From positions 1-64,000 of the forward strand of contig NZ_JHVL01000009.1 in the NCBI RefSeq assembly GCF_000620125.1: a DNA stretch of 64,000 bases. The letters are read 5' to 3'. The stretch is from Clostridiisalibacter paucivorans DSM 22131 (GTDB lineage Bacteria; Bacillota; Clostridia; Tissierellales; Clostridiisalibacteraceae). Below are positions 1 through 64,000 of the stretch, piece after piece (position 1 is the stretch's first letter; each line of letters opens with the position of its first letter). The notes under the pieces were generated by a model that worked only from the letters and a program-made list of their open reading frames with translations, was not told where the DNA came from and ran no database searches. Both the position numbers and the translations under genes were made by a program.

Positions 1-59
1 CAATATCAATTCCTAAATATAACATAAAGAGCACCTCGTAGAGAAATATTTTAGATTGT

Positions 60-300
60 GAGCCCACTCTACTAATAAGCGTTACCACCTTGTTGTATAT
101 TCGGAGAGAAGCTAAAAAGCAACCAACATCCAACTCATTCGTAAACTGCTTATTAGAGAGAGGTATCAGTCTTTCAAGTACGAGTTCAAAGACTCAAGGA
201 GAGATCGATAATCCTCTCAATCTAATAATACAATTATCTCTGATTTTGAGAGATAAATAAAGAAGGTTTTATAGGTTTCCCTATTTGATAACCTAAATAT
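60..300 (+). ncRNA. candidate structured RNA leader upstream of flgK
   Basis: No gene is seen in the first 321 bases, but the stretch is full of complementary arms. 67-80 pairs with 148-160 (13 bp with one bulged A), and this arm can extend inward through GTTAC (81-85) with GTAAAC (141-146). Then follow hairpins at 168-194 (AGTCTTT/AAAGACT), 199-218 (GAGAG/CTCTC), 234-256 (TTATCTCT/AGAGATAA) and 272-295 (TAGGTT/AACCTA). ATCTCT (236-241) could alternatively pair with AGAGAT (314-319) beside the flgK start. I do not recognise a known riboswitch class (no T-box, SAM, FMN, cobalamin or c-di-GMP-I core). The structure is seen by eye only. It could be a cis leader, a free ncRNA or a decayed element, and it may begin before the window. 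Confidence 0.4.
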
Positions 301-307
301 ATTATAC

Positions 308-316
308 AAGGAGAGA
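308..316 (+). promoter_or_regulatory. ribosome binding site of flgK
   Basis: AAGGAGAG lies six bases before the ATG at 322. A near-copy (AAGGAGAGAT) lies at 196-205 inside the structured leader. The bases just before the start can pair with 236-241, so access to this site could depend on leader folding; that last point is inference. Confidence 0.6.
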
Positions 317-321
317 GATGG

Positions 322-1833
322 ATGGCGTGGATAGGTTTTACTACAGCAGTATCGGGTCTTTTGTCTAGTCAAAAGAGCCTATATACAACAAATCACAATA
401 TATCTAATATGAATACTGAAGGTTATTCTAGGCAAAAGGCAGCACAAAATGCTACAAATCCTTTGAAATTACCAGGTATAGGCATGTTGGGAACAGGAAC
501 TACTATAACAGAGATAAATAGAGTAAGGGATTCATATATAAATTCTAAATATTGGGGAGAAAATGGACCTTCAGGAGAATGGAAAGTGAAACAAGAGACA
601 TTGGGTGAAATAGAGAAGGTATTTAATGAACCCTCTGAAAGTGCCATAAGAAAAAATATGGATGAATTTTTCAATGCCTTGGAGGATTTAAGTAAAAATC
701 CTTCAGATAATGCATATAGACAGGCTGTTATGGAAAAGGCTGTTACATTGACAGAACATATAAATGAAACGGCCAATAAGCTATACAATGTACAAAAAGA
801 ATTAAATTTTGCCATATCGACCCAAGTTAAACAGGTAAATGACATGGCAGAACAGATACAGAGATTAAACAAACAAATATTTAATATGGAGATAGATGGT
901 TCAAATGCAAATGACTTAAGGGATAGAAGAGATTATATAGTAGATAAACTATCGGAGATAGTAAATGTGCAGGTTGATGAGTCAACTGATGGTAAGTATA
1001 GAGTAAGTATAGGTGGGATGTCCTTAGTAGACCATACAGAGGTAAGTAAACTAAAATATCCTCCTAATATAAAAGAAAACCCTCTAAACCCCACAGAAAA
1101 ATTAGTACAAGTACAATGGGAAACAGGAAACCAACCAGTAAACCTTAAAGGTGGAGAGATGAAGGGTTTATTGGAAATTAGAGATGGAGACGGCTTAAAT
1201 GGAGAGTATAGGGGTATTCCTTTTTATATAAATAGATTAAATGAATTTTCTCAAAAGATATTCGAAAAAATAAATGAACAACATTATCAGGGACAAGGTT
1301 TAAATGGTAAAAGCAAAAAGTTCTTTTTTACTATAAATGATAAAATGACATCAGATTTAGGAGTAACAGATCCCAATGATTCAAATTATAAAGATTGGAT
1401 AAAAGAGAATGTAAAAGCTGACAATATTTCATTATCGGGAGATATATTGGGAGATTTGGACAATATAGCGGCTGCTTCAACGGATCAAGGAGTCGAAGAT
1501 AATGGGAATATAAAGGCTATAATAGAATTGAGGGAAAATAAAACATTTTTCGATGATACAATTCCCCAAGGAACACCAGAAGATTTTGTAAAATCTATAT
1601 TATCCAATGTAGCAGTAGATGGTCAACAGGCAAAGAGGATGTATGATAATCAACGGGCTATAGTAGAAAATATAGTGATAAGAAGAGAGGCGGAATCAGG
1701 CGTGTCTCTAAATGAAGAAGTGGGAGATATGATAAGATTTCAGCAATCATATAATGCATCAGCAAGAATGATAACAACAATAGATGCCATATACGATGTG
1801 ACTATAAATAGGTTAGGATTAGTGGGAAGGTAG
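322..1833 (+). CDS. flgK: flagellar hook-associated protein 1 (FlgK)
   Basis: FlgK forms the first hook-filament junction ring between the hook and FlgL, and is exported through the flagellar type III apparatus. The 503-residue protein has the typical N-terminal helix region (GFTTAVSGLLSSQKSLYTT, then NISNMNTEGYSRQ) and the matching C-terminal helix ending NRLGLVGR, which together build the D0/D1 coiled coil; the variable middle is about residues 180-400. The start is supported by AAGGAGAG six bases upstream. It opens the flgK-flgL-yviE-fliW-csrA run, the usual Firmicutes order. FlgM and FlgN would be expected upstream, outside the window. Confidence 0.97.
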   Translation: MAWIGFTTAVSGLLSSQKSLYTTNHNISNMNTEGYSRQKAAQNATNPLKLPGIGMLGTGTTITEINRVRDSYINSKYWGENGPSGEWKVKQETLGEIEKVFNEPSESAIRKNMDEFFNALEDLSKNPSDNAYRQAVMEKAVTLTEHINETANKLYNVQKELNFAISTQVKQVNDMAEQIQRLNKQIFNMEIDGSNANDLRDRRDYIVDKLSEIVNVQVDESTDGKYRVSIGGMSLVDHTEVSKLKYPPNIKENPLNPTEKLVQVQWETGNQPVNLKGGEMKGLLEIRDGDGLNGEYRGIPFYINRLNEFSQKIFEKINEQHYQGQGLNGKSKKFFFTINDKMTSDLGVTDPNDSNYKDWIKENVKADNISLSGDILGDLDNIAAASTDQGVEDNGNIKAIIELRENKTFFDDTIPQGTPEDFVKSILSNVAVDGQQAKRMYDNQRAIVENIVIRREAESGVSLNEEVGDMIRFQQSYNASARMITTIDAIYDVTINRLGLVGR

Positions 1834-1838
1834 GATAT

Positions 1839-1910
1839 AGTTAGTAGTTAGTAGTAAAGAAACTTTGTTTCTTATCATTGTGCTACGGACTACAGGCTAC
1901 GAACTACGGA
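1839..1910. repeat. intergenic TTAGTAGT-family repeat between flgK and flgL
   Basis: Left arm AGTTAGTAGTTAGTAG, a small central hairpin (AAGAAAC/GTTTCTT around 1857-1873), then a right arm of CTACGGACTAC and CTACGAACTAC units that are complementary variants. The same arm words recur in at least nine other spacers in this window. Confidence 0.7.
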
Positions 1911-1952
1911 CCATATTTCTGAATTAATTTTTTTTGAGAAGGGAGATCTATT

Positions 1953-2894
1953 ATGCGAATAACTAATAATATGCTTGTTAGAAATATGATGAGCAATTTA
2001 AATACAAATCTTAGAAGGATGAATAGAGTCCAAAAGCAATATCAGACAGGAAAAAAGTTTCAAGTGCCTTCTGATGACCCCATAGGAGTATCCAAGAGCT
2101 TAAAACTTAGTACAGATGTATCTAAGGTGGAGCAATATAAAAGAAATCTAGACGATGCTATGTCATGGCTAGACATAACAGAGGATGCAATGAATCAAAT
2201 GGGAGAAGTAATTCAAAGGGCCAGAGAATTAACAGTAAAGGCATCAAATGGAACCAATGAAGATACAGACTTAAAAGCTATAGAGGCAGAAATTGGACAA
2301 CTTAAAGAACAGATTGTAAAGATAGCAAATACTACTTATGCAGGAAGGAATATATTTACAGGATATAAAACTGATTCTAAATTATTAGATGATGATGGTA
2401 AATACATACCCAATACTTTAAATGCTGATGAAATATCTAGATACAATATAGGGGTATCTGAAGACATACCTATAAATACTGTGGGGATAGCTATATTTGG
2501 TAATGGAGATGCTACTAGTGGTGGAAACTTTGATGCTACTAGTGTAAATAATGGCGATAAGAGTTATGCAATAGCAGTATTTGATAATCTTCAGGATGCC
2601 CTCAAAAATGGCAATACAGAAGAAATAGATGATAATATAGAGAGAATGGATACTATAATGAATAATCTACTGTCTAAGAGGGCCCAAGTTGGAGCAAAGA
2701 CCAATAGATTAGAACTTACAAAAAATAGGTTGGAAAGTGAAGAGTTGAACTTTACAGAACTGTTGTCAAATAATGAAGATGTTGATATGGCAGAAGTAAT
2801 AATAGATTTTAAGACAGCAGAGAGTGTATATAGGGCATCATTGTCAGCGGGAACAAAAATAATCCAACCATCATTAGTGGACTTTTTAAGATAA
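1953..2894 (+). CDS. flgL: flagellar hook-associated protein 3 (FlgL)
   Basis: FlgL is the second hook-filament junction protein, on which the flagellin filament is built. The 313-residue sequence begins MRITNNMLVRNMMSNLNTNL, the flagellin-like N-terminal helix, and ends with the conserved C-terminal helix (residues about 285-313, FKTAESVYRASLSAGTKIIQPSLVDFLR region). Length is normal for the family. The ATG is preceded by GAAGGGAG. It lies 119 bases after flgK, with a repeat element in the gap, so co-transcription with flgK is likely but passes through a hairpin. Confidence 0.96.
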   Translation: MRITNNMLVRNMMSNLNTNLRRMNRVQKQYQTGKKFQVPSDDPIGVSKSLKLSTDVSKVEQYKRNLDDAMSWLDITEDAMNQMGEVIQRARELTVKASNGTNEDTDLKAIEAEIGQLKEQIVKIANTTYAGRNIFTGYKTDSKLLDDDGKYIPNTLNADEISRYNIGVSEDIPINTVGIAIFGNGDATSGGNFDATSVNNGDKSYAIAVFDNLQDALKNGNTEEIDDNIERMDTIMNNLLSKRAQVGAKTNRLELTKNRLESEELNFTELLSNNEDVDMAEVIIDFKTAESVYRASLSAGTKIIQPSLVDFLR

Positions 2895-2895
2895 T

Positions 2896-2961
2896 GTTAG
2901 TCCGTAGTTTATGGCTAAAAAATAGAAATCCATAGGATTTCTACCATCAACTATGGACTAT
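2896..2961. repeat. intergenic hairpin repeat between flgL and yviE
   Basis: TAGTCCGTAGTTTATGG (from 2898) is answered by CCATCAACTATGGACTA ending near 2960. In the middle is AGAAATCC-ATA-GGATTTCT (2923-2941). This GAAATCC/GGATTTC core is shared with the elements at 3537, 4660 and 49319. The right arm contains an ATG (2953) in frame with the next gene, which is probably not the real start. Confidence 0.7.
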
Positions 2962-2979
2962 AAAAAAGGATGTGGTTAT

Positions 2980-3531
2980 ATGGGTTTTCAAATTAATACA
3001 GTTAGAGGTCAAATAGGTATTGAAACTCAAAAAGGACAGATGAATATACAACAGCCTAAAGGTGAACAATCCATAGAACAAATCCCTGCTAAAATGGAGA
3101 TAGATAGAGAAGCTCCAAAGGTAATAATAGACCAATATCAGTGCTTTGCAGAGGCAGGACTTAAAAATATAGAAGACTTGATGAAGGAACATGTACAGTT
3201 ATCGAAACAAGCAACCATGAAAGCAATAGCTAGAATAGCAGCTGATGGCAATAGGTTGGCAGAGGTACAGAATGATATGCCTAGTGCTATACCGGAATTG
3301 GCAGAAAAAAATTCATGGACAGAACAAAAGCAATTTGGATTTGACCTAATTCCCAAAAGCAGACCTAAAATAGATGTGACAGGTCATCTAAATATACATT
3401 GGAACTTAAATGGGGCTAAAATTGATTATAGACCTCAAAAACCCATAGTAGATATACAAAAAAACAAAGTAAATATATATATGAAACAATGGCCCAGTAT
3501 AGATATTAGATATGTGGATGAGAGGTTGTAG
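2980..3531 (+). CDS. YviE-like flagellar-operon protein (DUF6470)
   Basis: This 183-residue protein (MGFQINTVRGQIGIETQKG...) resembles Bacillus subtilis YviE, which lies in the same place between flgL and fliW; its molecular role is not known to me. Visible features are an N-terminal stretch of short beta-like repeats (residues 1-45), a helical middle, and a tail rich in IDI/VDI strands. I prefer the ATG at 2980 because AAAAGGA sits ten bases upstream and the sequence starts like the family. An in-frame ATG at 2953 lies inside the repeat element and would add nine unrelated residues. Position makes a flagellar role likely; function is unassigned. Confidence 0.8.
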   Translation: MGFQINTVRGQIGIETQKGQMNIQQPKGEQSIEQIPAKMEIDREAPKVIIDQYQCFAEAGLKNIEDLMKEHVQLSKQATMKAIARIAADGNRLAEVQNDMPSAIPELAEKNSWTEQKQFGFDLIPKSRPKIDVTGHLNIHWNLNGAKIDYRPQKPIVDIQKNKVNIYMKQWPSIDIRYVDERL

Positions 3532-3536
3532 AGACA

Positions 3537-3650
3537 GTTAGTAGTTGGTAGTTAATGATTTAATGATGAAATCCACAGGATTTCATCATTAAACTAAGAA
3601 CTAAGAACTAAGAACTAAGAACTAAGAACTAAGAACTACCAACTACGAAC
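3537..3650. repeat. intergenic hairpin repeat with AACTAAG tandem array
   Basis: GTTAGTAGTTGGTAGTTAATG is followed by a central hairpin, AATGATGAAATCC-ACA-GGATTTCATCATT (about 3561-3589), then about six head-to-tail AACTAAG units (3592-3634) and AACTACCAACTACGAAC, which complements the left arm. It lies between yviE and fliW. The 7-bp array looks like slippage expansion of one arm. Confidence 0.75.
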
Positions 3651-3694
3651 TTACACTTTACTATACAATGAATAAATGGAAAGAAGGTGTTAGG

Positions 3695-4147
3695 GTGGAG
3701 TTAAATACTAAATATTTTGGAAAAATAGAAATAGAAGAAGAGAGAATTATTACTTTTCCTGATGGAGTACCAGGTTTTGAAGATTCTAAGGAGTTTGTAA
3801 TAATAGAAAATCCAGAGGATGATATACCTTTCAATTGGCTCCAGTCAATAGATAATCCCAATCTAGCATTCGTAATAATAAATCCTTTCATATTTAAATC
3901 TGATTATGATTTTGAAATTCCCGATTTGGTAGTAAAAAGATTGAAAATAGTAGAACAAAAAGATATATCAGTATATACCATAGTAGTAGTTCCAGAAGAT
4001 ATAAATAAAATGACAGCAAATTTATCTGGCCCTGTGATAATAAATGTGAATAAAAGATTAGGCAAACAGATAATACTAGACGATAACAGGTATCATACAA
4101 AGCATTTAATATTGGAAGAATTAAAAAGTAAAGGGCAGGTGAAATAG
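3695..4147 (+). CDS. fliW: flagellar assembly factor FliW
   Basis: FliW binds either flagellin or CsrA. When flagellin is secreted, freed FliW sequesters CsrA and relieves repression of hag translation (known from B. subtilis). The conserved opening is [M/V][20 protein letters not shown], followed by [16 protein letters not shown] choose the GTG at 3695, preceded by GAAGGTG, because it aligns with the family start and gives 150 residues. An ATG at 3668 would add nine residues with no homologous look. csrA follows two bases after the stop, so the pair is translationally close. Confidence 0.93.
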
Positions 4148-4149
4148 CC

Positions 4150-4377
4150 ATGCTTGTACTTACTAGAAAAAAGGATGAGAGCATAATAATAGGAGAAAAT
4201 ATAGAAATAGTAATTACTGAAATAGAAGAGGGAAAAGTAAAATTAGGCATAAATGCACCTAGAGATATAAATATATATAGAAAGGAAATATATGAAGATA
4301 TAAGAACAGAAAATAAAGAAGCAGCCAATAATAGAGATCTAGACATGGATGTTATAAGGAGAATTTTTAACAGGTAA
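4150..4377 (+). CDS. csrA: carbon storage regulator CsrA
   Basis: CsrA is a small dimeric RNA-binding protein that blocks translation at GGA-containing hairpins. The 75-residue protein has the canonical [20 protein letters not shown] start with Arg6, the [16 protein letters not shown] segment holding the second RNA-contacting region, and a variable basic tail. Only two bases separate it from fliW, matching the FliW-CsrA partnership. A likely target is the hag leader 4.2 kb downstream, with a GGA-loop hairpin at 8581-8594 and a GGA-bearing ribosome binding site. Confidence 0.97.
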
Positions 4378-4382
4378 ATGCA

Positions 4383-4790
4383 GTTAGTAGTTCGTAGCTA
4401 GTAGTTAGTAGTTGATGGAATAAGCAGAGAACCCAAATCTTTATTATGATTTGGAGTGAATCGCTTAGTGGTAAAGTAAAGAGTCTAAAGAAAGTAAAAA
4501 GGAAGTTAGTAGATATTAGTTAGTAGTTAGTAGTTTATGGAATAAGCAGAGAACCCAAATCTTTATTATGATTTGGAGTGAATCGCTTAGTGGTAAAGTA
4601 AAGAGTCTAAGGAAAGTAAAAAAGAAAGTTAGTAGTTAGTAGGTAGTAGGTAGTAGTTGATGGTGGAAATCCACAGGATTTCATCATTAGACTACTAACC
4701 ACTAACCAATAACTACTAACTATTTTATATTTTCATAAAATCTAATTGATTTTACTACGAACTACAGACTACGGACTACTAACTATACTT
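4383..4790. repeat. compound repeat island after csrA, with 122-bp tandem duplication
   Basis: This spacer of more than 400 bases holds no gene that I can support. It contains several TTAGTAGT arms, a segment at 4415-4500 (starting ATGGAATAAGCAGAGAACCC) repeated at 4537-4622 with one difference in 86 bases (period 122), a GAAATCC-ACA-GGATTTC hairpin near 4666-4682, and a right side of ACTACTAAC and CTACGGACTAC words to about 4790. The long copies have no reading frame or terminal inverted repeats typical of an IS. Confidence 0.75.
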
Positions 4791-4855
4791 GTTTTACTTT
4801 CTAAATATTGGGTATATTTACTATATTGATGAATGAATCAATATGGGGTGATACT

Positions 4856-6412
4856 ATGTCAAGAAATGAAGAAAGTATATTATTTGCACCAGAAGATGAA
4901 GTCCACAGTCTTCCTAAAGACACATGGAAGATAATGATAGTAGACGATGACGAAGGGGTACATGAAATAACTAAAATGGTATTTAAAGACTTTATTTTTA
5001 ACAATAAGGGTTTGGAAATTATCAGTGCATATTCGGGTGAAGAGGCAAGGGAACTTATATCAAGATATCCTGATATAGCAGTTATCCTTTTAGATGTGGT
5101 GATGGAGGAGGATGACTCAGGTCTTAAAGTGGTGGAATATATCAGAAATGTATTAGAAAACAAATATGTGAGGGTTATACTTAGAACTGGCTATCCAGGA
5201 CAAGCCCCTGAAAAAGATGTAATATTAAAATATGATATAAATGATTACAAAGAGAAGACGGAATTGACAGCTACAAAGCTGTTTACAACTTTGATATCTG
5301 CCCTTAGGGGATATAAAGATATAATGGTTATAGAAGAAAATAGAAAGGCATTAAAGAAGATGATAGAGGCATCTCCTAAGATATTTGAATTACAGTCTAT
5401 GGGAGATTTCATATCTGCGGTTCTTTCTCAAATGATATCATTGATGGATTTAGGCAAGAATGCAATATATTGTAATACTAGGGGATTTGCCGCCACAAAA
5501 TATCAAAATTCTAATGATTTTTATGTCATGGCTGCTACAGGGGATTTTGGAGATAAAATAAATAAAAATATATTTGAGTTTTTAGATGAAGAAATTCTTT
5601 ATAGAATAAAGGAAGCTATAAACACAAAAAAGAATATATCCGAGGGAGAGAACTATATAGTATATTTTGAAAACAAAAACCAAATAGAAAACATTATTTA
5701 TGCTGAATGTAGTCAAAATCTAAAGGAATTTGACCATGAACTTATGCTTTTGTTTTGTAACAATATATCCATAGCATTTGACAATATATATCTAAATAAA
5801 GAGATAGAGGACACTCAAAAAGAGATAATATACACTTTGGGAGAGGTTACAGAGGCTCGGTCAGAAGGCATGGGTAACCATGTGAAGAGGGTATCTAAAT
5901 ATTGTGAATTATTAGCAAAAAAGTATGGATTGTCCGAAGAAGAAGTACAGATAATAAAAATGGCAGCCCCTATCCATGATATAGGAAAGGTGGCTATACC
6001 TGATAATATATTACATAAACCTGGGAAACTGACATCGGAAGAATTTGAAATTATGAAGACCCATTCAGCATTGGGATATAATATGCTTAAAAACTCCAAT
6101 AGAAGGGTGTTAAAGGCAGCTTCCATAATAGCCCACCAACATCATGAAAAATATGATGGGACAGGTTATCCACAAGGATTAAAGGGAGAAGATATCCATA
6201 TATATGGTAGGATATCTTGTATAGCAGATGTATTTGATGCATTGGGCAGTAAAAGAGTATATAAAGACCCTTGGCCATTGGAAAAGATATTAGACTATTT
6301 TAAAGAAGAAAGCGGTCATCTTTTTGACCCTAAATTGATAAAGATTTTCTTTGAAAATATAGAGGAGATTATCAGTATAAGAGATAAATTTACTGATGAG
6401 GAAAGAAAATGA
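4856..6412 (+). CDS. response regulator with DUF3369 and HD-GYP domains (c-di-GMP phosphodiesterase type)
   Basis: Residue numbers count from an upstream ATG at 4808. A receiver domain has the acidic cluster DDD (46-48), phospho-acceptor Asp96 and a Lys in DYKEK. Then comes a middle region of the DUF3369 kind (about 180-330) and a C-terminal HD-GYP domain with HDIGK (390-394) and HHEKYDGTGYP (445-455). HD-GYP enzymes normally hydrolyse c-di-GMP, and all key residues visible here are present. I prefer the start at 4856 (MSRNEESI, 518 aa) after GGGGTGA. The stop overlaps the next gene by four bases (ATGA), so regulator and kinase are coupled. Placement beside csrA and hag suggests control of motility (inference). 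Confidence 0.88.
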   Translation: MSRNEESILFAPEDEVHSLPKDTWKIMIVDDDEGVHEITKMVFKDFIFNNKGLEIISAYSGEEARELISRYPDIAVILLDVVMEEDDSGLKVVEYIRNVLENKYVRVILRTGYPGQAPEKDVILKYDINDYKEKTELTATKLFTTLISALRGYKDIMVIEENRKALKKMIEASPKIFELQSMGDFISAVLSQMISLMDLGKNAIYCNTRGFAATKYQNSNDFYVMAATGDFGDKINKNIFEFLDEEILYRIKEAINTKKNISEGENYIVYFENKNQIENIIYAECSQNLKEFDHELMLLFCNNISIAFDNIYLNKEIEDTQKEIIYTLGEVTEARSEGMGNHVKRVSKYCELLAKKYGLSEEEVQIIKMAAPIHDIGKVAIPDNILHKPGKLTSEEFEIMKTHSALGYNMLKNSNRRVLKAASIIAHQHHEKYDGTGYPQGLKGEDIHIYGRISCIADVFDALGSKRVYKDPWPLEKILDYFKEESGHLFDPKLIKIFFENIEEIISIRDKFTDEERK

Positions 6413-8427
6413 ATAGAAGGTCAAAGATAATATTGTGGCTAATTATATGTTTAAATCTCATAATTTCTCCAAAAGTATGGTCAACATCTATATCTGTTGC
6501 TGATGCAATTAAAAAGTTTGATTATAATAATGGTTATGAAAATAAAAAGATAAGGATATTGGCAATCAATTCTTATCATGAGGGATTGCAGTGGACAGAT
6601 GATATAATGGATGGAATAAAATCGGTATTAGATGGAGATGAAGAATTCCATATAGAGTATTTGGACACTAAAAGGATAAACGATGAAAAATATTATGAAA
6701 AAATATATGAACTTTTCAAATATAAATTCCAGAATTCAAATTTTGATGTGATAATAGTGTCAGATTATGATGCATTGAATTTCATGATGAGATATGGTGA
6801 CGATCTATTTGGAAATATACCTGTGGTGTTTTGTGGAGTAAATGGTACCAGGGATATACTAGATGAATTAAGGCCCAATATGACAGGGGTAGTGGAAAAC
6901 TTAGACATAATGGAAACATTGGATTTGGCATTTGATTTACACCCAAAAACAAAAAAGGTATTGGTAGTATCAGATGAAAATTCCGCAGGAAGGTTAAATA
7001 AAGAAGAAGTAAAATTAGTAGAAGAAAAATACGACTATATAGGTTTTGAAGTAACGGAGGATATGTGCATAGATAGTATTTTAGATACAGCTTCTAAAAT
7101 GAGTAAAGATGATATTATATTTATGCTTTCCTTTACTAAGGATAAAAAGGGAAATGTATATGGATTTCAAGAGGTATCCAATCTATTAGATGAGGTATCT
7201 GATACCCCTATATACGGTACATGGGATTTTTCATTAGGACATGGTATAGTAGGGGGTAAGTTGGCCAGTGGATTTTATCAGGGGAAAAATGCAGGAATAT
7301 TAGCAAGGAGGATAGTTAGTGGAGAGAGACCAGAAGATATTCCTGCAATAAATGCAAGCCCAAATAAATATATGTTTGATTATGAAGAATTAAATGAATT
7401 CAATATAGATATAGAAAAATTGCCGAAAAATTCAATAATCATTAATAGACCATATTCTTTTTATGAAGAGAATAAGATAATCATAAATATTACCATAGCA
7501 TTTATAGTTTCATTGATACTTATAATACTGTTATTACTTACTAATATAAGAGATAGGAGAATAGCACAGAGGGAAGTAGATAGTGTAAATAAGCATTTAG
7601 AAGAGTTGGTATTAGAGAGAACAAAAGAATTAGAAGATACAAATAAAGAATTAAAAACCACCCTTGAAACCTTGAAAATGACCCAAAATCAATTAATAGA
7701 ATCAGAGAAAATGGCGGCCCTGGGAAATCTAGTAGGGGGAGTAGCCCATGAAATAAATACACCTGTGGGTATAGGAGTAACTGCAATTACCCATTTAGAT
7801 ATTAGAACTAAAGAAATGCTTAAATTATTAGAGACAGGAAAGTTAAAGAAATCAGATTTAGACAAATACCTACAGGACAATAAAGGTTCCGCCAAATTAG
7901 TGTTAAATAATTTGAATAGGGCAGCAAGACTAATAAATAGTTTTAAGCAAGTAGCAGTAGACCAAAGTAATAAAGAGTATAGGAAAGTCAATATAAAAAA
8001 GTACACTAAAGATATAATACTGAGTTTAAGACCAGAGCTAAAGAAAACAAATATAAAAGTAGAATTAAATGCTCCTAAGGATTTAGAGGTAAAAATGAAC
8101 CCAGGAAATTATTCTCAAGTTATAACTAATCTAGTGATAAACAGCATAAGACATGGATATAAAAAGGGAGAATATGGTAAAATAGCCATAGATATAGAGG
8201 AGAAGGAAGATAAGATAATAATAACCCATACTGACTATGGTAAAGGTATAAGCAAAGACATAATAAAGAAAATATTTGATCCATTTTTCACCACAGCCAG
8301 AAATCAAGGAGGCACAGGGTTAGGACTAAATATAATCTATAACATAGTAGTGCAAAAGATGAAAGGAACAATAAGGTGTGAAAGTGAATTAGGAGAATAT
8401 ACAAAGTTTATAGTGGAACTTCGGTAG
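6409..8427 (+). CDS. membrane sensor histidine kinase with ABC-substrate-binding-like sensor
   Basis: The 672-residue protein has a signal sequence (residues 1-25), a periplasmic-binding-protein-like extracellular region (about 48-340, ILAINSYHEGLQWTDDIMDG, then VVFCGVNGTRDIL), one transmembrane helix (about 352-377), a coiled coil (385-430), a HisKA-like dimerisation helix with His447 in GGVAHEINTPVG, and an ATPase domain with NSIRHG, DYGKGI and GGTGLGLN motifs. It presumably phosphorylates the HD-GYP regulator encoded immediately upstream (4-base overlap). The ligand is unknown; the sensor type is the one found in ABC_sub_bind-like solute-binding proteins. Confidence 0.87.
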   Translation: MNRRSKIILWLIICLNLIISPKVWSTSISVADAIKKFDYNNGYENKKIRILAINSYHEGLQWTDDIMDGIKSVLDGDEEFHIEYLDTKRINDEKYYEKIYELFKYKFQNSNFDVIIVSDYDALNFMMRYGDDLFGNIPVVFCGVNGTRDILDELRPNMTGVVENLDIMETLDLAFDLHPKTKKVLVVSDENSAGRLNKEEVKLVEEKYDYIGFEVTEDMCIDSILDTASKMSKDDIIFMLSFTKDKKGNVYGFQEVSNLLDEVSDTPIYGTWDFSLGHGIVGGKLASGFYQGKNAGILARRIVSGERPEDIPAINASPNKYMFDYEELNEFNIDIEKLPKNSIIINRPYSFYEENKIIINITIAFIVSLILIILLLLTNIRDRRIAQREVDSVNKHLEELVLERTKELEDTNKELKTTLETLKMTQNQLIESEKMAALGNLVGGVAHEINTPVGIGVTAITHLDIRTKEMLKLLETGKLKKSDLDKYLQDNKGSAKLVLNNLNRAARLINSFKQVAVDQSNKEYRKVNIKKYTKDIILSLRPELKKTNIKVELNAPKDLEVKMNPGNYSQVITNLVINSIRHGYKKGEYGKIAIDIEEKEDKIIITHTDYGKGISKDIIKKIFDPFFTTARNQGGTGLGLNIIYNIVVQKMKGTIRCESELGEYTKFIVELR

Positions 8428-8499
8428 TCCGTAGTTTGGTAAGTAGCTAATACCTACTAACTTATTACAGATTTTAAATAAAAATTTTGCAAAAAACAT

Positions 8500-8526
8500 T
8501 AAAGTCTAGTCGCATCTTGCCGATAT
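8500..8526 (+). promoter_or_regulatory. sigma-D (sigma-28) promoter of flagellin
   Basis: TAAA (8500-8503), a 15-base spacer, then GCCGATAT (8519-8526) matches the motility sigma factor consensus fully. It lies about 100 bases before the flagellin start, so transcripts carry a leader of roughly 90 bases. Confidence 0.93.
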
Positions 8527-8550
8527 ATATATTGAGAAGCAAAAGAAAAT

Positions 8551-8616
8551 AAACTCTGGCCAGAGTTTAAAAAATTTAAACGGCATGGATGCCGAAAAAA
8601 CAAAAATCAAGGAGGA
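8551..8616 (+). promoter_or_regulatory. hag leader: palindrome and CsrA-type hairpin plus SD site
   Basis: The leader contains the perfect palindrome AAACTCTGGCCAGAGTTT (8551-8568), then the hairpin CGGCA-TGGA-TGCCG (8581-8594) with GGA in the loop, then the Shine-Dalgarno AAGGAGGA (8609-8616). A GGA-loop hairpin plus a GGA-containing SD is the two-site arrangement by which CsrA represses hag in B. subtilis. fliW and csrA lie upstream. Binding itself is inferred. Confidence 0.7.
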
Positions 8617-8623
8617 ATAAATT

Positions 8624-9469
8624 ATGAGAATTAATAACAACTTAATGGCAATGAATACCCATAGACAATTGAATATTACTAACAATTCAAGTGCTAAGTC
8701 TATGGAAAAACTATCTTCAGGATATAGAATTAATAGGGCTGGAGACGATGCAGCAGGTCTTTCAATATCTGAAAAAATGAGAGCACAAATTAGAGGTTTA
8801 AATCAAGCTTCAAGAAATGCTGAAGATGGTATTTCTTTAGTACAAACAGCTGAGGGTGCATTAACAGAGACTCATGCAATGTTACAAAGAATGAGAGAAT
8901 TAGTTGTACAAGGAGCTAATGGTACTAATACTAGTGAAGACAGAGCTAGAATAAAAGATGAACTTAACCAATTGTCAACAGAGATTACTGAAATCACAAC
9001 AAAAACTGAATTTAACTCTAAGAAACTTTTAAATGGTAGCTTAGTTGCGTCTGACGCAGTATTTCTTCAAGTTGGTGCAAACTCTATGCAATCTATCAAA
9101 TTTGGAATTGGTACTATGAATGCAGCTGCTCTAGGAGTTGAAGCATCTGCTATAGGTGATGTTGTTGGGGCATCTGCTACAACAGCAGCAAGTATTAGTG
9201 CATTAACTACAACAATAGATACAGCATTAGAAACAGTTTCACAAGAAAGGTCTAAACTAGGAGCTATTCAAAACAGATTAGAGCATACTATTAAAAATGT
9301 AGATAATACATCAGAAAACTTACAAGCAGCTGAGTCAAGAATTAGAGATGTAGATATGGCTAAAGAAATGATGGAATTTACAAAACAAAATATTCTTCAG
9401 CAAGCAGCTCAAGCTATGTTAGCACAAGCTAATCAAGCACCTCAAGGAGTACTTCAATTATTAAGATAG
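8624..9469 (+). CDS. hag: flagellin
   Basis: This is the major filament subunit. The 281 residues comprise the conserved N-terminal D0/D1 region (MRINNNLMAMNTHRQLNIT, then LSSGYRINRAGDDAAGLSIS) and the C-terminal helix (ESRIRDVDMAKEMMEFTKQ to VLQLLR), with only a short variable middle (about residues 140-200) rich in Ala, Ser and Thr that could carry O-glycans. The ATG follows a strong AAGGAGGA. It has its own sigma-D promoter and CsrA-type leader, and a hairpin terminator at 9474-9525. Maf-type glycosylation genes follow. Codon use looks optimised for high expression compared with its neighbours. Confidence 0.98.
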   Translation: MRINNNLMAMNTHRQLNITNNSSAKSMEKLSSGYRINRAGDDAAGLSISEKMRAQIRGLNQASRNAEDGISLVQTAEGALTETHAMLQRMRELVVQGANGTNTSEDRARIKDELNQLSTEITEITTKTEFNSKKLLNGSLVASDAVFLQVGANSMQSIKFGIGTMNAAALGVEASAIGDVVGASATTAASISALTTTIDTALETVSQERSKLGAIQNRLEHTIKNVDNTSENLQAAESRIRDVDMAKEMMEFTKQNILQQAAQAMLAQANQAPQGVLQLLR

Positions 9470-9473
9470 TTTT

Positions 9474-9525
9474 AAAGGGATAGTTTACTATCCCTTTCAA
9501 ATTTCTATTTTCAAATAGAAATTTG
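9474..9525 (+). terminator. double hairpin after flagellin
   Basis: AAAGGGATAG/CTATCCCTTT (9474-9497, loop TTTA) is followed immediately by CAAATTTCTATTT/AAATAGAAATTTG (9498-9525). The pair probably ends or attenuates hag transcripts and protects their 3' ends; no strong U-tract follows, so some read-through to the maf gene is possible. Confidence 0.7.
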
Positions 9526-9564
9526 AAAGGATAAAACTTTTTATATAATTAGGAGAATTAAAAT

Positions 9565-11424
9565 ATGAATAAAATGAAAGATATATTATTACAAAGAATT
9601 GCAAGTATTGATATAAAATATAGAAATCGAATTTACATAAATCTAGGGTCTATGGATAATGAAAAGTTCAATCTAGAAATAAAAGACACAAAAGATTATA
9701 AGAAAACTATATCACTAAAAGTAGAAGATAAAGAAGTTTTTCTTTTTAGCAGGTATAGTATTGATAAAGAGATAGAACGATTTTGTAATGAAATAAGAGA
9801 AATTAATACAAAATGTATAATAATAGTATTTGGATTTGGACTAGGTTATCATATAGCTAATCTTTTTGAAAAAATATCTAATGAAAATAAAGTTCTTATT
9901 ATTGAGCCTAGTGTTAAAATATTTGCCAAAGCTTTTGAAATGATAAAATTTGAAGAAATATTTAAAGGACATACTAATTTCAATATTATTGTTGGCAAAA
10001 ATATTGAAAAAATTAATGAGTATTTTTATAAAAAAATTAATAGTGATAATTTGAATAATATTTATTTTTGTGAATTTGGACAATATGGAAATGTATTTAA
10101 TTCTTATATGAATGAAATATATAAAAATTTAAAGGATACTATTATTGATAATGAGGTGAATTTAGCTACAGAATATCGTTTTCAGTATGAATTTTCTAGT
10201 AATGTTATTAAAAACATTCCATATTTATTGGAATGTGAATCTGTATCTAAGCTAGAAAATAAATTCAAAGGATATCCTGCAATTGTTGTTTCAGCAGGAC
10301 CGTCTTTAGATAAAAATATATATAAGCTTAAAGAAGCTCAAGGAAAAGCAATTATCATATCAGGGGGAAGAACTCTAAAGCCATTGCTCAAAAATGGCAT
10401 AAAACCTAATTTTGTTGTTTCTATTGACCCAGGATATCCTGCCTATAAATTAGTAGAAAATTACTTGCATTGTGAAATACCTTTAGTTTCTATGGTATTA
10501 AGTAGCCATGATATAATTAAAAAATATAAGGGTAAGCATTTTATAATTAATAAATATCCTTATTCTAAATTAATAAATAAATTATTACAAAGTGAGATAC
10601 CAACATTACCTAATGGAGGATCTGTAGCTCATACATCTACAGTTTTAGCTAATTATATGGGGTGTAATCCTATTATTTTGGTAGGACAGGATTTAGCTTT
10701 TACTAATGAAAAAATGCATTCAGAGCAAGCAACTGCTGAAGTTGGAAAGAATGAAAGAAAAGAAACAGAAATCTTTGTAGAGGATATATATGGGAATAAA
10801 GTGAACACAGGTAAATCACTATTTAGCTTTTTAAAATGGTTTGAAAATTATTTTGCTATTAATAAACATATTAAGTTTATAGATGCGACAGAAGGTGGAG
10901 CTAAGATAGAAGGAACAGAGATACATACATTAGATGAAACTATAAAGTTACATTGTACAAAAGATTTATATAATTATAAAGATTTGATAATAGAATCACC
11001 AATTTCAGTTAAGTCTTATAAAGAAGCTATTAAATTTATGGAAGAAATATTAGAAAAAATAAATCATATGGAAGATTGTGTTGGTATAGGATTAAAGCTA
11101 TTAGAAAAAGTATATATCTATTATAAAAGAGAAAATAATTTGAATGTAATCAAAGCATTTGAAAAACTTGATTATATTGATAATGAAATTATAGAAATGA
11201 GAGACAGTAGTGTTTTATTAACTAGTATTGTAATACCAGTTATAAGAAGAATAAATTTAAATAAAGGATTCCATGAAAAAATAGAGGAAACAGAGATTGA
11301 AAAGGGGTTAAGGATAGTTGAAAAGAATACTTTACTTTATGAAGGGATACTCGATTCTATAGAAGTTATGAGACCTTTAATTGAAGAGGCTATCGATTTT
11401 ATGAGAAAAAAGGCAGACAAATAA
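9565..11424 (+). CDS. Maf-type motility accessory factor (flagellin glycosyltransferase family, DUF115)
   Basis: The 619-residue protein has the two-part Maf plan: an N-terminal domain with VFGFGLGYHIANLFE near residue 87 and a central MptE-like/DUF115 domain with YPAIVVSAGPSLDKN (about 237-251) and SIDPGYPAYKL (about 286). Maf proteins transfer nonulosonic acids (pseudaminic or legionaminic type) to flagellin Ser/Thr in several bacteria. Its place directly after hag supports that role. The ATG follows TAGGAGAA. The sugar used cannot be read here, because no nonulosonate synthesis genes lie in the window. Confidence 0.9.
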   Translation: MNKMKDILLQRIASIDIKYRNRIYINLGSMDNEKFNLEIKDTKDYKKTISLKVEDKEVFLFSRYSIDKEIERFCNEIREINTKCIIIVFGFGLGYHIANLFEKISNENKVLIIEPSVKIFAKAFEMIKFEEIFKGHTNFNIIVGKNIEKINEYFYKKINSDNLNNIYFCEFGQYGNVFNSYMNEIYKNLKDTIIDNEVNLATEYRFQYEFSSNVIKNIPYLLECESVSKLENKFKGYPAIVVSAGPSLDKNIYKLKEAQGKAIIISGGRTLKPLLKNGIKPNFVVSIDPGYPAYKLVENYLHCEIPLVSMVLSSHDIIKKYKGKHFIINKYPYSKLINKLLQSEIPTLPNGGSVAHTSTVLANYMGCNPIILVGQDLAFTNEKMHSEQATAEVGKNERKETEIFVEDIYGNKVNTGKSLFSFLKWFENYFAINKHIKFIDATEGGAKIEGTEIHTLDETIKLHCTKDLYNYKDLIIESPISVKSYKEAIKFMEEILEKINHMEDCVGIGLKLLEKVYIYYKRENNLNVIKAFEKLDYIDNEIIEMRDSSVLLTSIVIPVIRRINLNKGFHEKIEETEIEKGLRIVEKNTLLYEGILDSIEVMRPLIEEAIDFMRKKADK

Positions 11425-11637
11425 TTGTTGTGTCTTTTTTGTTAACAGATAAAAGTCTTATTGAAGTTAGATATTTATTCTAACAATTGCAATCTAATAT
11501 GTAGAGACACTAAAAAGTAAAAGTATGTTACAAAATGATATAATTTATTATTAATTATAAATTATAAGCTTTGCTGATATTAAATTAGAAAAATTTTTTT
11601 AAAATAATATTGTATATATTAACCAATATTATGTGGT

Positions 11638-11696
11638 TAGATCTAGTTAATATACTATGGATTTTAAGTAAATCCATAGTATATTAACTAGATCTA
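11638..11696. repeat. 27-bp perfect inverted repeat in maf spacer
   Basis: The spacer 11425-11765 is AT-rich and has no gene. It carries arms at 11638-11664 and 11670-11696 that are perfect complements around a 5-base loop (TAAGT). The arms begin TAGATCTAGTTAATATACTA. No U-tract follows, so it is not a standard terminator. It ends about 70 bases before the start of the next gene. Confidence 0.8.
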
Positions 11697-11765
11697 GTAG
11701 CAGAATTAAATAAAAATTTAATTTGTAATAGTATACATTTTATAAATATATTGGAGGTAAAATTA

Positions 11766-12392
11766 ATGGAAATTTATATACTTAATAGAGTTTTAAAATA
11801 TGAAAATGATAAAAAAATTATTGATGACATGTTTAGTAAAATAAACGAAATTATTTCAAAATCTTCATATACTTTTAGTCATTTTGAAGTGAATGGACAT
11901 AAGGTATATGAAGATTTTAATAATTATTTTTTTGATAACATAAAAAAAATAGAAGAAGTTAAAGTTATTGTAAAAACTTTTAAACAATTTGCACAGGATA
12001 TATTTAAAACTACTTATGATTATTTGGATAATGCAATAAGAGAATTGGATATATTATCAAATGAATTTTATAAGTATCCTGGAAAAGAGTCATGGAGAAA
12101 ATTAGCATATGCACTTGATGGCATTAGCTGGATTATGGATACCTATATGTTGATAGATAAAAGTACTGAACTTAAAACTGTAGTTGAAAGTTATGAAACT
12201 TGGAATTTATATAAAGAAGATATAAATTCATTAATAGAACTTTTAAGAGAGTTTGAATATATTATTGAAAGTAAAGATTTTGTTTCTATTGCAGATATTT
12301 TATCTTATGAAATAATACCTATATTTGAACATATGAAAGACAAAATATGTATTATATCAGTTGAGGAGGTATTATCAAGTGATATTAACTGA
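11766..12392 (+). CDS. hypothetical helical protein in the maf island
   Basis: I do not recognise this 208-residue protein (MEIYILNRVLKYENDKKI...). It looks soluble and almost wholly helical, rich in Lys, Glu, Ile and aromatic residues, with no signal peptide or membrane segment. The start is the ATG at 11766 after TTGGAGGT; an upstream in-frame TTG at 11751 lies within that site and is unlikely. Its end overlaps the next gene by 14 bases, so the two are probably co-translated. Its position between two Maf-family genes suggests a part in flagellin modification or export, but that is inference. Confidence 0.75.
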   Translation: MEIYILNRVLKYENDKKIIDDMFSKINEIISKSSYTFSHFEVNGHKVYEDFNNYFFDNIKKIEEVKVIVKTFKQFAQDIFKTTYDYLDNAIRELDILSNEFYKYPGKESWRKLAYALDGISWIMDTYMLIDKSTELKTVVESYETWNLYKEDINSLIELLREFEYIIESKDFVSIADILSYEIIPIFEHMKDKICIISVEEVLSSDIN

Positions 12393-13704
12393 AAATATTA
12401 GTATAATTAAAAGTAAAAACTTCAAAATTTTGGAAAACATAAAACATATTGAAAATAAAGATTACTTAAATAATATAAAAATTGAAAAAACTAGGAACGG
12501 GCTAAAGACTTTGTATGTTAATAAAGATGATAAAAAAATATACATACATAGCAAATATAATCCTATGAGAGAGGCAGAATCTATAATAAATGAATATAAG
12601 GATGTAGAAAAAATAACTGCCGTGGTTTTTTATGGAATAGGTTTAGGATATCATATTAATGTTTTTTTAGAAAAATATCCGAATGTAAATTATTATATAT
12701 ATGAACCAATACAGGAAATGCTTTATACATATTTATCAAATAAGTTTTTGAAAGAGCTTCCTTCAAATAATTTGATAGATATAGTTACTGGTAAGAACGA
12801 AGAAACTATAAAAAGTTTTCTAAAGAACTTAATAGATGAGAATATGAATAATATTATTATAGTAGAGCTACCAATGCATAAACAATTGTTTCCTGAAGAA
12901 CATAAGAAATTTTTGGAACTTTTCAAAAGTGCAATAAAAACTAAAAAGAATAATATCCGTACTGATTATAATTTTAAAAAAAGAGTTAAGGAAATAAATA
13001 AGCCTAAATCAGATATTATAGAGTTTAATCCAAGCAATATTTTTTTGGATCCTAATATATATATATCATATGATATGAAGAGTTTACTAACTAATCAATA
13101 TAATAAGAAAAATGAATTTAACCGTATGGATATTATAGTGAGATATTTAGCTATAGAAGAATACTATGGGAAAAATAAGTATGGATTCAAGTTTTATGAG
13201 AAAATGCAAAAAGCTAGAGGTCAAAAGATTCACAATATAGAGAGATTCATAAAAACTATAAAAAGTATAGAAGAAAATGGATTTGATGACGATAGTCCTG
13301 TTTTAGTTGATTTAAACCTACAATTAATAGATGGCTCTCATAGATTGGCTTGTGCTTTATATTTTAATTTTAATAAAATTCCTATTAAGATTCAGCCGCA
13401 AATGACAAATATTGAATATTCAATTGAATGGTTTAAAAAAGCTGGATTTACAGACATTGAATTAGAAAAAATTAAAGACAAGCAACAAGAAATATTAGAG
13501 GAGAAAGGAATGTTTTTTGTAACTATATTATGGCCACCAGTACAAAATTACTTTAATGAAATAACAGAAGAGTTAAAGCAAGAGTATGAATTATTGTCTG
13601 TTAAAGATTATACTTTTAGAAATGACTATGATTTTAATGCTACTGTAAGAGGGTTATATGCTATTGATGATATAGAGGTAAATGCAAATAGTACCAATAT
13701 TTGA
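12379..13704 (+). CDS. Maf N-terminal domain fused to a ParB/sulfiredoxin-like domain
   Basis: The first about 200 of 441 residues match the N-terminal domain of the Maf protein encoded at 9565-11424, collinearly (GIGLGYHINVFLEKYPN near residue 87, then IYEPIQEML). The DUF115 catalytic part is absent. Instead, residues about 240-345 read as a ParB-like fold: RYLAIEEYYGKN, IKSIEENGFDDDSPVLVD, and LIDGSHRLACALYFN with the DGSHR motif at about 318-322. A C-terminal piece (ILWPPVQNYFNEI) is unfamiliar. The start is GTG 12379 after GAGGAGGT. It may bind a sugar or nucleotide rather than DNA. The end may be affected by the nearby decayed element. Confidence 0.75.
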   Translation: MILTENISIIKSKNFKILENIKHIENKDYLNNIKIEKTRNGLKTLYVNKDDKKIYIHSKYNPMREAESIINEYKDVEKITAVVFYGIGLGYHINVFLEKYPNVNYYIYEPIQEMLYTYLSNKFLKELPSNNLIDIVTGKNEETIKSFLKNLIDENMNNIIIVELPMHKQLFPEEHKKFLELFKSAIKTKKNNIRTDYNFKKRVKEINKPKSDIIEFNPSNIFLDPNIYISYDMKSLLTNQYNKKNEFNRMDIIVRYLAIEEYYGKNKYGFKFYEKMQKARGQKIHNIERFIKTIKSIEENGFDDDSPVLVDLNLQLIDGSHRLACALYFNFNKIPIKIQPQMTNIEYSIEWFKKAGFTDIELEKIKDKQQEILEEKGMFFVTILWPPVQNYFNEITEELKQEYELLSVKDYTFRNDYDFNATVRGLYAIDDIEVNANSTNI

Positions 13705-13756
13705 AGATTGGAAAGAGGAAATAGATAGAGTTTTGTTGCCTTATATAGTTTCATAG
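13682..13756 (+). pseudogene. truncated start of a lost maf-island gene
   Basis: After GAGGT, an ATG at 13682 opens MQIVPIFEDWKEEIDRVLLP and four further residues, ending at TAG two bases before the repeat at 13759. It overlaps the end of the preceding gene in another frame, as translationally coupled genes often do. The simplest reading is that the next gene was cut off by insertion of the element that begins at 13759. Alternatively it is the true C-terminus of the preceding protein after a frameshift. Confidence 0.4.
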
Positions 13757-13758
13757 AT

Positions 13759-13947
13759 ATGGGGTCAGGCTCACTTTTAAACTTTACAATGATAGGAGAT
13801 AAGAAAGACAAAAGAATCTAAAAACAAAGTTTGGTGAGATGGAAATACAAGTTCTTAGAGATAGAAATGGAGCATTTGAGTCCATAGCTGTCTCTAAGAT
13901 GGATTTGAAGATATTTTAGGTATCTAGATATGGGAAAGTGAGTCTTC
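13759..13947 (+). mobile_element. decayed insertion element with IS256-type remnant
   Basis: The left end is a 40-base segment beginning ATGGGGTCAGGCTCACTTTT, found again at 14819-14858. The right end, GAAAGTGAGTCT near 13934-13945, resembles its inverse complement (AAAAGTGAGCCTGACCCC). Between them is a transposase fragment at 13830-13919. Only about 190 bases remain, so it is dead. Confidence 0.5.
13830..13919 (+). pseudogene. IS256-family transposase fragment
   Basis: Reading from 13830 gives FGEMEIQVLRDRNGAFESIA and nine more residues to a stop at 13917-13919. The pattern (G-E-x-E-I-x-V-x-R-D-R-N-G-x-F-E) is the conserved N-terminal stretch of IS256/mutator transposases. Upstream, ESKNK in another frame suggests a frameshift. 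About 30 of roughly 400 codons remain and there is no DDE region. Confidence 0.65.
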
Positions 13948-13952
13948 AATGT

Positions 13953-14678
13953 TTAATACAATCTCATTTCCTCTAAAGCGATGGCAATATGTCCCATCAT
14001 TGAGTTGAAATCAAATACAGGAAGGTTTACAGCCTCTCTGATTTTTGCTGCATAAGGCGGCAAATCTGTGCATTCCAAAACGATTGCGCCAATATCAGGA
14101 TGTTCCTCTATACCTTTTCTGGCAACTCCTATGATTTCCTCTGTTACAACATCAATATCAAATTCCTCGTCTGGCTTTTCGAATATCTTGCTCCATTCCT
14201 TTGCATTTTCAAGTCCCATAACCTCTACATTAATATCATCTGTTATACCGCAAGCATGAAAATGTTCTTTTGAAAGAGCCGATTTGTTTGCAGTAATTAC
14301 TCCGACAATTTTGTTTTTTCCAATTAGATTATAAACAAAAGGTACCTGTAATAGAGCTGATGTGAATACTGGCACATCCAAAGCTTCCGCAAGTTCTTTT
14401 TGAAATATAGCATTAAATCCGCAGCTTGTTGAAATAGCCTTGATACCATCTTCATTAACTAATTTTTTTGAGATTTCGATCATATTTGTAAGCAGTTCCC
14501 GGCTTGGATGTGTAATTACAGTTTCAACATTCGCACCTTCAACATGAACAAGTTTTACAGGGAAAGGATATGATTTCAAATTGGTGCTGTTACCAGCCAT
14601 AGCTTCAAGTTGCATCAGACCTTTAGGGACATGCCCTTTTTCCCATCTTAAAATTGCGATTTTTGCATCTCTTTCCAT
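13953..14678 (-). CDS. aspartate/glutamate racemase family protein
   Basis: This 241-residue protein belongs to the PLP-independent Asp/Glu/hydantoin racemase superfamily, which uses two cysteines. Candidates are Cys in STSCGFNAIFQ and in IVLECTDLPPY, with a third conserved stretch near the end (VFDFNSMMGHI). Substrate is unknown. The start is ATG 14678, six bases after GAGGTG; a GTG at 14687 is in frame. It is the only leftward gene in this stretch, has visibly more G and C and different codon use from its neighbours, and sits between two copies of a 40-base repeat. Acquisition by transfer is likely. Confidence 0.8.
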   Translation of the reverse strand: MERDAKIAILRWEKGHVPKGLMQLEAMAGNSTNLKSYPFPVKLVHVEGANVETVITHPSRELLTNMIEISKKLVNEDGIKAISTSCGFNAIFQKELAEALDVPVFTSALLQVPFVYNLIGKNKIVGVITANKSALSKEHFHACGITDDINVEVMGLENAKEWSKIFEKPDEEFDIDVVTEEIIGVARKGIEEHPDIGAIVLECTDLPPYAAKIREAVNLPVFDFNSMMGHIAIALEEMRLY

Positions 14679-14818
14679 TTTATTCACCTCGAAATTTAAA
14701 TTGGCAACATATAATTTTTGAATTAACTTGCTTAATCCAATTTTATTTTGTATAATTTATAGTTTTATGTATCTATAATATTATAATATCATATTCATAC
14801 ATATATTGGCATATATTA

Positions 14819-14858
14819 ATGGGGTCAGGCTCACTTTTAAACTTTACAATGATAGGAG
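14819..14858 (+). repeat. solo copy of the 40-base element end
   Basis: These bases repeat 13759-13798 exactly, beginning ATGGGGTCAGGCTCACTTTT. The GGGGTCAGGCTCAC word resembles ends of small mobile elements in Clostridia. The two copies are direct repeats 1,060 bases apart and bracket the racemase gene. Confidence 0.65.
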
Positions 14859-14926
14859 GCAATATATTGTATTATTTTATAGCAAATGATATTATAAAGC
14901 TATAGAGTCTTAAGGGGTGAATAAAG

Positions 14927-15376
14927 ATGGATAAAGAAATACTATCATTACTTAAAGACATAGACAGAAAAGTTGATGGAAATAGTAAGAAACTAGATAA
15001 ATATGGCATAAAACTAAATGAATATGGCGAAAAGTTGGATGAACAAGGCAAGAAGCTATATGAATATGGCAAGAGGCTAGATGAACATGGTATAAAACTA
15101 GATGAACAAGGCAAAAAGTTGGATGAGCATGGCAGGAAACTAGATGAACAAGGTAAAAAGTTGGATGAGCATGGCAGAAAACTAGATGAACATGGCAGAA
15201 TTTTGAGGGCATTGGAAGAGGCTAGTCATGTTCATAAAGCAGAGATGGATAATATTAGTTTGGCGGTAAATAGGATAGAAGGTGAAGTCAAGACAATTAG
15301 AGAAGATCTCACAGCAGTGGAATTGATGACATCTAAAAATTGGAATGATATAGTTAAACTGAAGGCTATAAAATAA
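14927..15376 (+). CDS. heptad-repeat coiled-coil protein
   Basis: The 149-residue protein has no named function. Residues about 20-92 are heptads of the type KLDEHGR / KLDEQGK / KLNEYGE, encoded by 21-base repeats (for example near 15120-15190) so alike that recent expansion or contraction is likely. After them a non-repetitive helical tail follows (ALEEASHVHKAEMDNISLAV to KNWNDIVKLKAIK). There is no signal peptide or membrane helix. The heptads predict a long parallel coiled coil, perhaps trimeric. The start follows AAGGGGTGA. The last codons lie inside a 48-base palindrome. Confidence 0.75.
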   Translation: MDKEILSLLKDIDRKVDGNSKKLDKYGIKLNEYGEKLDEQGKKLYEYGKRLDEHGIKLDEQGKKLDEHGRKLDEQGKKLDEHGRKLDEHGRILRALEEASHVHKAEMDNISLAVNRIEGEVKTIREDLTAVELMTSKNWNDIVKLKAIK

Positions 15377-15411
15377 AGGATCTGTTTAAACAGATCCTTT
15401 ATTTTATAGCC
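15364..15411. terminator. 48-bp perfect palindrome terminator
   Basis: 15364-15387 is the exact reverse complement of 15388-15411 (left arm begins GGCTATAAAATAAAGGATCT). It includes the last codons and stop of the heptad gene and is followed by TAATTTTTC. It can fold on either strand. Confidence 0.75.
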
Positions 15412-15461
15412 TAATTTTTCATTAATGGTAGTATAGTAGGTAATGTGGTAATGTAAAAAAG

Positions 15462-15517
15462 TACTTTTCTAGTTTAATTATTATTCTAATTATTGCTAGA
15501 AAGGAGTAGTTTTTTTT
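15462..15517 (+). terminator. hairpin terminator with U8 tract
   Basis: CTTTTCTAG (15464-15472) pairs with CTAGAAAGG (15496-15504), allowing one G-U pair, and eight T residues follow soon after (15510-15517). It is a second stop signal between the heptad gene and the convergent nitroreductase. Confidence 0.6.
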
Positions 15518-15595
15518 ACAAAAGCATAGATTTTCTATATTACTTTATTTTTTATGTTAGATAAAGTTTCTCTAATACTAAAGAGAGCATAATAT

Positions 15596-16336
15596 CTATT
15601 TATTGTTTGTAAATCCTTGTTCTTTTAGAGAGGGGTATACTTTTGGGAAATATACCTTATCATATACAGAGCTAATTCCTTGGCTCCAAGTCCTTACATC
15701 TTTTCCTTGTGTTCTGGTATCCATATATTCTTTGATAGTCTTATCATATTGATTTACTAAATCTTGTAAATTTCTGTTGTATTTTTCATTGTGGATTACT
15801 GCTTCTTCTGGGAGTCTAGGTTTTTTCATTGGTTTTTCATCTGGAATGCCAATGCACATACCCAATACGGGATATACATATTTTGGTAAGTCTAATAATT
15901 TTACAATTTCCATGGGTTCTCTCCTAACGGCACCGATGGGGACAATACCATATCCCATAGATTCAGCAACATTCATTGCATTTGAAAAGGCTATACCTAT
16001 ATCCACACTTGATACCATTGTGGCCTCTATGGATTCAATATTTTTGAATTCTTTATTTTCTTTATTCAATGCTAATGCAGTTCTATAGTAATCTGCTACA
16101 AACACTAAAAAGACTGGTGCCTCTGCAATCCACCTTTGTCCTCCAGTCAAATCTGCAATCTTTTTCTTAGTTTCTTTGTTTTTTATAACGATAACACTCC
16201 ATTGCTGTCCATTTATAGAAGATGGAGCAAATTGAGTACTTTTAAGGATTTTATTTAAATCTCCTTCTCTTATATCTTCGTCTTTATACTTTCTGATAGA
16301 CACATGATTTGAAATAACTTCATAAATGTGATTCAT
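15596..16336 (-). CDS. nitroreductase family NAD(P)H-dependent flavin oxidoreductase
   Basis: This is a 246-residue FMN-dependent oxidoreductase of the NfsA/Frp type. Visible motifs are SIRKYKDEDI (residues 13-22, FMN phosphate contact), FAPSSINGQQWSVIVI (37-52), the middle GIVPIGAVRREP and the LGMCIGIPDEKP stretch. The C-terminal extension about residues 190-246 is typical of the NADPH-flavin reductase branch. Such enzymes reduce nitro-aromatics, quinones or free flavin; the substrate here is not predictable. It is transcribed alone, convergent with the heptad gene and divergent from the sugar dehydrogenase. Confidence 0.9.
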   Translation of the reverse strand: MNHIYEVISNHVSIRKYKDEDIREGDLNKILKSTQFAPSSINGQQWSVIVIKNKETKKKIADLTGGQRWIAEAPVFLVFVADYYRTALALNKENKEFKNIESIEATMVSSVDIGIAFSNAMNVAESMGYGIVPIGAVRREPMEIVKLLDLPKYVYPVLGMCIGIPDEKPMKKPRLPEEAVIHNEKYNRNLQDLVNQYDKTIKEYMDTRTQGKDVRTWSQGISSVYDKVYFPKVYPSLKEQGFTNNK

Positions 16337-16567
16337 AACATTCTTCCTTTCTATTTATTAATATTTTATATAGCTGATTTCACAGTCTCTTATATATTTA
16401 TACACATATTTATATTATTTTAATCTTTTTACATGTTTAATTTTAAAGGATAAAATGAAAGATTGATTAAAATTAAAGTAATAGTGTATATATAATTTGT
16501 AAAGAGTTAAAGGGTGGATATACTGGATGGAAAATTAATAAAATATAATTATGGGAGATGGAGAAGT

Positions 16568-17878
16568 ATGAAAGGGCAAATGATAGAAAATATTAAAGAT
16601 AAATTATCTACTATAGGAATAATAGGTCTAGGTTATGTGGGATTGCCGTTGGCATTGGCATTTACTGAATCTAATTATAGGGTGATTGGATTTGATCGTG
16701 AACAGGACAAGGTAGACAGGATTTTAAGAGATAAAACAAGCTATATTAAACATATTTCTGCACAGAGGATAAAATCCAGCGTAGAAAATGGGAAATTAGA
16801 TGTCACATCGGATTTATCTAGAATATCTGAGGTAGATGTTATAATACTATGTTTGCCTACACCATTGAATCAATATAGGGAGCCTGACTTGTCATATGTA
16901 ACTAATACAATGGATAAAATTTTACCCTATCTGAAAAAAGGACAATTGCTAAGTTTAGAGAGTACGACTTATCCAGGCACTACTGAGGAAGAATTAAAAT
17001 CTAGAATTGAAAGTAAAGGATTTGTAGTGGGAGAAGATTTCTTTTTAGTATATTCTCCAGAGAGGGAAGATCCAGGAAACCCAAATTTTAGCACAAGTAC
17101 AATCCCAAAAGTAGTGGGGGGAATTACTAAAAATTGTCTTGATATAGGAGTCATTTTATATGAAAATATAGTTTCTCAGGTAATCCCAGTTAGCTCAACT
17201 AGGGCTGCCGAGCTCACAAAATTATTAGAAAATATCTATAGGGCAGTAAATATAGGGTTAGTAAATGAAATGAAAATGGTTGCTGACAAAATGAATATTG
17301 ATATATGGGAGGTAATCAATGCGGCAGCTTCAAAGCCCTTTGGATTTACGCCATTTTATCCAGGACCAGGATTAGGAGGGCATTGTATACCTATTGATCC
17401 ATTTTATCTAACATGGAAGGCTAAAGAATATGATGTAAATACAAGATTTATTGAACTTTCTGGTGAAATAAATACCATGATGCCAGAATGGGTAGTACAT
17501 AAAGTAATGGAAGGATTAAATGAACAAGAAAAAGCACTGAAAAATGCCAATATATTAGTTCTAGGATTGGCCTATAAAAAGAATGTTGATGATACAAGGG
17601 AATCTCCATCGGCAAAGCTAATGGATTTATTAATAAAAAGAGGAGCAAATGTCTTTTATTCAGATCCTTATATAGCTGAATTTCCTAAGATGAGGGATTA
17701 TTACTTTGATATTGAATCTATGGAAATAAATAAAGAAAATTTGGAGACGATGGATTGTGTGTTGATTAGCACAGATCACGATGAGTTTGATTATGAATTT
17801 ATTTTACAGCATAGCAATCTAATTGTTGATACAAGGGGGAGATACAAAGGGACACATGAAAAGATAATAAAGGCATAA
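16568..17878 (+). CDS. nucleotide-sugar dehydrogenase (UDP-GlcNAc 6-dehydrogenase, WbpA type)
   Basis: It oxidises the C6 hydroxyl of a UDP-sugar to the acid with two NAD+. The 436-residue protein shows the NAD-binding [19 protein letters not shown], then [16 protein letters not shown], the [11 protein letters not shown] signature typical of the UDP-N-acetylglucosamine branch, and [12 protein letters not shown] with catalytic Cys273. The start is ATG 16568 after GGGAGA; an upstream in-frame GTG (16514) has no suitable binding site. The product, UDP-GlcNAc uronate, feeds surface-polymer or flagellar glycans. No other gene of that pathway lies beside it. Confidence 0.85.
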
Positions 17879-17881
17879 AGT

Positions 17882-17911
17882 GACAGAGAAAAATATTCCT
17901 CTGTCTTTTTT
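17882..17911 (+). terminator. terminator after nucleotide-sugar dehydrogenase
   Basis: GACAGAG (17882-17888) and CTCTGTC (17899-17905) form a stem directly followed by six T residues. Confidence 0.85.
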
Positions 17912-18031
17912 AATATATTAATATAATCGACAATATATGACAATATTTACAATTGATTCATGATATCATATTGTGACAGCTCATAATTTTAGAGCATAAA
18001 CAAATATAAATTAAAAAGAAAGGGGATTGGA

Positions 18032-19777
18032 ATGACTAAGAAAAAAAGATTATTGATCTTTGCTTTACTGTCTATGGTGCTGATGGTATCAACTCTGATT
18101 GGCTGTGGTAATGAAACAGCCACTGATTCTTCTTCTGTTGAAGAGGAAAATCAAGATTTAAATGATGGCATATATGAGGGGATAGGTCAAGGATATGGTG
18201 GAGAGTTAAAGCTTGAGGTCAGTGTAGAGAACAATGAGATAAAGGATATGGAGATTATCTCCCATAGAGAGACTTCGCCTGTATTTACTAGAACCTTACC
18301 CATTGCTAAACAACGAATCCTTGAAGCACAAAGTCCAATTGTTGACAATGTTTCAGGTGCCACATATAGTTCATATGCTATTAAAAGTGCAGTGGGCGAA
18401 GCCATGAAAAAGGCAGGAAAAGATTTTGGAGAGATCAGAATTGATACACAGGGTCCTGAGGTTCAGTCTAAAGAATTAGAAAATGAAACTACTCAACTTG
18501 TTATAGTAGGGGCTGGTCCAGCAGGTATTTCATCTGCTATAGAGGCAGCAGAGTCAGGAGTTGAAGATGTAATTCTTTTAGAAAAGTTAGACATCCTTAG
18601 TGGAAATGGTAAATTTGATATGCTTATTTTTGATTTGATTAATTCCAAGGTACAGAGGGAAGATGGTCTAGAATTTACCGTTGAAGATTTTATAAAATCA
18701 AAGGAAGGCAAAGTAATGGATTCCCCAGAACGTATAGAAGCTTGGGCAAAGGGCGCCTATGAGCTAGATGAATGGTTTAGAGACATGGGTATAAATCTAA
18801 ACTATTATTATGATGAAAAGACCCATATGGCTGAAGAGGATGAGTATGCAGGGGAACATATCCATGATAAATTGGAGGAGAAAATAAAAGAATTAGATAT
18901 AGATGTAAGGACTGGAAATAAGGGTACAGATTTGATTATTGAAGATGGAAAGGCTACTGGGGTAAAGGTGCAGTGTAAAGAGGGGACATATGATATTTAT
19001 GCAGATGCAGTGGTTATTGCAACTGGTGGATTTTCCAATAATAAAGAGCTCCTAGCAAAATACAAGCCAGGTGTAGAGAATCTAATGACATCTAATCAAA
19101 TGGGTACAACAGGAGATTTTATTCCTGTTTTTGAGAAGTATAATTTCAAAATCGCAAATATGGATGATATGAAAATATTTAATCCAGCTATGGTTAAAAA
19201 CAGGGAGTTAACTGGGGCTCGTGGTGATGGATTTTTATTTGTCAATGAAGAAGGAGATAGATTTATTGCGGAAAATGAAAAGGATGAACTGAAATTGGGT
19301 CTAGAAATTCTTAGACAACCAAATAAAAAAGTATTTTATATATATGATCAACCATTGGCAGAGTCTTTTTATCGTCTAGAAAAGCATAATAAATTGGATT
19401 ATCATATTAAAGCAGACACTTTGGAAGAATTAGCGGAAAAACTTGAAATTAATAGCGAAAATTTACTTGATACTGTAGAAATGTATAACAAGGCTGTCGC
19501 AGGGGAAATTGAAGATTCCTTTAGAGATGAACCATGTGAAAGGCCATTTGCAGCTGAAGGTCCATACTATGGTGTACAGATTCAGTCAGCAATTCATATG
19601 ACAAAGGGTGGAGTGGTAGCAAATGAAAAAACTCAAGTACTAGACACCAATAATCAAGTTATTGAAGGATTATATGCGGCAGGAGAAGTCACAGCTACAT
19701 CTGGTATATTCAAGGAAGCATTTATATTTGGTAGAATTTCAGGTCAAGAAGCGGCTAAATATATTGTTGATAAATAA
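18032..19777 (+). CDS. lipoprotein flavocytochrome-c-type FAD/FMN oxidoreductase
   Basis: The 581-residue protein has a lipoprotein signal (LIGC lipobox, Cys25). An FMN-binding domain (about 45-135) contains SGATYSS, whose Thr (about 111) is the usual site of covalent FMN attachment. The FAD domain starts VIVGAGPAGISSAIEA near 156. The arrangement matches extracellular fumarate/urocanate-reductase-like enzymes fed by membrane flavin electron transfer. Oddly, the usual HGANRLGGN active-site stretch near the C-terminus is replaced by GEVTATSGIFKEAFIFGR, and the GGN segment after the FAD site is also altered. The substrate is therefore unclear. Confidence 0.82.
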   Translation: MTKKKRLLIFALLSMVLMVSTLIGCGNETATDSSSVEEENQDLNDGIYEGIGQGYGGELKLEVSVENNEIKDMEIISHRETSPVFTRTLPIAKQRILEAQSPIVDNVSGATYSSYAIKSAVGEAMKKAGKDFGEIRIDTQGPEVQSKELENETTQLVIVGAGPAGISSAIEAAESGVEDVILLEKLDILSGNGKFDMLIFDLINSKVQREDGLEFTVEDFIKSKEGKVMDSPERIEAWAKGAYELDEWFRDMGINLNYYYDEKTHMAEEDEYAGEHIHDKLEEKIKELDIDVRTGNKGTDLIIEDGKATGVKVQCKEGTYDIYADAVVIATGGFSNNKELLAKYKPGVENLMTSNQMGTTGDFIPVFEKYNFKIANMDDMKIFNPAMVKNRELTGARGDGFLFVNEEGDRFIAENEKDELKLGLEILRQPNKKVFYIYDQPLAESFYRLEKHNKLDYHIKADTLEELAEKLEINSENLLDTVEMYNKAVAGEIEDSFRDEPCERPFAAEGPYYGVQIQSAIHMTKGGVVANEKTQVLDTNNQVIEGLYAAGEVTATSGIFKEAFIFGRISGQEAAKYIVDK

Positions 19778-19778
19778 T

Positions 19779-19812
19779 AAAAGGAATTGGTCTATATTGG
19801 CCAATTCCTTTT
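19779..19812 (+). terminator. terminator after the flavocytochrome-like gene
   Basis: AAAAGGAATTGG (19779-19790) pairs with CCAATTCCTTTT (19801-19812), with a loop of ten bases and a terminal T run. Confidence 0.85.
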
Positions 19813-19892
19813 AAAATATGATTTTATTTTATTATATATTTGATATAATAATAACATCTAAAAATAAATCAAATTACTTTATAAAATAATAT

Positions 19893-20930
19893 ATGGGGTT
19901 ATTTATGAAGGATACGAGGAAGTTTGTAGTTATTTCCATGGCGTTTATGACTCTTATTATTGCCAGTACCATAGGATACAAACGTCTATTAGGGGTAAAT
20001 ATTATTGATGCATTATACATGACTATAATCACTATTTCTACAGTGGGATACAGTGAAGTAGCAGATATGACCACTGATGCCAAGCTGTTTTCAATATTTG
20101 TTATTTTTTCTGGCTTAGGTATTGCAGGTTATACATTTACCAGTATTGTATCGTTATTTCTAGAGGGAGAATTCAAAAATGCTTGGAGGAGAAAGAGGAT
20201 GGAATCTAAAATATCAAGATTAAATAATCATTATATTTTGTGTGGAGCTGGGGAGACTGGACATAGTGTTATACAGCAGTTTTTAAAGAGTGATGTTTCC
20301 TTCATAGTGATAGAAAAGAATGAAGATAAGGTTAGAGAATTGATGGAAAATGGAATATTAGCTGTACAAGGGGATGCTACACAGGAGGATGTATTAGAAA
20401 AGGCAAACATAAAAACTGCCAAGGGTCTTATAAGTAGTTTGTCCAGTGATGCAGATAATGTATTTACTGTGCTTACAGCAAGACAAATAAATAAAAGGCT
20501 TTACATAGTTTCCAGGGCAATAGAAAAAAATTCTCCAGAAAAGTTGAAAAAGGCAGGGGCAAATAATACCATATCACCTAATGAAATCGGGGGCAGAAGG
20601 ATGGCAGCCATAGTCCTTAGACCATCTATTATTTCATTTTTAGATGTAATAACCCATGCTGGAGATGTGATTCTTGATTTAGAGGATGTAGTGGTATGCA
20701 AAGGCTCTGATATGTTGGGGAAGTCTCTAAAGGAAGTGAAAATACCAGAAAAGATAGGACTTATAGTATTGGCTATGAGGAAGAATGGACAGGAAAGGTT
20801 AATGTTTAATCCCAGTTCTGACGAAGTGTTGGAACTTGATGATGTAATGATAGTATTAGGTACAGAAGAACAGGTAAACGATCTCAGAAGATTGGCCTGT
20901 GATAATGGAGAAAGGGAATTATTGTTTTAA
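19893..20930 (+). CDS. potassium channel with TrkA-N/TrkA-C (RCK) domains
   Basis: This 345-residue single-subunit channel is of the two-helix type. Membrane helices lie at about residues 12-30 and 65-90, with the selectivity filter TISTVGYSE between them. A cytoplasmic RCK domain begins HYILCGAGETGHSVIQ near 112, and a TrkA-C domain (about 265-340) follows. Such proteins gate K+ flow by nucleotide, Ca2+ or c-di-AMP binding; the ligand here is unknown. Starts at 19893 or 19905 (MKDTRKF) are both possible. It stands between a terminator and rmlA, only 51 bases before rmlA's likely start. Confidence 0.9.
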   Translation: MGLFMKDTRKFVVISMAFMTLIIASTIGYKRLLGVNIIDALYMTIITISTVGYSEVADMTTDAKLFSIFVIFSGLGIAGYTFTSIVSLFLEGEFKNAWRRKRMESKISRLNNHYILCGAGETGHSVIQQFLKSDVSFIVIEKNEDKVRELMENGILAVQGDATQEDVLEKANIKTAKGLISSLSSDADNVFTVLTARQINKRLYIVSRAIEKNSPEKLKKAGANNTISPNEIGGRRMAAIVLRPSIISFLDVITHAGDVILDLEDVVVCKGSDMLGKSLKEVKIPEKIGLIVLAMRKNGQERLMFNPSSDEVLELDDVMIVLGTEEQVNDLRRLACDNGERELLF

Positions 20931-20981
20931 ATTAATATGAGAAGTATAAAACGTGTTAGTTTGAAGAGAAGGTGTTTTTAT

Positions 20982-21842
20982 ATGAGGGGAATAATATTAG
21001 CAGGTGGAAAGGGTACAAGACTGTATCCCATAACTAAGGCAATAAGCAAACAGCTTATACCTATATATGATAAGCCTATGATATATTATCCATTGTCTGT
21101 ATTGATGTTGGCAGGTATAAGGGAGGTACTTATTATATCTACTGAAAGGGACTTGCCTTTGTATAAGGAGCTTTTAGACGATGGACGGCATTTAGGTATG
21201 AATATTGAGTATGCAGAACAATATGAGCCAAGGGGAATAGCAGAGGCTTTTTTAATAGGACGGAAATTTATAGGCAATGATACAGTATCTCTTATATTGG
21301 GTGATAATGTGTTTTATGGCCAAGGTTTTTCTCCTATACTTGAAGATTCAGCAGATATTAAAAATGGGGCCAATATATTTGCGTATTATGTAAAAAATCC
21401 TAAGGAATATGGAATAATAAATTTTGATGATAATTGGAGACCTTTGTCTATAGACGAAAAACCCAAAAATCCCAAGAGTAATTATGCCATACCTGGTCTA
21501 TACTTTTATGATAATGATGTGATAAATATAGCAAAGGATATAAGACCATCTAGTAGAGGAGAACTGGAAATATCTCGAATAAATAGGGCCTACCTAATAC
21601 AAAAAAGGTTAAATGTGAATCTATTGGGACGTGGATTTGCATGGCTAGATACGGGAACACATGAGTCCCTATTGGAAGCAAATAATTTTGTTCATGCAGT
21701 ACAAAAGAGACAGGGGCTTTATATCGCATGTATAGAAGAGATAGCCTATAGAAAGGGATATATAAATGAAAATCAGTTGTTAGATTTGGCAAAACCACTA
21801 TTACATACTGACTATGGAAAATATTTAGTTAGTCTATTATAA
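20982..21842 (+). CDS. rmlA: glucose-1-phosphate thymidylyltransferase
   Basis: RmlA makes dTDP-glucose from glucose-1-phosphate and dTTP. The 286-residue protein opens MRGIILAGGKGTRLYPITKA with the nucleotide-binding GGKGTRLYP loop, followed by LILGDNVFYGQGF and ARGFAWLDTGTHESLLEA-like signature regions. I choose ATG 20982 after AGAGAAGG; an ATG at 20937 adds 15 residues before the family start. rmlB follows after 19 bases, forming a two-gene unit. rmlC and rmlD are not in the window, so the final sugar may be rhamnose, or another dTDP-deoxysugar for flagellar or wall glycans. Confidence 0.95.
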   Translation: MRGIILAGGKGTRLYPITKAISKQLIPIYDKPMIYYPLSVLMLAGIREVLIISTERDLPLYKELLDDGRHLGMNIEYAEQYEPRGIAEAFLIGRKFIGNDTVSLILGDNVFYGQGFSPILEDSADIKNGANIFAYYVKNPKEYGIINFDDNWRPLSIDEKPKNPKSNYAIPGLYFYDNDVINIAKDIRPSSRGELEISRINRAYLIQKRLNVNLLGRGFAWLDTGTHESLLEANNFVHAVQKRQGLYIACIEEIAYRKGYINENQLLDLAKPLLHTDYGKYLVSLL

Positions 21843-21861
21843 AGGAAAGAAGGATGAACTA

Positions 21862-22878
21862 ATGAAGACATATCTTATAACTGGTGGAGCAGGATTTATA
21901 GGGTCTAATTTTATAAACTATATATTGGAGAGGTATAAAAATAGTATAACTATAGTAAATTTAGATAAGCTTACATATGCTGCAGATTTAACCAATATAA
22001 CTGAGGCTGCAGATAATGCTAATTATTATTTTATACAGGGAGATATCTGCAATAGGGAGTTGGTAGATAATATTTTTAAAACATATGATATAGATTATGT
22101 GGTGAATTTTGCTGCGGAATCCCATGTGGATAGAAGTATCATAAATCCTGATATTTTTTTGAAAAGTAATGTATTTGGCACTCAAGTATTGATAGATTGT
22201 GCTAGAGAACATTGGGAGGTAGAAGAGGATAGATATGTGTATGGAAAGAAATTTCTTCAGATTTCTACTGACGAAGTATATGGTACTTTAGATGATAGGG
22301 GATATTTTACAGAGGAAACGCCATTAAGGCCACGAAGTCCATATTCTGCCAGTAAGGCATCGGCAGATATGTTGGTCCAATCTTATAAATATACGTACAA
22401 TATGCCTATAAATATAACTAGATGCTCCAATAATTATGGGCCAAATCAATTCCCAGAAAAGTTGATTCCGTTAGCCATTAAAAAAGCTATAAATGGAGAA
22501 GAGATACCTATATATGGAGATGGGAAACATATAAGGGATTGGCTATATGTGAGGGATCATTGTGTTGCTATAGATATGGTTCTCAGAAAGGGTAAAGTAG
22601 GGGAAATTTATAATATTGGAGGAAACAATGAACAAGAGAATATTAATTGTATCAAAAATATCATAGGTATATTGAAGAAAATATTTCCTGAAAACACATA
22701 TATCAATGAAAATTTGATCACATATGTTAAAGATAGAAGGGGCCATGACAGGAGGTATGGAATAGATTTTTCCAAAATAAAAAATGAATTGGGATGGTAT
22801 CCAAAGGTGAGATTTGATGAGGGAATAATGGCTACTATTTATAATGTATATAATAAGAATAAAATAAATAGAGTATAA
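21862..22878 (+). CDS. rmlB: dTDP-glucose 4,6-dehydratase
   Basis: RmlB converts dTDP-glucose to dTDP-4-keto-6-deoxyglucose with bound NAD+. This extended short-chain dehydrogenase of 338 residues has GGAGFIGSNF (residues 8-17), NFAAESHVDRSI, the active-site stretch ISTDEVYGTL, the catalytic YSASKASAD (Tyr and Lys), and NNYGPNQFPEKLIPL. It lies directly after rmlA and is likely co-transcribed. A strong hairpin at 22944-22996 ends the unit. Confidence 0.96.
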   Translation: MKTYLITGGAGFIGSNFINYILERYKNSITIVNLDKLTYAADLTNITEAADNANYYFIQGDICNRELVDNIFKTYDIDYVVNFAAESHVDRSIINPDIFLKSNVFGTQVLIDCAREHWEVEEDRYVYGKKFLQISTDEVYGTLDDRGYFTEETPLRPRSPYSASKASADMLVQSYKYTYNMPINITRCSNNYGPNQFPEKLIPLAIKKAINGEEIPIYGDGKHIRDWLYVRDHCVAIDMVLRKGKVGEIYNIGGNNEQENINCIKNIIGILKKIFPENTYINENLITYVKDRRGHDRRYGIDFSKIKNELGWYPKVRFDEGIMATIYNVYNKNKINRV

Positions 22879-22943
22879 TTTAAACTGATGTCAAAGATAT
22901 ATGAATAGTTAGTGGTTCATAGGGTTGTCAACAATTTGAGTTT

Positions 22944-22996
22944 AAAAAAATATGCAACAAAATATTACATTGTAATATTTTGTTGCATATTTTTTT
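22944..22996. terminator. strong bidirectional terminator after rmlB
   Basis: Bases 22944-22969 are the reverse complement of 22971-22996 around one unpaired T (arm begins AAAAAAATATGCAACAAAAT). A run of seven T residues ends the right arm. Confidence 0.9.
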
Positions 22997-23169
22997 AAAA
23001 CGGTATAGATAATTTTAGAAGACTAAAAATATATTTTCAAATGAACTCTGTATATTAGCATGATTTTAGATAGAAGAGGGTTGTGTGATATTAATATTGG
23101 CATGGAAATTGCTCTATTAATAGTATCTAAAAGTATGATTCAAAAATCAAAATTAGGAGGAAAATATTT

Positions 23170-23997
23170 ATGATGGCTAGAATAAATGGAATCAATATAT
23201 ACTATGAGGATATAGGAGAAGGGCCAGTATTGATGTTTATTCACGGATTAGGAGAAAATGCAGAGTCTTGGAGATATCAGATAGATGTATTTAGTAAAAG
23301 CTTTAGGGTGATAGCTATGGATTTGAGGGGTCACCATAGAAGTGAGGATGGTAATGAAGAGATAAGTATACCATTATTTGCAACGGATATAATATCATTA
23401 ATGAATTATCTAGATATATACAATGCCCATTTTATAGGACTTTCCATGGGAGGATTGATTTGTCAAGAACTTACGATAAATAATCAAGACCGTATGTTGA
23501 GTATGACATTAAGTGATTCTGCAGGTTATTATCCAAAGCCTATGAGTACAGTTGGATTGAAAAAAAGATTACAGAGAATAGACAGTATGTCTATGGAAGA
23601 ATTGGGTGAATTAATTGCAAGGACTGCATGCAAACCCAATGTGGATAAAGATATCTTACAAAAGGCTACAGGAATATTTGGATTAAATAGATATAGACCT
23701 TACAGACAGGCTACATATGCCACATTGAAATCAGACTATAGAAAATATCATAAGGATATATTCATACCTACATTTATATCTGTAGGAGAAAAAGACCCTG
23801 TAACACCTATTGAATTTTCCCAATATTTAAATGAGAATATTGTAGGGTCAAAAATGCAAATCATACCCGATGCATCACATTTGTCTAAAATGGACAATGC
23901 TCCAAAATATAATTTAGCTTTGGCTGAATTCTTAGCTCCCTTTGAGCCAGAATCATCAATTAAAATTTTAGACATATTAAAACAAAACAAGGGATAA
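23170..23997 (+). CDS. alpha/beta hydrolase
   Basis: The 275-residue protein is a classical alpha/beta-fold hydrolase: oxyanion strand MFIHGLGENAESW (residues about 22-34), nucleophile elbow GLSMGG (Ser near 98), the acid in VGEKDPVTP and the His in DASHLSKMD. The family includes esterases, lactonases and peroxidases; the substrate cannot be assigned. The start follows TTAGGAGG; the second Met (23173) is equally possible. It is a single-gene unit between two terminators. Confidence 0.88.
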   Translation: MMARINGINIYYEDIGEGPVLMFIHGLGENAESWRYQIDVFSKSFRVIAMDLRGHHRSEDGNEEISIPLFATDIISLMNYLDIYNAHFIGLSMGGLICQELTINNQDRMLSMTLSDSAGYYPKPMSTVGLKKRLQRIDSMSMEELGELIARTACKPNVDKDILQKATGIFGLNRYRPYRQATYATLKSDYRKYHKDIFIPTFISVGEKDPVTPIEFSQYLNENIVGSKMQIIPDASHLSKMDNAPKYNLALAEFLAPFEPESSIKILDILKQNKG

Positions 23998-24001
23998 TAT
24001 A

Positions 24002-24029
24002 AAGGACTAGATTTGATTTTCTAGTCCTT
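24002..24029. terminator. bidirectional terminator between convergent genes
   Basis: AAGGACTAG (24002-24010) pairs with CTAGTCCTT (24021-24029), lying just after the hydrolase and just beyond the stop of the leftward HDOD gene. Confidence 0.8.
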
Positions 24030-24037
24030 ATCTTATT

Positions 24038-24889
24038 CTATAATTTAAGATTATCTTCGTCGGTTAATAAATCCGATGTATTAGCTATTATTTCTTGAAT
24101 TTTTATTTCATCTAGCTCTAATGTTTCCAATGCGAAAGGAGACATATAGTATGCCATGCCATCATATCCCATACTTATGCCCATTGTCATAACTAGGGCA
24201 TCTGCAACATGTATAAGAGATACCAAATCTTTATTTACATTTGATTGTGCAGGTGTGTGATGATTTTCTATGGCATCTATCAAATCTTGAGGAAAATTCC
24301 ATTTTTCTGCTATTTTAGCACCGATTTGGGCATGGTCAAACCCTAATACTTCTTTTTCAGCATCTTGGAAGGAACGACCACTGCTACCTACCTTTTCTAC
24401 TATTAAGTTGTATTCTTTTTTAACATAGTAACTCAATATTACTTTACCTATATCCCTTAAGAGTCCCGCTATGTAGGCCTGTTCTGGATCAGATTTTCTC
24501 GTCTTCTTAGCCAATTGACGGGCTATTATAGCACAGGTTTGTGATTGCTCCCATAACATATCCTTTTCAAGACCATATCCTGGTAGTTCTTGCATTAGAA
24601 CTTTACTAACGGAGGATGCCAGTGTTATACTTCTTATAGTTTTAAAACCTAGAAGTACTGTGGCCTCGGTTATGGTGCTTATTCTTCTAGAATATCCATA
24701 ATGTGTAGAATTAGCTAATTTAAGTACTTTTGCAGTAAGACTTTGATCTTTCAATATTTCTGTCTCTATATCATGTACTGTAGAATTGGGGTCTTCTGTA
24801 AGTTTCAATATCTTATTTATCCTATTGGGGAACACAGGCATATCATCTACTAATTGGATGAGTTTGTCTAAGGATAACTTATTGTTCAT
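24038..24889 (-). CDS. HDOD domain protein
   Basis: The 283-residue protein is almost entirely an HDOD domain, a relative of HD phosphohydrolases that usually lacks the catalytic metal residues and acts in signalling. Visible segments are LVDDMPVFPNRINKIL (12-27), DQSLTAKVLKLANSTHYG (about 48-65), the AYIAGLLRDIGKVIL helix (LLRDIGK where true HD enzymes have LLHDIG) and HAQIGAKIAEKWNFP. Related proteins are often found with flagellar, chemotaxis or c-di-GMP genes. It is transcribed leftward, divergent from the photolyase gene. Confidence 0.88.
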   Translation of the reverse strand: MNNKLSLDKLIQLVDDMPVFPNRINKILKLTEDPNSTVHDIETEILKDQSLTAKVLKLANSTHYGYSRRISTITEATVLLGFKTIRSITLASSVSKVLMQELPGYGLEKDMLWEQSQTCAIIARQLAKKTRKSDPEQAYIAGLLRDIGKVILSYYVKKEYNLIVEKVGSSGRSFQDAEKEVLGFDHAQIGAKIAEKWNFPQDLIDAIENHHTPAQSNVNKDLVSLIHVADALVMTMGISMGYDGMAYYMSPFALETLELDEIKIQEIIANTSDLLTDEDNLKL

Positions 24890-25012
24890 AACACAACTCC
24901 TTTAATAAATATTTGGCATAATATATACCTTTGTATTAATTATATACCCTATTCTGAATTTTTCATATAGATTTAGGGTATCAATTTACTAAGAGTGAAA
25001 TGGAGGGATTAC

Positions 25013-26368
25013 GTGGGGAATATTATATATTGGTTTAGACGAGACTTAAGAATATCTGATAATGTAGGTTTTTTTAATGCATGTAATAATGGTAAATCTA
25101 TAATACCAGTTTTTATATTAGATGACAATATACTGATGGACCCAGATGTGGGAAAAAGAAGGGTCCAGTTTATGTATAGCTGTGTAAAGAATTTGGACAA
25201 GGAGTTAGAAAAAATAGGAGGCAGACTGATTTTAAGGAGGGGCAAAGCCCTTCAAGAATTAAAAAAACTAGTTAACCAATATGATGTTGAGTCCATATAT
25301 TTTAACAGAGATTATACTCCTTATGCTAGAATCAGGGACAAAGAAATATGGGAATATTTTAGAAAAGAGGGCATTGAGGTTAAAAGCTTTAAAGATACCG
25401 TGCTCCATGAAAAGAGAGAGATAGTTAAGGGAGATGGGAATCCATATATTGTTTTTACATATTATTATAAAAAATGGATTAATAAAATCAAGGACAATAT
25501 TTTACCAGAGATAAAAAAGATAGAAATAGTAGAAGGGGTAGATGCTTTAGATATAGCTAAATTAGATTCTGATGATATAGAATTTGATTATAAAAATACA
25601 TATAGAGATTTAGTATATAAAACAGTATATAGATATATAGAGGACAGAGACATACCCTATAAAGATGGCACATCAAGGATTTCTCCATATCTGAGGTTTG
25701 GGGTACTATCCATAAGGAAAATATATAATGATATGATATCTCTAATGGGAGAATTGGAGGATCATAAAAAGAGAGAAAGTATACAGGGATTCATTAGACA
25801 ACTGGCCTGGAGAGATTTTTATTTTCAGATATTATATAATTTTCCTTATGTGGACAAGGAATCATTTTTGACAAAGTATAGAGATTTAAACTGGGAAAAT
25901 GATGAAAAATTATATAATACTTGGTGTGAGGGCAGGACGGGATATCCTCTAGTAGATGCAGGTATGAGACAGCTACTTAAAGAGGGATGGATGCATAATA
26001 GACTTAGAATGATAGTCGCATCATTTTTGACTAAAGATTTACTTATAGATTGGAGATGGGGAGAGAGGCATTTCAAAAGATATTTAATAGATTATGACCT
26101 ACCTCTGAACAATGGAGGATGGCAATGGGCTGCTTCTACTGGTACCGATGCACAGCCATATTTTAGGATATTTAATCCTATATCTCAATCTAAGAGATAT
26201 GATCCAGAGGGAATATATATAAAGAGATATGTAGACGAACTAAGGGATATACCTATTAAATATATACATGAACCTCATAAGATGCCTAATAAGGCATTAG
26301 ATTACCCCAGTCCCATAGTAGACCACAAGAGACAAAGGGAAAGGGCATTGGAATTATATCAAATTTAA
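25013..26368 (+). CDS. phr: deoxyribodipyrimidine photolyase
   Basis: This FAD enzyme repairs cyclobutane pyrimidine dimers with light energy. The 451-residue protein has the N-terminal antenna domain (YWFRRDLRISDN) and the C-terminal FAD-binding domain with YKDGTSRISPYLRFG, RQLAWRDFYFQIL, GYPLVDAGMRQL, HNRLRMIVASFLTKDLLIDW and WQWAASTGTDAQPYFRIFNP, typical of class I CPD photolyases. The start is GTG 25013 after TGGAGGG; an upstream GTG at 24995 overlaps that site. A light-dependent enzyme implies the host meets daylight at least at times. Confidence 0.93.
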   Translation: MGNIIYWFRRDLRISDNVGFFNACNNGKSIIPVFILDDNILMDPDVGKRRVQFMYSCVKNLDKELEKIGGRLILRRGKALQELKKLVNQYDVESIYFNRDYTPYARIRDKEIWEYFRKEGIEVKSFKDTVLHEKREIVKGDGNPYIVFTYYYKKWINKIKDNILPEIKKIEIVEGVDALDIAKLDSDDIEFDYKNTYRDLVYKTVYRYIEDRDIPYKDGTSRISPYLRFGVLSIRKIYNDMISLMGELEDHKKRESIQGFIRQLAWRDFYFQILYNFPYVDKESFLTKYRDLNWENDEKLYNTWCEGRTGYPLVDAGMRQLLKEGWMHNRLRMIVASFLTKDLLIDWRWGERHFKRYLIDYDLPLNNGGWQWAASTGTDAQPYFRIFNPISQSKRYDPEGIYIKRYVDELRDIPIKYIHEPHKMPNKALDYPSPIVDHKRQRERALELYQI

Positions 26369-26405
26369 AAATGAAATGAAAAACTTACAATATATAGAGA
26401 CTGAT

Positions 26406-26433
26406 TAAAGTTTTTGAATTTTGTTGCCGATAT
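26406..26433 (+). promoter_or_regulatory. sigma-D promoter of the flaG-fliD operon
   Basis: TAAA (26406-26409), a 16-base spacer and GCCGATAT (26426-26433) match the motility promoter consensus, with the same extended -10 element as the flagellin promoter. It lies about 40 bases before flaG. Confidence 0.9.
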
Positions 26434-26471
26434 TAAAGTTAGAGAAGTTATGGTAAAGGAGGAAAAATTCT

Positions 26472-26855
26472 ATGAGAGTAGAAGGTGGGATATCGGTAGC
26501 GGGGTTTCAACATAATGGAACAGGTCAAAACACTAATAATACAGTGGAAAACAGCAATATGAGCCCTAACAGGGGAGAAGGTAATGTAGAAGCAATAAAT
26601 GATGTTAATTTAAAAAGAAATATGGATCAAAAAGATTTACAGCAAGCTATAAATGATGTTAATAAAAGTGTAAAGGCATATAATAGGAGACTTCAATACT
26701 CTGTCCATGAAAAGACAAATACTATAATGGTAAAAGTAATAGATACCAGTGAAGGTAGGGATGAGGTTATAAGGGAGCTACCTCCAGAGAAAATACTGGA
26801 TATGGTAGCCAAGATGTGGGAAATGGCAGGTATTATAGTAGATGAAAGAGTATGA
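26472..26855 (+). CDS. flaG: flagellar protein FlaG
   Basis: The FlaG family affects filament length and lies beside fliD in many bacteria; its exact role is uncertain. The 127-residue protein has a low-complexity Asn/Gly-rich N-terminus (about 1-50) and the conserved C-terminal domain: LQYSVHEKTNTIMVKVIDTS, then EVIRELPPEKILDMVAKMWE and GIIVDERV. The start follows AAAGGAGG. It is first in the sigma-D operon flaG-fliD-fliS-chaperone-yjfB. Confidence 0.93.
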   Translation: MRVEGGISVAGFQHNGTGQNTNNTVENSNMSPNRGEGNVEAINDVNLKRNMDQKDLQQAINDVNKSVKAYNRRLQYSVHEKTNTIMVKVIDTSEGRDEVIRELPPEKILDMVAKMWEMAGIIVDERV

Positions 26856-26881
26856 TTTAAAAATATATAGGTGGTGATATT

Positions 26882-28576
26882 ATGGATACTTCTAGAATAA
26901 GTGGTATTGCATCGGGAATGGATACAGAACAAATGGTAAAGGATCTTATGAAGGCACAGAGGGTAAAGGTAGATAGACTTTATCAACAGAAACAAATACA
27001 TGAGTGGCGACAAAATATGTATAATGATATAAATAAATCCTTTGCAAATTTTATACTTGATACAAAGAAGGAATTTGGACTTACTACTACAACATCTACG
27101 GGGCTCATGTTGAATAAGTCTTTAGACAGCCTTCCGTGGGTTAAACAAGCTACATCTAGCAATGAAAGCATAGCTTCAGTAACTGCTAGAGCCAGTGCAG
27201 TAAATGGAAGCTATGATGTAGATGTAAAAAGATTGGCAGATGGGGTTTCCATGGCCAGTGGAAGCAATATATCTGTTGGAGATAAGGGAAATGTTGCAGA
27301 GCAATTTGGATTAGCAAGTGGAGATACGATAGAGTTTACTATAACAACAGATGCAGGAAGTAAGACATTTAAATTTGGAAATGTGGATGGAGCAGATATA
27401 AAGAAAGACTTAAGTGATATAGGTTTAAAGGATATAGTTAAAACAGTTAATTCTGCTACTATTACAAAGGACGGTAAAGAGATAGATTTAGGGGTTAAGG
27501 CATCCTATGACAGCAATATAGATAGATTCTTTTTACAAACTGATGGCACAGGAAAAGATAGTAGTATTAAGATAGATGATACTAGTGGATTTGTGGATAA
27601 ATTAAAATTAAATGTTACCCACTATGATGCCAGTGGTGTTAAACAAGAGGCTCAGCTTTTTGTATCTGGACAAGAATATACTGGAGTAAATGCAAAATTG
27701 GATTTTGCAGGAGCAATAGGAGTAGAGCAATCTTCTAATCAATTTAATATAAATGGTATATCCTTTGACCTAAACGCAACAGGTTCATTTTCTGTAAAAG
27801 TAGATACTGATGTAGATAATGTATATGACAAAATTAAGGGATTTATAGAAAAATACAATGAAATAGTAGATGCAATGGGAGAGAAATTAGGCGAAGAGAA
27901 ATATAGAAGTTATAAACCATTGACCGATGAGCAAAAGGAATCTATGAAAGAGAAAGATATTGAGCTTTGGGAAAAAAAGGCCAAAAGTGGTCTATTGAGA
28001 AATGATATGCTAATATCTAGGACTATGCAAAGGGTAAGAAGTGGACTTTATGATTCAGTAGAAGGAGTAAAAGGTACGTTTGACCATCTTACTGAGTTGG
28101 GTATAACTACTCAAAAATATGTAAGTGGAGAAGTAGGTGGAAAACTTCAAATAGATGAAACTAAACTTAAAGAGGCTATACAGAAAGATGCTCAAGGAGT
28201 ATTGGAGGTATTGTTTAAGCAACCTGATAGTGATTTGACTGATGACAAAGAGATAGCCAAGAATAGTGGTATAATTACAAGGGTATATAATAATATGATG
28301 TATGGTATGAAGGAAATAGTGAATAAATCTGGAACAGGAGAAGATGCCAATTTACTTAGAAATGTAGAATCCAATTTATTAATAGACTTTGTAACAGAAC
28401 ATGGAAGTATAAGTATGCTAGATGAAGAAATAAATGACCTAGACGATAAGATATATGATATGAACAGATATCTTTATAGAAAAGAAGAGAGTTATTGGCA
28501 AAGATTCACTGCTATGGAAAAGGCAATAGCTAGAATGAACAGTCAGAGTTCATGGTTGACGCAACAAATGGGATAA
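26882..28576 (+). CDS. fliD: flagellar filament cap protein FliD (HAP2)
   Basis: FliD sits at the filament tip and guides flagellin assembly. The 564-residue protein has the N-terminal signature RISGIASGMDTEQMVKDLMK, a variable middle and the C-terminal FliD_C region (about 290-564, YNEIVDAMGEKLGEEKYRSYKPLTDEQKE onward, split by variable loops) ending in a helix with MEKAIARMNSQSSWLTQQMG. Length is in the family range. It lies 26 bases after flaG, with GGTGAT before the ATG. Confidence 0.96.
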   Translation: MDTSRISGIASGMDTEQMVKDLMKAQRVKVDRLYQQKQIHEWRQNMYNDINKSFANFILDTKKEFGLTTTTSTGLMLNKSLDSLPWVKQATSSNESIASVTARASAVNGSYDVDVKRLADGVSMASGSNISVGDKGNVAEQFGLASGDTIEFTITTDAGSKTFKFGNVDGADIKKDLSDIGLKDIVKTVNSATITKDGKEIDLGVKASYDSNIDRFFLQTDGTGKDSSIKIDDTSGFVDKLKLNVTHYDASGVKQEAQLFVSGQEYTGVNAKLDFAGAIGVEQSSNQFNINGISFDLNATGSFSVKVDTDVDNVYDKIKGFIEKYNEIVDAMGEKLGEEKYRSYKPLTDEQKESMKEKDIELWEKKAKSGLLRNDMLISRTMQRVRSGLYDSVEGVKGTFDHLTELGITTQKYVSGEVGGKLQIDETKLKEAIQKDAQGVLEVLFKQPDSDLTDDKEIAKNSGIITRVYNNMMYGMKEIVNKSGTGEDANLLRNVESNLLIDFVTEHGSISMLDEEINDLDDKIYDMNRYLYRKEESYWQRFTAMEKAIARMNSQSSWLTQQMG

Positions 28577-28623
28577 TGGTAGATTTACAATAGAGAAGAA
28601 AATTATAAAAGAAAGGTGATAAC

Positions 28624-29016
28624 ATGGCTATAGGGAATCCATATGCACAATATCAACAGAATTCAGTAATGACAGCATCACCAGAAGAGTTAACTCTTAT
28701 GCTTTATAATGGAGCGATAAAATTTATAAAACAGGCTAAAATATTTATAAATGAAAAACAGATGGAAAATGCTCATAAATCCATAGTAAGGGCGGAAGAT
28801 ATTATCGCAGAACTTAATATAACCTTAAATATGGACTATGAGATTTCTGAAAATTTGAGGAGTTTATATACATTTATATTGGACAGGCTCACTGATGCCA
28901 ATGTGCAAAAGTCTACTGATGTGTTAAATGAAATACTGCCTCTAGTAGAAGATTTAAGGGATACTTGGCAACAGGCCATGAAACAAGCTAAGATCAATAA
29001 AAAGACGGCAAGATAA
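28624..29016 (+). CDS. fliS: flagellin export chaperone FliS
   Basis: FliS binds the C-terminal helix of flagellin in the cytoplasm and delivers it to the export gate; in B. subtilis it also takes part in the FliW-CsrA circuit. The 130-residue protein has the family motifs YAQYQQNSVMTASPEELTLM and LYNGAIKFIKQA, with the four-helix pattern throughout. It is preceded by GAAAGGTGA and lies 47 bases after fliD. Confidence 0.97.
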   Translation: MAIGNPYAQYQQNSVMTASPEELTLMLYNGAIKFIKQAKIFINEKQMENAHKSIVRAEDIIAELNITLNMDYEISENLRSLYTFILDRLTDANVQKSTDVLNEILPLVEDLRDTWQQAMKQAKINKKTAR

Positions 29017-29038
29017 ATTGGGGGATGGAGAAATGCCC

Positions 29039-29509
29039 ATGAATAGTTTAGAGAATATGATAAAATTGCTAAAAAAGAAAATAGAGTATTTGAATAGTAT
29101 ATATGAAAAGACTGAGACACAGTATGATGTTATACTTAAAGAAGATATGGAAAAATTATTTGGTCTTATAAAAGAAAAGCAGGTGAGTATTGACAGTATA
29201 GATAAATTAGATGAAGTATTTTTAGATCAATACACAGTATTTAAAAATGATAATCAAGTAGAAAATATATCAGAATTAGATAGTCAAAAATATCCTCAAA
29301 TAAAGGAGTTAAAAGATAATATAGAAACTATCAACAAACTTTTAAATGACATAAAGGAACAAGAGATGAAAAATAATGTGGAATTAAATAAGAGGTTTCA
29401 ATCAGTCAAAAATAAATTAAAATCTGTAAAAAAGGGTAAGAAGATGGTAAAAGGTTATGATAGCTATAAAAATTTAGCAGGGTCTGCCTTTATTGATGTA
29501 AATAAATAG
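29039..29509 (+). CDS. probable flagellar export chaperone (FlgN/FliT-like)
   Basis: The 156-residue, highly charged helical protein shows the general FlgN/FliT pattern: an N-terminal helix (MNSLENMIKLLKKKIEYLNS), a long coiled-coil middle with repeated acidic/basic turns and a conserved-looking tail (GKKMVKGYDSYKNLAGSAFI). FlgN-type proteins chaperone FlgK and FlgL, FliT-type proteins chaperone FliD; position directly after fliS favours FliT-like duty, but sequence alone does not decide. Start choice is ATG 29039, with GGAG eight bases upstream; ATG 29033 and TTG 29018 are in frame. Confidence 0.65.
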   Translation: MNSLENMIKLLKKKIEYLNSIYEKTETQYDVILKEDMEKLFGLIKEKQVSIDSIDKLDEVFLDQYTVFKNDNQVENISELDSQKYPQIKELKDNIETINKLLNDIKEQEMKNNVELNKRFQSVKNKLKSVKKGKKMVKGYDSYKNLAGSAFIDVNK

Positions 29510-29519
29510 GGGGGATATT

Positions 29520-29714
29520 ATGGAGATAAGTTCAATGAATGCCCAATATGTATATAGTTTGAAACAGGCATTAGGTATGGCGAATATGAGAAGGGCTATG
29601 AATCAAGATGCCCAGGGAGTAAAGAATTTGATGGAGTCTATGGAGGCTACAAATAGAGCTATAGCTAAAGCGGCAGAACCACATAAAGGTGGGAGTGTGG
29701 ACATAAAAGTCTAA
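29520..29714 (+). CDS. YjfB-family putative motility protein
   Basis: The 64-residue protein matches the small YjfB family: MEISSMNAQYVYSLKQALGM, then DAQGVKNLMESMEATNRAI. In B. subtilis its relative is sigma-D-dependent and of unknown function. Here it closes a sigma-D-driven operon, is preceded by AGGGGGG and is followed directly by a terminator. Its small size and two short helices suggest a secreted or accessory flagellar component (inference). Confidence 0.8.
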   Translation: MEISSMNAQYVYSLKQALGMANMRRAMNQDAQGVKNLMESMEATNRAIAKAAEPHKGGSVDIKV

Positions 29715-29740
29715 AAAGAAGGATTCTTCCTTCTTTTTTT
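29713..29740 (+). terminator. terminator of the flaG-yjfB operon
   Basis: AAGAAGGA (29716-29723) pairs with TCCTTCTT (29728-29735), continuing into seven T residues. The stem overlaps the yjfB stop codon. Confidence 0.85.
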
Positions 29741-29803
29741 GATATCGTAAATTGTTGATTTTTAATATTTTATTAACAAATTAATCAAACAATACTAACA
29801 GGC

Positions 29804-29915
29804 TTTTCCACATTTAAATATATAGAAAACAACAGTTTTCCACAGACTTATACACATTATCCACAGAAATCCCTAGAAGATATCCACATAATAACAACAA
29901 CTATGATGTGGAAAA
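29804..29915. other. DnaA-box cluster 1
   Basis: Six 9-mers match TTATCCACA with at most one change: TTTTCCACA at 29804 and 29836, TTATACACA at 29848, TTATCCACA at 29857, ATATCCACA at 29880, and TTTTCCACA on the other strand at 29907-29915. The boxes at 29848 and 29857 touch head to tail. The spacer 29741-30091 holds no gene. Neighbours (yjfB, hpf) are not oriC genes, so this is more likely a DnaA titration or regulatory cluster than the origin. Confidence 0.75.
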
Positions 29916-30091
29916 AATAATTAATGAAATAAATAGTTGTCAATGTAAAATAAATGTTAAATAACTTTTATAGTGGGTATCATAATAATAAACATTTATA
30001 AATATCAATTAAGTAATAGGCTACATATATCTTTTATTGATTGATAGTAGTTTACAATTAAAACTTCATTTATTGAAGGGAGCTGAAGTAT

Positions 30092-30625
30092 ATGAAAATG
30101 ATAATTAGTGGTAAGAACATGGAAGTTACAGATGCATTAAGGGACACTACAGAGAAGAAATTAGGAAAATTGGATAAGTATTTTTTTAAAGATGCTGAAG
30201 CATATGTGACATTTAGTGTAGAAAAAGATAGACAAATAATAGAAGTAACCATTCCTTTTGCAGGTGCTATTATAAGAGCCGAGGAGTTTACAGATGATAT
30301 GTATACATCCATAGATAAGGCAGTAGATGTATTGGAAAGGCAAGTTAAAAAGCATAAAACTAAGCTGCAAAGAAGGAAACATAATGGAAAGACTATAAGA
30401 TTTGAGAATATCCCTTCTCTAGATACTCAAGAAAGAGATAATGAACCTAAAATAGTAAAAACTAAGAGATTTGCCATAAAACCTATGGATGAAGAAGAAG
30501 CGGTACTTCAGATGGATCTTTTGGGACATAATTTCTTTGTATTTAGAAATGCTGATAGTGATGAAGTCAATGTAGTTTATAAGAGGAAAGATGGAAATTA
30601 TGGGTTGATTGAACCTGAATATTAA
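30092..30625 (+). CDS. hpf: ribosome hibernation promoting factor, long form
   Basis: HPF binds the 30S subunit and, in its long form, dimerises 70S ribosomes into inactive 100S particles. The 177-residue protein has the N-terminal domain (MKMIISGKNMEVTDALRDTTEKKL, then EVTIPFAGAIIRAEE) and the C-terminal dimerisation domain (KRFAIKPMDEEEAVLQMDLLGHNFFVF to VVYKRKDGNYGLIEP). The start follows GAAGGGAG. It is a single-gene unit with terminators on both sides, and secA-prfB lie 5.6 kb downstream, a common neighbourhood for hpf. Confidence 0.95.
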   Translation: MKMIISGKNMEVTDALRDTTEKKLGKLDKYFFKDAEAYVTFSVEKDRQIIEVTIPFAGAIIRAEEFTDDMYTSIDKAVDVLERQVKKHKTKLQRRKHNGKTIRFENIPSLDTQERDNEPKIVKTKRFAIKPMDEEEAVLQMDLLGHNFFVFRNADSDEVNVVYKRKDGNYGLIEPEY

Positions 30626-30632
30626 AAATGAG

Positions 30633-30656
30633 GCGAAGGAGAGATCCTTCGCTTTT
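30633..30656 (+). terminator. terminator after hpf
   Basis: GCGAAGGA (30633-30640), loop GAGA, TCCTTCGC (30645-30652), then TTTT. Confidence 0.88.
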
Positions 30657-30708
30657 AAACTGCTTTTAAATAATATATATTGATGGTATTATTTAACTAG
30701 GTGATAAA

Positions 30709-32505
30709 ATGGAAAAGACAAAGGAAATACATAAAAATATAGAAGATATAATAGAAAGTGCTATGGATGTAGAGAGAACTGATCCTAAAAAAGTCATATT
30801 TTTGGGGAAAAAGGCATATAAGCTATCCAATGAATATAAATATGAACTGGGTATGGCTAGATCACTTCTTACTATTGCATATGGTTGTAGAAGATTATCA
30901 TATCATTATAAATCTATATACTGTCTTTATAAATGTATTAAGGTCTTTAAAAAGTTCAAAGATTATGATGGACAGCTCAAATCATTGATTCTATTAAGTA
31001 TAAACTATTTTTATTTTGGAAGATATAAAGAGTCTTTAGATATAAATAAAAAGGCTGTTAAAATGTGTAGAAAAATGAAAAGAAGAGATTTAGAGGCCAG
31101 TATACTAAATAATATTGGAGAAATTTTAAAGGAGCAGTATAGATACAAAGATGCATTAAAATGGTACATGGCTTCACTAAAAATAGCTGAAGATATGGAT
31201 AATAAGTACCATAAAGCAGTAATAATAATGAATATGGGATTTTGTTATTATAATATGGGAGAAGATGAAAAGGCATTAAGCTACTATAATAGGTGTCTAA
31301 AATATTTTGTAGAATTATCAGAAGGTATATATGAGGCGGATACACTCAATAAAATTGGAGAGATATATGGGAGAAAAGAGGAATATGATAAGGCCTTAGA
31401 ATATTATTATAAGAGTATTGATATATTCAATAAGCAAGGAAATAAATTCTATATGGTAGATGTATTGATGAATTTGGGGAGTACATTTTTAAATACTGGA
31501 GAATATGACAAGGCATATAGGTATATATATAGTGCATTGACAAATTCAGAATATATAGATGCAAAAAAGAAGATTACTCAGTGGAGGTTATTGTTATCTG
31601 ATTACTATAATAAGACTAAGGATTTTAAAAGGTCATTAGAAGAATATAAATTATATCATAGATTGGAAAAAGAGGTAGCAGATGAAAAATTGGAAAGGGA
31701 ATTAAAATATATAACTAGTAAATTTGAGAAAGATAGATCTAAAGATAGGGCACAAATATATAAACTCAAAAATATAGAGTTAAAAAGAACAAAAGATGAG
31801 TTGGAGAGGGCAGAAATTGCTAGAAGGAGGCTATTTTCTAACATATCTCATGAATTAAAGACTCCCATAACTTCTATTCAAGGATATATTGAGGCAATTA
31901 TTGATGGCGTTATACCTAATAAAGATATGACTAAGTATTTATTTCGTATGAAGTCAAGGGCTGAAACATTAAATAGGATTATAGATGACCTTTTTCAATT
32001 GGCAAAACTAGAGATGGGTCAATATGAATTTGAGTTTAAAAAGATGGATATATCATTTTTATTGGAAAGTTTATACGAAAAGTTTCAAATAGATGTAAAT
32101 GCTGAAAATAGAAAAATTGTACTAGATATTGACAAAACTCAATTGGAGGGATTACAGGTCAATATAGATGTAAATAGATTGGACCAAGTATTTGGAAATA
32201 TAATATACAATAGTATAAAGTATACAGATGATATGGGGGAAATTGTTATAGGATGCAATATTGATGGAGATAAAGCCATTATAAGTATAGCAGATGATGG
32301 GATAGGCATATCTAATGAAGATATATATAATATTTTTGAGAGGTTTTATAAAGGGAATAATTATAAACATATCAATAAGGGTAGTGGACTGGGGTTGTCT
32401 ATAGCTAAAGAGATTATAAATAGCCATCAAGGGACAATATGGATGAAGAAGAGATATCCTAAAGGTGTAATTGTGAGCTTTACCCTTCCTGTGGAACATT
32501 ATTAA
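30709..32505 (+). CDS. cytoplasmic TPR histidine kinase
   Basis: The 598-residue protein has no signal or membrane helix. Residues about 40-300 are tandem tetratricopeptide repeats (for example EASILNNIGEILKEQYRYKD and ALSYYNRCLKYF), then a coiled coil (about 315-370), a HisKA domain with His381 in NISHELKTPITSIQGY, and an ATPase domain with NSIKY, DDGIGI and GSGLGLSIAKEI. TPRs suggest sensing through a peptide or protein partner. Its 3' end overlaps by 26 bases the 3' end of the convergent response-regulator gene, its likely partner. Confidence 0.87.
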   Translation: MEKTKEIHKNIEDIIESAMDVERTDPKKVIFLGKKAYKLSNEYKYELGMARSLLTIAYGCRRLSYHYKSIYCLYKCIKVFKKFKDYDGQLKSLILLSINYFYFGRYKESLDINKKAVKMCRKMKRRDLEASILNNIGEILKEQYRYKDALKWYMASLKIAEDMDNKYHKAVIIMNMGFCYYNMGEDEKALSYYNRCLKYFVELSEGIYEADTLNKIGEIYGRKEEYDKALEYYYKSIDIFNKQGNKFYMVDVLMNLGSTFLNTGEYDKAYRYIYSALTNSEYIDAKKKITQWRLLLSDYYNKTKDFKRSLEEYKLYHRLEKEVADEKLERELKYITSKFEKDRSKDRAQIYKLKNIELKRTKDELERAEIARRRLFSNISHELKTPITSIQGYIEAIIDGVIPNKDMTKYLFRMKSRAETLNRIIDDLFQLAKLEMGQYEFEFKKMDISFLLESLYEKFQIDVNAENRKIVLDIDKTQLEGLQVNIDVNRLDQVFGNIIYNSIKYTDDMGEIVIGCNIDGDKAIISIADDGIGISNEDIYNIFERFYKGNNYKHINKGSGLGLSIAKEIINSHQGTIWMKKRYPKGVIVSFTLPVEHY

Positions 32506-33190
32506 ACATGTATCCTTGTCCCCTTACTGTAGTTATATATTTAGGATTAGATGGGTCTTTTTCTATTTTCTTTCGTATATTGCTTATATGTACCATGATA
32601 GTACTATTATCACCTAGACTTATGTCTTTCCATACATTTTCGTATATTTCAGACATGGTAAATAGTTTTCCAGGATTTTTGATAAGCAATGTAAGTATTT
32701 TATACTCCTTTGCTGATAAATTTATATAGGTATTATCCACCCATACTTTATGGTTTTTCAGATTTATAAATATATTATCATAAGCTATAAAATCAGTAGT
32801 AGGGTGTTTTTTATTATAGTTATATCTTCTTAGATGGGCGTTTACCCTTGCAACTAATTCATTGGGATTGAAGGGCTTAGTGATATAGTCATCTCCACCT
32901 GTATTTAATCCCATTATTTTTTCGCAATCTTCATCTTTACATGTAAGGAATATTATGGGATTGAGTGAATATCTTCTTATGGATTTGCATACTTCTATTC
33001 CATCTGTATCAGGGAGGAGTCTATCCAGTATAATGAGGTGAGGATCTATATCTATGACTAATTGGATAGCTTTTTTACCGTGATCAGCAGTAATTACTTT
33101 ATAACCTTCTTTTTTTAGATACATTGATATAATTTGGATTATATCCCAGTCATCATCGACTACTAAAATAATATGATCATATTTTGACAT
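32480..33190 (-). CDS. OmpR-family response regulator
   Basis: The 236-residue regulator has a receiver domain (VVDDDWD with acidic residues near 12-14, phospho-acceptor in LIILDRLLPD, Lys in DYITKPFNP) and a C-terminal winged helix (about 140-232, LSAKEYKILTLLIKNPGKLF, then VHISNIRKKIE and TTVRGQGYMF). The ATG follows GGTGAT. It is transcribed leftward, tail to tail with the TPR kinase gene, sharing 26 bases, which may lower simultaneous expression of both. Partner assignment is by proximity. Confidence 0.9.
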   Translation of the reverse strand: MSKYDHIILVVDDDWDIIQIISMYLKKEGYKVITADHGKKAIQLVIDIDPHLIILDRLLPDTDGIEVCKSIRRYSLNPIIFLTCKDEDCEKIMGLNTGGDDYITKPFNPNELVARVNAHLRRYNYNKKHPTTDFIAYDNIFINLKNHKVWVDNTYINLSAKEYKILTLLIKNPGKLFTMSEIYENVWKDISLGDNSTIMVHISNIRKKIEKDPSNPKYITTVRGQGYMFNNVPQEG

Positions 33191-33231
33191 AATATCACCT
33201 TCAAAGTGGTTTTAGTATTTATTTTCTACGA

Positions 33232-33252
33232 AAAAGGATAAAATCCTTTTTT
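33232..33252. other. hairpin in the divergent spacer
   Basis: AAAAGGAT and ATCCTTTT stems around 33232-33252, flanked by A and T runs, lie between the divergent regulator and SHOCT genes. It looks like a bidirectional terminator or attenuator rather than an operator. Confidence 0.4.
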
Positions 33253-33321
33253 CTTCACAGATTATTCATAAATGGAAGTTATAATAAAATAGAGAAATAT
33301 TTTAATGGGAGTGATTTCAAG

Positions 33322-33594
33322 ATGTTCGATATTATGCATAGTGGGTTTAACTTTAAATATGTTTGGCCATGGATGATAGGCATGGGCATATTAAAGATTA
33401 TAGTTGTTGGATTAGTAATTTATCTAGTAGTAAAATTAATAGTAAACTCTATAAATAATGATAAAAATTATTCTAACAATAGTTATCACCATAATGGAAC
33501 AAATAGGGCATTAGAAATATTAAAGGAGAGATATGCCAATGGAGAAATTGGCGATGAAGAATATGAACAGAAGAAAAAGAAATTAATGGAGTAA
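33322..33594 (+). CDS. small membrane protein with SHOCT domain
   Basis: The 90-residue protein has one membrane helix (about residues 15-42, WPWMIGMGILKIIVVGLVIY), an Asn/His-rich linker and a C-terminal SHOCT motif (ALEILKERYANGEIGDEEYE). SHOCT is a short oligomerisation domain found at protein ends. It leads a three-gene unit with a response regulator and a kinase, so it may be a target or an auxiliary component of that system. RBS: GGGAGTG. Confidence 0.8.
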   Translation: MFDIMHSGFNFKYVWPWMIGMGILKIIVVGLVIYLVVKLIVNSINNDKNYSNNSYHHNGTNRALEILKERYANGEIGDEEYEQKKKKLME

Positions 33595-33612
33595 TAGCAA
33601 GGGGGGATTAAT

Positions 33613-34305
33613 TTGAATGAAAAACAAAGGGTGCTGGTAGTAGATGATGAAGAAGAGATAGTAAAGGTAATAAAGGCATATCTTGAGAAGGATGGATATG
33701 ATGTATTGGTAGCATATGATGGATATGAAGCAATAGATAAATTTGAGAAAAATCAAGTGAATTTTGTAGTTTTAGATTTGATGATCCCTGGATTATCAGG
33801 AGAAGATGTATGTAAAAAGATAAGGATTAAATCATCTGTACCAGTACTTATGCTTACTGCCAAAGTAGAAGAAGGAGATAGAATCTACGGGCTGGACTTA
33901 GGGGCAGATGATTATTTGACTAAACCCTTTAGCCCAAAGGAACTATTGGCTAGGATTAGGGCCATACTTCGCAGAACTAATAGAGATAGTACAATAAAAG
34001 CTCAAATAATAGAAATTAATAATGGAGATTTGATTATAGATACTAATAAAAGGGATGTCATAAAAAAAGAAAAATTATTAGATATAACTCCCACAGAGTT
34101 TGATATATTACAGCTTATGGCACAGAATATAGGAAAGGTATTTTCAAGAGAGGAATTGGTGATTAAGGTATTGGGATATGATTATGAGGGATACGATAGG
34201 ACAATAGATGCCCATATAAAAAATTTAAGGAAAAAAATTGAAGATAAAGATAATAAATACATCATAACTGTATATGGAATCGGATACAAATTCATGGGGG
34301 AATAG
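33613..34305 (+). CDS. OmpR-family response regulator
   Basis: The 230-residue regulator has a receiver domain with VVDDEEE near residue 10, phospho-acceptor in FVVLDLMIPG and DDYLTKPFSP, then a winged-helix DNA-binding domain (about 130-228, ITPTEFDILQLMAQNIGKVF, IDAHIKNLRKKIED, VYGIGYKF). The start is TTG 33613 after GGGGGGA. The kinase gene begins two bases after its stop, so the pair is one operon. Its sequence is distinct from the leftward regulator at 32480-33190. Confidence 0.93.
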   Translation: MNEKQRVLVVDDEEEIVKVIKAYLEKDGYDVLVAYDGYEAIDKFEKNQVNFVVLDLMIPGLSGEDVCKKIRIKSSVPVLMLTAKVEEGDRIYGLDLGADDYLTKPFSPKELLARIRAILRRTNRDSTIKAQIIEINNGDLIIDTNKRDVIKKEKLLDITPTEFDILQLMAQNIGKVFSREELVIKVLGYDYEGYDRTIDAHIKNLRKKIEDKDNKYIITVYGIGYKFMGE

Positions 34306-34307
34306 CT

Positions 34308-35702
34308 ATGTTCCAAAGATTAAAAGCAAGGACTACTATTATGTTTTTGGCCACAACTTTGGTGGCGATTTTCTTGGTAAGCATTATTGCAAATATAACT
34401 ATATTCCAAAAATTTAATATGTATATGGAAGAGGAACAGGAAGACAAGATTAAATCTATAATAGAACTTGTTGAATATGCATATTCTCTAGATAAACAAT
34501 GGAATAGAAGGGTGTTGGAGAATATAGATGTATCTCCCGTTATAAATGGATTTGATATAGTTATTCGTGATATAAGAGGGGATGTTATATATAATCAAGA
34601 TATGACAAATTCCATGATGGAAATGCATAGGAGAATGATGGGCGGAATGGGACATGGAATGATGGATGATACAAATACAACAGATGATTATAGAACAGAA
34701 ATTCATAAGGTGTTTTTTAATGATAAGAAGATAGGTACAATAGAGATAGGGTATGAAGGGCCTTTTATGATATCCGAGAGGGAAGTAGATTTTACGAAGG
34801 GAATAAATATGTCTATATTATATGGAGCACTTTTTTCCATAGCGGTTGCAGTTATTATGGGTATATATTTTTCAGATATATTATCTAAACCAATAATTAA
34901 TATTACTAAGGCATCTAATAAAATAAGAAATGGAAATTTGAATATAAAACTGAAGGAAGAGAATAAAATAATTGAATTTAAGGAATTGACCTATTCCATA
35001 AACCATTTAGCAAAATCCTTAGAAGAACAAAATATGTTTAGAAAACAACTCACCTCTGATATATCCCATGAACTTAGGACTCCACTATCTATTTTACAGA
35101 GTCATACTGAAGCCTTAGCAGATGGTATATGGGAGCCTAATATTGAAAGAATGGAAGTAATAAGAAATGAAGTATATAGGCTAAATAAGCTAGTGGAGCA
35201 GTTAAAGTATGTAGCAGATATAGAAAATCATAAATTTGAGATCACTAAGGAATCAGTAAATCTATCTAAGCTATTGATGGATATAGTTGAAAACTTCAGA
35301 TATCAGTTTGTTAGAAGTAATGTTGAATTAAAAACTGATATAGATGAAGAAATATATATTATGGGCGATAGGGATAAATTGAGTCAAGTATTTATAAATA
35401 TTATTTCTAATGGTTTGAAATTTTCCAAGGAAGGAGGGTTTGTATATATAGAATTAAAAGATAAAAAAAATTATATTCTGGTTACAATAGAAGATAATGG
35501 TATAGGTATACCAGAAGAAGACATTGATTATATATTTGAACGATTCTATAGGAGTGAAAAGTCTAGAAATAGGAAAACAGGAGGATCTGGAGTAGGGCTT
35601 ACAATAGTTAAGACTATAGTTGAGGCCCATGGAGGCACTATAGATGTAGAGAGTAAAGAAGGACAAGGAAGTAAATTTATGATAAAATATTATGATAGAT
35701 AA
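34308..35702 (+). CDS. membrane sensor histidine kinase with Met/His-rich sensor loop
   Basis: The 464-residue kinase has two membrane helices (about 12-30 and 165-188) flanking an extracellular domain, then a HAMP region, HisKA with His254 in DISHELRTPLSIL, and an ATPase domain with NGLKFS, DNGIGI and GSGVGLTIVKT. The extracellular loop contains MMEMHRRMMGGMGHGMM (about residues 104-120), an unusual run of methionine and histidine that resembles soft-metal ligands. Copper or silver sensing is therefore a possibility, though no metal exporter gene lies in the window. It pairs with the regulator encoded two bases upstream. Confidence 0.92.
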   Translation: MFQRLKARTTIMFLATTLVAIFLVSIIANITIFQKFNMYMEEEQEDKIKSIIELVEYAYSLDKQWNRRVLENIDVSPVINGFDIVIRDIRGDVIYNQDMTNSMMEMHRRMMGGMGHGMMDDTNTTDDYRTEIHKVFFNDKKIGTIEIGYEGPFMISEREVDFTKGINMSILYGALFSIAVAVIMGIYFSDILSKPIINITKASNKIRNGNLNIKLKEENKIIEFKELTYSINHLAKSLEEQNMFRKQLTSDISHELRTPLSILQSHTEALADGIWEPNIERMEVIRNEVYRLNKLVEQLKYVADIENHKFEITKESVNLSKLLMDIVENFRYQFVRSNVELKTDIDEEIYIMGDRDKLSQVFINIISNGLKFSKEGGFVYIELKDKKNYILVTIEDNGIGIPEEDIDYIFERFYRSEKSRNRKTGGSGVGLTIVKTIVEAHGGTIDVESKEGQGSKFMIKYYDR

Positions 35703-35735
35703 ATATCATAATACTTTAGAAGGTGGTATATATAT

Positions 35736-38468
35736 ATGAAGAAATTTTTTGAAAAGGTATTTGGTACCTATAGTCAAAGGGAAATAAAAAGAATGGAACC
35801 AACCATAGATAAAATAGAGAGCTTAGATGAAGAAATGCAAGCATTAACAGATGAACAATTGAAGGAAAAAACTCAATATTTTAAGGAAAGATTAAAGGGT
35901 GGAGATACCCTCGATGATATATTGCCAGAGGCATTTGCAGTTGTTAGAGAGGCAGCATATAGGGTATTGGGTATGAAACACTATAGGGTACAGCTTATAG
36001 GTGGTATGGTATTGCACCAAGGAAGTATAGCTGAGATGAAAACAGGTGAAGGTAAGACATTGGTTGCAACATTACCGGTATATTTAAATGCCCTAGAAGG
36101 CAAAGGAGTACATGTCATAACAGTAAATGACTATCTAGCTCAAAGAGATAAGGAATGGATGGGTAAATTATACGAATTTTTAGGTCTTACTGTGGGATGT
36201 ATAAGTCATGATATGGATAGTAGTGAGAGAAAAGATGCATATAATAGGGATATCACATATGGAACAAATAATGAATTTGGATTTGATTATCTAAGGGATA
36301 ATATGGTCATATATAAAAAAGAAATGGTTCAAAGGGAGTTAAATTATGCCATTATAGATGAGGTAGATAGTATACTTATAGATGAAGCCAGAACTCCCCT
36401 TATTATATCAGGAGCAGGGGATAAATCTACCAGTCTCTATATGGCTGCAAATTCCTTTGTACAAACTCTAAAGGGAAGAAAAATTGATCCTAATGAAAAA
36501 AATGATAGATTTAGTAGAGAGATAAAAGAAGAGACTGTAGATTTTACCATAGATGAAAAGTCTAAGATAGTAAACTTAACAGAAAAGGGTATAAAAAAAG
36601 CAGAGAACTTTTTTAGTGTAGAAAATCTGGCTGACACTAAAAATATGGAGTTATCTCATCATATTAATCAGGCATTAAAGGCACATAATCTTATGTTTAG
36701 GGATAAGGATTATGTGGTTAAAGATGGAGAGGTAGTTATAGTAGATGACTTTACTGGAAGACTTATGTTTGGTAGGAGATATAGTGATGGACTACATCAA
36801 GCAATAGAAGCCAAAGAGGGGCTAGATGTAAAAAGAGAATCAAAGACATTGGCAACTATAACATTTCAAAATTACTTTAGGATGTATGAAAAGCTTTCAG
36901 GTATGACAGGTACAGCTAAAACTGAGGAAGAAGAATTTAAACATATATACGGAATGGATGTAATAGAGATACCTACTAATAAACCTGTTATAAGGGCAGA
37001 TTATCCAGATACGGTATATAAAAGTGAAGAGGCTAAATTTGATGCAGTGATTGAGGAAATTAAAGAGAAACATAGCAAAGGTCAACCAGTACTTGTTGGT
37101 ACCATATCTATAGAAAATTCAGAAACACTTAGTAAAATGCTTAAAAAGGCTAGGATACCCCATGAGGTATTAAATGCAAAGCATCATGAAAGGGAAGCAG
37201 ATATAGTTGCACAGGCAGGACGTTTTGGAGCTGTTACTATAGCTACAAATATGGCAGGTAGAGGTACAGATATTGTGTTGGGAGGAAATCCTGAATTTAT
37301 GGCTAAGTCTGAAATGAAGAAAAGAGGCTATAGTGAGCATATGATAGCATTGGCAGATAGTCATACAAGCACAGAGGATAAAGAAATAATAGATGCCAAA
37401 GATACATTAAATAAATTGGTACAGAAGTATAAAGATGATACTAAAGATGAAGAACAGAAAGTAATAGAAGCTGGTGGACTTCATATTATAGGTACTGAAA
37501 GGCATGAGTCTAGAAGGATAGATAATCAGTTAAGAGGACGTGCAGGTAGACAGGGAGATCCTGGTTCCTCTAGGTTTTTCATATCCCTTGAAGATGACTT
37601 AATGAGACTTTTCGGTAGTGAAAAAATAATGGGAATGGTAAATAGTTTGGGTATGCCAGATGACGAACCTTTGGAGCATAAATTATTGTCAAAATCTATA
37701 GAGGGTGCCCAAAGAAGAGTGGAAGGCAGAAACTTTGGCATAAGGAAACATGTTCTTCAATATGACGATGTAATGAATAAACAAAGAGAAGTAATATATG
37801 AACAGAGAAAGATGGTACTAGAAGGAGAAGATTTAAAGGCATATATTGCTTCTATGGTTGAAGATATAGTGGTCGATGCAGTTAATGTATATACAGCTGA
37901 AGCCAAATATCCTGAAGACTGGGATTTAACTGGTCTTGAAGAATATTTAGGTAATATATTCTTGCCTAAAAACAGCCTACAATTTGAAGATATAGAAGAT
38001 TTGACTACTGATGATTTGAAGAACAGAATAATGGATATAGCTAAAAAACTCTATGAAGAGAAGGAAGAAGAAATAGGGCAAGAACAGATAAGGGAAATAG
38101 AAAGGGTAATTCTCCTTAGAGTTGTAGATAGTAAGTGGATGGATCATATAGATGCTATGGATCAATTGAGACAAGGTATAGGTCTTAGAGCATTAGGAAA
38201 TGAAGACCCTGTTAGGGCATATCAGATGGAAGGGTTTGATATGTTTGAGGCTATGGTGCATAATATAAAAATAGACACAGTAAAGTATCTATATAATTTA
38301 AGAGCAGAAGAAAAGGTTGAAAGAAAGAAGGTAGCTAAAGTAACAGGTGCTAGTCATGGGGGAGAATCTCCTAAACAAAAGACAGTGGTAAAGGGCAGAA
38401 AAATAGGTAGAAATGAACCCTGTCCCTGTGGTAGTGGTAAAAAGTATAAGAAATGTTGTGGAAGATAA
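35736..38468 (+). CDS. secA: preprotein translocase ATPase SecA
   Basis: SecA drives export of unfolded proteins through SecYEG. The 910-residue protein has Walker [13 protein letters not shown], the [15 protein letters not shown] motor region, [11 protein letters not shown]-like and [17 protein letters not shown] motifs, the helical scaffold with [20 protein letters not shown], and a C-terminal zinc motif [13 protein letters not shown] that binds SecB or phospholipid. It is full length. prfB follows after a 63-base spacer containing repeat arms; secA-prfB is a common pair in Firmicutes. The start follows AGAAGGTGG. Confidence 0.98.
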
Positions 38469-38531
38469 AGATTTAGTTAGTAGTTATTAGTTCGTAGTTT
38501 GAAGTAAAACTAATGTATAGGAGTTGATAGT

Positions 38532-39636
38532 GTGATAATTGAGCTTGATGAATTCAAATCCAATATTGAATCATTAAAAGAAACTATAAAAGAAATAGGT
38601 GTTTCACTTTGACCCAGCTAGTATTGAGTCTAAGATAAAAGATTTGGAAAAAGAAATGACGGATCCTGAATTCTGGAATGATAATGAAAGGGCACAGAAG
38701 GTAAGTCAGGATGCTAATGATTTGAAGGAAAAATTAAATCAATATAAGGGTATAGTAAGGGATAGTGATGAAATATTATTATTAATAGATATGGTACAAG
38801 AAGAAAATGACCCTTCTATGGTTTCAGATATAAAAAATAGCGTAAAAGACTTGGAAAAGAGAGTAGAGGATTTAAGGCTGAGCACCCTTTTGAAAGGGGA
38901 ATATGATAAGAACAATGCTATACTTTCTATTCACTCAGGGGCAGGAGGATTAGAGGCACAGGATTGGGCGGAGATGCTTCTAAGGATGTATACAAGGTGG
39001 AGTGAAAGAAAGGGATATAAACTAGAAACTTTAGATATACTCCCCGATACAGAGGCAGGAATAAAAAGTGTGACTCTTTTGATTAAGGGAGTTAATGCCT
39101 ATGGATATTTAAAATGTGAAAAAGGGGTCCATAGATTAGTGAGGATATCACCCTTTGATTCATCAGGTAGAAGACATACATCCTTTGCTTCAGTAGATGT
39201 AATGCCTGAAATCGATGATAATATAGATATTGATATAAACCCCAATGATTTAAAGGTAGATACCTACAGGGCCAGTGGAGCAGGGGGCCAGCATGTAAAT
39301 AAAACTGATTCAGCGGTAAGGATAACTCATATTCCCACTGGCATAGTGGTACAGTGTCAAAATGAGAGGTCACAACATAGCAATAGGGCAACGGCAATGA
39401 AGATGCTCACATCAAAACTTATAGAATTAAAAGAGCAGGAGCAAAAAGAAAAAATTGAAGATTTACAAGGAAATTATAATCAAATTGCATGGGGGTCACA
39501 GATAAGATCCTATGTATTTCATCCATATAATTTAGTAAAAGACCATAGAACTAATGCAGAAAAAGGAAATACCACAGCAGTTATGGATGGAGATATAGAT
39601 ATATTTATAAATGAATATTTGAAAAAGAATAGTTAG
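38532..39636 (+). CDS. prfB: peptide chain release factor 2, with programmed +1 frameshift
   Basis: RF2 terminates at UGA and UAA. The gene starts at GTG 38532 after TAGGAG and reads 26 codons to CTT-TGA-C (38607-38613). A +1 slip at CTT skips the UGA and continues in the frame 38611-39636 ([10 protein letters not shown]...). An AGG (38597-38599) upstream can act as the internal SD-like stimulator. This matches the autoregulation of RF2 in E. coli and many bacteria. Downstream motifs are [13 protein letters not shown] (SPF-type anticodon-like tripeptide) and [15 protein letters not shown] with GGQ. The frameshifted product is about 368 residues, normal length. Confidence 0.95.
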
Positions 39637-39716
39637 CAGCTATTAGCTAGTAGTTAGTAGTTTATGGTGGAAGTCCTATGGATTTCAAATCATAACTTTA
39701 CTAACTATTAGCTAAG
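39631..39716. repeat. intergenic hairpin repeat after prfB
   Basis: AGTTAGCAGCTATTAGCTAG on the left is answered by CTAACTATTAGCTAAGGCTA on the right, with GGAAGTCC-TAT-GGATTTC in the middle (39669-39686). It is a diverged member of the TTAGTAGT family. Confidence 0.65.
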
Positions 39717-39737
39717 GCTAAATAAAGGAGTGGAATA

Positions 39738-41885
39738 ATGGATATTATTTCAATATTAGTAAATGAATTCAAGCTCAAGAAATTTCAAGTTGAAAATACC
39801 ATAAAACTTATAGATGAAGGAAATACTATTCCCTTTATTGCTCGATATAGAAAGGAAAAGACTGGGGAATTAAGTGATGTGGTTTTAAGGGACTTAAATG
39901 ACAGACTTACATATTTAAGAAATTTAGAAAGTAGAAAAGAAGAAGTAATAAGGCTTATATCGGATCAGGACAAGCTTACAGATAAACTTCAGAATGAAAT
40001 AATTGAGGCAAAGACACTACAGAGAGTAGAGGATTTGTACAGGCCTTATAAACAGAAACGTAGAACTAGAGCTACTAAGGCCAAAGAAAAGGGATTAGAG
40101 CCATTGGCCAATATTATATTGAGTCAAGATGTATTGACAGGAGATATAGAGACTATTGTATCTCCATATATAGATGAAGAAAAAGAGGTTAATACTGTAG
40201 AAGATGCTTTACAGGGAGCAATGGATATAATAGCAGAAACAGTATCTGATAATGCAGATTTTAGAAAAATAATAAGAAGAAAGACATATAATGAAGGTAT
40301 ATTGGTGACAACTGCCACAGATAAGGAAGCTAAATCTGTATATGAGATGTACTATGATTATAGAGAACCAGTAAAGAAAGTTGCAAATCATAGGGTGTTA
40401 GCCATAAATAGAGCAGAGAAGGAAAAGGTTGTAAGGGCAAAGATAGAATCACCAGAGCATGAAATAATAGATGATTTAAAAAATAGAATGTTAAAAAATA
40501 GGGAAGCTATAACAACACCTTATTTAGAGGCGGCAGTGGAAGATGGATATAAAAGACTTATATCTCCATCTATAGAAAGAGATATAAGGAGTAGCCTTAC
40601 AGAAGTAGCAGAGGATGAAGGAATAAAAATATTTGCTAAAAACTTAAAGCCCTTATTGATGCAACCACCGATGAATAATATAGTAGTTATGGGGTTTGAT
40701 CCCGCATATAGAACTGGATGTAAAATAGCAGTAGTAGACGAAACAGGAAAACTATTGGACTATACTACAGTATACCCAACAGAACCTCAAAACAAGGTAG
40801 AGGAAGCAAAAAAAGAATTAAAAGACCTTATTTTAAAATATGGTGTGGACATTATAGCCATAGGCAATGGTACAGCATCACGGGAGTCTGAGAGTATAGT
40901 AGCAGATATGATAAAGGAAATCGACAAAAAGGTATATTATGTTATAGTTAGTGAAGCGGGAGCATCTGTATATTCGGCATCTAAGATAGCCAATGAAGAG
41001 TATCCTGATATAAATGTATCTATTAGAGGTGCCATATCCATAGCAAAAAGATTGCAAGATCCATTGGCTGAATTGGTAAAAATAGATCCTAAGCATGTGG
41101 GTGTAGGACAGTATCAGCATGATTTAAATCAAGGTAAATTAGATGAGGCATTGAAGGCGGTAGTAGAAGATTGTGTAAATACTGTGGGGGTAGACCTAAA
41201 TACAGCATCTCCATCATTGTTACAATACGTTTCAGGTATATCTAAATCTGTAGCAAATAATATAGTTAGACATAGAGAAGAGATAGGACGATTTACCAAC
41301 AGGAATCAGCTATTGGATGTGAAGCGACTAGGCAACCAGACATTTGTACAATGTGCAGGATTTTTGAGGATTTCTGGAGGAGACAATGTCTTAGATAATA
41401 CATCAGTACATCCTGAATCTTATGATGTAGCTGATAAACTCATAGATAGACTTAATATAGATATAAATGATAAAAACAGTACAGCTGTAGTAGATTTATT
41501 AGTAAAAAACAAGGGGTTAGATGTACTAGCTGAAGAACTAGATGTTGGGATACCAACTTTGAATGATATTATAACAGAGCTTAAAAAGCCAGGCAGAGAT
41601 CCCAGGGAAGAAATGCCAAAACCTATATTTAGAACTGATGTATTGAAGATAGAAGATTTAAAGGAAAATATGGTATTAACGGGAACTGTAAGAAATGTAG
41701 TAGACTTTGGAGCATTTGTAGATATTGGTGTAAAACAAGATGGATTGGTACATATATCCCAAATTAGTGATAGATTTATAAAACATCCTATGGAGGTCTT
41801 ATCAGTGGGAGATGTTGTGAATGCAAAAATTATAGGGATAGATAAGGATAGGGGAAAGATATCTTTGAGTATAAGAGAAGTATAA
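39738..41885 (+). CDS. tex: Tex-family S1 RNA-binding protein
   Basis: Tex is a conserved nucleic-acid-binding protein linked to transcription. The 715-residue protein has the N-terminal helical region (NTIPFIARYRKEKTGELSD), the RNase-H-like YqgF-related core (MGFDPAYRTGCKIAVVDETG), helix-hairpin-helix motifs (about 490-560, DLNTASPSLLQYVSGISKSV) and a C-terminal S1 domain (GTVRNVVDFGAFVDIGVKQD to GKISLSIREV). It is full length with GGAGTGG before the start. A perfect palindromic terminator begins at the stop codon. Confidence 0.95.
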   Translation: MDIISILVNEFKLKKFQVENTIKLIDEGNTIPFIARYRKEKTGELSDVVLRDLNDRLTYLRNLESRKEEVIRLISDQDKLTDKLQNEIIEAKTLQRVEDLYRPYKQKRRTRATKAKEKGLEPLANIILSQDVLTGDIETIVSPYIDEEKEVNTVEDALQGAMDIIAETVSDNADFRKIIRRKTYNEGILVTTATDKEAKSVYEMYYDYREPVKKVANHRVLAINRAEKEKVVRAKIESPEHEIIDDLKNRMLKNREAITTPYLEAAVEDGYKRLISPSIERDIRSSLTEVAEDEGIKIFAKNLKPLLMQPPMNNIVVMGFDPAYRTGCKIAVVDETGKLLDYTTVYPTEPQNKVEEAKKELKDLILKYGVDIIAIGNGTASRESESIVADMIKEIDKKVYYVIVSEAGASVYSASKIANEEYPDINVSIRGAISIAKRLQDPLAELVKIDPKHVGVGQYQHDLNQGKLDEALKAVVEDCVNTVGVDLNTASPSLLQYVSGISKSVANNIVRHREEIGRFTNRNQLLDVKRLGNQTFVQCAGFLRISGGDNVLDNTSVHPESYDVADKLIDRLNIDINDKNSTAVVDLLVKNKGLDVLAEELDVGIPTLNDIITELKKPGRDPREEMPKPIFRTDVLKIEDLKENMVLTGTVRNVVDFGAFVDIGVKQDGLVHISQISDRFIKHPMEVLSVGDVVNAKIIGIDKDRGKISLSIREV

Positions 41886-41929
41886 AAAATGCCTGTGTAG
41901 GTGTGATCACACCTACACAGGCATTTTTT
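41884..41929. terminator. 46-bp perfect palindrome terminator after tex
   Basis: 41884-41906 is the exact reverse complement of 41907-41929 (arm begins AAAAAATGCCTGTGTAGGTG), ending in six T residues; it works in both directions and overlaps the end of tex. Confidence 0.9.
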
Positions 41930-41946
41930 CATATTTTGATAAACTT

Positions 41947-41987
41947 ATAGTATCTTTTTAGATACTATGATACAAAAATGATACTAT
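41947..41987. promoter_or_regulatory. repeated GATACTAT sites upstream of bcd
   Basis: ATAGTATC (41947-41954) faces GATACTAT (41961-41968), and a further GATACTAT (41980-41987) lies 19 bases on. The spacing, close to two helical turns, suggests an operator for a dimeric regulator of the bcd-etfBA operon. No regulator gene lies beside it. Confidence 0.4.
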
Positions 41988-42114
41988 AATACAAATATTA
42001 TATAATATCACATAAAAGTGCGTACTTGTACAATAGAAATATATTGGTTAAAATTGTGTCAGATAATGAAAGTATACAATAAAAATTTAATTATAAAATT
42101 TAGGAGGAGAGGCA

Positions 42115-43254
42115 ATGAACTTTGAATTAAGTAAAGAGCAAAAGTTAGTTGTTCAATCAGTTAGGGATTTTGCACAGAATGAAGTGAAACCTATAGCAGC
42201 AGAAGCTGACCAGACAGGGATTTTTCCTATGGAACAATATAAAAAAATGGGGAAAATGGGATTGATAGGTCTGCCTTATTCCACAGATTATGAAGGGGCA
42301 GGAGGAGATTATTTGTCATATATCCTTGCTGTAGAAGAGATTTCAAAGGTAGATGGCTCATTGGGCATATCATATTCAGTACAGACATCTCTTTGTATGG
42401 GAGCATTGAATGCCTTTGGTACTGAAGAACAAAAGAAAAAATATCTTCCAGATTTATGCTCTGGTAGAAAAATAGGTTCATTTGGCTTGACAGAACCAAA
42501 TGCAGGAACTGATGCTTCAGGACAACAGACAATTGCAGTGAAAGATGGAGAGCATTATATATTAAACGGACAAAAATGTTTTATAACAAATAGCCCTATT
42601 GCAGATACTTTTGTAATATTTGCCATGACAGATAGAAGTAAAGGTACTAAGGGAATTTCAGCATTTATAGTGGAAAAAGAATATGATGGGATATCAATTG
42701 GAAAAATTGAAGATAAGATGGGAATCAGATCATCTCAAGTTGGTGAAGTTGTTTTAGAAGATTGTAGAGTACCAGCAGAAAACTTACTTGGTAAAGAGGG
42801 CAGAGGATTTGGTATCGCAATGAAGACCCTTGATGGGGGAAGAATAGGTGTAGCTGCTCAAGCATTGGGTATTGCTGAAGGGGCATTAGAAGAGACTATA
42901 GAATACATGAAAGAAAGAAAGCAATTTGGGAAACCACTTCATAAATTCCAATATCTATCATTTAGAATGGCGGATTTAAAGGCAAGGATAGAGCAAGCTA
43001 GATATCTAGTATATAAAGCTGCAATGGATAAAAATGATGGAAAATCATATTCAGTATCAGCAGCATTGGCTAAAATGACAGCATCAGATTGTGCTATGTA
43101 TGTAACAACAAATTGTGTTCAAATGTTAGGTGGATATGGATTTATTAAAGATTATCCATTGGAAAGAATGATGAGAGATGCTAAGATAACTCAAATATAT
43201 GAGGGAACTAATGAAGTTCAAAGAATGGTTATTTCAGGGGCAATGTTCAGATAG
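42115..43254 (+). CDS. bcd: butyryl-CoA dehydrogenase (acyl-CoA dehydrogenase)
   Basis: This is a short-chain acyl-CoA dehydrogenase; in anaerobic Clostridia it reduces crotonyl-CoA to butyryl-CoA with EtfAB as partner. The 379-residue protein shows GLTEPNAGTDASGQQTIAV (flavin contact), LNGQKCFITNSP, QLLGGYG-like CVQMLGGYGFIKDYPLERM, and IYEGTNEVQRMVIS holding the catalytic Glu. etfB and etfA follow within 30 bases each, supporting an electron-bifurcating Bcd-Etf complex. Other substrates (branched-chain acyl-CoA) are possible. The start follows TAGGAGGAG. Confidence 0.9.
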   Translation: MNFELSKEQKLVVQSVRDFAQNEVKPIAAEADQTGIFPMEQYKKMGKMGLIGLPYSTDYEGAGGDYLSYILAVEEISKVDGSLGISYSVQTSLCMGALNAFGTEEQKKKYLPDLCSGRKIGSFGLTEPNAGTDASGQQTIAVKDGEHYILNGQKCFITNSPIADTFVIFAMTDRSKGTKGISAFIVEKEYDGISIGKIEDKMGIRSSQVGEVVLEDCRVPAENLLGKEGRGFGIAMKTLDGGRIGVAAQALGIAEGALEETIEYMKERKQFGKPLHKFQYLSFRMADLKARIEQARYLVYKAAMDKNDGKSYSVSAALAKMTASDCAMYVTTNCVQMLGGYGFIKDYPLERMMRDAKITQIYEGTNEVQRMVISGAMFR

Positions 43255-43283
43255 TATAAAAAACATTTAAGGAGGTAGGAGAT

Positions 43284-44063
43284 ATGAATATAGTTGTTTG
43301 TGTAAAACAAGTTCCAGATACAAATGAAGTTAAAATAGATCCAAAAAAAGGAACCCTTATAAGAGAAGGAGTTCCATCAATTATGAATCCCGATGATAAA
43401 AATGCTTTAGAAGAAGCATTGAGATTAAAGGATGAAAATGGAGCAAGGGTTACTGTAATTACTATGGGACCTCCACAGGCAGAAGCTGTATTAAGGGAAG
43501 CTATTGCCATGGGTGCAGATGATACAGTGTTAATTACAGATAGAGCATTTGCAGGAGCAGATACATTGGCTACTTCAAATGCATTGGCAGGAGCATTAAG
43601 AAAATTAGATTACGATATAATTTTTGCAGGTAGACAAGCTATAGATGGTGATACTGCACAGGTTGGACCTGGAATAGCGGAACATTTAGGCATTGCTCAA
43701 GTAACCTATGTTGAAGAAGTAAAAGTTGAAGGAGATTTTCTAAAAGTAAGAAGGGCATTGGAAGATGGTTATGAGATGTTAGAAGTGAAAACACCATGCT
43801 TACTCACAGCTATAGATACATTAAATGAACCAAGGTATATGAATATGGGAGAGATATTTAATACATTTGAAAAAGAAGTAAAGGTATGGAATGCAGATGA
43901 TATAGATGTGGACAAGTCAGTTTTAGGATTGAAGGGATCGCCAACTAAAGTAAAAAGATCATGGCCTAAAGAGACAAAGGGAAAAGGAGAAATAGTTGAA
44001 TTGCCAACAAAAGAGGCAGCGGCATTGGCTCTTTCAAAACTAAAGGAAAAACACTATATTTAA
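43284..44063 (+). CDS. etfB: electron transfer flavoprotein beta subunit
   Basis: EtfB carries one FAD (or AMP) and receives electrons from NADH in bifurcating complexes. The 259-residue protein has the family start MNIVVCVKQVPDTNEVKIDP, ALRLKDENGARVTVITMGP, and the signature AGRQAIDGDTAQVGPGIAEHLGI (about residues 113-135). It follows bcd by 29 bases (AGGAGGTAGG before the ATG) and precedes etfA by 20, all on one transcript. Confidence 0.96.
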   Translation: MNIVVCVKQVPDTNEVKIDPKKGTLIREGVPSIMNPDDKNALEEALRLKDENGARVTVITMGPPQAEAVLREAIAMGADDTVLITDRAFAGADTLATSNALAGALRKLDYDIIFAGRQAIDGDTAQVGPGIAEHLGIAQVTYVEEVKVEGDFLKVRRALEDGYEMLEVKTPCLLTAIDTLNEPRYMNMGEIFNTFEKEVKVWNADDIDVDKSVLGLKGSPTKVKRSWPKETKGKGEIVELPTKEAAALALSKLKEKHYI

Positions 44064-44083
44064 TAGAATAGGAGGGAAACGGA

Positions 44084-45097
44084 ATGAATATATCAGAGTA
44101 TAAAGGTGTTTGGGTATTTGCGGAACAAAGGGATGGAGAATTACAAAAGGTAGCATTGGAATTATTAGGAAATGGAAGGAATATAGCTGACAAATTAGGA
44201 GTGGAATTGACAGCGGTTTTATTGGGAGATAAAGTTGATGATCTTGCAAAGGAATTATTAGCATATGGAGCAGATAATGTGATATATGTAGAAGACGAGA
44301 AATTAGCTCACTATACTACAGATGGTTACACGAAGGCTATATGTGAATTAGTTAATGAAAGAAAGCCAGAGGCCATGTTTATAGGCGCAACATTTGTTGG
44401 AAGGGATTTAGGACCAAGATTGGCAGCAAGACTTTCAACAGGATTAACAGCAGATTGTACAGCATTAGATGTGGAGGAAGAGACAGGTCACTTAATGATG
44501 ACAAGACCAGCATTTGGTGGGAACTTAATGGCTACTATCATGTGTACAGAACATAGACCTCAAATGTCCACTGTAAGACCTGGAGTTTTCACCAAGTTAC
44601 AGAGAGATGAATCTAGGATAGATGATAATAAAATAGAAAAAGTATCTTCTAAGTTGACAGAAGATGATTTAAAGGTAAAAATACTGGAAGTTATAAAGGA
44701 ATCTAAAGACTTAGTAGACATAAGTGAAGCTCAAATAATAGTAGCTGGTGGTAGAGGCGTAGGTAGTAAAGAAAACTTTAAAATATTAGAAGATCTTGCA
44801 GATGCAATGGGTGGAACAGTAGCAGGTTCAAGGGCAGCTATAGATAATGGTTGGATAGATCATGAATTACAAGTAGGACAAACAGGAAAGACTGTGAGAC
44901 CAGTGGTATATATTGCATGTGGTATTTCAGGAGCAATTCAACATTTAGCTGGTATGCAGGATAGTGACTATATAATAGCTATTAATAAAGATTCAGGGGC
45001 ATCTATCATGTCTGTTGCAGATGTTGGATTAGTTGGAGACTTAAATAAAATAGTTCCAGAAATGACAGCTCAATTTAAAGATAATTATGTAGAGTAA
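44084..45097 (+). CDS. etfA: electron transfer flavoprotein alpha subunit
   Basis: EtfA binds FAD in its C-terminal domain and shuttles electrons to the dehydrogenase. The 337-residue protein has an N-terminal domain like EtfB (about 1-190) and the FAD site GGRGVGSKENFKILEDLADA, SRAAIDNGWIDHELQVGQTG, YIACGISGAIQHLAGMQDSD. No ferredoxin domain is fused, unlike some clostridial EtfA proteins. The operon ends at a perfect palindromic terminator 47 bases later. Confidence 0.96.
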   Translation: MNISEYKGVWVFAEQRDGELQKVALELLGNGRNIADKLGVELTAVLLGDKVDDLAKELLAYGADNVIYVEDEKLAHYTTDGYTKAICELVNERKPEAMFIGATFVGRDLGPRLAARLSTGLTADCTALDVEEETGHLMMTRPAFGGNLMATIMCTEHRPQMSTVRPGVFTKLQRDESRIDDNKIEKVSSKLTEDDLKVKILEVIKESKDLVDISEAQIIVAGGRGVGSKENFKILEDLADAMGGTVAGSRAAIDNGWIDHELQVGQTGKTVRPVVYIACGISGAIQHLAGMQDSDYIIAINKDSGASIMSVADVGLVGDLNKIVPEMTAQFKDNYVE

Positions 45098-45143
45098 TAA
45101 TATAGATCCCATTTATTATATTTTAAAATATATACAATATGCG

Positions 45144-45175
45144 AAAAATAGAGACGGCATGCCGTCTCTATTTTT
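45144..45175. terminator. terminator after etfA
   Basis: 45144-45159 is the reverse complement of 45160-45175 (arm AAAAATAGAGACGGCA), ending in five T residues. Confidence 0.9.
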
Positions 45176-45239
45176 ATTTCTATGATTAGACGATTAAAAT
45201 ATGTGCCAATAAATTTGTTTAGCTATATTTTAGGTTGAA

Positions 45240-45314
45240 ATGGAGGAATTTTATAGAAAAAATAGAATAATAAACTATGGAGAATTTGTAGTGCTTACGT
45301 TTCTTAAGGGGTGA
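45240..45314 (+). CDS. possible 24-residue leader ORF
   Basis: ATG 45240, preceded by TAGGTTGAA, opens MEEFYRKNRIINYGEFVVLT then FLKG and stops at 45314, six bases before the hybrid kinase start and overlapping its ribosome site (AAGGGGTGA). It might couple translation to the kinase gene. Too short to be sure; no family recognised. Confidence 0.3.
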   Translation: MEEFYRKNRIINYGEFVVLTFLKG

Positions 45315-45320
45315 GACATA

Positions 45321-47117
45321 ATGGATAATAATTGCATTTGTAATGATTTAGTACAAAATACATCCACATATAAAAAGGGTATATATTGTGGTATAATAAG
45401 TACCGACTCTAACAGTAAAAATTTATATTTCCTTAAAGAGTTTTGTAAAAATGTTTTTGATAATAATGGATGCATGATATTTGAGTATACAAAAATTGAA
45501 TCCTTAGAGACTTTAGAAAAGTTTCTTAAATCTATTGGTTATCAGATTGATATATTAATAGAACAAAAGCATATAATACCTATATTTGTAGAAGATAATT
45601 TTATAAATAATGACAATATAGTAGTTAAAGATATAATTAATATATACAGAAATATCATTAAGGATTTAAAATCTAAAGGAAAAGAAAATATAGTATTGTT
45701 TTGTGTAAGAGAAGGCATATATAGAAAGTATTTATATAATAGTGAAATATATGAATTACATAGAAGTTTGTTAGATTTAACTATAGATGAAGGAATAATG
45801 GCTTTCATAAAATATAATGTACATGGATTTATAAAAGAGATATTTTTAGACTTGTTTTATCTTCACAATGTATTTATATTGGGGGATGATTATAAAATAT
45901 ATACCTATGGAGAAGAAGACTTTGAGAAGATAGAGATATTATTGAAATATATAGTAAAAATACATAATACTAATGAAGAAATGATAAAAGAAAGGGAGAA
46001 GAATCTAAAAGTTGAGAAATTAAAGATGTTGGGAGAACTAGCAGGGGGTATAACCCATGACTTTAATAATATATTGACATCTATATTGGGATTTTCTCAA
46101 TTAGGGCTAAAGAAAACAACAGATATTAAAGCTAGAAGATATCTAGACTTAATATATAAGTCATCATTGGATGGAAAAGATATGGTAAAAAAAATACAGA
46201 CATTGACTATAAAAAAGGGAGAGAGAATAAAAAAGAAGGCTAATTTAAATAAATTGGTTAAAACCGCTATAGATATTTGCAAACCACGATGGAAGAATGA
46301 CTTTGAAAGAAGACATATAGATTTTAAAGTAATTACAGATTTAAAGTCTAAAAATGCTATTATTTGTGTAGAACATGAAATAAGGGAAGTCATATTAAAT
46401 ATAGTATTGAATGCTATTGATGCTATGGAAAAAGGGGGCAAATTATTTATAAATACTTATGATAGCGGCTGTAAAACGTATTTAGAGATAAAGGATACTG
46501 GTATAGGAATGAGAAAGGAACTTATAGATAAGATATTTGAGCCTTTTTACAGTACTAAAGAATGTAAAGGTTCTGGTTTAGGGCTTAGCATAGTTAAGAA
46601 AATAATAGATGAGCACAATGGAGATATAGCGGTTAAAAGCACTCCAGGTTATGGAACTGAGTTCATCATATCCTTTGATTCTTTTAGTGACGATATAGTA
46701 TGTGAAAGTGAACCAATACAAAAATATGGTGAGAAAAGCTTTCGAATATCTAAAGTTTTAGTATTAGATGATAAAAAGTATGTAGCTAAATCCATATCAG
46801 AATTATTGGAATCACTGGGAGTAGAAACAGATATAGAAATTGACAGTAGTAATATTAACAGTATAATAAAAGAGAAGGATTATGATGCTATATTTTGTGA
46901 TTTGGCTATGCCTAATTTCAATGGAATTGAAGTGTCTAAGATTGTAAAAAAACATAATCCCAATACTAAGGTTGTTCTAATGACAGGGTGGACAGGAGAA
47001 ATAGAAGATAGTGAAATAAAAGAAATAGATTATATTCTAGGAAAGCCTTGTACTTTAGAGGATATTAGTTATGCTTTAGAGAAAGTGACTATGGAGGGTT
47101 TAGTTGCTAGTTTATAG
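45321..47117 (+). CDS. hybrid sensor histidine kinase with MEDS-like input domain
   Basis: The 598-residue cytoplasmic protein starts with a domain (about 15-215) whose spacing recalls the MEDS/DcmR sensory fold (GIYCGIISTDSNSKNLYFLK, then CVREGIYRKYLYNSEIYELH). It continues with HisKA (His246 in GGITHDFNNILTSI), an ATPase domain (NAIDAM, DTGIGM, GSGLGLSIVKK) and a C-terminal receiver (phospho-acceptor Asp527 in CDLAMPNFNG, Lys in LGKPCTLED). No output domain is present and no partner gene is adjacent, so it probably feeds a phosphorelay elsewhere. The MEDS call is tentative. Confidence 0.82.
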   Translation: MDNNCICNDLVQNTSTYKKGIYCGIISTDSNSKNLYFLKEFCKNVFDNNGCMIFEYTKIESLETLEKFLKSIGYQIDILIEQKHIIPIFVEDNFINNDNIVVKDIINIYRNIIKDLKSKGKENIVLFCVREGIYRKYLYNSEIYELHRSLLDLTIDEGIMAFIKYNVHGFIKEIFLDLFYLHNVFILGDDYKIYTYGEEDFEKIEILLKYIVKIHNTNEEMIKEREKNLKVEKLKMLGELAGGITHDFNNILTSILGFSQLGLKKTTDIKARRYLDLIYKSSLDGKDMVKKIQTLTIKKGERIKKKANLNKLVKTAIDICKPRWKNDFERRHIDFKVITDLKSKNAIICVEHEIREVILNIVLNAIDAMEKGGKLFINTYDSGCKTYLEIKDTGIGMRKELIDKIFEPFYSTKECKGSGLGLSIVKKIIDEHNGDIAVKSTPGYGTEFIISFDSFSDDIVCESEPIQKYGEKSFRISKVLVLDDKKYVAKSISELLESLGVETDIEIDSSNINSIIKEKDYDAIFCDLAMPNFNGIEVSKIVKKHNPNTKVVLMTGWTGEIEDSEIKEIDYILGKPCTLEDISYALEKVTMEGLVASL

Positions 47118-47165
47118 ATAATATTTCATGAAAATTTCTATGAGCAAATAAAAGGAGATGATTTT

Positions 47166-48329
47166 GTGATAGTAATTAAGGGTGGAAATATACTAACAAT
47201 GGCTGGAGATATTATTGAAAATGGTAGTATATTAATTGAAAATGGAAAGATTAAAGAAGTGGGAAAGAATATAGTAGCACCGTTGGATGCAGAGATAATT
47301 GATGCAGATGGAAAATTAGTATTCCCAGGATTTATTGATGCCCATTGTCATATAGGGTTATTTGAAGACGGCATAGGATTTGAAGGAGAAGATGGTAATG
47401 AAAGGGTAGAACCAGTAACTCCCCATTTACGGGCAATAGATGGCATAAACCCTATGGATGTAACATTTAAAGAGGCATATGAAGGAGGAGTAACTTGTGT
47501 AGCTACAGGTCCTGGCAGTGCAAATGTTATAGGAGGAGAATTTGCTGTAATAAAGACATATGGAAATAGAGTAGACGACATGTTGGTTAAAGCCCCTGTG
47601 GCTATGAAAATTGCCTTTGGAGAAAATCCTAAGAGGGTATATAATGAACAAAAAAAATCTCCAGTTACTAGAATGGCAACCGCTGGGATATTAAGAGAAA
47701 CTTTATTTAAAGCTAAACTTTATATGGAAAAACAGCAGATGGCAGAGGGAGATATAAGTAAGATGCCAGAATATGATATAAAAATGGAATCTATGGCAAA
47801 GGTATTGAGGAAGGAAATACCTCTAAAGGCCCATGCCCATAGAGCAGATGACATACTTACAGCCATAAGGATAGCTAAAGAATTTGATGTGGACATAACA
47901 TTGGACCATTGTACTGAAGGACATTTAATAGTAGATCATTTGATAAAGGAACAAAAGCCTGCTATAATTGGTCCTAGTCTAACCGATAGAAGCAAATATG
48001 AGTTGAGAAATTTAACATTTGAAACTCCAGGAATATTACAGAAAGCAGGAATGAAGATAGCTATTATGACTGATTCACCCGTTATTCCCCAATATTATTT
48101 GCCGTTATGTGCAGGATTAGCTGTGAAATCAGGCATGGACGAAATGGAAGCTTTAAAGGCAATAACAATAAATCCAGCAGAAATTTTAGGCATTGATGAT
48201 AGAGTAGGAAGTATTGAAGTTGGAAAAGATGCTGATATAGTAATAACTGAAGGACATCCGCTAAAAGATGTAAACTTTAAAGTTGTAAAGACTATAATAA
48301 ACGGTAATGTTGTATTAAATAATAATTGA
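47166..48329 (+). CDS. imidazolonepropionase-like amidohydrolase
   Basis: The 387-residue metal-dependent hydrolase has the small beta domain at both ends and the TIM barrel with FPGFIDAHCHIGLFEDG (first metal-binding His pair), the His in KAHAHRADDIL and DHCTEGHLIVDHL, and the Asp in IMTDSPVIP. C-terminal GSIEVGKDADIVITEGHP is typical of the family. Substrates range over imidazolones, ureas and peptides; none can be assigned. The start is GTG 47166 after AAAGGAGATGA. It lies 48 bases after the kinase gene, so it may share its transcript. Confidence 0.85.
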   Translation: MIVIKGGNILTMAGDIIENGSILIENGKIKEVGKNIVAPLDAEIIDADGKLVFPGFIDAHCHIGLFEDGIGFEGEDGNERVEPVTPHLRAIDGINPMDVTFKEAYEGGVTCVATGPGSANVIGGEFAVIKTYGNRVDDMLVKAPVAMKIAFGENPKRVYNEQKKSPVTRMATAGILRETLFKAKLYMEKQQMAEGDISKMPEYDIKMESMAKVLRKEIPLKAHAHRADDILTAIRIAKEFDVDITLDHCTEGHLIVDHLIKEQKPAIIGPSLTDRSKYELRNLTFETPGILQKAGMKIAIMTDSPVIPQYYLPLCAGLAVKSGMDEMEALKAITINPAEILGIDDRVGSIEVGKDADIVITEGHPLKDVNFKVVKTIINGNVVLNNN

Positions 48330-48359
48330 TAAAAGGATAACAAAAATATTTAAAAATTA

Positions 48360-48388
48360 TTGACATATGTCATATTATATGCAATAAT
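48360..48388 (+). promoter_or_regulatory. vegetative promoter of the ribU transcript
   Basis: TTGACA (48360-48365), 17 bases, then AATAAT (48383-48388) lies about 30 bases upstream of the FMN riboswitch. Confidence 0.7.
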
Positions 48389-48418
48389 AAAGGTGTAAAA
48401 TAATAAAATATGAAGCCT

Positions 48419-48531
48419 AATCTTCAGGGCAGGGTTGAATTCCCGACCGGCGGTTAAAGCCCGCGAACTCTTAAAGGAGTTGACTTGGTGTAAGTCCAAG
48501 GCCGACAGTATAGTCTGGATGGAAGAAGGTT
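48419..48531 (+). promoter_or_regulatory. FMN riboswitch (RFN element)
   Basis: The conserved FMN aptamer is plain: TCTTCAGGGCAGGG, then TTCCCGACCGGCGGT, AAGCCCGCGA, a variable arm, TTGGTGTAAGTCCAAGGCCG ACAGT and TGGATGGAAGAAGG. FMN binding is expected to favour the terminator at 48575-48604 and stop ribU transcription. Confidence 0.97.
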
Positions 48532-48574
48532 AGTATAGTGCTGGTTTCTAATGCCAGTTTATATACGATATGAG

Positions 48575-48604
48575 CCCTTGAAGAAGTTTCTTCAAGGGTT
48601 TTTT
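48575..48604 (+). terminator. riboswitch expression-platform terminator
   Basis: CCCTTGAAGAA (48575-48585), loop GT, TTCTTCAAGGG (48588-48598), then six T residues, placed between the FMN aptamer and ribU. Confidence 0.93.
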
Positions 48605-48652
48605 GATATATACTAACTCTGAAGGTTTCAGGCACGAATGGAGGTATATATT

Positions 48653-49255
48653 ATGTTAACATTAAGAGAAAAATTGACCACAAGAATGCTCACAAAAACA
48701 GCAGTTTTATCAGTAATAGCTTTTTTAGTTATGTATATAGAAGTACCCCTTTGGTTTGCACCACCGTTTTTAAAAATAGATTTAAGTGATATACCAGCAC
48801 TTATAGGTGCATTTGCATTGGGCCCAATGGCTGGAGTTGTAATAGAGATGTTAAAGAATATATTGCATATGGCTATAAAGGGAACAGTAACTATGGGGGT
48901 TGGAGAACTGGCAAACTTTGTAGTAGGCAGTGCCTTTGTATATACAGCTGCTTTGGTATATTATAGAAAGAAAAGTTTTAAAACAGCAATTATTGGAATG
49001 ATTTTAGGGACTTTAGTAATGACAGGAATTGCAGCAATAGCAAACTATTATGTACTTATTCCTTTTTATGCTAAGCTATTTGGAGCTCCTATAGAGGCGT
49101 ATGTAGAAATGGGAGCAGCTGTTAATAAATTTGTAGCAGATTTTAAGACATTTATACTATTTGTAATAATACCTTTTAACCTATTTAAAGGTGTTATGAT
49201 GTCTGTAATAACAATACCACTATATAAGAAGATATCACATATACTTCATAGATAA
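48653..49255 (+). CDS. ribU: riboflavin ECF transporter substrate-binding subunit RibU
   Basis: RibU is the membrane S component that binds riboflavin and docks to the shared EcfAAT energising module, encoded elsewhere. The 200-residue protein has about six membrane helices (first at TAVLSVIAFLVMYIEVPLWF) and the family stretch LKIDLSDIPALIGAFALGPM. The start is ATG 48653 after GGAGGT; the ATG at 48638 lies on that site. Control by the FMN riboswitch immediately upstream confirms the vitamin B2 role. Confidence 0.95.
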   Translation: MLTLREKLTTRMLTKTAVLSVIAFLVMYIEVPLWFAPPFLKIDLSDIPALIGAFALGPMAGVVIEMLKNILHMAIKGTVTMGVGELANFVVGSAFVYTAALVYYRKKSFKTAIIGMILGTLVMTGIAAIANYYVLIPFYAKLFGAPIEAYVEMGAAVNKFVADFKTFILFVIIPFNLFKGVMMSVITIPLYKKISHILHR

Positions 49256-49318
49256 ATGCCATAAAGGGTGCATTATAGACTGTTGAGAGACATAAAATTA
49301 TGATAAAGATATAAAAAA

Positions 49319-49377
49319 GTTAGTAGCTGATGGTAGAAATCCTGTGGATTTCATCATTAAACTACTAACTTTTTTTA
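49319..49377 (+). terminator. TTAGTAGT-family repeat acting as terminator after ribU
   Basis: GTTAGTAG (49319-49326) pairs with CTACTAAC (49362-49369), with an inner GAAATCC-TGT-GGATTTC hairpin (49336-49352), followed by seven or more T residues. This copy has all the parts of a rho-independent terminator. Confidence 0.8.
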
Positions 49378-49421
49378 CAAAATTAGTGACTGTTTTTATG
49401 CCTTTGTTATTATTCTGAAAT

Positions 49422-49440
49422 GCCCTAAGGGGCGTTTTTT
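49422..49440 (+). terminator. short GC hairpin with U tract
   Basis: GCCC (49422-49425), TAAG, GGGC (49430-49433), then GTTTTTT. A second stop signal in the spacer 49256-49528, which otherwise holds nothing I recognise. Confidence 0.55.
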
Positions 49441-49528
49441 ATATGAAAAGATATCATTAATTGTAAATTTTAGTACAAAATAATATAATAGTTAAGTAGT
49501 AATCCGTATTGTAGAAAGGAAGAATAAT

Positions 49529-49990
49529 ATGATTAATATAATTAGTGATAGTGTAGATAAAACAGAGAATTTGGGATATGAATTGGGTAAGTCTTTGAGT
49601 AGAGGAGATGTGGTATGTCTTATGGGAGATCTAGGCGCAGGTAAAACTACTATTACTCAGAGTATTTGTAGAGGATTAGAAGTAGATGATTATGTAACCA
49701 GTCCCACATTTACTATAGTTAATGAATATATAGGTAGATGGGATGTATATCATTTTGATGTATATAGGATAGAAGATGAAGAAGAGATGTATGATATAGG
49801 GTATGATGAGTATATATATGGAGATGGAGTTAGTATAATAGAATGGGCAGATAAGATTAGAGATATACTACCTAAAGAGAGGATAGAGATAAATATAGAG
49901 AGAATATCGGATAATAAAAGAAAAATAATTATAAATCCTATAGGTGAAAAATATGAAAAGATGATTGAGAATATTTTAAATAATAATTAA
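49529..49990 (+). CDS. tsaE: tRNA threonylcarbamoyladenosine biosynthesis ATPase TsaE
   Basis: TsaE is the ATPase of the TsaBDE complex that makes t6A at position 37 of ANN-decoding tRNAs. The 153-residue protein has Walker A GDLGAGKTTITQS (about residues 32-44), SPTFTIVNEY, the HFDVYRIEDEEE motif and EWADKI. It leads the unit tsaE-tsaB-rimI (21-base gap to tsaB). The start follows GAAAGGAAG. Confidence 0.96.
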   Translation: MINIISDSVDKTENLGYELGKSLSRGDVVCLMGDLGAGKTTITQSICRGLEVDDYVTSPTFTIVNEYIGRWDVYHFDVYRIEDEEEMYDIGYDEYIYGDGVSIIEWADKIRDILPKERIEINIERISDNKRKIIINPIGEKYEKMIENILNNN

Positions 49991-50010
49991 AAGGATGAGG
50001 AGGAACACAA

Positions 50011-50730
50011 ATGAAGATTTTTGCCATAGATACATCTAGTATAGTAGCTACATGTGCTGTAATGGATGATGAAAAATTGATAGGGGAGTATACAATTAAT
50101 CATAAAAGAACACATTCTCAAAAGTTAATGCCTATGATAAAGGAGCTTATGGAGAGTTGTGAGCTTAAGATTGATGATATAGATGTATTTGCTGCATCGG
50201 TAGGTCCTGGATCATTTACAGGACTTAGAATAGGCATAGCTACAATAAAGGCATTGGCCCATACTGTCGATAAGCCTGTGGTTGGAGTTCCAACTATCGA
50301 TGCATTGGCATATAATATTCCCTATTTTGATGGACTTATTGTACCTATAATGGATGCTAGAAGAAATAGGGTATATACAGGCATTTATCATTGGGAAAGG
50401 AACAAATTTATAATAGATAAAAATCAAGATGTATTAGAAATAGATGAGTTGATAGATATACTCAAAAAGAGAAAAGAATTTATAATACTAAGTGGAGATG
50501 CAGTACATATTTATAGAGATAAAATAATTGAAGTATTAGGTCAAAAAGTAATTTTTGCACCTAAACATTTAAATATGCCAAGGTCTTCTTCAGTGGCAGA
50601 ATTGGCTATGGAAAAATATAGACAAGGAGAGTATCAAAGTTTTTATGATCTTGTGCCAGAATATCTGAGAAAATCTCAAGCGGAAAGAGAATATGATAAA
50701 AAGAATTCTTTAGGTGAGTGTAATGGATAA
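50011..50730 (+). CDS. tsaB: tRNA threonylcarbamoyladenosine biosynthesis protein TsaB
   Basis: TsaB is the ASKHA-fold partner of TsaD in t6A synthesis. The 239-residue protein starts MKIFAIDTSSIVATCAVMDD, with AASVGPGSFTGLRIGIATIK (about 63-82) and PIMDARRNRVYTGIY. The start follows GGAGGA. Its last eight bases overlap rimI's start, as is usual. Confidence 0.96.
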   Translation: MKIFAIDTSSIVATCAVMDDEKLIGEYTINHKRTHSQKLMPMIKELMESCELKIDDIDVFAASVGPGSFTGLRIGIATIKALAHTVDKPVVGVPTIDALAYNIPYFDGLIVPIMDARRNRVYTGIYHWERNKFIIDKNQDVLEIDELIDILKKRKEFIILSGDAVHIYRDKIIEVLGQKVIFAPKHLNMPRSSSVAELAMEKYRQGEYQSFYDLVPEYLRKSQAEREYDKKNSLGECNG

Positions 50731-51175
50731 TGTAGTAGTAAGAAATATGACTTTAGCAGATATTGATCAGGTATTAGAAATAGAAAAAGAGTGTTTTTCT
50801 ATTCCGTGGTCTAAGGAATCCTTTATAACTGAGGTTGAAAAAAATATATTGGCTGAATATATTGTAGTAGAAATAGCAAATAAAGTAGTAGGATATGGTG
50901 GGATATGGTTGATAATGGACGAAGGTCATATAACTAATATAGGAGTGTCTAAGTCTCATAGGGGATATAGAGTAGGTAGTATAATCCTTGAGAAGATAAT
51001 AGATATATGCAAAGAAAAGGGCATACCTAGAATTACATTGGAAGTAAGGGAACATAATTATGTGGCACAAGGATTATATGAAAAATATGATTTTAAGGTT
51101 TTTGGTATAAGGCCTAATTATTACTCTGATAATAATGAAAATGCACTTATAATGTGGAAAAACATAGAGAAATAA
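50723..51175 (+). CDS. rimI: ribosomal-protein-alanine N-acetyltransferase RimI
   Basis: RimI acetylates the N-terminus of ribosomal protein S18 in E. coli. The 150-residue GNAT protein (MDNVVVRNMTLADIDQVLEI) has IGVSKSHRGYRVGSIILEKI (acetyl-CoA-binding Q/RxxGxG/A-like loop) and EVREHNYVAQGLYEKYDFKV. The start is ATG 50723 after TAGGTGAG, overlapping tsaB; a GTG at 50714 is in frame. The usual next gene, tsaD, lies 5.9 kb away. Confidence 0.92.
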   Translation: MDNVVVRNMTLADIDQVLEIEKECFSIPWSKESFITEVEKNILAEYIVVEIANKVVGYGGIWLIMDEGHITNIGVSKSHRGYRVGSIILEKIIDICKEKGIPRITLEVREHNYVAQGLYEKYDFKVFGIRPNYYSDNNENALIMWKNIEK

Positions 51176-51262
51176 ATGACATTAATGCCCAAATTTGAAA
51201 CAATCCTGGGATTATGATATAATATATATATGGAAAAAAATTGAAAACAAGGAGTGTGATGC

Positions 51263-51808
51263 ATGGAAACAACATTAGAAGAAGTAGCGTCGTTACCAAA
51301 AAAAATATTAGGGAATTTAGATGGTGTAGGAAATTTAAATGTATATGCTGTTCAAGACTTCAATCTCAAACTGTTAAATAGGATTGTAAATTTTGGATTA
51401 GATATCTTTGGAGAAGCTGGCATGGATGAATGGGGACTGGTGCCACAAATAAGCCACGGCAATGTATTTATAATTAAAGAGGAGAATGAAAAATATATTG
51501 GTGGATTGGCCATATTCATGAGAGATTGGGAAGAAAAAGACAAATGCTATCTGTATGATTTAGCTATAAGAGAAGAATTTCAGGGAAATAGCTTAGGATA
51601 TCATTTTTTGAAGATAATATGCGAAGAACTGAAAGAACATGGATTTGAATATATAACACTGACTGTAGATGTGGACAATGATCCAGCCATAAGGCTTTAC
51701 AGAGACAAATTAGGTTTTGAGATAGTTGCTGAAAAGGAAGATTATTATGGTAAAGACGAACACAGGTATATAATGGAACTTGACATAAATAAAGTTTTAA
51801 ATTCATAG
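51263..51808 (+). CDS. GNAT-family acetyltransferase
   Basis: The 181-residue protein has an N-terminal extension (about 1-70) and a GNAT fold: YIGGLAIFMRDWEEKDKCYL, then DLAIREEFQGNSLGYHFLKI (acetyl-CoA loop) and LTVDVDNDPAIRLYRDKLGF. The acceptor is unknown. It follows rimI by 87 bases with AAGGAGTG before the ATG. It is not an obvious paralog of rimI beyond the shared fold. A perfect palindromic terminator follows. Confidence 0.85.
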   Translation: METTLEEVASLPKKILGNLDGVGNLNVYAVQDFNLKLLNRIVNFGLDIFGEAGMDEWGLVPQISHGNVFIIKEENEKYIGGLAIFMRDWEEKDKCYLYDLAIREEFQGNSLGYHFLKIICEELKEHGFEYITLTVDVDNDPAIRLYRDKLGFEIVAEKEDYYGKDEHRYIMELDINKVLNS

Positions 51809-51844
51809 CATAAAGAGTAGTGGGATATCCCACTACTCTTTATG
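51809..51844. terminator. 36-bp perfect palindrome terminator
   Basis: 51809-51826 is the reverse complement of 51827-51844 (arm CATAAAGAGTAGTGGGAT), followed by TTTT. It separates the tsa-side genes from the YfcC module. Confidence 0.9.
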
Positions 51845-51868
51845 TTTTGGTGTATATATAAAATATAA

Positions 51869-51931
51869 TTGAATTATCAGAAATTTATGATATAATAAGT
51901 ACATGATATGTTCATATGTTTAAACATAATA
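51869..51931 (+). promoter_or_regulatory. promoter and operator 1 of the first YfcC gene
   Basis: TTGAAT (51869-51874), 16 bases, TATAAT (51891-51896), then ATATGTTCATATGTTTAAACATAATA (in parts 51906-51931) containing the palindrome ATGTTTAAACAT. The operator-like word recurs at 53704, 53770 and 53881 and would lie just downstream of the transcription start, a repressor position. Confidence 0.6.
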
Positions 51932-51954
51932 AAATGTACTTTGGAGGAATACTT

Positions 51955-53334
51955 ATGAAAGGAAAAATTCCCAACTCATATGTACTACTATTTTTTATAA
52001 TTATAATTCTAGGATTAGCATCTTATGTAATTCCTGCTGGTAATTTTGCTAGACAAATAGATGTAGATACAGGAATAAGTTATGTGATACCAGATAGTTA
52101 TAGACTTGTGGAAAGAACCCCCGTATCTATTTTTGATTTGTTTAAGGCAATTCCTGATGGTATGATACAGGCAGGGGATATTATTATATTTGTATTGATA
52201 ACAGGAGGTAGCTTTGGGATAATACAAGCTACAGGTACTATAAATGCAATTATTAGCAATGTAGTTAAAAAATATGTAGGTAAAGAGAAAAAAGTAATTC
52301 CCATAGTTATGATTATATTTTCTATAGCTGGAGCAGTTTTTGGTACAGCAGAAGAGGCATTACCATTATATCCAATGTTGGTAGCCTTATCGTTGGCATT
52401 AGGATTTGATAGAATGACAGGGGTGGCTATGGGCTTATTAGGGGCTGGGGCTGGATTTGTTGCAGGATTTTTGAATCCATTCACGACTGGAATAGCTCAA
52501 GGGGTGTCGGAGTTACCACTGTTTTCAGGCATGTTTTTAAGGGGAATAGCTTATGTGATATTCTTATCAACAGCAATAATCTTTGTATATAATCATGCTA
52601 ATAGTCTAAGGAATAATGAGTGTTTAGACAATCCCAATGAAATAGGTTATAGTAGTGATTTTAATTTTAACAAGATACCTTCTATTTCAAGAAAGCATAT
52701 AAAAGTAATATGTGTATTAATTTTATCTTTTGTTTTTTTATCTATTGGTATAATAAAGATGAAATTTCACATATTAGAAATATCTACTACTTTTTTAATA
52801 ATGGGTTTATTATGTGGTATAGTTGGAGGAATAAATTCTGGAAGATTAGTAAGTGAATTTATGAAGGGAGCTTCAAATCTTATATATGGTGCGTTAATAA
52901 TAGGAGTTGCCAAAGGTGTAATGGTAGTAATGGAATATGGTAATATAATGGACACTGTTATATATCAATTGTCTAAAATAGTAATGGGGGTATCTCCAGT
53001 AATTAATGCAATATCTATGTTTATTGTACAAAGCATAATAAACTTATTTATATCTTCGGGTAGTGGACAGGCAGCTGTAACTATGCCTATAATGAAGACA
53101 TTGGCAGATATGTCAGGAATAAGTAGGCAGACAGCGGTCTTAGCTTTTCAATTTGGAGATGGATTTTCTAATATAATAAGTCCTACGTCAGGTTATTTTA
53201 TGGCTGCATTGGCTATTGCGAGAGTAGATTGGAGGAAATGGGCCAAGTGGTCATGGCCGTTATTTATAATATGGTGTATAGAGGGATGTGTTATTATATC
53301 CATAGCTGTTGCAATAAAATATGGACCTTTCTAA
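51955..53334 (+). CDS. YfcC-family membrane transporter (copy 1)
   Basis: The 459-residue integral membrane protein has about 11-12 helices and belongs to the YfcC/ArcD-like C4-dicarboxylate-type family, annotated as putative basic amino acid or peptide antiporters. Family words: PNSYVLLFFIIIILGLASYV, EEALPLYPMLVALSLALGFD, NPFTTGIAQGVSELPLFSG, SSGSGQAAVTMPIMKTLADM and AFQFGDGFSNIISPTSGYF. The start is ATG 51955 after TTGGAGGAA. It closely resembles the second copy at 55135-56523, implying duplication around the ArsR and M20 genes. Confidence 0.88.
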   Translation: MKGKIPNSYVLLFFIIIILGLASYVIPAGNFARQIDVDTGISYVIPDSYRLVERTPVSIFDLFKAIPDGMIQAGDIIIFVLITGGSFGIIQATGTINAIISNVVKKYVGKEKKVIPIVMIIFSIAGAVFGTAEEALPLYPMLVALSLALGFDRMTGVAMGLLGAGAGFVAGFLNPFTTGIAQGVSELPLFSGMFLRGIAYVIFLSTAIIFVYNHANSLRNNECLDNPNEIGYSSDFNFNKIPSISRKHIKVICVLILSFVFLSIGIIKMKFHILEISTTFLIMGLLCGIVGGINSGRLVSEFMKGASNLIYGALIIGVAKGVMVVMEYGNIMDTVIYQLSKIVMGVSPVINAISMFIVQSIINLFISSGSGQAAVTMPIMKTLADMSGISRQTAVLAFQFGDGFSNIISPTSGYFMAALAIARVDWRKWAKWSWPLFIIWCIEGCVIISIAVAIKYGPF

Positions 53335-53374
53335 ATTTATTGGAATATTTAACATATAGATAGTAGGTGTTTTT

Positions 53375-53668
53375 ATGGCAGGAATTAATCAATATAATAT
53401 AGATATAGAGGTATTAAAGGCGTTAGCTGATGAGACTAGATTGGAGATTTTAGAAATGTTAGGTAGTAAAGAAATGAATGTAAATGAAATTGCATCTAAC
53501 AGTAGTGTATCTAGACCTACAATTTCTCATCATTTACAAATATTAAAGCGGGCAGGGGTTTTAATATCTAGAAAAGAAGGTAAAGAAGTATATTACTCTG
53601 TAAATATGTATACACTGACTTCTTTATCTGAATCTTTACTTGAATTTGTAAGCTTCGGCTCATTTTAA
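53375..53668 (+). CDS. ArsR-family winged-helix repressor
   Basis: The 97-residue protein shows the family pattern: LKALADETRLEILEMLGSKE (about 14-33), the recognition helix SSVSRPTISHHLQILKRAGV (about 43-62) and the wing ISRKEGKEVYYSVN. No CxC metal site typical of ArsR or SmtB is present, so the inducer is probably not a metal by that site. It lies between the two YfcC genes and among four similar palindromes, the likely operators. Confidence 0.9.
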   Translation: MAGINQYNIDIEVLKALADETRLEILEMLGSKEMNVNEIASNSSVSRPTISHHLQILKRAGVLISRKEGKEVYYSVNMYTLTSLSESLLEFVSFGSF

Positions 53669-53703
53669 AATCGTTTATTTTTTAATTTGATATAGTTCAA
53701 AGA

Positions 53704-53735
53704 ATATGTTTATGTTTTTAAACATATAAACATAT
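53704..53735. promoter_or_regulatory. operator-like palindrome 2
   Basis: ATATGTTTAT (53704-53713) pairs with ATAAACATAT (53726-53735), with GTTT/AAAC inside. A GATGCA/TGCATC hairpin (53742-53760) follows and may terminate the ArsR gene. Confidence 0.6.
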
Positions 53736-53769
53736 TTAGATGATGCATTATTAGTGCATCTTAATTTTA

Positions 53770-53805
53770 AGGTTTATATGTTTATGATTTTAAACATATA
53801 AACCT
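53770..53805. promoter_or_regulatory. operator-like palindrome 3
   Basis: AGGTTTATATGTTTA (53770-53784) and TAAACATATAAACCT (53791-53805) are perfect inverted repeats around six bases. They share TATATGTTTA with palindrome 4. Confidence 0.65.
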
Positions 53806-53822
53806 ATTTTGGAGGTGTTAAT

Positions 53823-53843
53823 ATGAAGAGTAAATTTCCATGA
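53823..53843 (+). pseudogene. six-codon ORF, possible decayed YfcC start
   Basis: TTGGAGGTG, then ATG AAG AGT AAA TTT CCA TGA gives MKSKFP and a stop. Copies 1 and 2 of YfcC begin MKGKIP and MKKIKIP after a similar site. It may be a leader peptide or the remnant of a third copy. Confidence 0.35.
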
Positions 53844-53880
53844 TATTTAATCAATAACGAATCTATATATTTTTACAATA

Positions 53881-53916
53881 ATTATGTTTATATGTTTAAT
53901 CATATAAACATATAAT
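53881..53916. promoter_or_regulatory. operator-like palindrome 4
   Basis: ATTATGTTTATATG (53881-53894) faces CATATAAACATATAAT (53901-53916), 27 bases before the M20 peptidase gene. Confidence 0.6.
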
Positions 53917-53942
53917 TTAATTTTACAATGGAGGGATATTAA

Positions 53943-55121
53943 ATGAATTTATTAGATTTTATTAGCAAAGAAGAAATTTTGAGTTTAATAACAGATTTAA
54001 TCAGAGTTGAAGGACATAAGGATACGGAAAAAAGGGAGTCTGATGTTGCACGTTTTATAAAAAACTATTTTGAAAAAGAGGGCATTAGTACTGAGATTGA
54101 CATAATAGAAGAAAATAGGCCTAATGTATATGGTTATTTAAAAGGCAAAACTGATGGAATTAATTTGATGTTTAATGGACATATAGATACTATTCCTGGT
54201 TTTACTATGGACTATCCTCCATTTCAACCTTTTGTGAAAGATGGGAAGATATATGGAAGAGGTTCTGCTGATATGAAAGGTGGAATTACTGCAATGTTAT
54301 CCGCTATGACTGCAATAAAAAGAGCTGGAGTAGACTTAGATGAAACAGTTATGTTTGCTGGAGTTATAGGGGAAGAAGAGAGGTCTAAGGGAACAGAACA
54401 TTTACTTAAAATTAATATAATTCCTAAGAATGTAGTTATAGGTGAGCCTACTGATTTAGAAGTGTCTATAGCACATAAAGGAATGGAATGGATAGAAGTA
54501 AAATTTAATGGAAAATCTACCCATGGTAGTAGGCCTCATGAAGGAATAAATGCTGTATATGCTGCATCAGAATTTTGCAAATTGGTTCGAGAAGAATTAC
54601 AGCCTAAGGTAGAAAAACAAGAGTTTCCATTATTAGGACATGGAACAATAAATGTAGGACTAATAAAGGGAGGAGATGATCCTAATATAGTACCTGACAC
54701 ATGTTTAGTACAAATAGACAGAAGATGGCTTCCTAATCAAACCCTAGATGGTATTCATAATGAAATCAAGGAAGTAGCACAAAAAGCAGTAAATATAATA
54801 GGTGGAACTTTTGAAGTTAGGGCTATGAGAGAATTTACCGCGTCTATGATAAATGCACCCCACAGCATAAAAGAAGATGATGAATTAGTTGAGAACTTAT
54901 TAGATATAACGGAAGATGTTACTGGAAAGCCCAAAAATCCAGTTGCATTTCCAGCATGGAGTGATGCAGGGTTATTGGGAAATCATTCTGATGCAAAGTG
55001 TGTAGTATTAGGCCCAGGAAATATTGTTCAAGCTCATGCTAATGATGAATTCTGTGATATAGAACAAATTTGCCAAGCGACTGAAATATACTTTAATTTA
55101 ATATTAAAAATGTGTAAATAG
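53943..55121 (+). CDS. M20-family metallo-amidohydrolase (ArgE/DapE type)
   Basis: The 392-residue zinc hydrolase has the M20 ligands FNGHIDTIPG (His), YGRGSADMKGG (bridging Asp), GEEERSKGTEH (catalytic Glu pair) and the late His in NIVQAHANDEFCDIEQ. The lid domain is about residues 180-295. Family members cleave N-acyl amino acids or small peptides: acetylornithine, succinyl-DAP or carnosine-like. The YfcC transporter follows 13 bases later, so uptake or exchange and hydrolysis of the same compound is plausible. RBS: TGGAGGG. Confidence 0.88.
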   Translation: MNLLDFISKEEILSLITDLIRVEGHKDTEKRESDVARFIKNYFEKEGISTEIDIIEENRPNVYGYLKGKTDGINLMFNGHIDTIPGFTMDYPPFQPFVKDGKIYGRGSADMKGGITAMLSAMTAIKRAGVDLDETVMFAGVIGEEERSKGTEHLLKINIIPKNVVIGEPTDLEVSIAHKGMEWIEVKFNGKSTHGSRPHEGINAVYAASEFCKLVREELQPKVEKQEFPLLGHGTINVGLIKGGDDPNIVPDTCLVQIDRRWLPNQTLDGIHNEIKEVAQKAVNIIGGTFEVRAMREFTASMINAPHSIKEDDELVENLLDITEDVTGKPKNPVAFPAWSDAGLLGNHSDAKCVVLGPGNIVQAHANDEFCDIEQICQATEIYFNLILKMCK

Positions 55122-55134
55122 GGGGAAAATAGAT

Positions 55135-56523
55135 ATGAAAAAGATAAAGATACCACATACTTATGCACTTTTATTTTTTATAATTATTTTAGCTACAGTT
55201 ATGACATATATAGTGCCAGCTGGTGCATTTGATAGAGCAGAAGATCCTGATACAGGTAGAATATTTGTTGTTGCAGATAGTTTTCATGAAGTAGAAAAGA
55301 GTCCAGTAACACCATTTGGATTATTTAAAGCAATACCTAAAGGGATGGAGAAGTCAGGATATATTATATTCTTTGTTTTAATGATAGGTGGATCTTTTGG
55401 TATATTACAAAAAACAGGGGCTATAGATGCAGGAATTGCAGGAGTAGTCAGAAAAATGGAAGGGAAAGAAAGGTTAGTAATACCTGTAACTATGTTTATA
55501 TTTTCTCTAGCTGGAGCTATGTTGGGATCGGCAGAAGAGATGTTGCCTTTCTATCCAATAGTAATATCATTAGCTTTAGCATTGGGTTTTGATACTATAA
55601 CAGGAACAGCGATGGTATTATTGGGAGCAGGAGCAGGATTTGCAGGGGCATTTTTGAATCCATTTACTATAGGTATAGCTCAAGGTATAGCTGGGTTACC
55701 TTTATTTTCGGGAATTGGATTTAGATTATTAGCATATGTCATCATATTGGGGATTACGATAACATACGTGATGAGATATGCAGGTAAAATACAGAAGAAT
55801 CCTGAATCAAGTTTAACATATGAAGAAGATAAGGCCTACCATAAAGAATTTACTATTGATGATATGCCTGAGTTTACTACAAAACACAAAATGGTTTTAG
55901 TAGTATTGGTAATAGGACTGACAATATTAGCATTTGGTGTAGTAAAACTAGGGTTTTATGTAACTGAATTAACAGCTATGTTTTTAATTATAGGTGTATT
56001 AGCTGGTATATTAGGTGGTTTGAGTATAAATAATATAGCTGAAGCGTTTGTAGATGGGGCTAAGGACTTAGTGTACGGCGCATTAGTTATTGGATTGGCA
56101 ACCTCTATAATGGTTGTTATGGAAGAAGGAAATATAATGGATACTATAATATATAGTATGGCAAACATAGTAAAGGGATTACCACCAGCATTAAGTGGCA
56201 TAGGGATGTTTGTTGTACAGAGTTTAATGAATTTATTTGTTCCATCAGGTAGCGGCCAGGCAGCTGTTTCAATGCCTATTATGGCACCTATGGCTGATGT
56301 TGTGGGTATAACTAGACAGACTTCAGTGCTTGCTTTTCAATTTGGAGATGGATTTTCCAATGTTATTTCACCTACATCGGGTTATTTTATGGCGGCATTA
56401 GCAATAGGTGGAATAAAATGGGACAAATGGGCTAAATGGATGTTACCGTTATTTGTTGTATGGACAGTAATTGGTGCAACATTAGTAGCAATATCTGTAA
56501 TAATGGGATATGGTCCATTTTAG
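55135..56523 (+). CDS. YfcC-family membrane transporter (copy 2)
   Basis: The 462-residue protein closely resembles copy 1 at 51955-53334 along its whole length: PHTYALLFFIIILATVMTYI, EEMLPFYPIVISLALALGFD, NPFTIGIAQGIAGLPLFSG, PSGSGQAAVSMPIMAPMADV, AFQFGDGFSNVISPTSGYF. It is in one operon with the M20 hydrolase. The transported substrate is unknown; members are called putative basic amino acid antiporters. A repeat-family hairpin at 56530-56565 ends the unit. Confidence 0.88.
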   Translation: MKKIKIPHTYALLFFIIILATVMTYIVPAGAFDRAEDPDTGRIFVVADSFHEVEKSPVTPFGLFKAIPKGMEKSGYIIFFVLMIGGSFGILQKTGAIDAGIAGVVRKMEGKERLVIPVTMFIFSLAGAMLGSAEEMLPFYPIVISLALALGFDTITGTAMVLLGAGAGFAGAFLNPFTIGIAQGIAGLPLFSGIGFRLLAYVIILGITITYVMRYAGKIQKNPESSLTYEEDKAYHKEFTIDDMPEFTTKHKMVLVVLVIGLTILAFGVVKLGFYVTELTAMFLIIGVLAGILGGLSINNIAEAFVDGAKDLVYGALVIGLATSIMVVMEEGNIMDTIIYSMANIVKGLPPALSGIGMFVVQSLMNLFVPSGSGQAAVSMPIMAPMADVVGITRQTSVLAFQFGDGFSNVISPTSGYFMAALAIGGIKWDKWAKWMLPLFVVWTVIGATLVAISVIMGYGPF

Positions 56524-56529
56524 AATGCA

Positions 56530-56565
56530 AATAAGTTAGTAGTTATAGTTAACTACTGACTTATT
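56530..56565. repeat. TTAGTAGT-family hairpin after the second YfcC gene
   Basis: AATAAGTTAGTAGTT (56530-56544) pairs with AACTACTGACTTATT (56551-56565), one mismatch, followed by TTATA; probably also the operon's terminator. Confidence 0.7.
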
Positions 56566-56682
56566 TTATATTCTCATAAACTATGTGAAATGTTCCTTTA
56601 TTTTTTTATGAAAACCTCTGAAGTATAAATTTTATTGCAATACAAATAATATATGTATAATACATGAAATGGAGGGATTTGT

Positions 56683-56892
56683 GTGGCTAATGAAACCCAG
56701 TTAAGGCAAGTAGCATTGAGATGTAGCCAATATGAACTAAATGCTAGGGGAAGTATTGAATCATCTATTGGCGTTATGGGAGAGGAAGTTAGGAGCTGTG
56801 AAAACTGTAAACACTTTACTGAGGATAAAAAATGTGATATAAATCTTGTAGATGAAATAATATCAAATATGGATGTAAAGGGCGACTCTTAG
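56683..56892 (+). CDS. small cysteine-containing protein, function unknown
   Basis: The 69-residue protein starts at GTG 56683 after GGAGGG. It has Cys in VALRCSQYE and a cluster CENCKHFTEDKKCD that could bind a metal or Fe-S fragment, with an acidic tail. No family is recognised. It lies just before tsaD, and a large AAGAAC-type repeat fills the gap. A good ribosome site and codon use support that it is real. Confidence 0.6.
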   Translation: MANETQLRQVALRCSQYELNARGSIESSIGVMGEEVRSCENCKHFTEDKKCDINLVDEIISNMDVKGDS

Positions 56893-56897
56893 TAAGA

Positions 56898-57028
56898 GTA
56901 GTTCCTAGTTCTTAGCTCTTAGTTGTTAGGAAAGAAGGGGGCTAGCGGCCCCCTAAGAACCAAGAGCTAAGAACCAAGAACCAAGAACTAAGAGCCAAGA
57001 ACCAAGAACTAAGAGCCAAGAACCAAGA
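56898..57028. repeat. AAGAACCAAGAGC-type repeat with GC-rich hairpin
   Basis: CCTAGTTCTTAGCTCTTAG (56904-56922) is followed by the hairpin GGGGG-CTAGCGG-CCCCC (56936-56952), then many tandem variants of CTAAGAACCAAGAAC and CTAAGAGCCAAGAAC to 57028, complementary to the left arm. It ends ten bases before the tsaD ribosome site. Confidence 0.75.
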
Positions 57029-57043
57029 AAGGGAGGTTTTCAC

Positions 57044-58060
57044 ATGGGCAATGACATATTGACCATGGCCATTGAGACTTCTTGTGATGAGACATCAGTG
57101 GCTATTGTTAAAAATGGTAGAAATATATTATCTAATATAATATCTTCTCAAATAGAATTGCATAAAAAATTTGGTGGAGTAGTGCCGGAAGTGGCATCGA
57201 GGAAACATATAGAAAATATAGATATGATAGTACAACAGGCTTTAGATAAGGCAAAGATTACCTTCAAAGATATAGATCACATAGCTGTAACTTATGGGCC
57301 TGGTCTAGTAGGGGCTCTATTAGTAGGACTTTCTACTGCCAAGGCATTGGCTTATGGACTCAATATACCATTAGTAGGTACTAATCATATAGAGGGCCAT
57401 ATATCGGCTAATTTTATAGAACATAAAGACCTTGAACCTCCTTTTACATGTCTTATAGTGTCTGGTGGACATACCCATTTAGTTTATGTAGAAGATTATG
57501 GAAGCTATAAGATATTAGGAAGAACTAGAGATGATGCAGCAGGAGAGGCATTTGATAAGGTGTCTAGATCTCTAGGATTAGGGTATCCTGGAGGACCTAT
57601 TATAGACAAGCTATCGACCAAGGGAAACAGCAATGCCATAGATTTCCCCAGGGCATATTTAGAAGAAGACAGTTTAGATTTTAGTTTCAGTGGGCTAAAG
57701 TCTGCTGTATTAAATTATTTGAACAATATGAAACAAAAGAGACAAGATATAGTTGTGGAGGATGTAGCGGCCAGTTTTCAGCAAGCAGTTGTAGATGTGC
57801 TTGTGGATAAGTCGATAATTGGAGCTAAATTAATGGATACAGATATAATAGTGATGGCTGGTGGGGTAGCTGCTAATAGTGGTCTTAGGAAGGCTATGGA
57901 GGAACGGTGTAAAAAAGAGGGGATTACATTGAAATATCCATCTAAAATATTATGTACTGACAATGCTGCAATGATAGGATGTGCTGGATATTATAGGTAT
58001 AGAAAGGGACAAGTATCCGATTTGACATTGAATGCGATGCCGAATTTAAAATTAGGTTAA
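57044..58060 (+). CDS. tsaD: tRNA threonylcarbamoyladenosine synthase TsaD
   Basis: TsaD transfers threonylcarbamoyl to A37 of tRNA with TsaB and TsaE. The 338-residue ASKHA protein has [14 protein letters not shown], the metal site [10 protein letters not shown] (HxxGH-like, about 111-115), [33 protein letters not shown] and [12 protein letters not shown]-like [16 protein letters not shown]. The start follows AAAGGGAGG. It is separated from tsaB-rimI by the YfcC/ArsR/M20 genes. Confidence 0.97.
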
Positions 58061-58108
58061 AATTAATCACAATTTGTTAACATTGTGTAAAAGTAAAAAA
58101 CAAGAATC

Positions 58109-58190
58109 TGTGGATAATGTTAAAAACAAGGTTGTCCATAGCAATAATGTCATCGAAAACTGTGGATAAATGTGTGGATACTGTGTATAA
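58109..58190. other. DnaA-box cluster 2
   Basis: Four boxes on the leftward strand: TGTGGATAA at 58109 and 58161 (exact TTATCCACA), TGTGGATAC at 58173, TGTGTATAA at 58182. The last two touch, giving TTATACACA followed by GTATCCACA, the same doublet arrangement as in cluster 1. It lies between tsaD and bioY, far from any oriC gene. Confidence 0.72.
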
Positions 58191-58218
58191 GTTGTGAATT
58201 TAAGGGGATAATAATATT

Positions 58219-58773
58219 TTATCCCCTTGATAATGAATATTTGGTTGCCTTTTGTAATGATAGTGCCAATGATGAGGCTATTAAGATTTTTATTATATCT
58301 GGTATTATGAAGGGAACAATAGTTAACACTATAGACTGAGTTATAGTATTACCTGTTAGGATGGAAAATTGTACACATCCTAATACATATATTACTAATA
58401 ATCCCATAGACATACCTAAGAAATTTTTTATAATTGTTGCTTTGTCATTATTATTTTTATTAAATTCTATAATTTTTCCCGTTATATAAGCTGCTAAAGG
58501 GTAACTTAATAAGTATCCTCCAGTAATGCCTGTAAGTATTTGGAGTCCACCGGAAAAATGTGCAAATACAGGTAATCCTATAGCTCCCATAGAGATATAT
58601 ACTATCTGAGATATAGCTCCCAATCTACTTCCCAGAACTGCTGCAGATAGAAATACAGCTAATACCTGCAAAGTAACAGGAACTGGAGAGAATGGAGTTG
58701 GAATAGATATTTGTGCACATACTGCAGTAATAGCTGCTAAAACACCACATAAAACCATTTCTTTAACCTTCAT
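58219..58773 (-). CDS. bioY: biotin ECF transporter substrate-binding subunit BioY
   Basis: BioY is the membrane S component for biotin. The 184-residue protein has about six helices and the family stretches ISIPTPFSPVPVTLQVLAVF (about 23-42), GAIGLPVFAHFSGGLQILTG and GGYLLSYPLAAYITG. The start follows AAAGGGG. Its promoter is overlapped by a BirA-type operator (58829-58862), supporting regulation by biotin. Partner EcfAAT genes are not in the window. Confidence 0.95.
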   Translation of the reverse strand: MKVKEMVLCGVLAAITAVCAQISIPTPFSPVPVTLQVLAVFLSAAVLGSRLGAISQIVYISMGAIGLPVFAHFSGGLQILTGITGGYLLSYPLAAYITGKIIEFNKNNNDKATIIKNFLGMSMGLLVIYVLGCVQFSILTGNTITQSIVLTIVPFIIPDIIKILIASSLALSLQKATKYSLSRG

Positions 58774-58806
58774 ATAAAAACCCCTTTCAATTTACTTGAT
58801 AATTGT

Positions 58807-58862
58807 ATTATATATAGATACCCCCACTATTGTCAACCAATTTTAAATTAATGGTTAACAAT
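58807..58862 (-). promoter_or_regulatory. bioY promoter with BirA operator
   Basis: Read leftward: GGTTGACAAT, with TTGACA as -35 (58831-58836), 18 bases, TATAAT as -10 (58807-58812). The -35 is within ATTGTCAACC-N14-GGTTAACAAT (58829-58862), the BirA biotin-repressor operator. The arms extend outward to CCCCCACT/AGTGGGGG (58821-58870), so the site could also form a hairpin ending the ABC-F transcript. Confidence 0.85.
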
Positions 58863-58881
58863 AGTGGGGGTAAGTATGTTG

Positions 58882-60792
58882 TTACTCGTTTATATCCATC
58901 CATTTTTCGTATAAATCGTCTAAATCTTTTTTTATATTCATGGATTTTTTATGGAGTTTTACACTTTCTTCAGGATTTGAATATATATCTGGTTGACACA
59001 TTAAATTATCGATTTCTTTAAGTTTTTCTTCTTTTGAAGCTATTTCTGATTCCAATGTTTTTATAGCTTGTTTCATTTTTTTCTTTTCCCTAATCAATTC
59101 TCTTTCCCTTTTTTTTGCGGCTTTTAATTGTGTTTTGGTCATCTGTGGTGCTTCGTCATCCTCAATAGTAATAGAATTTTTCTTTTCTAAATAGTAATTG
59201 TAATTACCTAAATATTCTTCCATACCGTCTTTATTCATTTCTAATATTTTGTTAGTAACTTTATTTAGAAAATATCTATCATGGGATATTACTAATAATG
59301 TACCTTGGTAATTTATCAATGCATCTTCTAAAACTTCCTTGGATTCTATATCTAAGTGGTTTGTGGGCTCGTCCATAAGAAGGAAGTTTGATTTAGATAA
59401 CATAAGTTTAAGCAAAGAAATACGGCTCTTTTCACCACCACTTAATTCTCCTATCTCTTTGAAGATATCATCTCCATAAAATAAAAACTGAGCCAATAGT
59501 GTTCGTATTTGATAATGGTCTAATTTAGGATTTTCATCCCATATTTCATCTATTATTGTTTTATCTGGGTTTAAATGGGTTAATTCTTGGTCATAATATC
59601 CTATATGAACATTGTGACCTATGTCTATAGATCCTGCAGAGGGTTTTAGCTTTTTCATTATTATTTTGAATAGAGTAGATTTTCCTACACCATTTGGTCC
59701 TATAATTCCTGTTTTTTCTCCTTTGTATATGTTGAAGGATATATTTTCAAATATGCCCTTATTATCAAAGGATTTTTTTATATTGTCTACACTTAAAATG
59801 TCATTTCCACTTTTAATTTTAGGTTCGAATCTAATTTTGGCTCGTTTTGAATCCGAGGGAGGTCTTTTTACTTTGTCTATTTTATCTAAAAATTTTTGTC
59901 TACTTTGGGCTTGTCTAATGTATCTTTTGCCACCATAAGACATAAATCTATTTATAATTTCTTTTTGCCTTTCTATTTCCTTCTGTTGTTCTGTAAATTT
60001 TTTTTGTAATAATTGGAGTTCTGCTTTTCTTTTTTTCATATAAGTTGTATAATTACCATTATAGGTTTTAATCTTTCCATGTTCTAAGTGAAATATCTTG
60101 TCCACTGTGGCATCTAGAAATTGCCTATCATGGGATATGATAAGAGCAGCTCCTTTGTAATCTTTAATGTATTTTTCAAGCCAATCTATTGCTTGAAGGT
60201 CTAGGTGATTTGTAGGTTCATCTAATAGTAGAATATTGGGTTTTTTTAAGAGTAGTTTAGAAAGGACTAATCTAGTCTTTTGTCCTCCGCTTAGTTGGTT
60301 TACTGGTTGATTAAATTGAGAGTCAGAAAAACCAAGACCTTTTAAGACCCCTTTGATTTCGCTCTGATATCCGTAACCATTTTTATTGGAAAATTCTTCA
60401 GACAACTTCCCATACTCATGCATAAGAGATTGAAGGAGTTTGGAATCAGGATTATTACTTTCAGCACTTATTTGTTTTTCTAAATTTCTAAGTTTTGATT
60501 CCATATTAATTAATGGGGTAAATATATCTAGGGCTTCTTCAAACACAGTCTTATTGCTGGATATTTGAGAATTTTGCTCTAAATAGCCTATTTTACAATC
60601 TTTTGAGATGTACATATTGCCTGAATCCATGGATATTTGATTAGTTAATATTTTGAACAATGTGGTCTTGCCAGCGCCATTCAATCCAACTAATCCGACT
60701 TTTTCAGTATCATTTATGGCGAAGGTCACATCCACCAATATTTTCTCTATTATATAACTTTTTGATATATTATTACATGACATTACAATCAT
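58882..60792 (-). CDS. ABC-F family ATPase (translation factor type)
   Basis: The 636-residue soluble protein has two ABC domains: Walker A GLNGAGKTTLFK and GPNGVGKSTLFK, signatures LSGGQKTRLVLSKLL and LSGGEKSRISLLKLM, Walker B LLLDEPTNHLD and LLMDEPTNHLD. A linker of charged helix (about 240-300) and a C-terminal coiled coil (about 545-630) follow the Uup/YdiF/YfmR pattern. ABC-F proteins act on the ribosome, relieving stalling or giving antibiotic protection; no membrane domain is present. Housekeeping function is more likely than resistance. Confidence 0.92.
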   Translation of the reverse strand: MIVMSCNNISKSYIIEKILVDVTFAINDTEKVGLVGLNGAGKTTLFKILTNQISMDSGNMYISKDCKIGYLEQNSQISSNKTVFEEALDIFTPLINMESKLRNLEKQISAESNNPDSKLLQSLMHEYGKLSEEFSNKNGYGYQSEIKGVLKGLGFSDSQFNQPVNQLSGGQKTRLVLSKLLLKKPNILLLDEPTNHLDLQAIDWLEKYIKDYKGAALIISHDRQFLDATVDKIFHLEHGKIKTYNGNYTTYMKKRKAELQLLQKKFTEQQKEIERQKEIINRFMSYGGKRYIRQAQSRQKFLDKIDKVKRPPSDSKRAKIRFEPKIKSGNDILSVDNIKKSFDNKGIFENISFNIYKGEKTGIIGPNGVGKSTLFKIIMKKLKPSAGSIDIGHNVHIGYYDQELTHLNPDKTIIDEIWDENPKLDHYQIRTLLAQFLFYGDDIFKEIGELSGGEKSRISLLKLMLSKSNFLLMDEPTNHLDIESKEVLEDALINYQGTLLVISHDRYFLNKVTNKILEMNKDGMEEYLGNYNYYLEKKNSITIEDDEAPQMTKTQLKAAKKRERELIREKKKMKQAIKTLESEIASKEEKLKEIDNLMCQPDIYSNPEESVKLHKKSMNIKKDLDDLYEKWMDINE

Positions 60793-61031
60793 GGGAAATC
60801 CTCCTCTGTACTTTAAGTTTACTATAATATTTTATCAGAAAGACTAAATAAATGAAATCTAAAGCTTTGATATAAGTAAAACATATAGTATATAAGCAAA
60901 TGTTATTGACTTAAAAATAGACTTTGATATATAATTAACATAAACTGTAACTTCGATAATGAAATGCTATAAATATATGGTTAAATTAAATATAAAATTG
61001 TGATAAAAAAATAAAGTAGGTGATGAAAGGT

Positions 61032-61664
61032 ATGAATAAGAATGTATCAATGGCTGTCATAAGACGATTACCAAAGTATTATAGATATTTGACAGAATTA
61101 TTAGAAAAGGATATAACGAGAATATCTTCTCAAGAATTAAGTAAATTAACAGGTTTCACAGCTTCTCAGATAAGGCAGGACTTAAATAATTTTGGTGGAT
61201 TTGGACAACAAGGTTATGGATATAATGTTGAGGAGTTACAAATTGAAGTAGGTAAGATATTAGGATTAAACCGTATTTATAAGACTGTATTAGTTGGAGC
61301 AGGAAATCTAGGTCAGGCAATAGCAGATTATAGAGGTTTTGAAGAAGCAGGATTTAAGTTATTAGCGTTATTTGATAAAAATCCAAAACTTATTGGACTA
61401 CAGATTAGAGGTATAGAAATAAAAGATGTAGATTACCTTGAGGATTTCATAGTAGAAAACGGAGTGGAAATAGGAATAATATGTACTCCAAAGGAAGGAA
61501 GTCAGGAGGTAGCTGATATGCTATCAAGGAGTGGCATAAAGGGCATATGGAATTTTGCACCTGCAGATTTGAGGGTTCCAGAGGAGATAATTGTAGAAAA
61601 TGTACATTTAAATGAGAGTTTATTTACATTATCATATTTATTGAAACAACAGACAGAGAAGTAG
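61032..61664 (+). CDS. rex: redox-sensing transcriptional repressor Rex
   Basis: Rex represses fermentation and respiration genes and releases DNA when NADH is high. The 210-residue protein has an N-terminal winged helix (AVIRRLPKYYRYLTELL, TASQIRQDLNNFGGFGQQGY) and a Rossmann domain with VLVGAGNLGQAIADY, plus the swapped C-terminal helix (LNESLFTLSYLLKQQ). The start is ATG 61032 with AGGTGA eight bases upstream; GTG 61020 and ATG 61023 are in frame. The bcd operon in this window is a typical kind of Rex target. Confidence 0.95.
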   Translation: MNKNVSMAVIRRLPKYYRYLTELLEKDITRISSQELSKLTGFTASQIRQDLNNFGGFGQQGYGYNVEELQIEVGKILGLNRIYKTVLVGAGNLGQAIADYRGFEEAGFKLLALFDKNPKLIGLQIRGIEIKDVDYLEDFIVENGVEIGIICTPKEGSQEVADMLSRSGIKGIWNFAPADLRVPEEIIVENVHLNESLFTLSYLLKQQTEK

Positions 61665-61685
61665 ACCATCATGATTGATGGTCTA
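61662..61685 (+). terminator. hairpin between rex and the sigma-54 activator
   Basis: TAGACCATC (61662-61670, containing the rex stop) pairs with GATGGTCTA (61677-61685). The U tract is weak, so it may only attenuate transcription into the next gene. Confidence 0.55.
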
Positions 61686-61732
61686 AATATTTATTCAAAT
61701 GAATTAAAAAGGGATAACTGGAGGGGATAGGA

Positions 61733-63799
61733 ATGAAAGTCAATGAAATTATGACAAAAAATCCTATTACAATAAAGAAGTATGAAACCATAGAAAAAGC
61801 CGCTTCTGTAATGTTAAATAATAGTATAGATGGTATTCCTATAGTGGATGATCAGAATAGATTAATAGGACTTTTTACGAAACAGGACCTATATAGAGTG
61901 GTAGAGAAAGGTATTAGTTTCAAGGATTTTGTCAGTGGGGTTATGCATAAAAATGTGGAATATGTGACAAAAGATAAAGATACTAAAGATATGTTAAATA
62001 TAGAGATGGGAAGATTACCCGTTGTGGATAAAGAAAAAAATGTCATAGGAATAATAACTAAAACTGATTTGTTAAAGGCATATTATAAAATGACTAATCA
62101 TATGACTGAAGAATTTGAGGCTATATTTAAATGTACCCACAATGGGCTAATAGTTGTAGATAGAAATGGCAAGGTAACAAATGTAAATAAATCAGGGTTA
62201 AGATTATTAGGACAAGAAGAAAAAAATGTCATAGGGAAGAATGTTAGTCAGTGGATATCTTGTAAAAAGATATTAAAGGTATTAGATGAAGGAGAACCTC
62301 AAATAGGTAATAGATGTGCTATAAATGGATTTAATGTAGTTATGAACATTACTCCATATATGAGAAACGATAAAATTGGAGGAGCTATAGTCGCATTAAA
62401 TGATATAACTGAACTTCAAGAGACAGTAGAAAAACTGAATGATGAGAAACACCTTACTCACGTACTGAGAACTATATTAGAAAATGCATATGATGGCATT
62501 GTAGTCATTGATAAAAATAGAAGGATAACTATGATAAATAATTCATATGCCAAATTTTTAGAAAAAACTCCAAAACAACTTATAGGAAAAGATGTTACTA
62601 AAGTAATAGAAAACACTAGACTTCATATAGTGCTTGACACTGGTGAAGCAGAAATAGGAGAAATTCAAAAGATAGGAAGTAATAATATAGTAGCTATGAG
62701 AATCCCCATAAGGGAAAATGAAAAGGTAGTTGGCGCTATTGGAAAGATTATGTTTAGAAATCTCCAAGAGCTAAATTCTTTGGCAAAAAAATTAAATAAT
62801 ATGAAAAGTGAATTGAATTTCTATAAAGATGAACTAAAGAAGGAGAGAAGTACAAAATATTCTTTTGATGATATACCTGAAAAAAGTGCTAGGATAAGAG
62901 AAGTAAAAGATTTATCAAAAAAGGCATCAAAAAGTAATTCTACCATATTGATATTTGGAGAGAGTGGTACAGGGAAGGAGCTATTTGCTCATAGTATACA
63001 TAATGCCAGTGATAGACATTTGGGACCATTTGTAAAAATGAATTGTGCAGCAATACCCCACAATCTATTGGAGTCTGAACTATTTGGATATGCAGAAGGG
63101 GCTTTTACTGGCGCGAAGAAAGGTGGAAAAATAGGTAAATTTCAATTGGCCAATGGTGGAACTATATTTTTAGATGAAATAGGGGACATGTCTATAAATA
63201 TGCAGGCCAAACTATTGAGGGCATTACAAGAAAAAGAGATAGAACCTGTGGGGTCTAATGAATCTATAAAAATAGATGCTAGAATAATATCGGCTACAAA
63301 TAAAGATTTAAATAAACTTATTGAGGAAGGAAAGTTTAGAAGAGATCTATTTTATAGATTAAATGTAATAAAGATAACGGTGCCTCCACTGAGAGAGAGG
63401 AAAGAAGATATCGAAGAATTAGTTAAAATACTTTTGAAAAAGTTGACTGGGCAGTTAGGTAAATATGTTTTAGGGGTTACAGATGAGGTTTTAGAAATAT
63501 TTAGAACGTATAATTGGCCAGGGAATGTTAGAGAATTGGAAAATGTTATAGAGAGGGCAGTTAATTTAGCAGAGTTAGGAGACATGATTAGACCAATACA
63601 TTTGCCTCCTCATATATTACAAAGAGATAATAAGAATACCCATGATTCATTTTCTTTGAAGTATGCGGTTGAAGATGCAGAAAAAAATGCAATAATTAAA
63701 AGTCTTGGATTGACAAAGGGAAATAAAGTTAAGGCAGCAAAATTATTAGATATAAGCAGGTCAACTCTATATGAAAAAATAGAAAAATATGGACTATAA
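61733..63799 (+). CDS. sigma-54-dependent activator with CBS pair and two PAS domains
   Basis: The 688-residue activator has a CBS pair (about 1-120, [20 protein letters not shown] and [19 protein letters not shown]), two PAS domains (about 125-230 and 245-345), an AAA+ domain with Walker [16 protein letters not shown], the sigma-54-contacting [10 protein letters not shown] loop and Walker [12 protein letters not shown], and a C-terminal Fis-type HTH ([19 protein letters not shown]). CBS domains suggest adenine-nucleotide sensing. Its targets are not visible; they may lie past the right edge. The start follows TGGAGGGG. Confidence 0.92.
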
Positions 63800-63902
63800 A
63801 ATCATGTGTACTTAATGGGACATATGTACGGAAAACCATACAGATGGCTTGTTATGGATTTAACAACAATGGTTGGAGGGTTGTTTAAAAAAAGATATCT
63901 TC

Positions 63903-63927
63903 AAAGTGTATGAAATATATACACTTT
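63903..63927. terminator. hairpin after the sigma-54 activator
   Basis: AAAGTGTAT (63903-63911) pairs with ATACACTTT (63919-63927). Bases 63800-64000 hold no gene that I can support; an AACAAC/GTTGTT hairpin near 63873-63895 is also seen. Confidence 0.55.
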
Positions 63928-64000
63928 TCCTATTTTATCCTTAAGAATAACAGATAGGATTTTATAAATTTAAAAAAAATTAATCTAAACAAATTAGTTG

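Follow-up and report, generated by a model that had tools for sequence, protein, structure and literature searches.

A Maf–ParB chimeric gene in the flagellin-glycosylation locus of Clostridiisalibacter paucivorans, probably a product of rearrangement

Maf flagellin glycosyltransferases, such as those of M. magneticum and C. botulinum, comprise an N-terminal degenerate Rossmann domain of unclear role (PF20157), a central catalytic domain (PF01973) and a helical C-terminal domain (PMC11339370). ParB folds are described in section 6 and the term-matched passages of a 2025 survey (PMC12704722) as fused to many domains and as binding CTP, ATP or GTP. The same passages cover ParB/sulfiredoxin (Srx)-fold proteins outside ParABS systems (SerK, SbnI, Srx and orphan ParBs), which carry a phosphate motif of the GxHR/GERR type; they contain no fusion to a Maf or to a nucleoside diphosphate kinase (NDK) domain. 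We describe a gene in which the N-terminal domain of a Maf is joined to a ParB-like region and to the beginning of an NDK-like domain. Such a fusion was not found in the literature searched here.

The window analysed comprises 64,000 nucleotides of Clostridiisalibacter paucivorans DSM 22131 (contig NZ_JHVL01000009.1, positions 1 to 64,000). The chimeric gene occupies positions 12379–13704 on the forward strand and is a genuine open reading frame of 441 codons without an internal stop. It starts with GTG, preceded at a distance of 9 nt by the Shine-Dalgarno sequence GAGGAGG (12363–12369, +). Start codon, ribosome binding site and uninterrupted frame bear out the reading frame and coordinates proposed in an initial annotation made from the sequence. 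Searches of the protein against NCBIfam and with PADLOC gave no match.

The flagellin gene (8624–9469) lies directly upstream of a full-length Maf of 619 residues, Maf1 (9565–11424, +; PF01973, E = 1.1e-50; PF20157, E = 6.3e-7). The chimera is preceded by a gene for an α-helical protein of 208 residues (11766–12392, +), the 3' end of which overlaps the 5' end of the chimera. This helical protein, for which neither Pfam nor NCBIfam has a match, may be a partner of Maf2 or a chaperone for flagellin. The stretch from Maf1 to the helical gene contains a perfect inverted repeat of 27 bp around a 5-nt loop (11638–11696), which may be a terminator or a small mobile hairpin. Further downstream, a 149-residue open reading frame (14927–15376) consists of repeats like KLDEHGRKLDEQGKK and encodes a coiled-coil-like protein; similar proteins are found near Maf genes in two relatives (L060 and L068). 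A legionaminate-type gene set (NeuA, NeuC, NeuB, acetyltransferase, aminotransferase, dehydratase-like) is located in a polysaccharide locus of the same genome (L070, C7:67000–86900), on another contig than the flagellin locus. As the genome retains NeuB and this set, Maf1 may still receive its donor sugar.

Residues 1 to ~210 of the chimera (12379–13008, +), including the motif GIGLGYH, form a Maf N-terminal domain. PF20157 is the sole Pfam match of the protein (E = 8.4e-8, 32.4 bits against a gathering cut-off of 23.5). The catalytic MptE-like/DUF115 domain PF01973, detected by Pfam in Maf1 and in the Maf2 of one relative (G207), was not found in the chimera, and the helical C-terminal domain of Mafs is missing as well. 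A search with the N-terminal part across 150 relatives gave a better or comparable match in 39 genomes. The best of these matches were full-length Mafs of ~620 residues with 60% and 58% identity, and their alignments end at residue 202. Altogether 29 full-length Mafs from relatives align through residue ~202 with identities of up to 60%, and a Maf alignment extends the similarity to residue ~210, just ahead of the MptE-like domain. The identity to Maf1, the only other Maf N-domain in the genome, amounts to only ~29%. As judged from these alignments, the first ~210 residues constitute the N-terminal domain of another Maf, here called Maf2, and Maf1 is not the parent of the chimera. The initial annotation had correctly recognized a Maf N-domain without a DUF115 part; it had aligned this domain to the neighbouring Maf, which is a different paralog.

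In relatives of the same order Maf2 is present as a full glycosyltransferase of ~620 residues at the same operon position. Orthologs of the helical gene (40–56% identical) adjoin a full-length Maf2 directly upstream in all seven relatives read (L060, L064–L069); the ends of the two genes overlap in several of them, as in the window. Since the chimera is preceded by the same ~210-residue helical gene, it occupies the place of Maf2. The genome contains no further Maf2. In most of the seven relatives Maf2 is adjoined by sugar-biosynthesis genes (dehydratase, NeuB, CMP transferase and others). Maf-N proteins of ~450 residues in relatives were considered as further fusions and rejected, because they are short Mafs that retain DUF115. 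These short Mafs (433–463 residues; L059–L065) contain the N-domain and DUF115, have lost most of the C-terminal helical domain and share flagellin-glycosylation loci with full Mafs.

The remainder of the chimera has a different origin. Residues ~213–433 belong to a sparsely distributed family that has no Pfam or NCBIfam model. The closest homolog, referred to as L018, comes from a Clostridiaceae metagenome-assembled genome (DUMC01000093.1) and is 64.5% identical over window positions 13027–13677, from the start of the L018 reading frame up to the sequence DDIE. Full-length L018 consists of a ParB/sulfiredoxin-fold domain, an NDK-fold domain and a nucleotidyltransferase, the latter matching DUF2204 (E = 9e-5). 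In the window, the identity to L018 together with ParB profile and fold matches assigns positions 13027–13509 (+) to the ParB/sulfiredoxin-like domain. This domain contains the segment VRYLAIEEYYGKN and the P-loop-like motif DGSHR (13330–13344, +), and D-G-x-H-R is invariant in the family. The segment VRYLAIEEYYGKN had been taken for a ParB signature; it is conserved solely within this family.

A single-sequence AF2 model of the window protein was unusable (mean pLDDT 35.8), and an alignment headed by L018 was therefore used to obtain the fold. With seven sequences, AF2 yielded a usable model of L018 residues 11–306 (pLDDT mostly 72–96), with the nucleotidyltransferase part outside the model. 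A Foldseek search of this model against the PDB gave nucleoside diphosphate kinases as top hits (probability 1.00, E ~1e-4, TM(target) ~0.64), and a search against viral models gave ParB/Srx proteins (E = 0.0045–0.1, TM(target) up to 0.66). Because the Foldseek output carries no query coordinates, the NDK-like domain was placed at L018 residues ~163–306 by secondary structure and profile alignment. The ParB/Srx topology is that predicted on the model of the homolog, with secondary structure and hhalign alignments in register. The best viral matches of the model come from giant viruses and include three proteins named glycosyltransferases, which hints at a similar predicted domain pair there.

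Comparison by hhalign with ParB of relatives gave P = 5e-4 and placed DGSHR on GERR of the phosphate-binding Box II motif (G-x-x-R). The comparison with NDK gave P = 3.4e-3 and matched R-x-x-Y and H-x-x-D to the NDK active-site motif (IRGDY...H..D). Swapped control pairings were weaker (0.62 and 0.069). As the probabilities reported by hhalign itself are low (31% for ParB, 10% for NDK), the folds and motifs carry the argument and not the sequence score. The PHROG ParB profile phrog_620 matched the window protein with E = 0.0045 and L018 with E = 2e-4, whereas Pfam ParB_N (PF02195) gave no match in the window protein even at E ≤ 1. The ParB-like region with DGSHR that had been suspected at the outset is confirmed by the profile, by hhalign and by the model of the homolog. 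A function in plasmid or chromosome partition (ParABS) was rejected: the protein has no HTH or dimerisation domains, and no parA-like open reading frame lies nearby.

The chimera shares its predicted fold with the ParB/sulfiredoxin-fold proteins outside ParABS, and DGSHR is the counterpart of their phosphate motif. It differs from them in lying below detection by PF02195, in an extra helical segment (YYGKN) and in its flanking parts, the Maf N-domain on the N-terminal side and half of an NDK-like domain on the C-terminal side. With nucleoside diphosphate kinases (PF00334) the second domain of the homologs shares the fold, and the active-site motif R..Y / H..D is present in the full-length relatives of the chimera. 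However, there is no Pfam NDK match, the lysine of KPD is replaced by tryptophan (WPP), and the half containing the histidine is missing in the window.

A single-sequence search across the class (391 genomes) gave a few true relatives of the C-terminal part, all of them outside the order of the window organism. The family was found in 7 of these 391 genomes at E ≤ 1e-5, counting C. paucivorans itself, where it occurs once; scanning 84,980 species genomes led to seven loci. Two hits turned out to be spurious, L004 (a sigma-54 activator), which was the first order-wide match, and L009 from the class search. Searches of plasmids, phages and viral contigs revealed no relative, and sequence searches of the PDB with protein and profile produced chance matches only. 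Family members L018, L006, L007, L019–L021 and L130 show the same order of a ParB domain followed by an NDK-like domain. In contrast to the chimera they have a complete NDK-like domain (ParB-only members such as L005 and L016 excepted), usually a nucleotidyltransferase, and no Maf N-domain; their N-terminal domains are Rossmann-like, short or absent. L018 lies in an island in which flagellin and a full Maf are followed directly by the ParB/NDK/nucleotidyltransferase protein, then by NeuB (PF03102, E = 3.3e-71) and by a CMP-transferase that carries a fused KDN-9-phosphatase-like HAD domain. L019, in which the nucleotidyltransferase is encoded separately, adjoins NeuB- and CMP-transferase-like genes. 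Other members are found in polysaccharide loci with glycosyltransferase, flippase or ABC exporter genes.

The homology of the chimera to this family extends across the ParB domain and about half of the NDK-like domain and then stops. Positions 13510–13677 (+) correspond to L018 residues ~163–219 and to the N-terminal ~40% of the NDK-like domain, with FVTILWPPVQ at the position of the first NDK strand; the tail with WPP, originally left unassigned, is this part of the domain according to Foldseek and hhalign. Homology to L018 and to the other members ends at DDIE (window position 13677, L018 residue 219 of 473), and only eight codons lacking any homolog (VNANSTNI) and a stop codon follow (13678–13704, +). 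This truncation relative to the homologs had escaped the initial annotation. The chimera retains ~57 residues of the NDK-like domain, while the NDK-type histidine motif and the nucleotidyltransferase are gone. Shortly downstream (13753–13952, no strand assigned) lies mobile-element debris, pieces of which are repeated at ~20 sites in the genome. It includes an in-frame fragment of a Mutator-family transposase (13806–13916; positions 65–93 of profile PF00872, E = 5.5e-4, 19.4 bits with a cut-off of 21).

The chimera was also examined for signs of decay. In the N-terminal part, 2 of 21 positions that are invariant in 28 other Mafs are changed (0–3 in the other rows), and in the ParB part 3 of 44 positions that are invariant in four family members (1–11 in the others). 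The Maf part evolves mildly faster than in two relatives, and the neighbouring helical gene does likewise compared with one. Since the acceleration is common to the adjoining gene, the chimera is not singled out as decaying, and its classification as a pseudogene by the rate test is unsupported. At the level of sequence, the three tests neither set the chimera apart as unconstrained nor prove a function; a recent loss would be invisible to them.

Based on these results we consider the gene to be probably a chimera, created when the Maf2 locus was rearranged and shortened at the 3' end by a mobile element; a rearrangement product is more likely than a new working enzyme. The join between the Maf N-domain and the C-terminal part is present in the assembly, in frame; the two parents, the succession of domains, the end of the homology and the remnant of a transposase are directly observed. 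In the order of events that we infer, the ancestor would have had Maf2 with a ParB–NDK–nucleotidyltransferase gene somewhere downstream, as suggested by the order flagellin, Maf, ParB in L018. A deletion or recombination would then have fused the first ~210 codons of Maf2 in frame to the 5' part of the ParB–NDK(–nucleotidyltransferase) gene, which would have belonged to a nonulosonate/CMP-sugar island. Later, a mobile element would have removed the 3' end. Glycosyl transfer would be lost with the DUF115 domain and NDK-type phosphotransfer with the histidine motif. If the product is made, it would be at most a two-domain protein, which could bind a nucleotide through its predicted ParB-like fold; if not, the gene would be a decaying remnant. 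A search of 249 genomes of the order, and of even samples of the class and phylum, revealed no second example of the fusion. Of the earlier interpretation, the Maf-N and ParB/Srx domains and the missing DUF115 stand, while a working flagellin-modification protein with a nucleotide switch or sugar kinase is not supported, given the missing Maf catalytic domain, the truncation ahead of the histidine motif, the debris and the lack of a second fusion.

Several observations speak against a rearrangement product: the reading frame is intact, the Shine-Dalgarno sequence is good, the junction falls on a domain boundary, most invariant positions are preserved in both halves, and no rate signal is specific to the chimera. 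The intact frame, the preserved positions and the missing decay signal would also fit a working accessory protein, an explanation that we regard as possible but doubtful. Here the Maf N-domain would dock to flagellin or Maf1, and the ParB-like domain would bind an NTP (CTP or ATP) and either regulate glycosylation or phosphorylate a sugar or serine, by analogy with SerK and SbnI, which act on free serine. The conserved DGSHR and family residues, the retained operon position and the range of fusions and nucleotides known for ParB folds (in the survey passages cited; PMC12704722) are in line with this, as is the Rossmann-like N-terminal domain that family members other than L018 have where the chimera has its Maf N-domain. 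The protein ends, however, within the NDK-like domain and next to transposase debris, the fusion has no second example, and a role of the Maf N-domain in flagellin binding is not known (PMC11339370).

Alternatively, the family might descend from a whole Maf fused to ParB–NDK–nucleotidyltransferase, with the window gene as an internally deleted form. The Maf frame (3985–5901) and the ParB frame (5905–7323) at the L018 locus are in phase and separated by a single TAA, the L018 codons upstream of the earliest in-frame ATG, at codon 14, retain similarity to the window protein, and no Shine-Dalgarno sequence is seen at this ATG. L018 being a metagenome assembly, the TAA may be natural or an error, and its region 3985–7323 may hold two genes or a fusion that has been broken, or may be misassembled. 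The L018 Maf, however, resembles Maf1 (30%) and not Maf2 (E = 6 to the N-terminal part of the chimera), and the associations of Maf and ParB in L018 and in the window therefore go back to different events. No Maf adjoins the other family members, and we judge this ancestry very unlikely. An assembly artefact joining two unrelated contigs appears more improbable still: the draft genome comprises 85 contigs and the region has repeats, but the in-frame join lies at a domain boundary in unique sequence, and the repeats are downstream of the gene and not at the junction.

It also seems unlikely that Maf-type domains and the ParB/NDK/nucleotidyltransferase protein constitute a functional unit in flagellin glycosylation, with the window gene as its working, minimised version. 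In such a unit the Maf transferase would be physically tied to a step driven by an NTP, either the phosphorylation of a sugar or the handling of CMP-sugars. The chimera itself probably reflects how genes turn over in an island for flagellin glycosylation. Of greater interest is the uncharacterised ParB–NDK–nucleotidyltransferase family beside Maf and nonulosonate genes. Its members occur in glycan loci, and in two of the cases read (L018 and L019) genes for NeuB, a CMP-sugar transferase and a phosphatase lie next to them; judged from sequence, context and predicted folds, the family may have a role there. Should the family prove enzymatic, the modification of surface sugars or flagellin would gain a step that depends on a nucleotide, and the ParB fold a further role that does not involve DNA.
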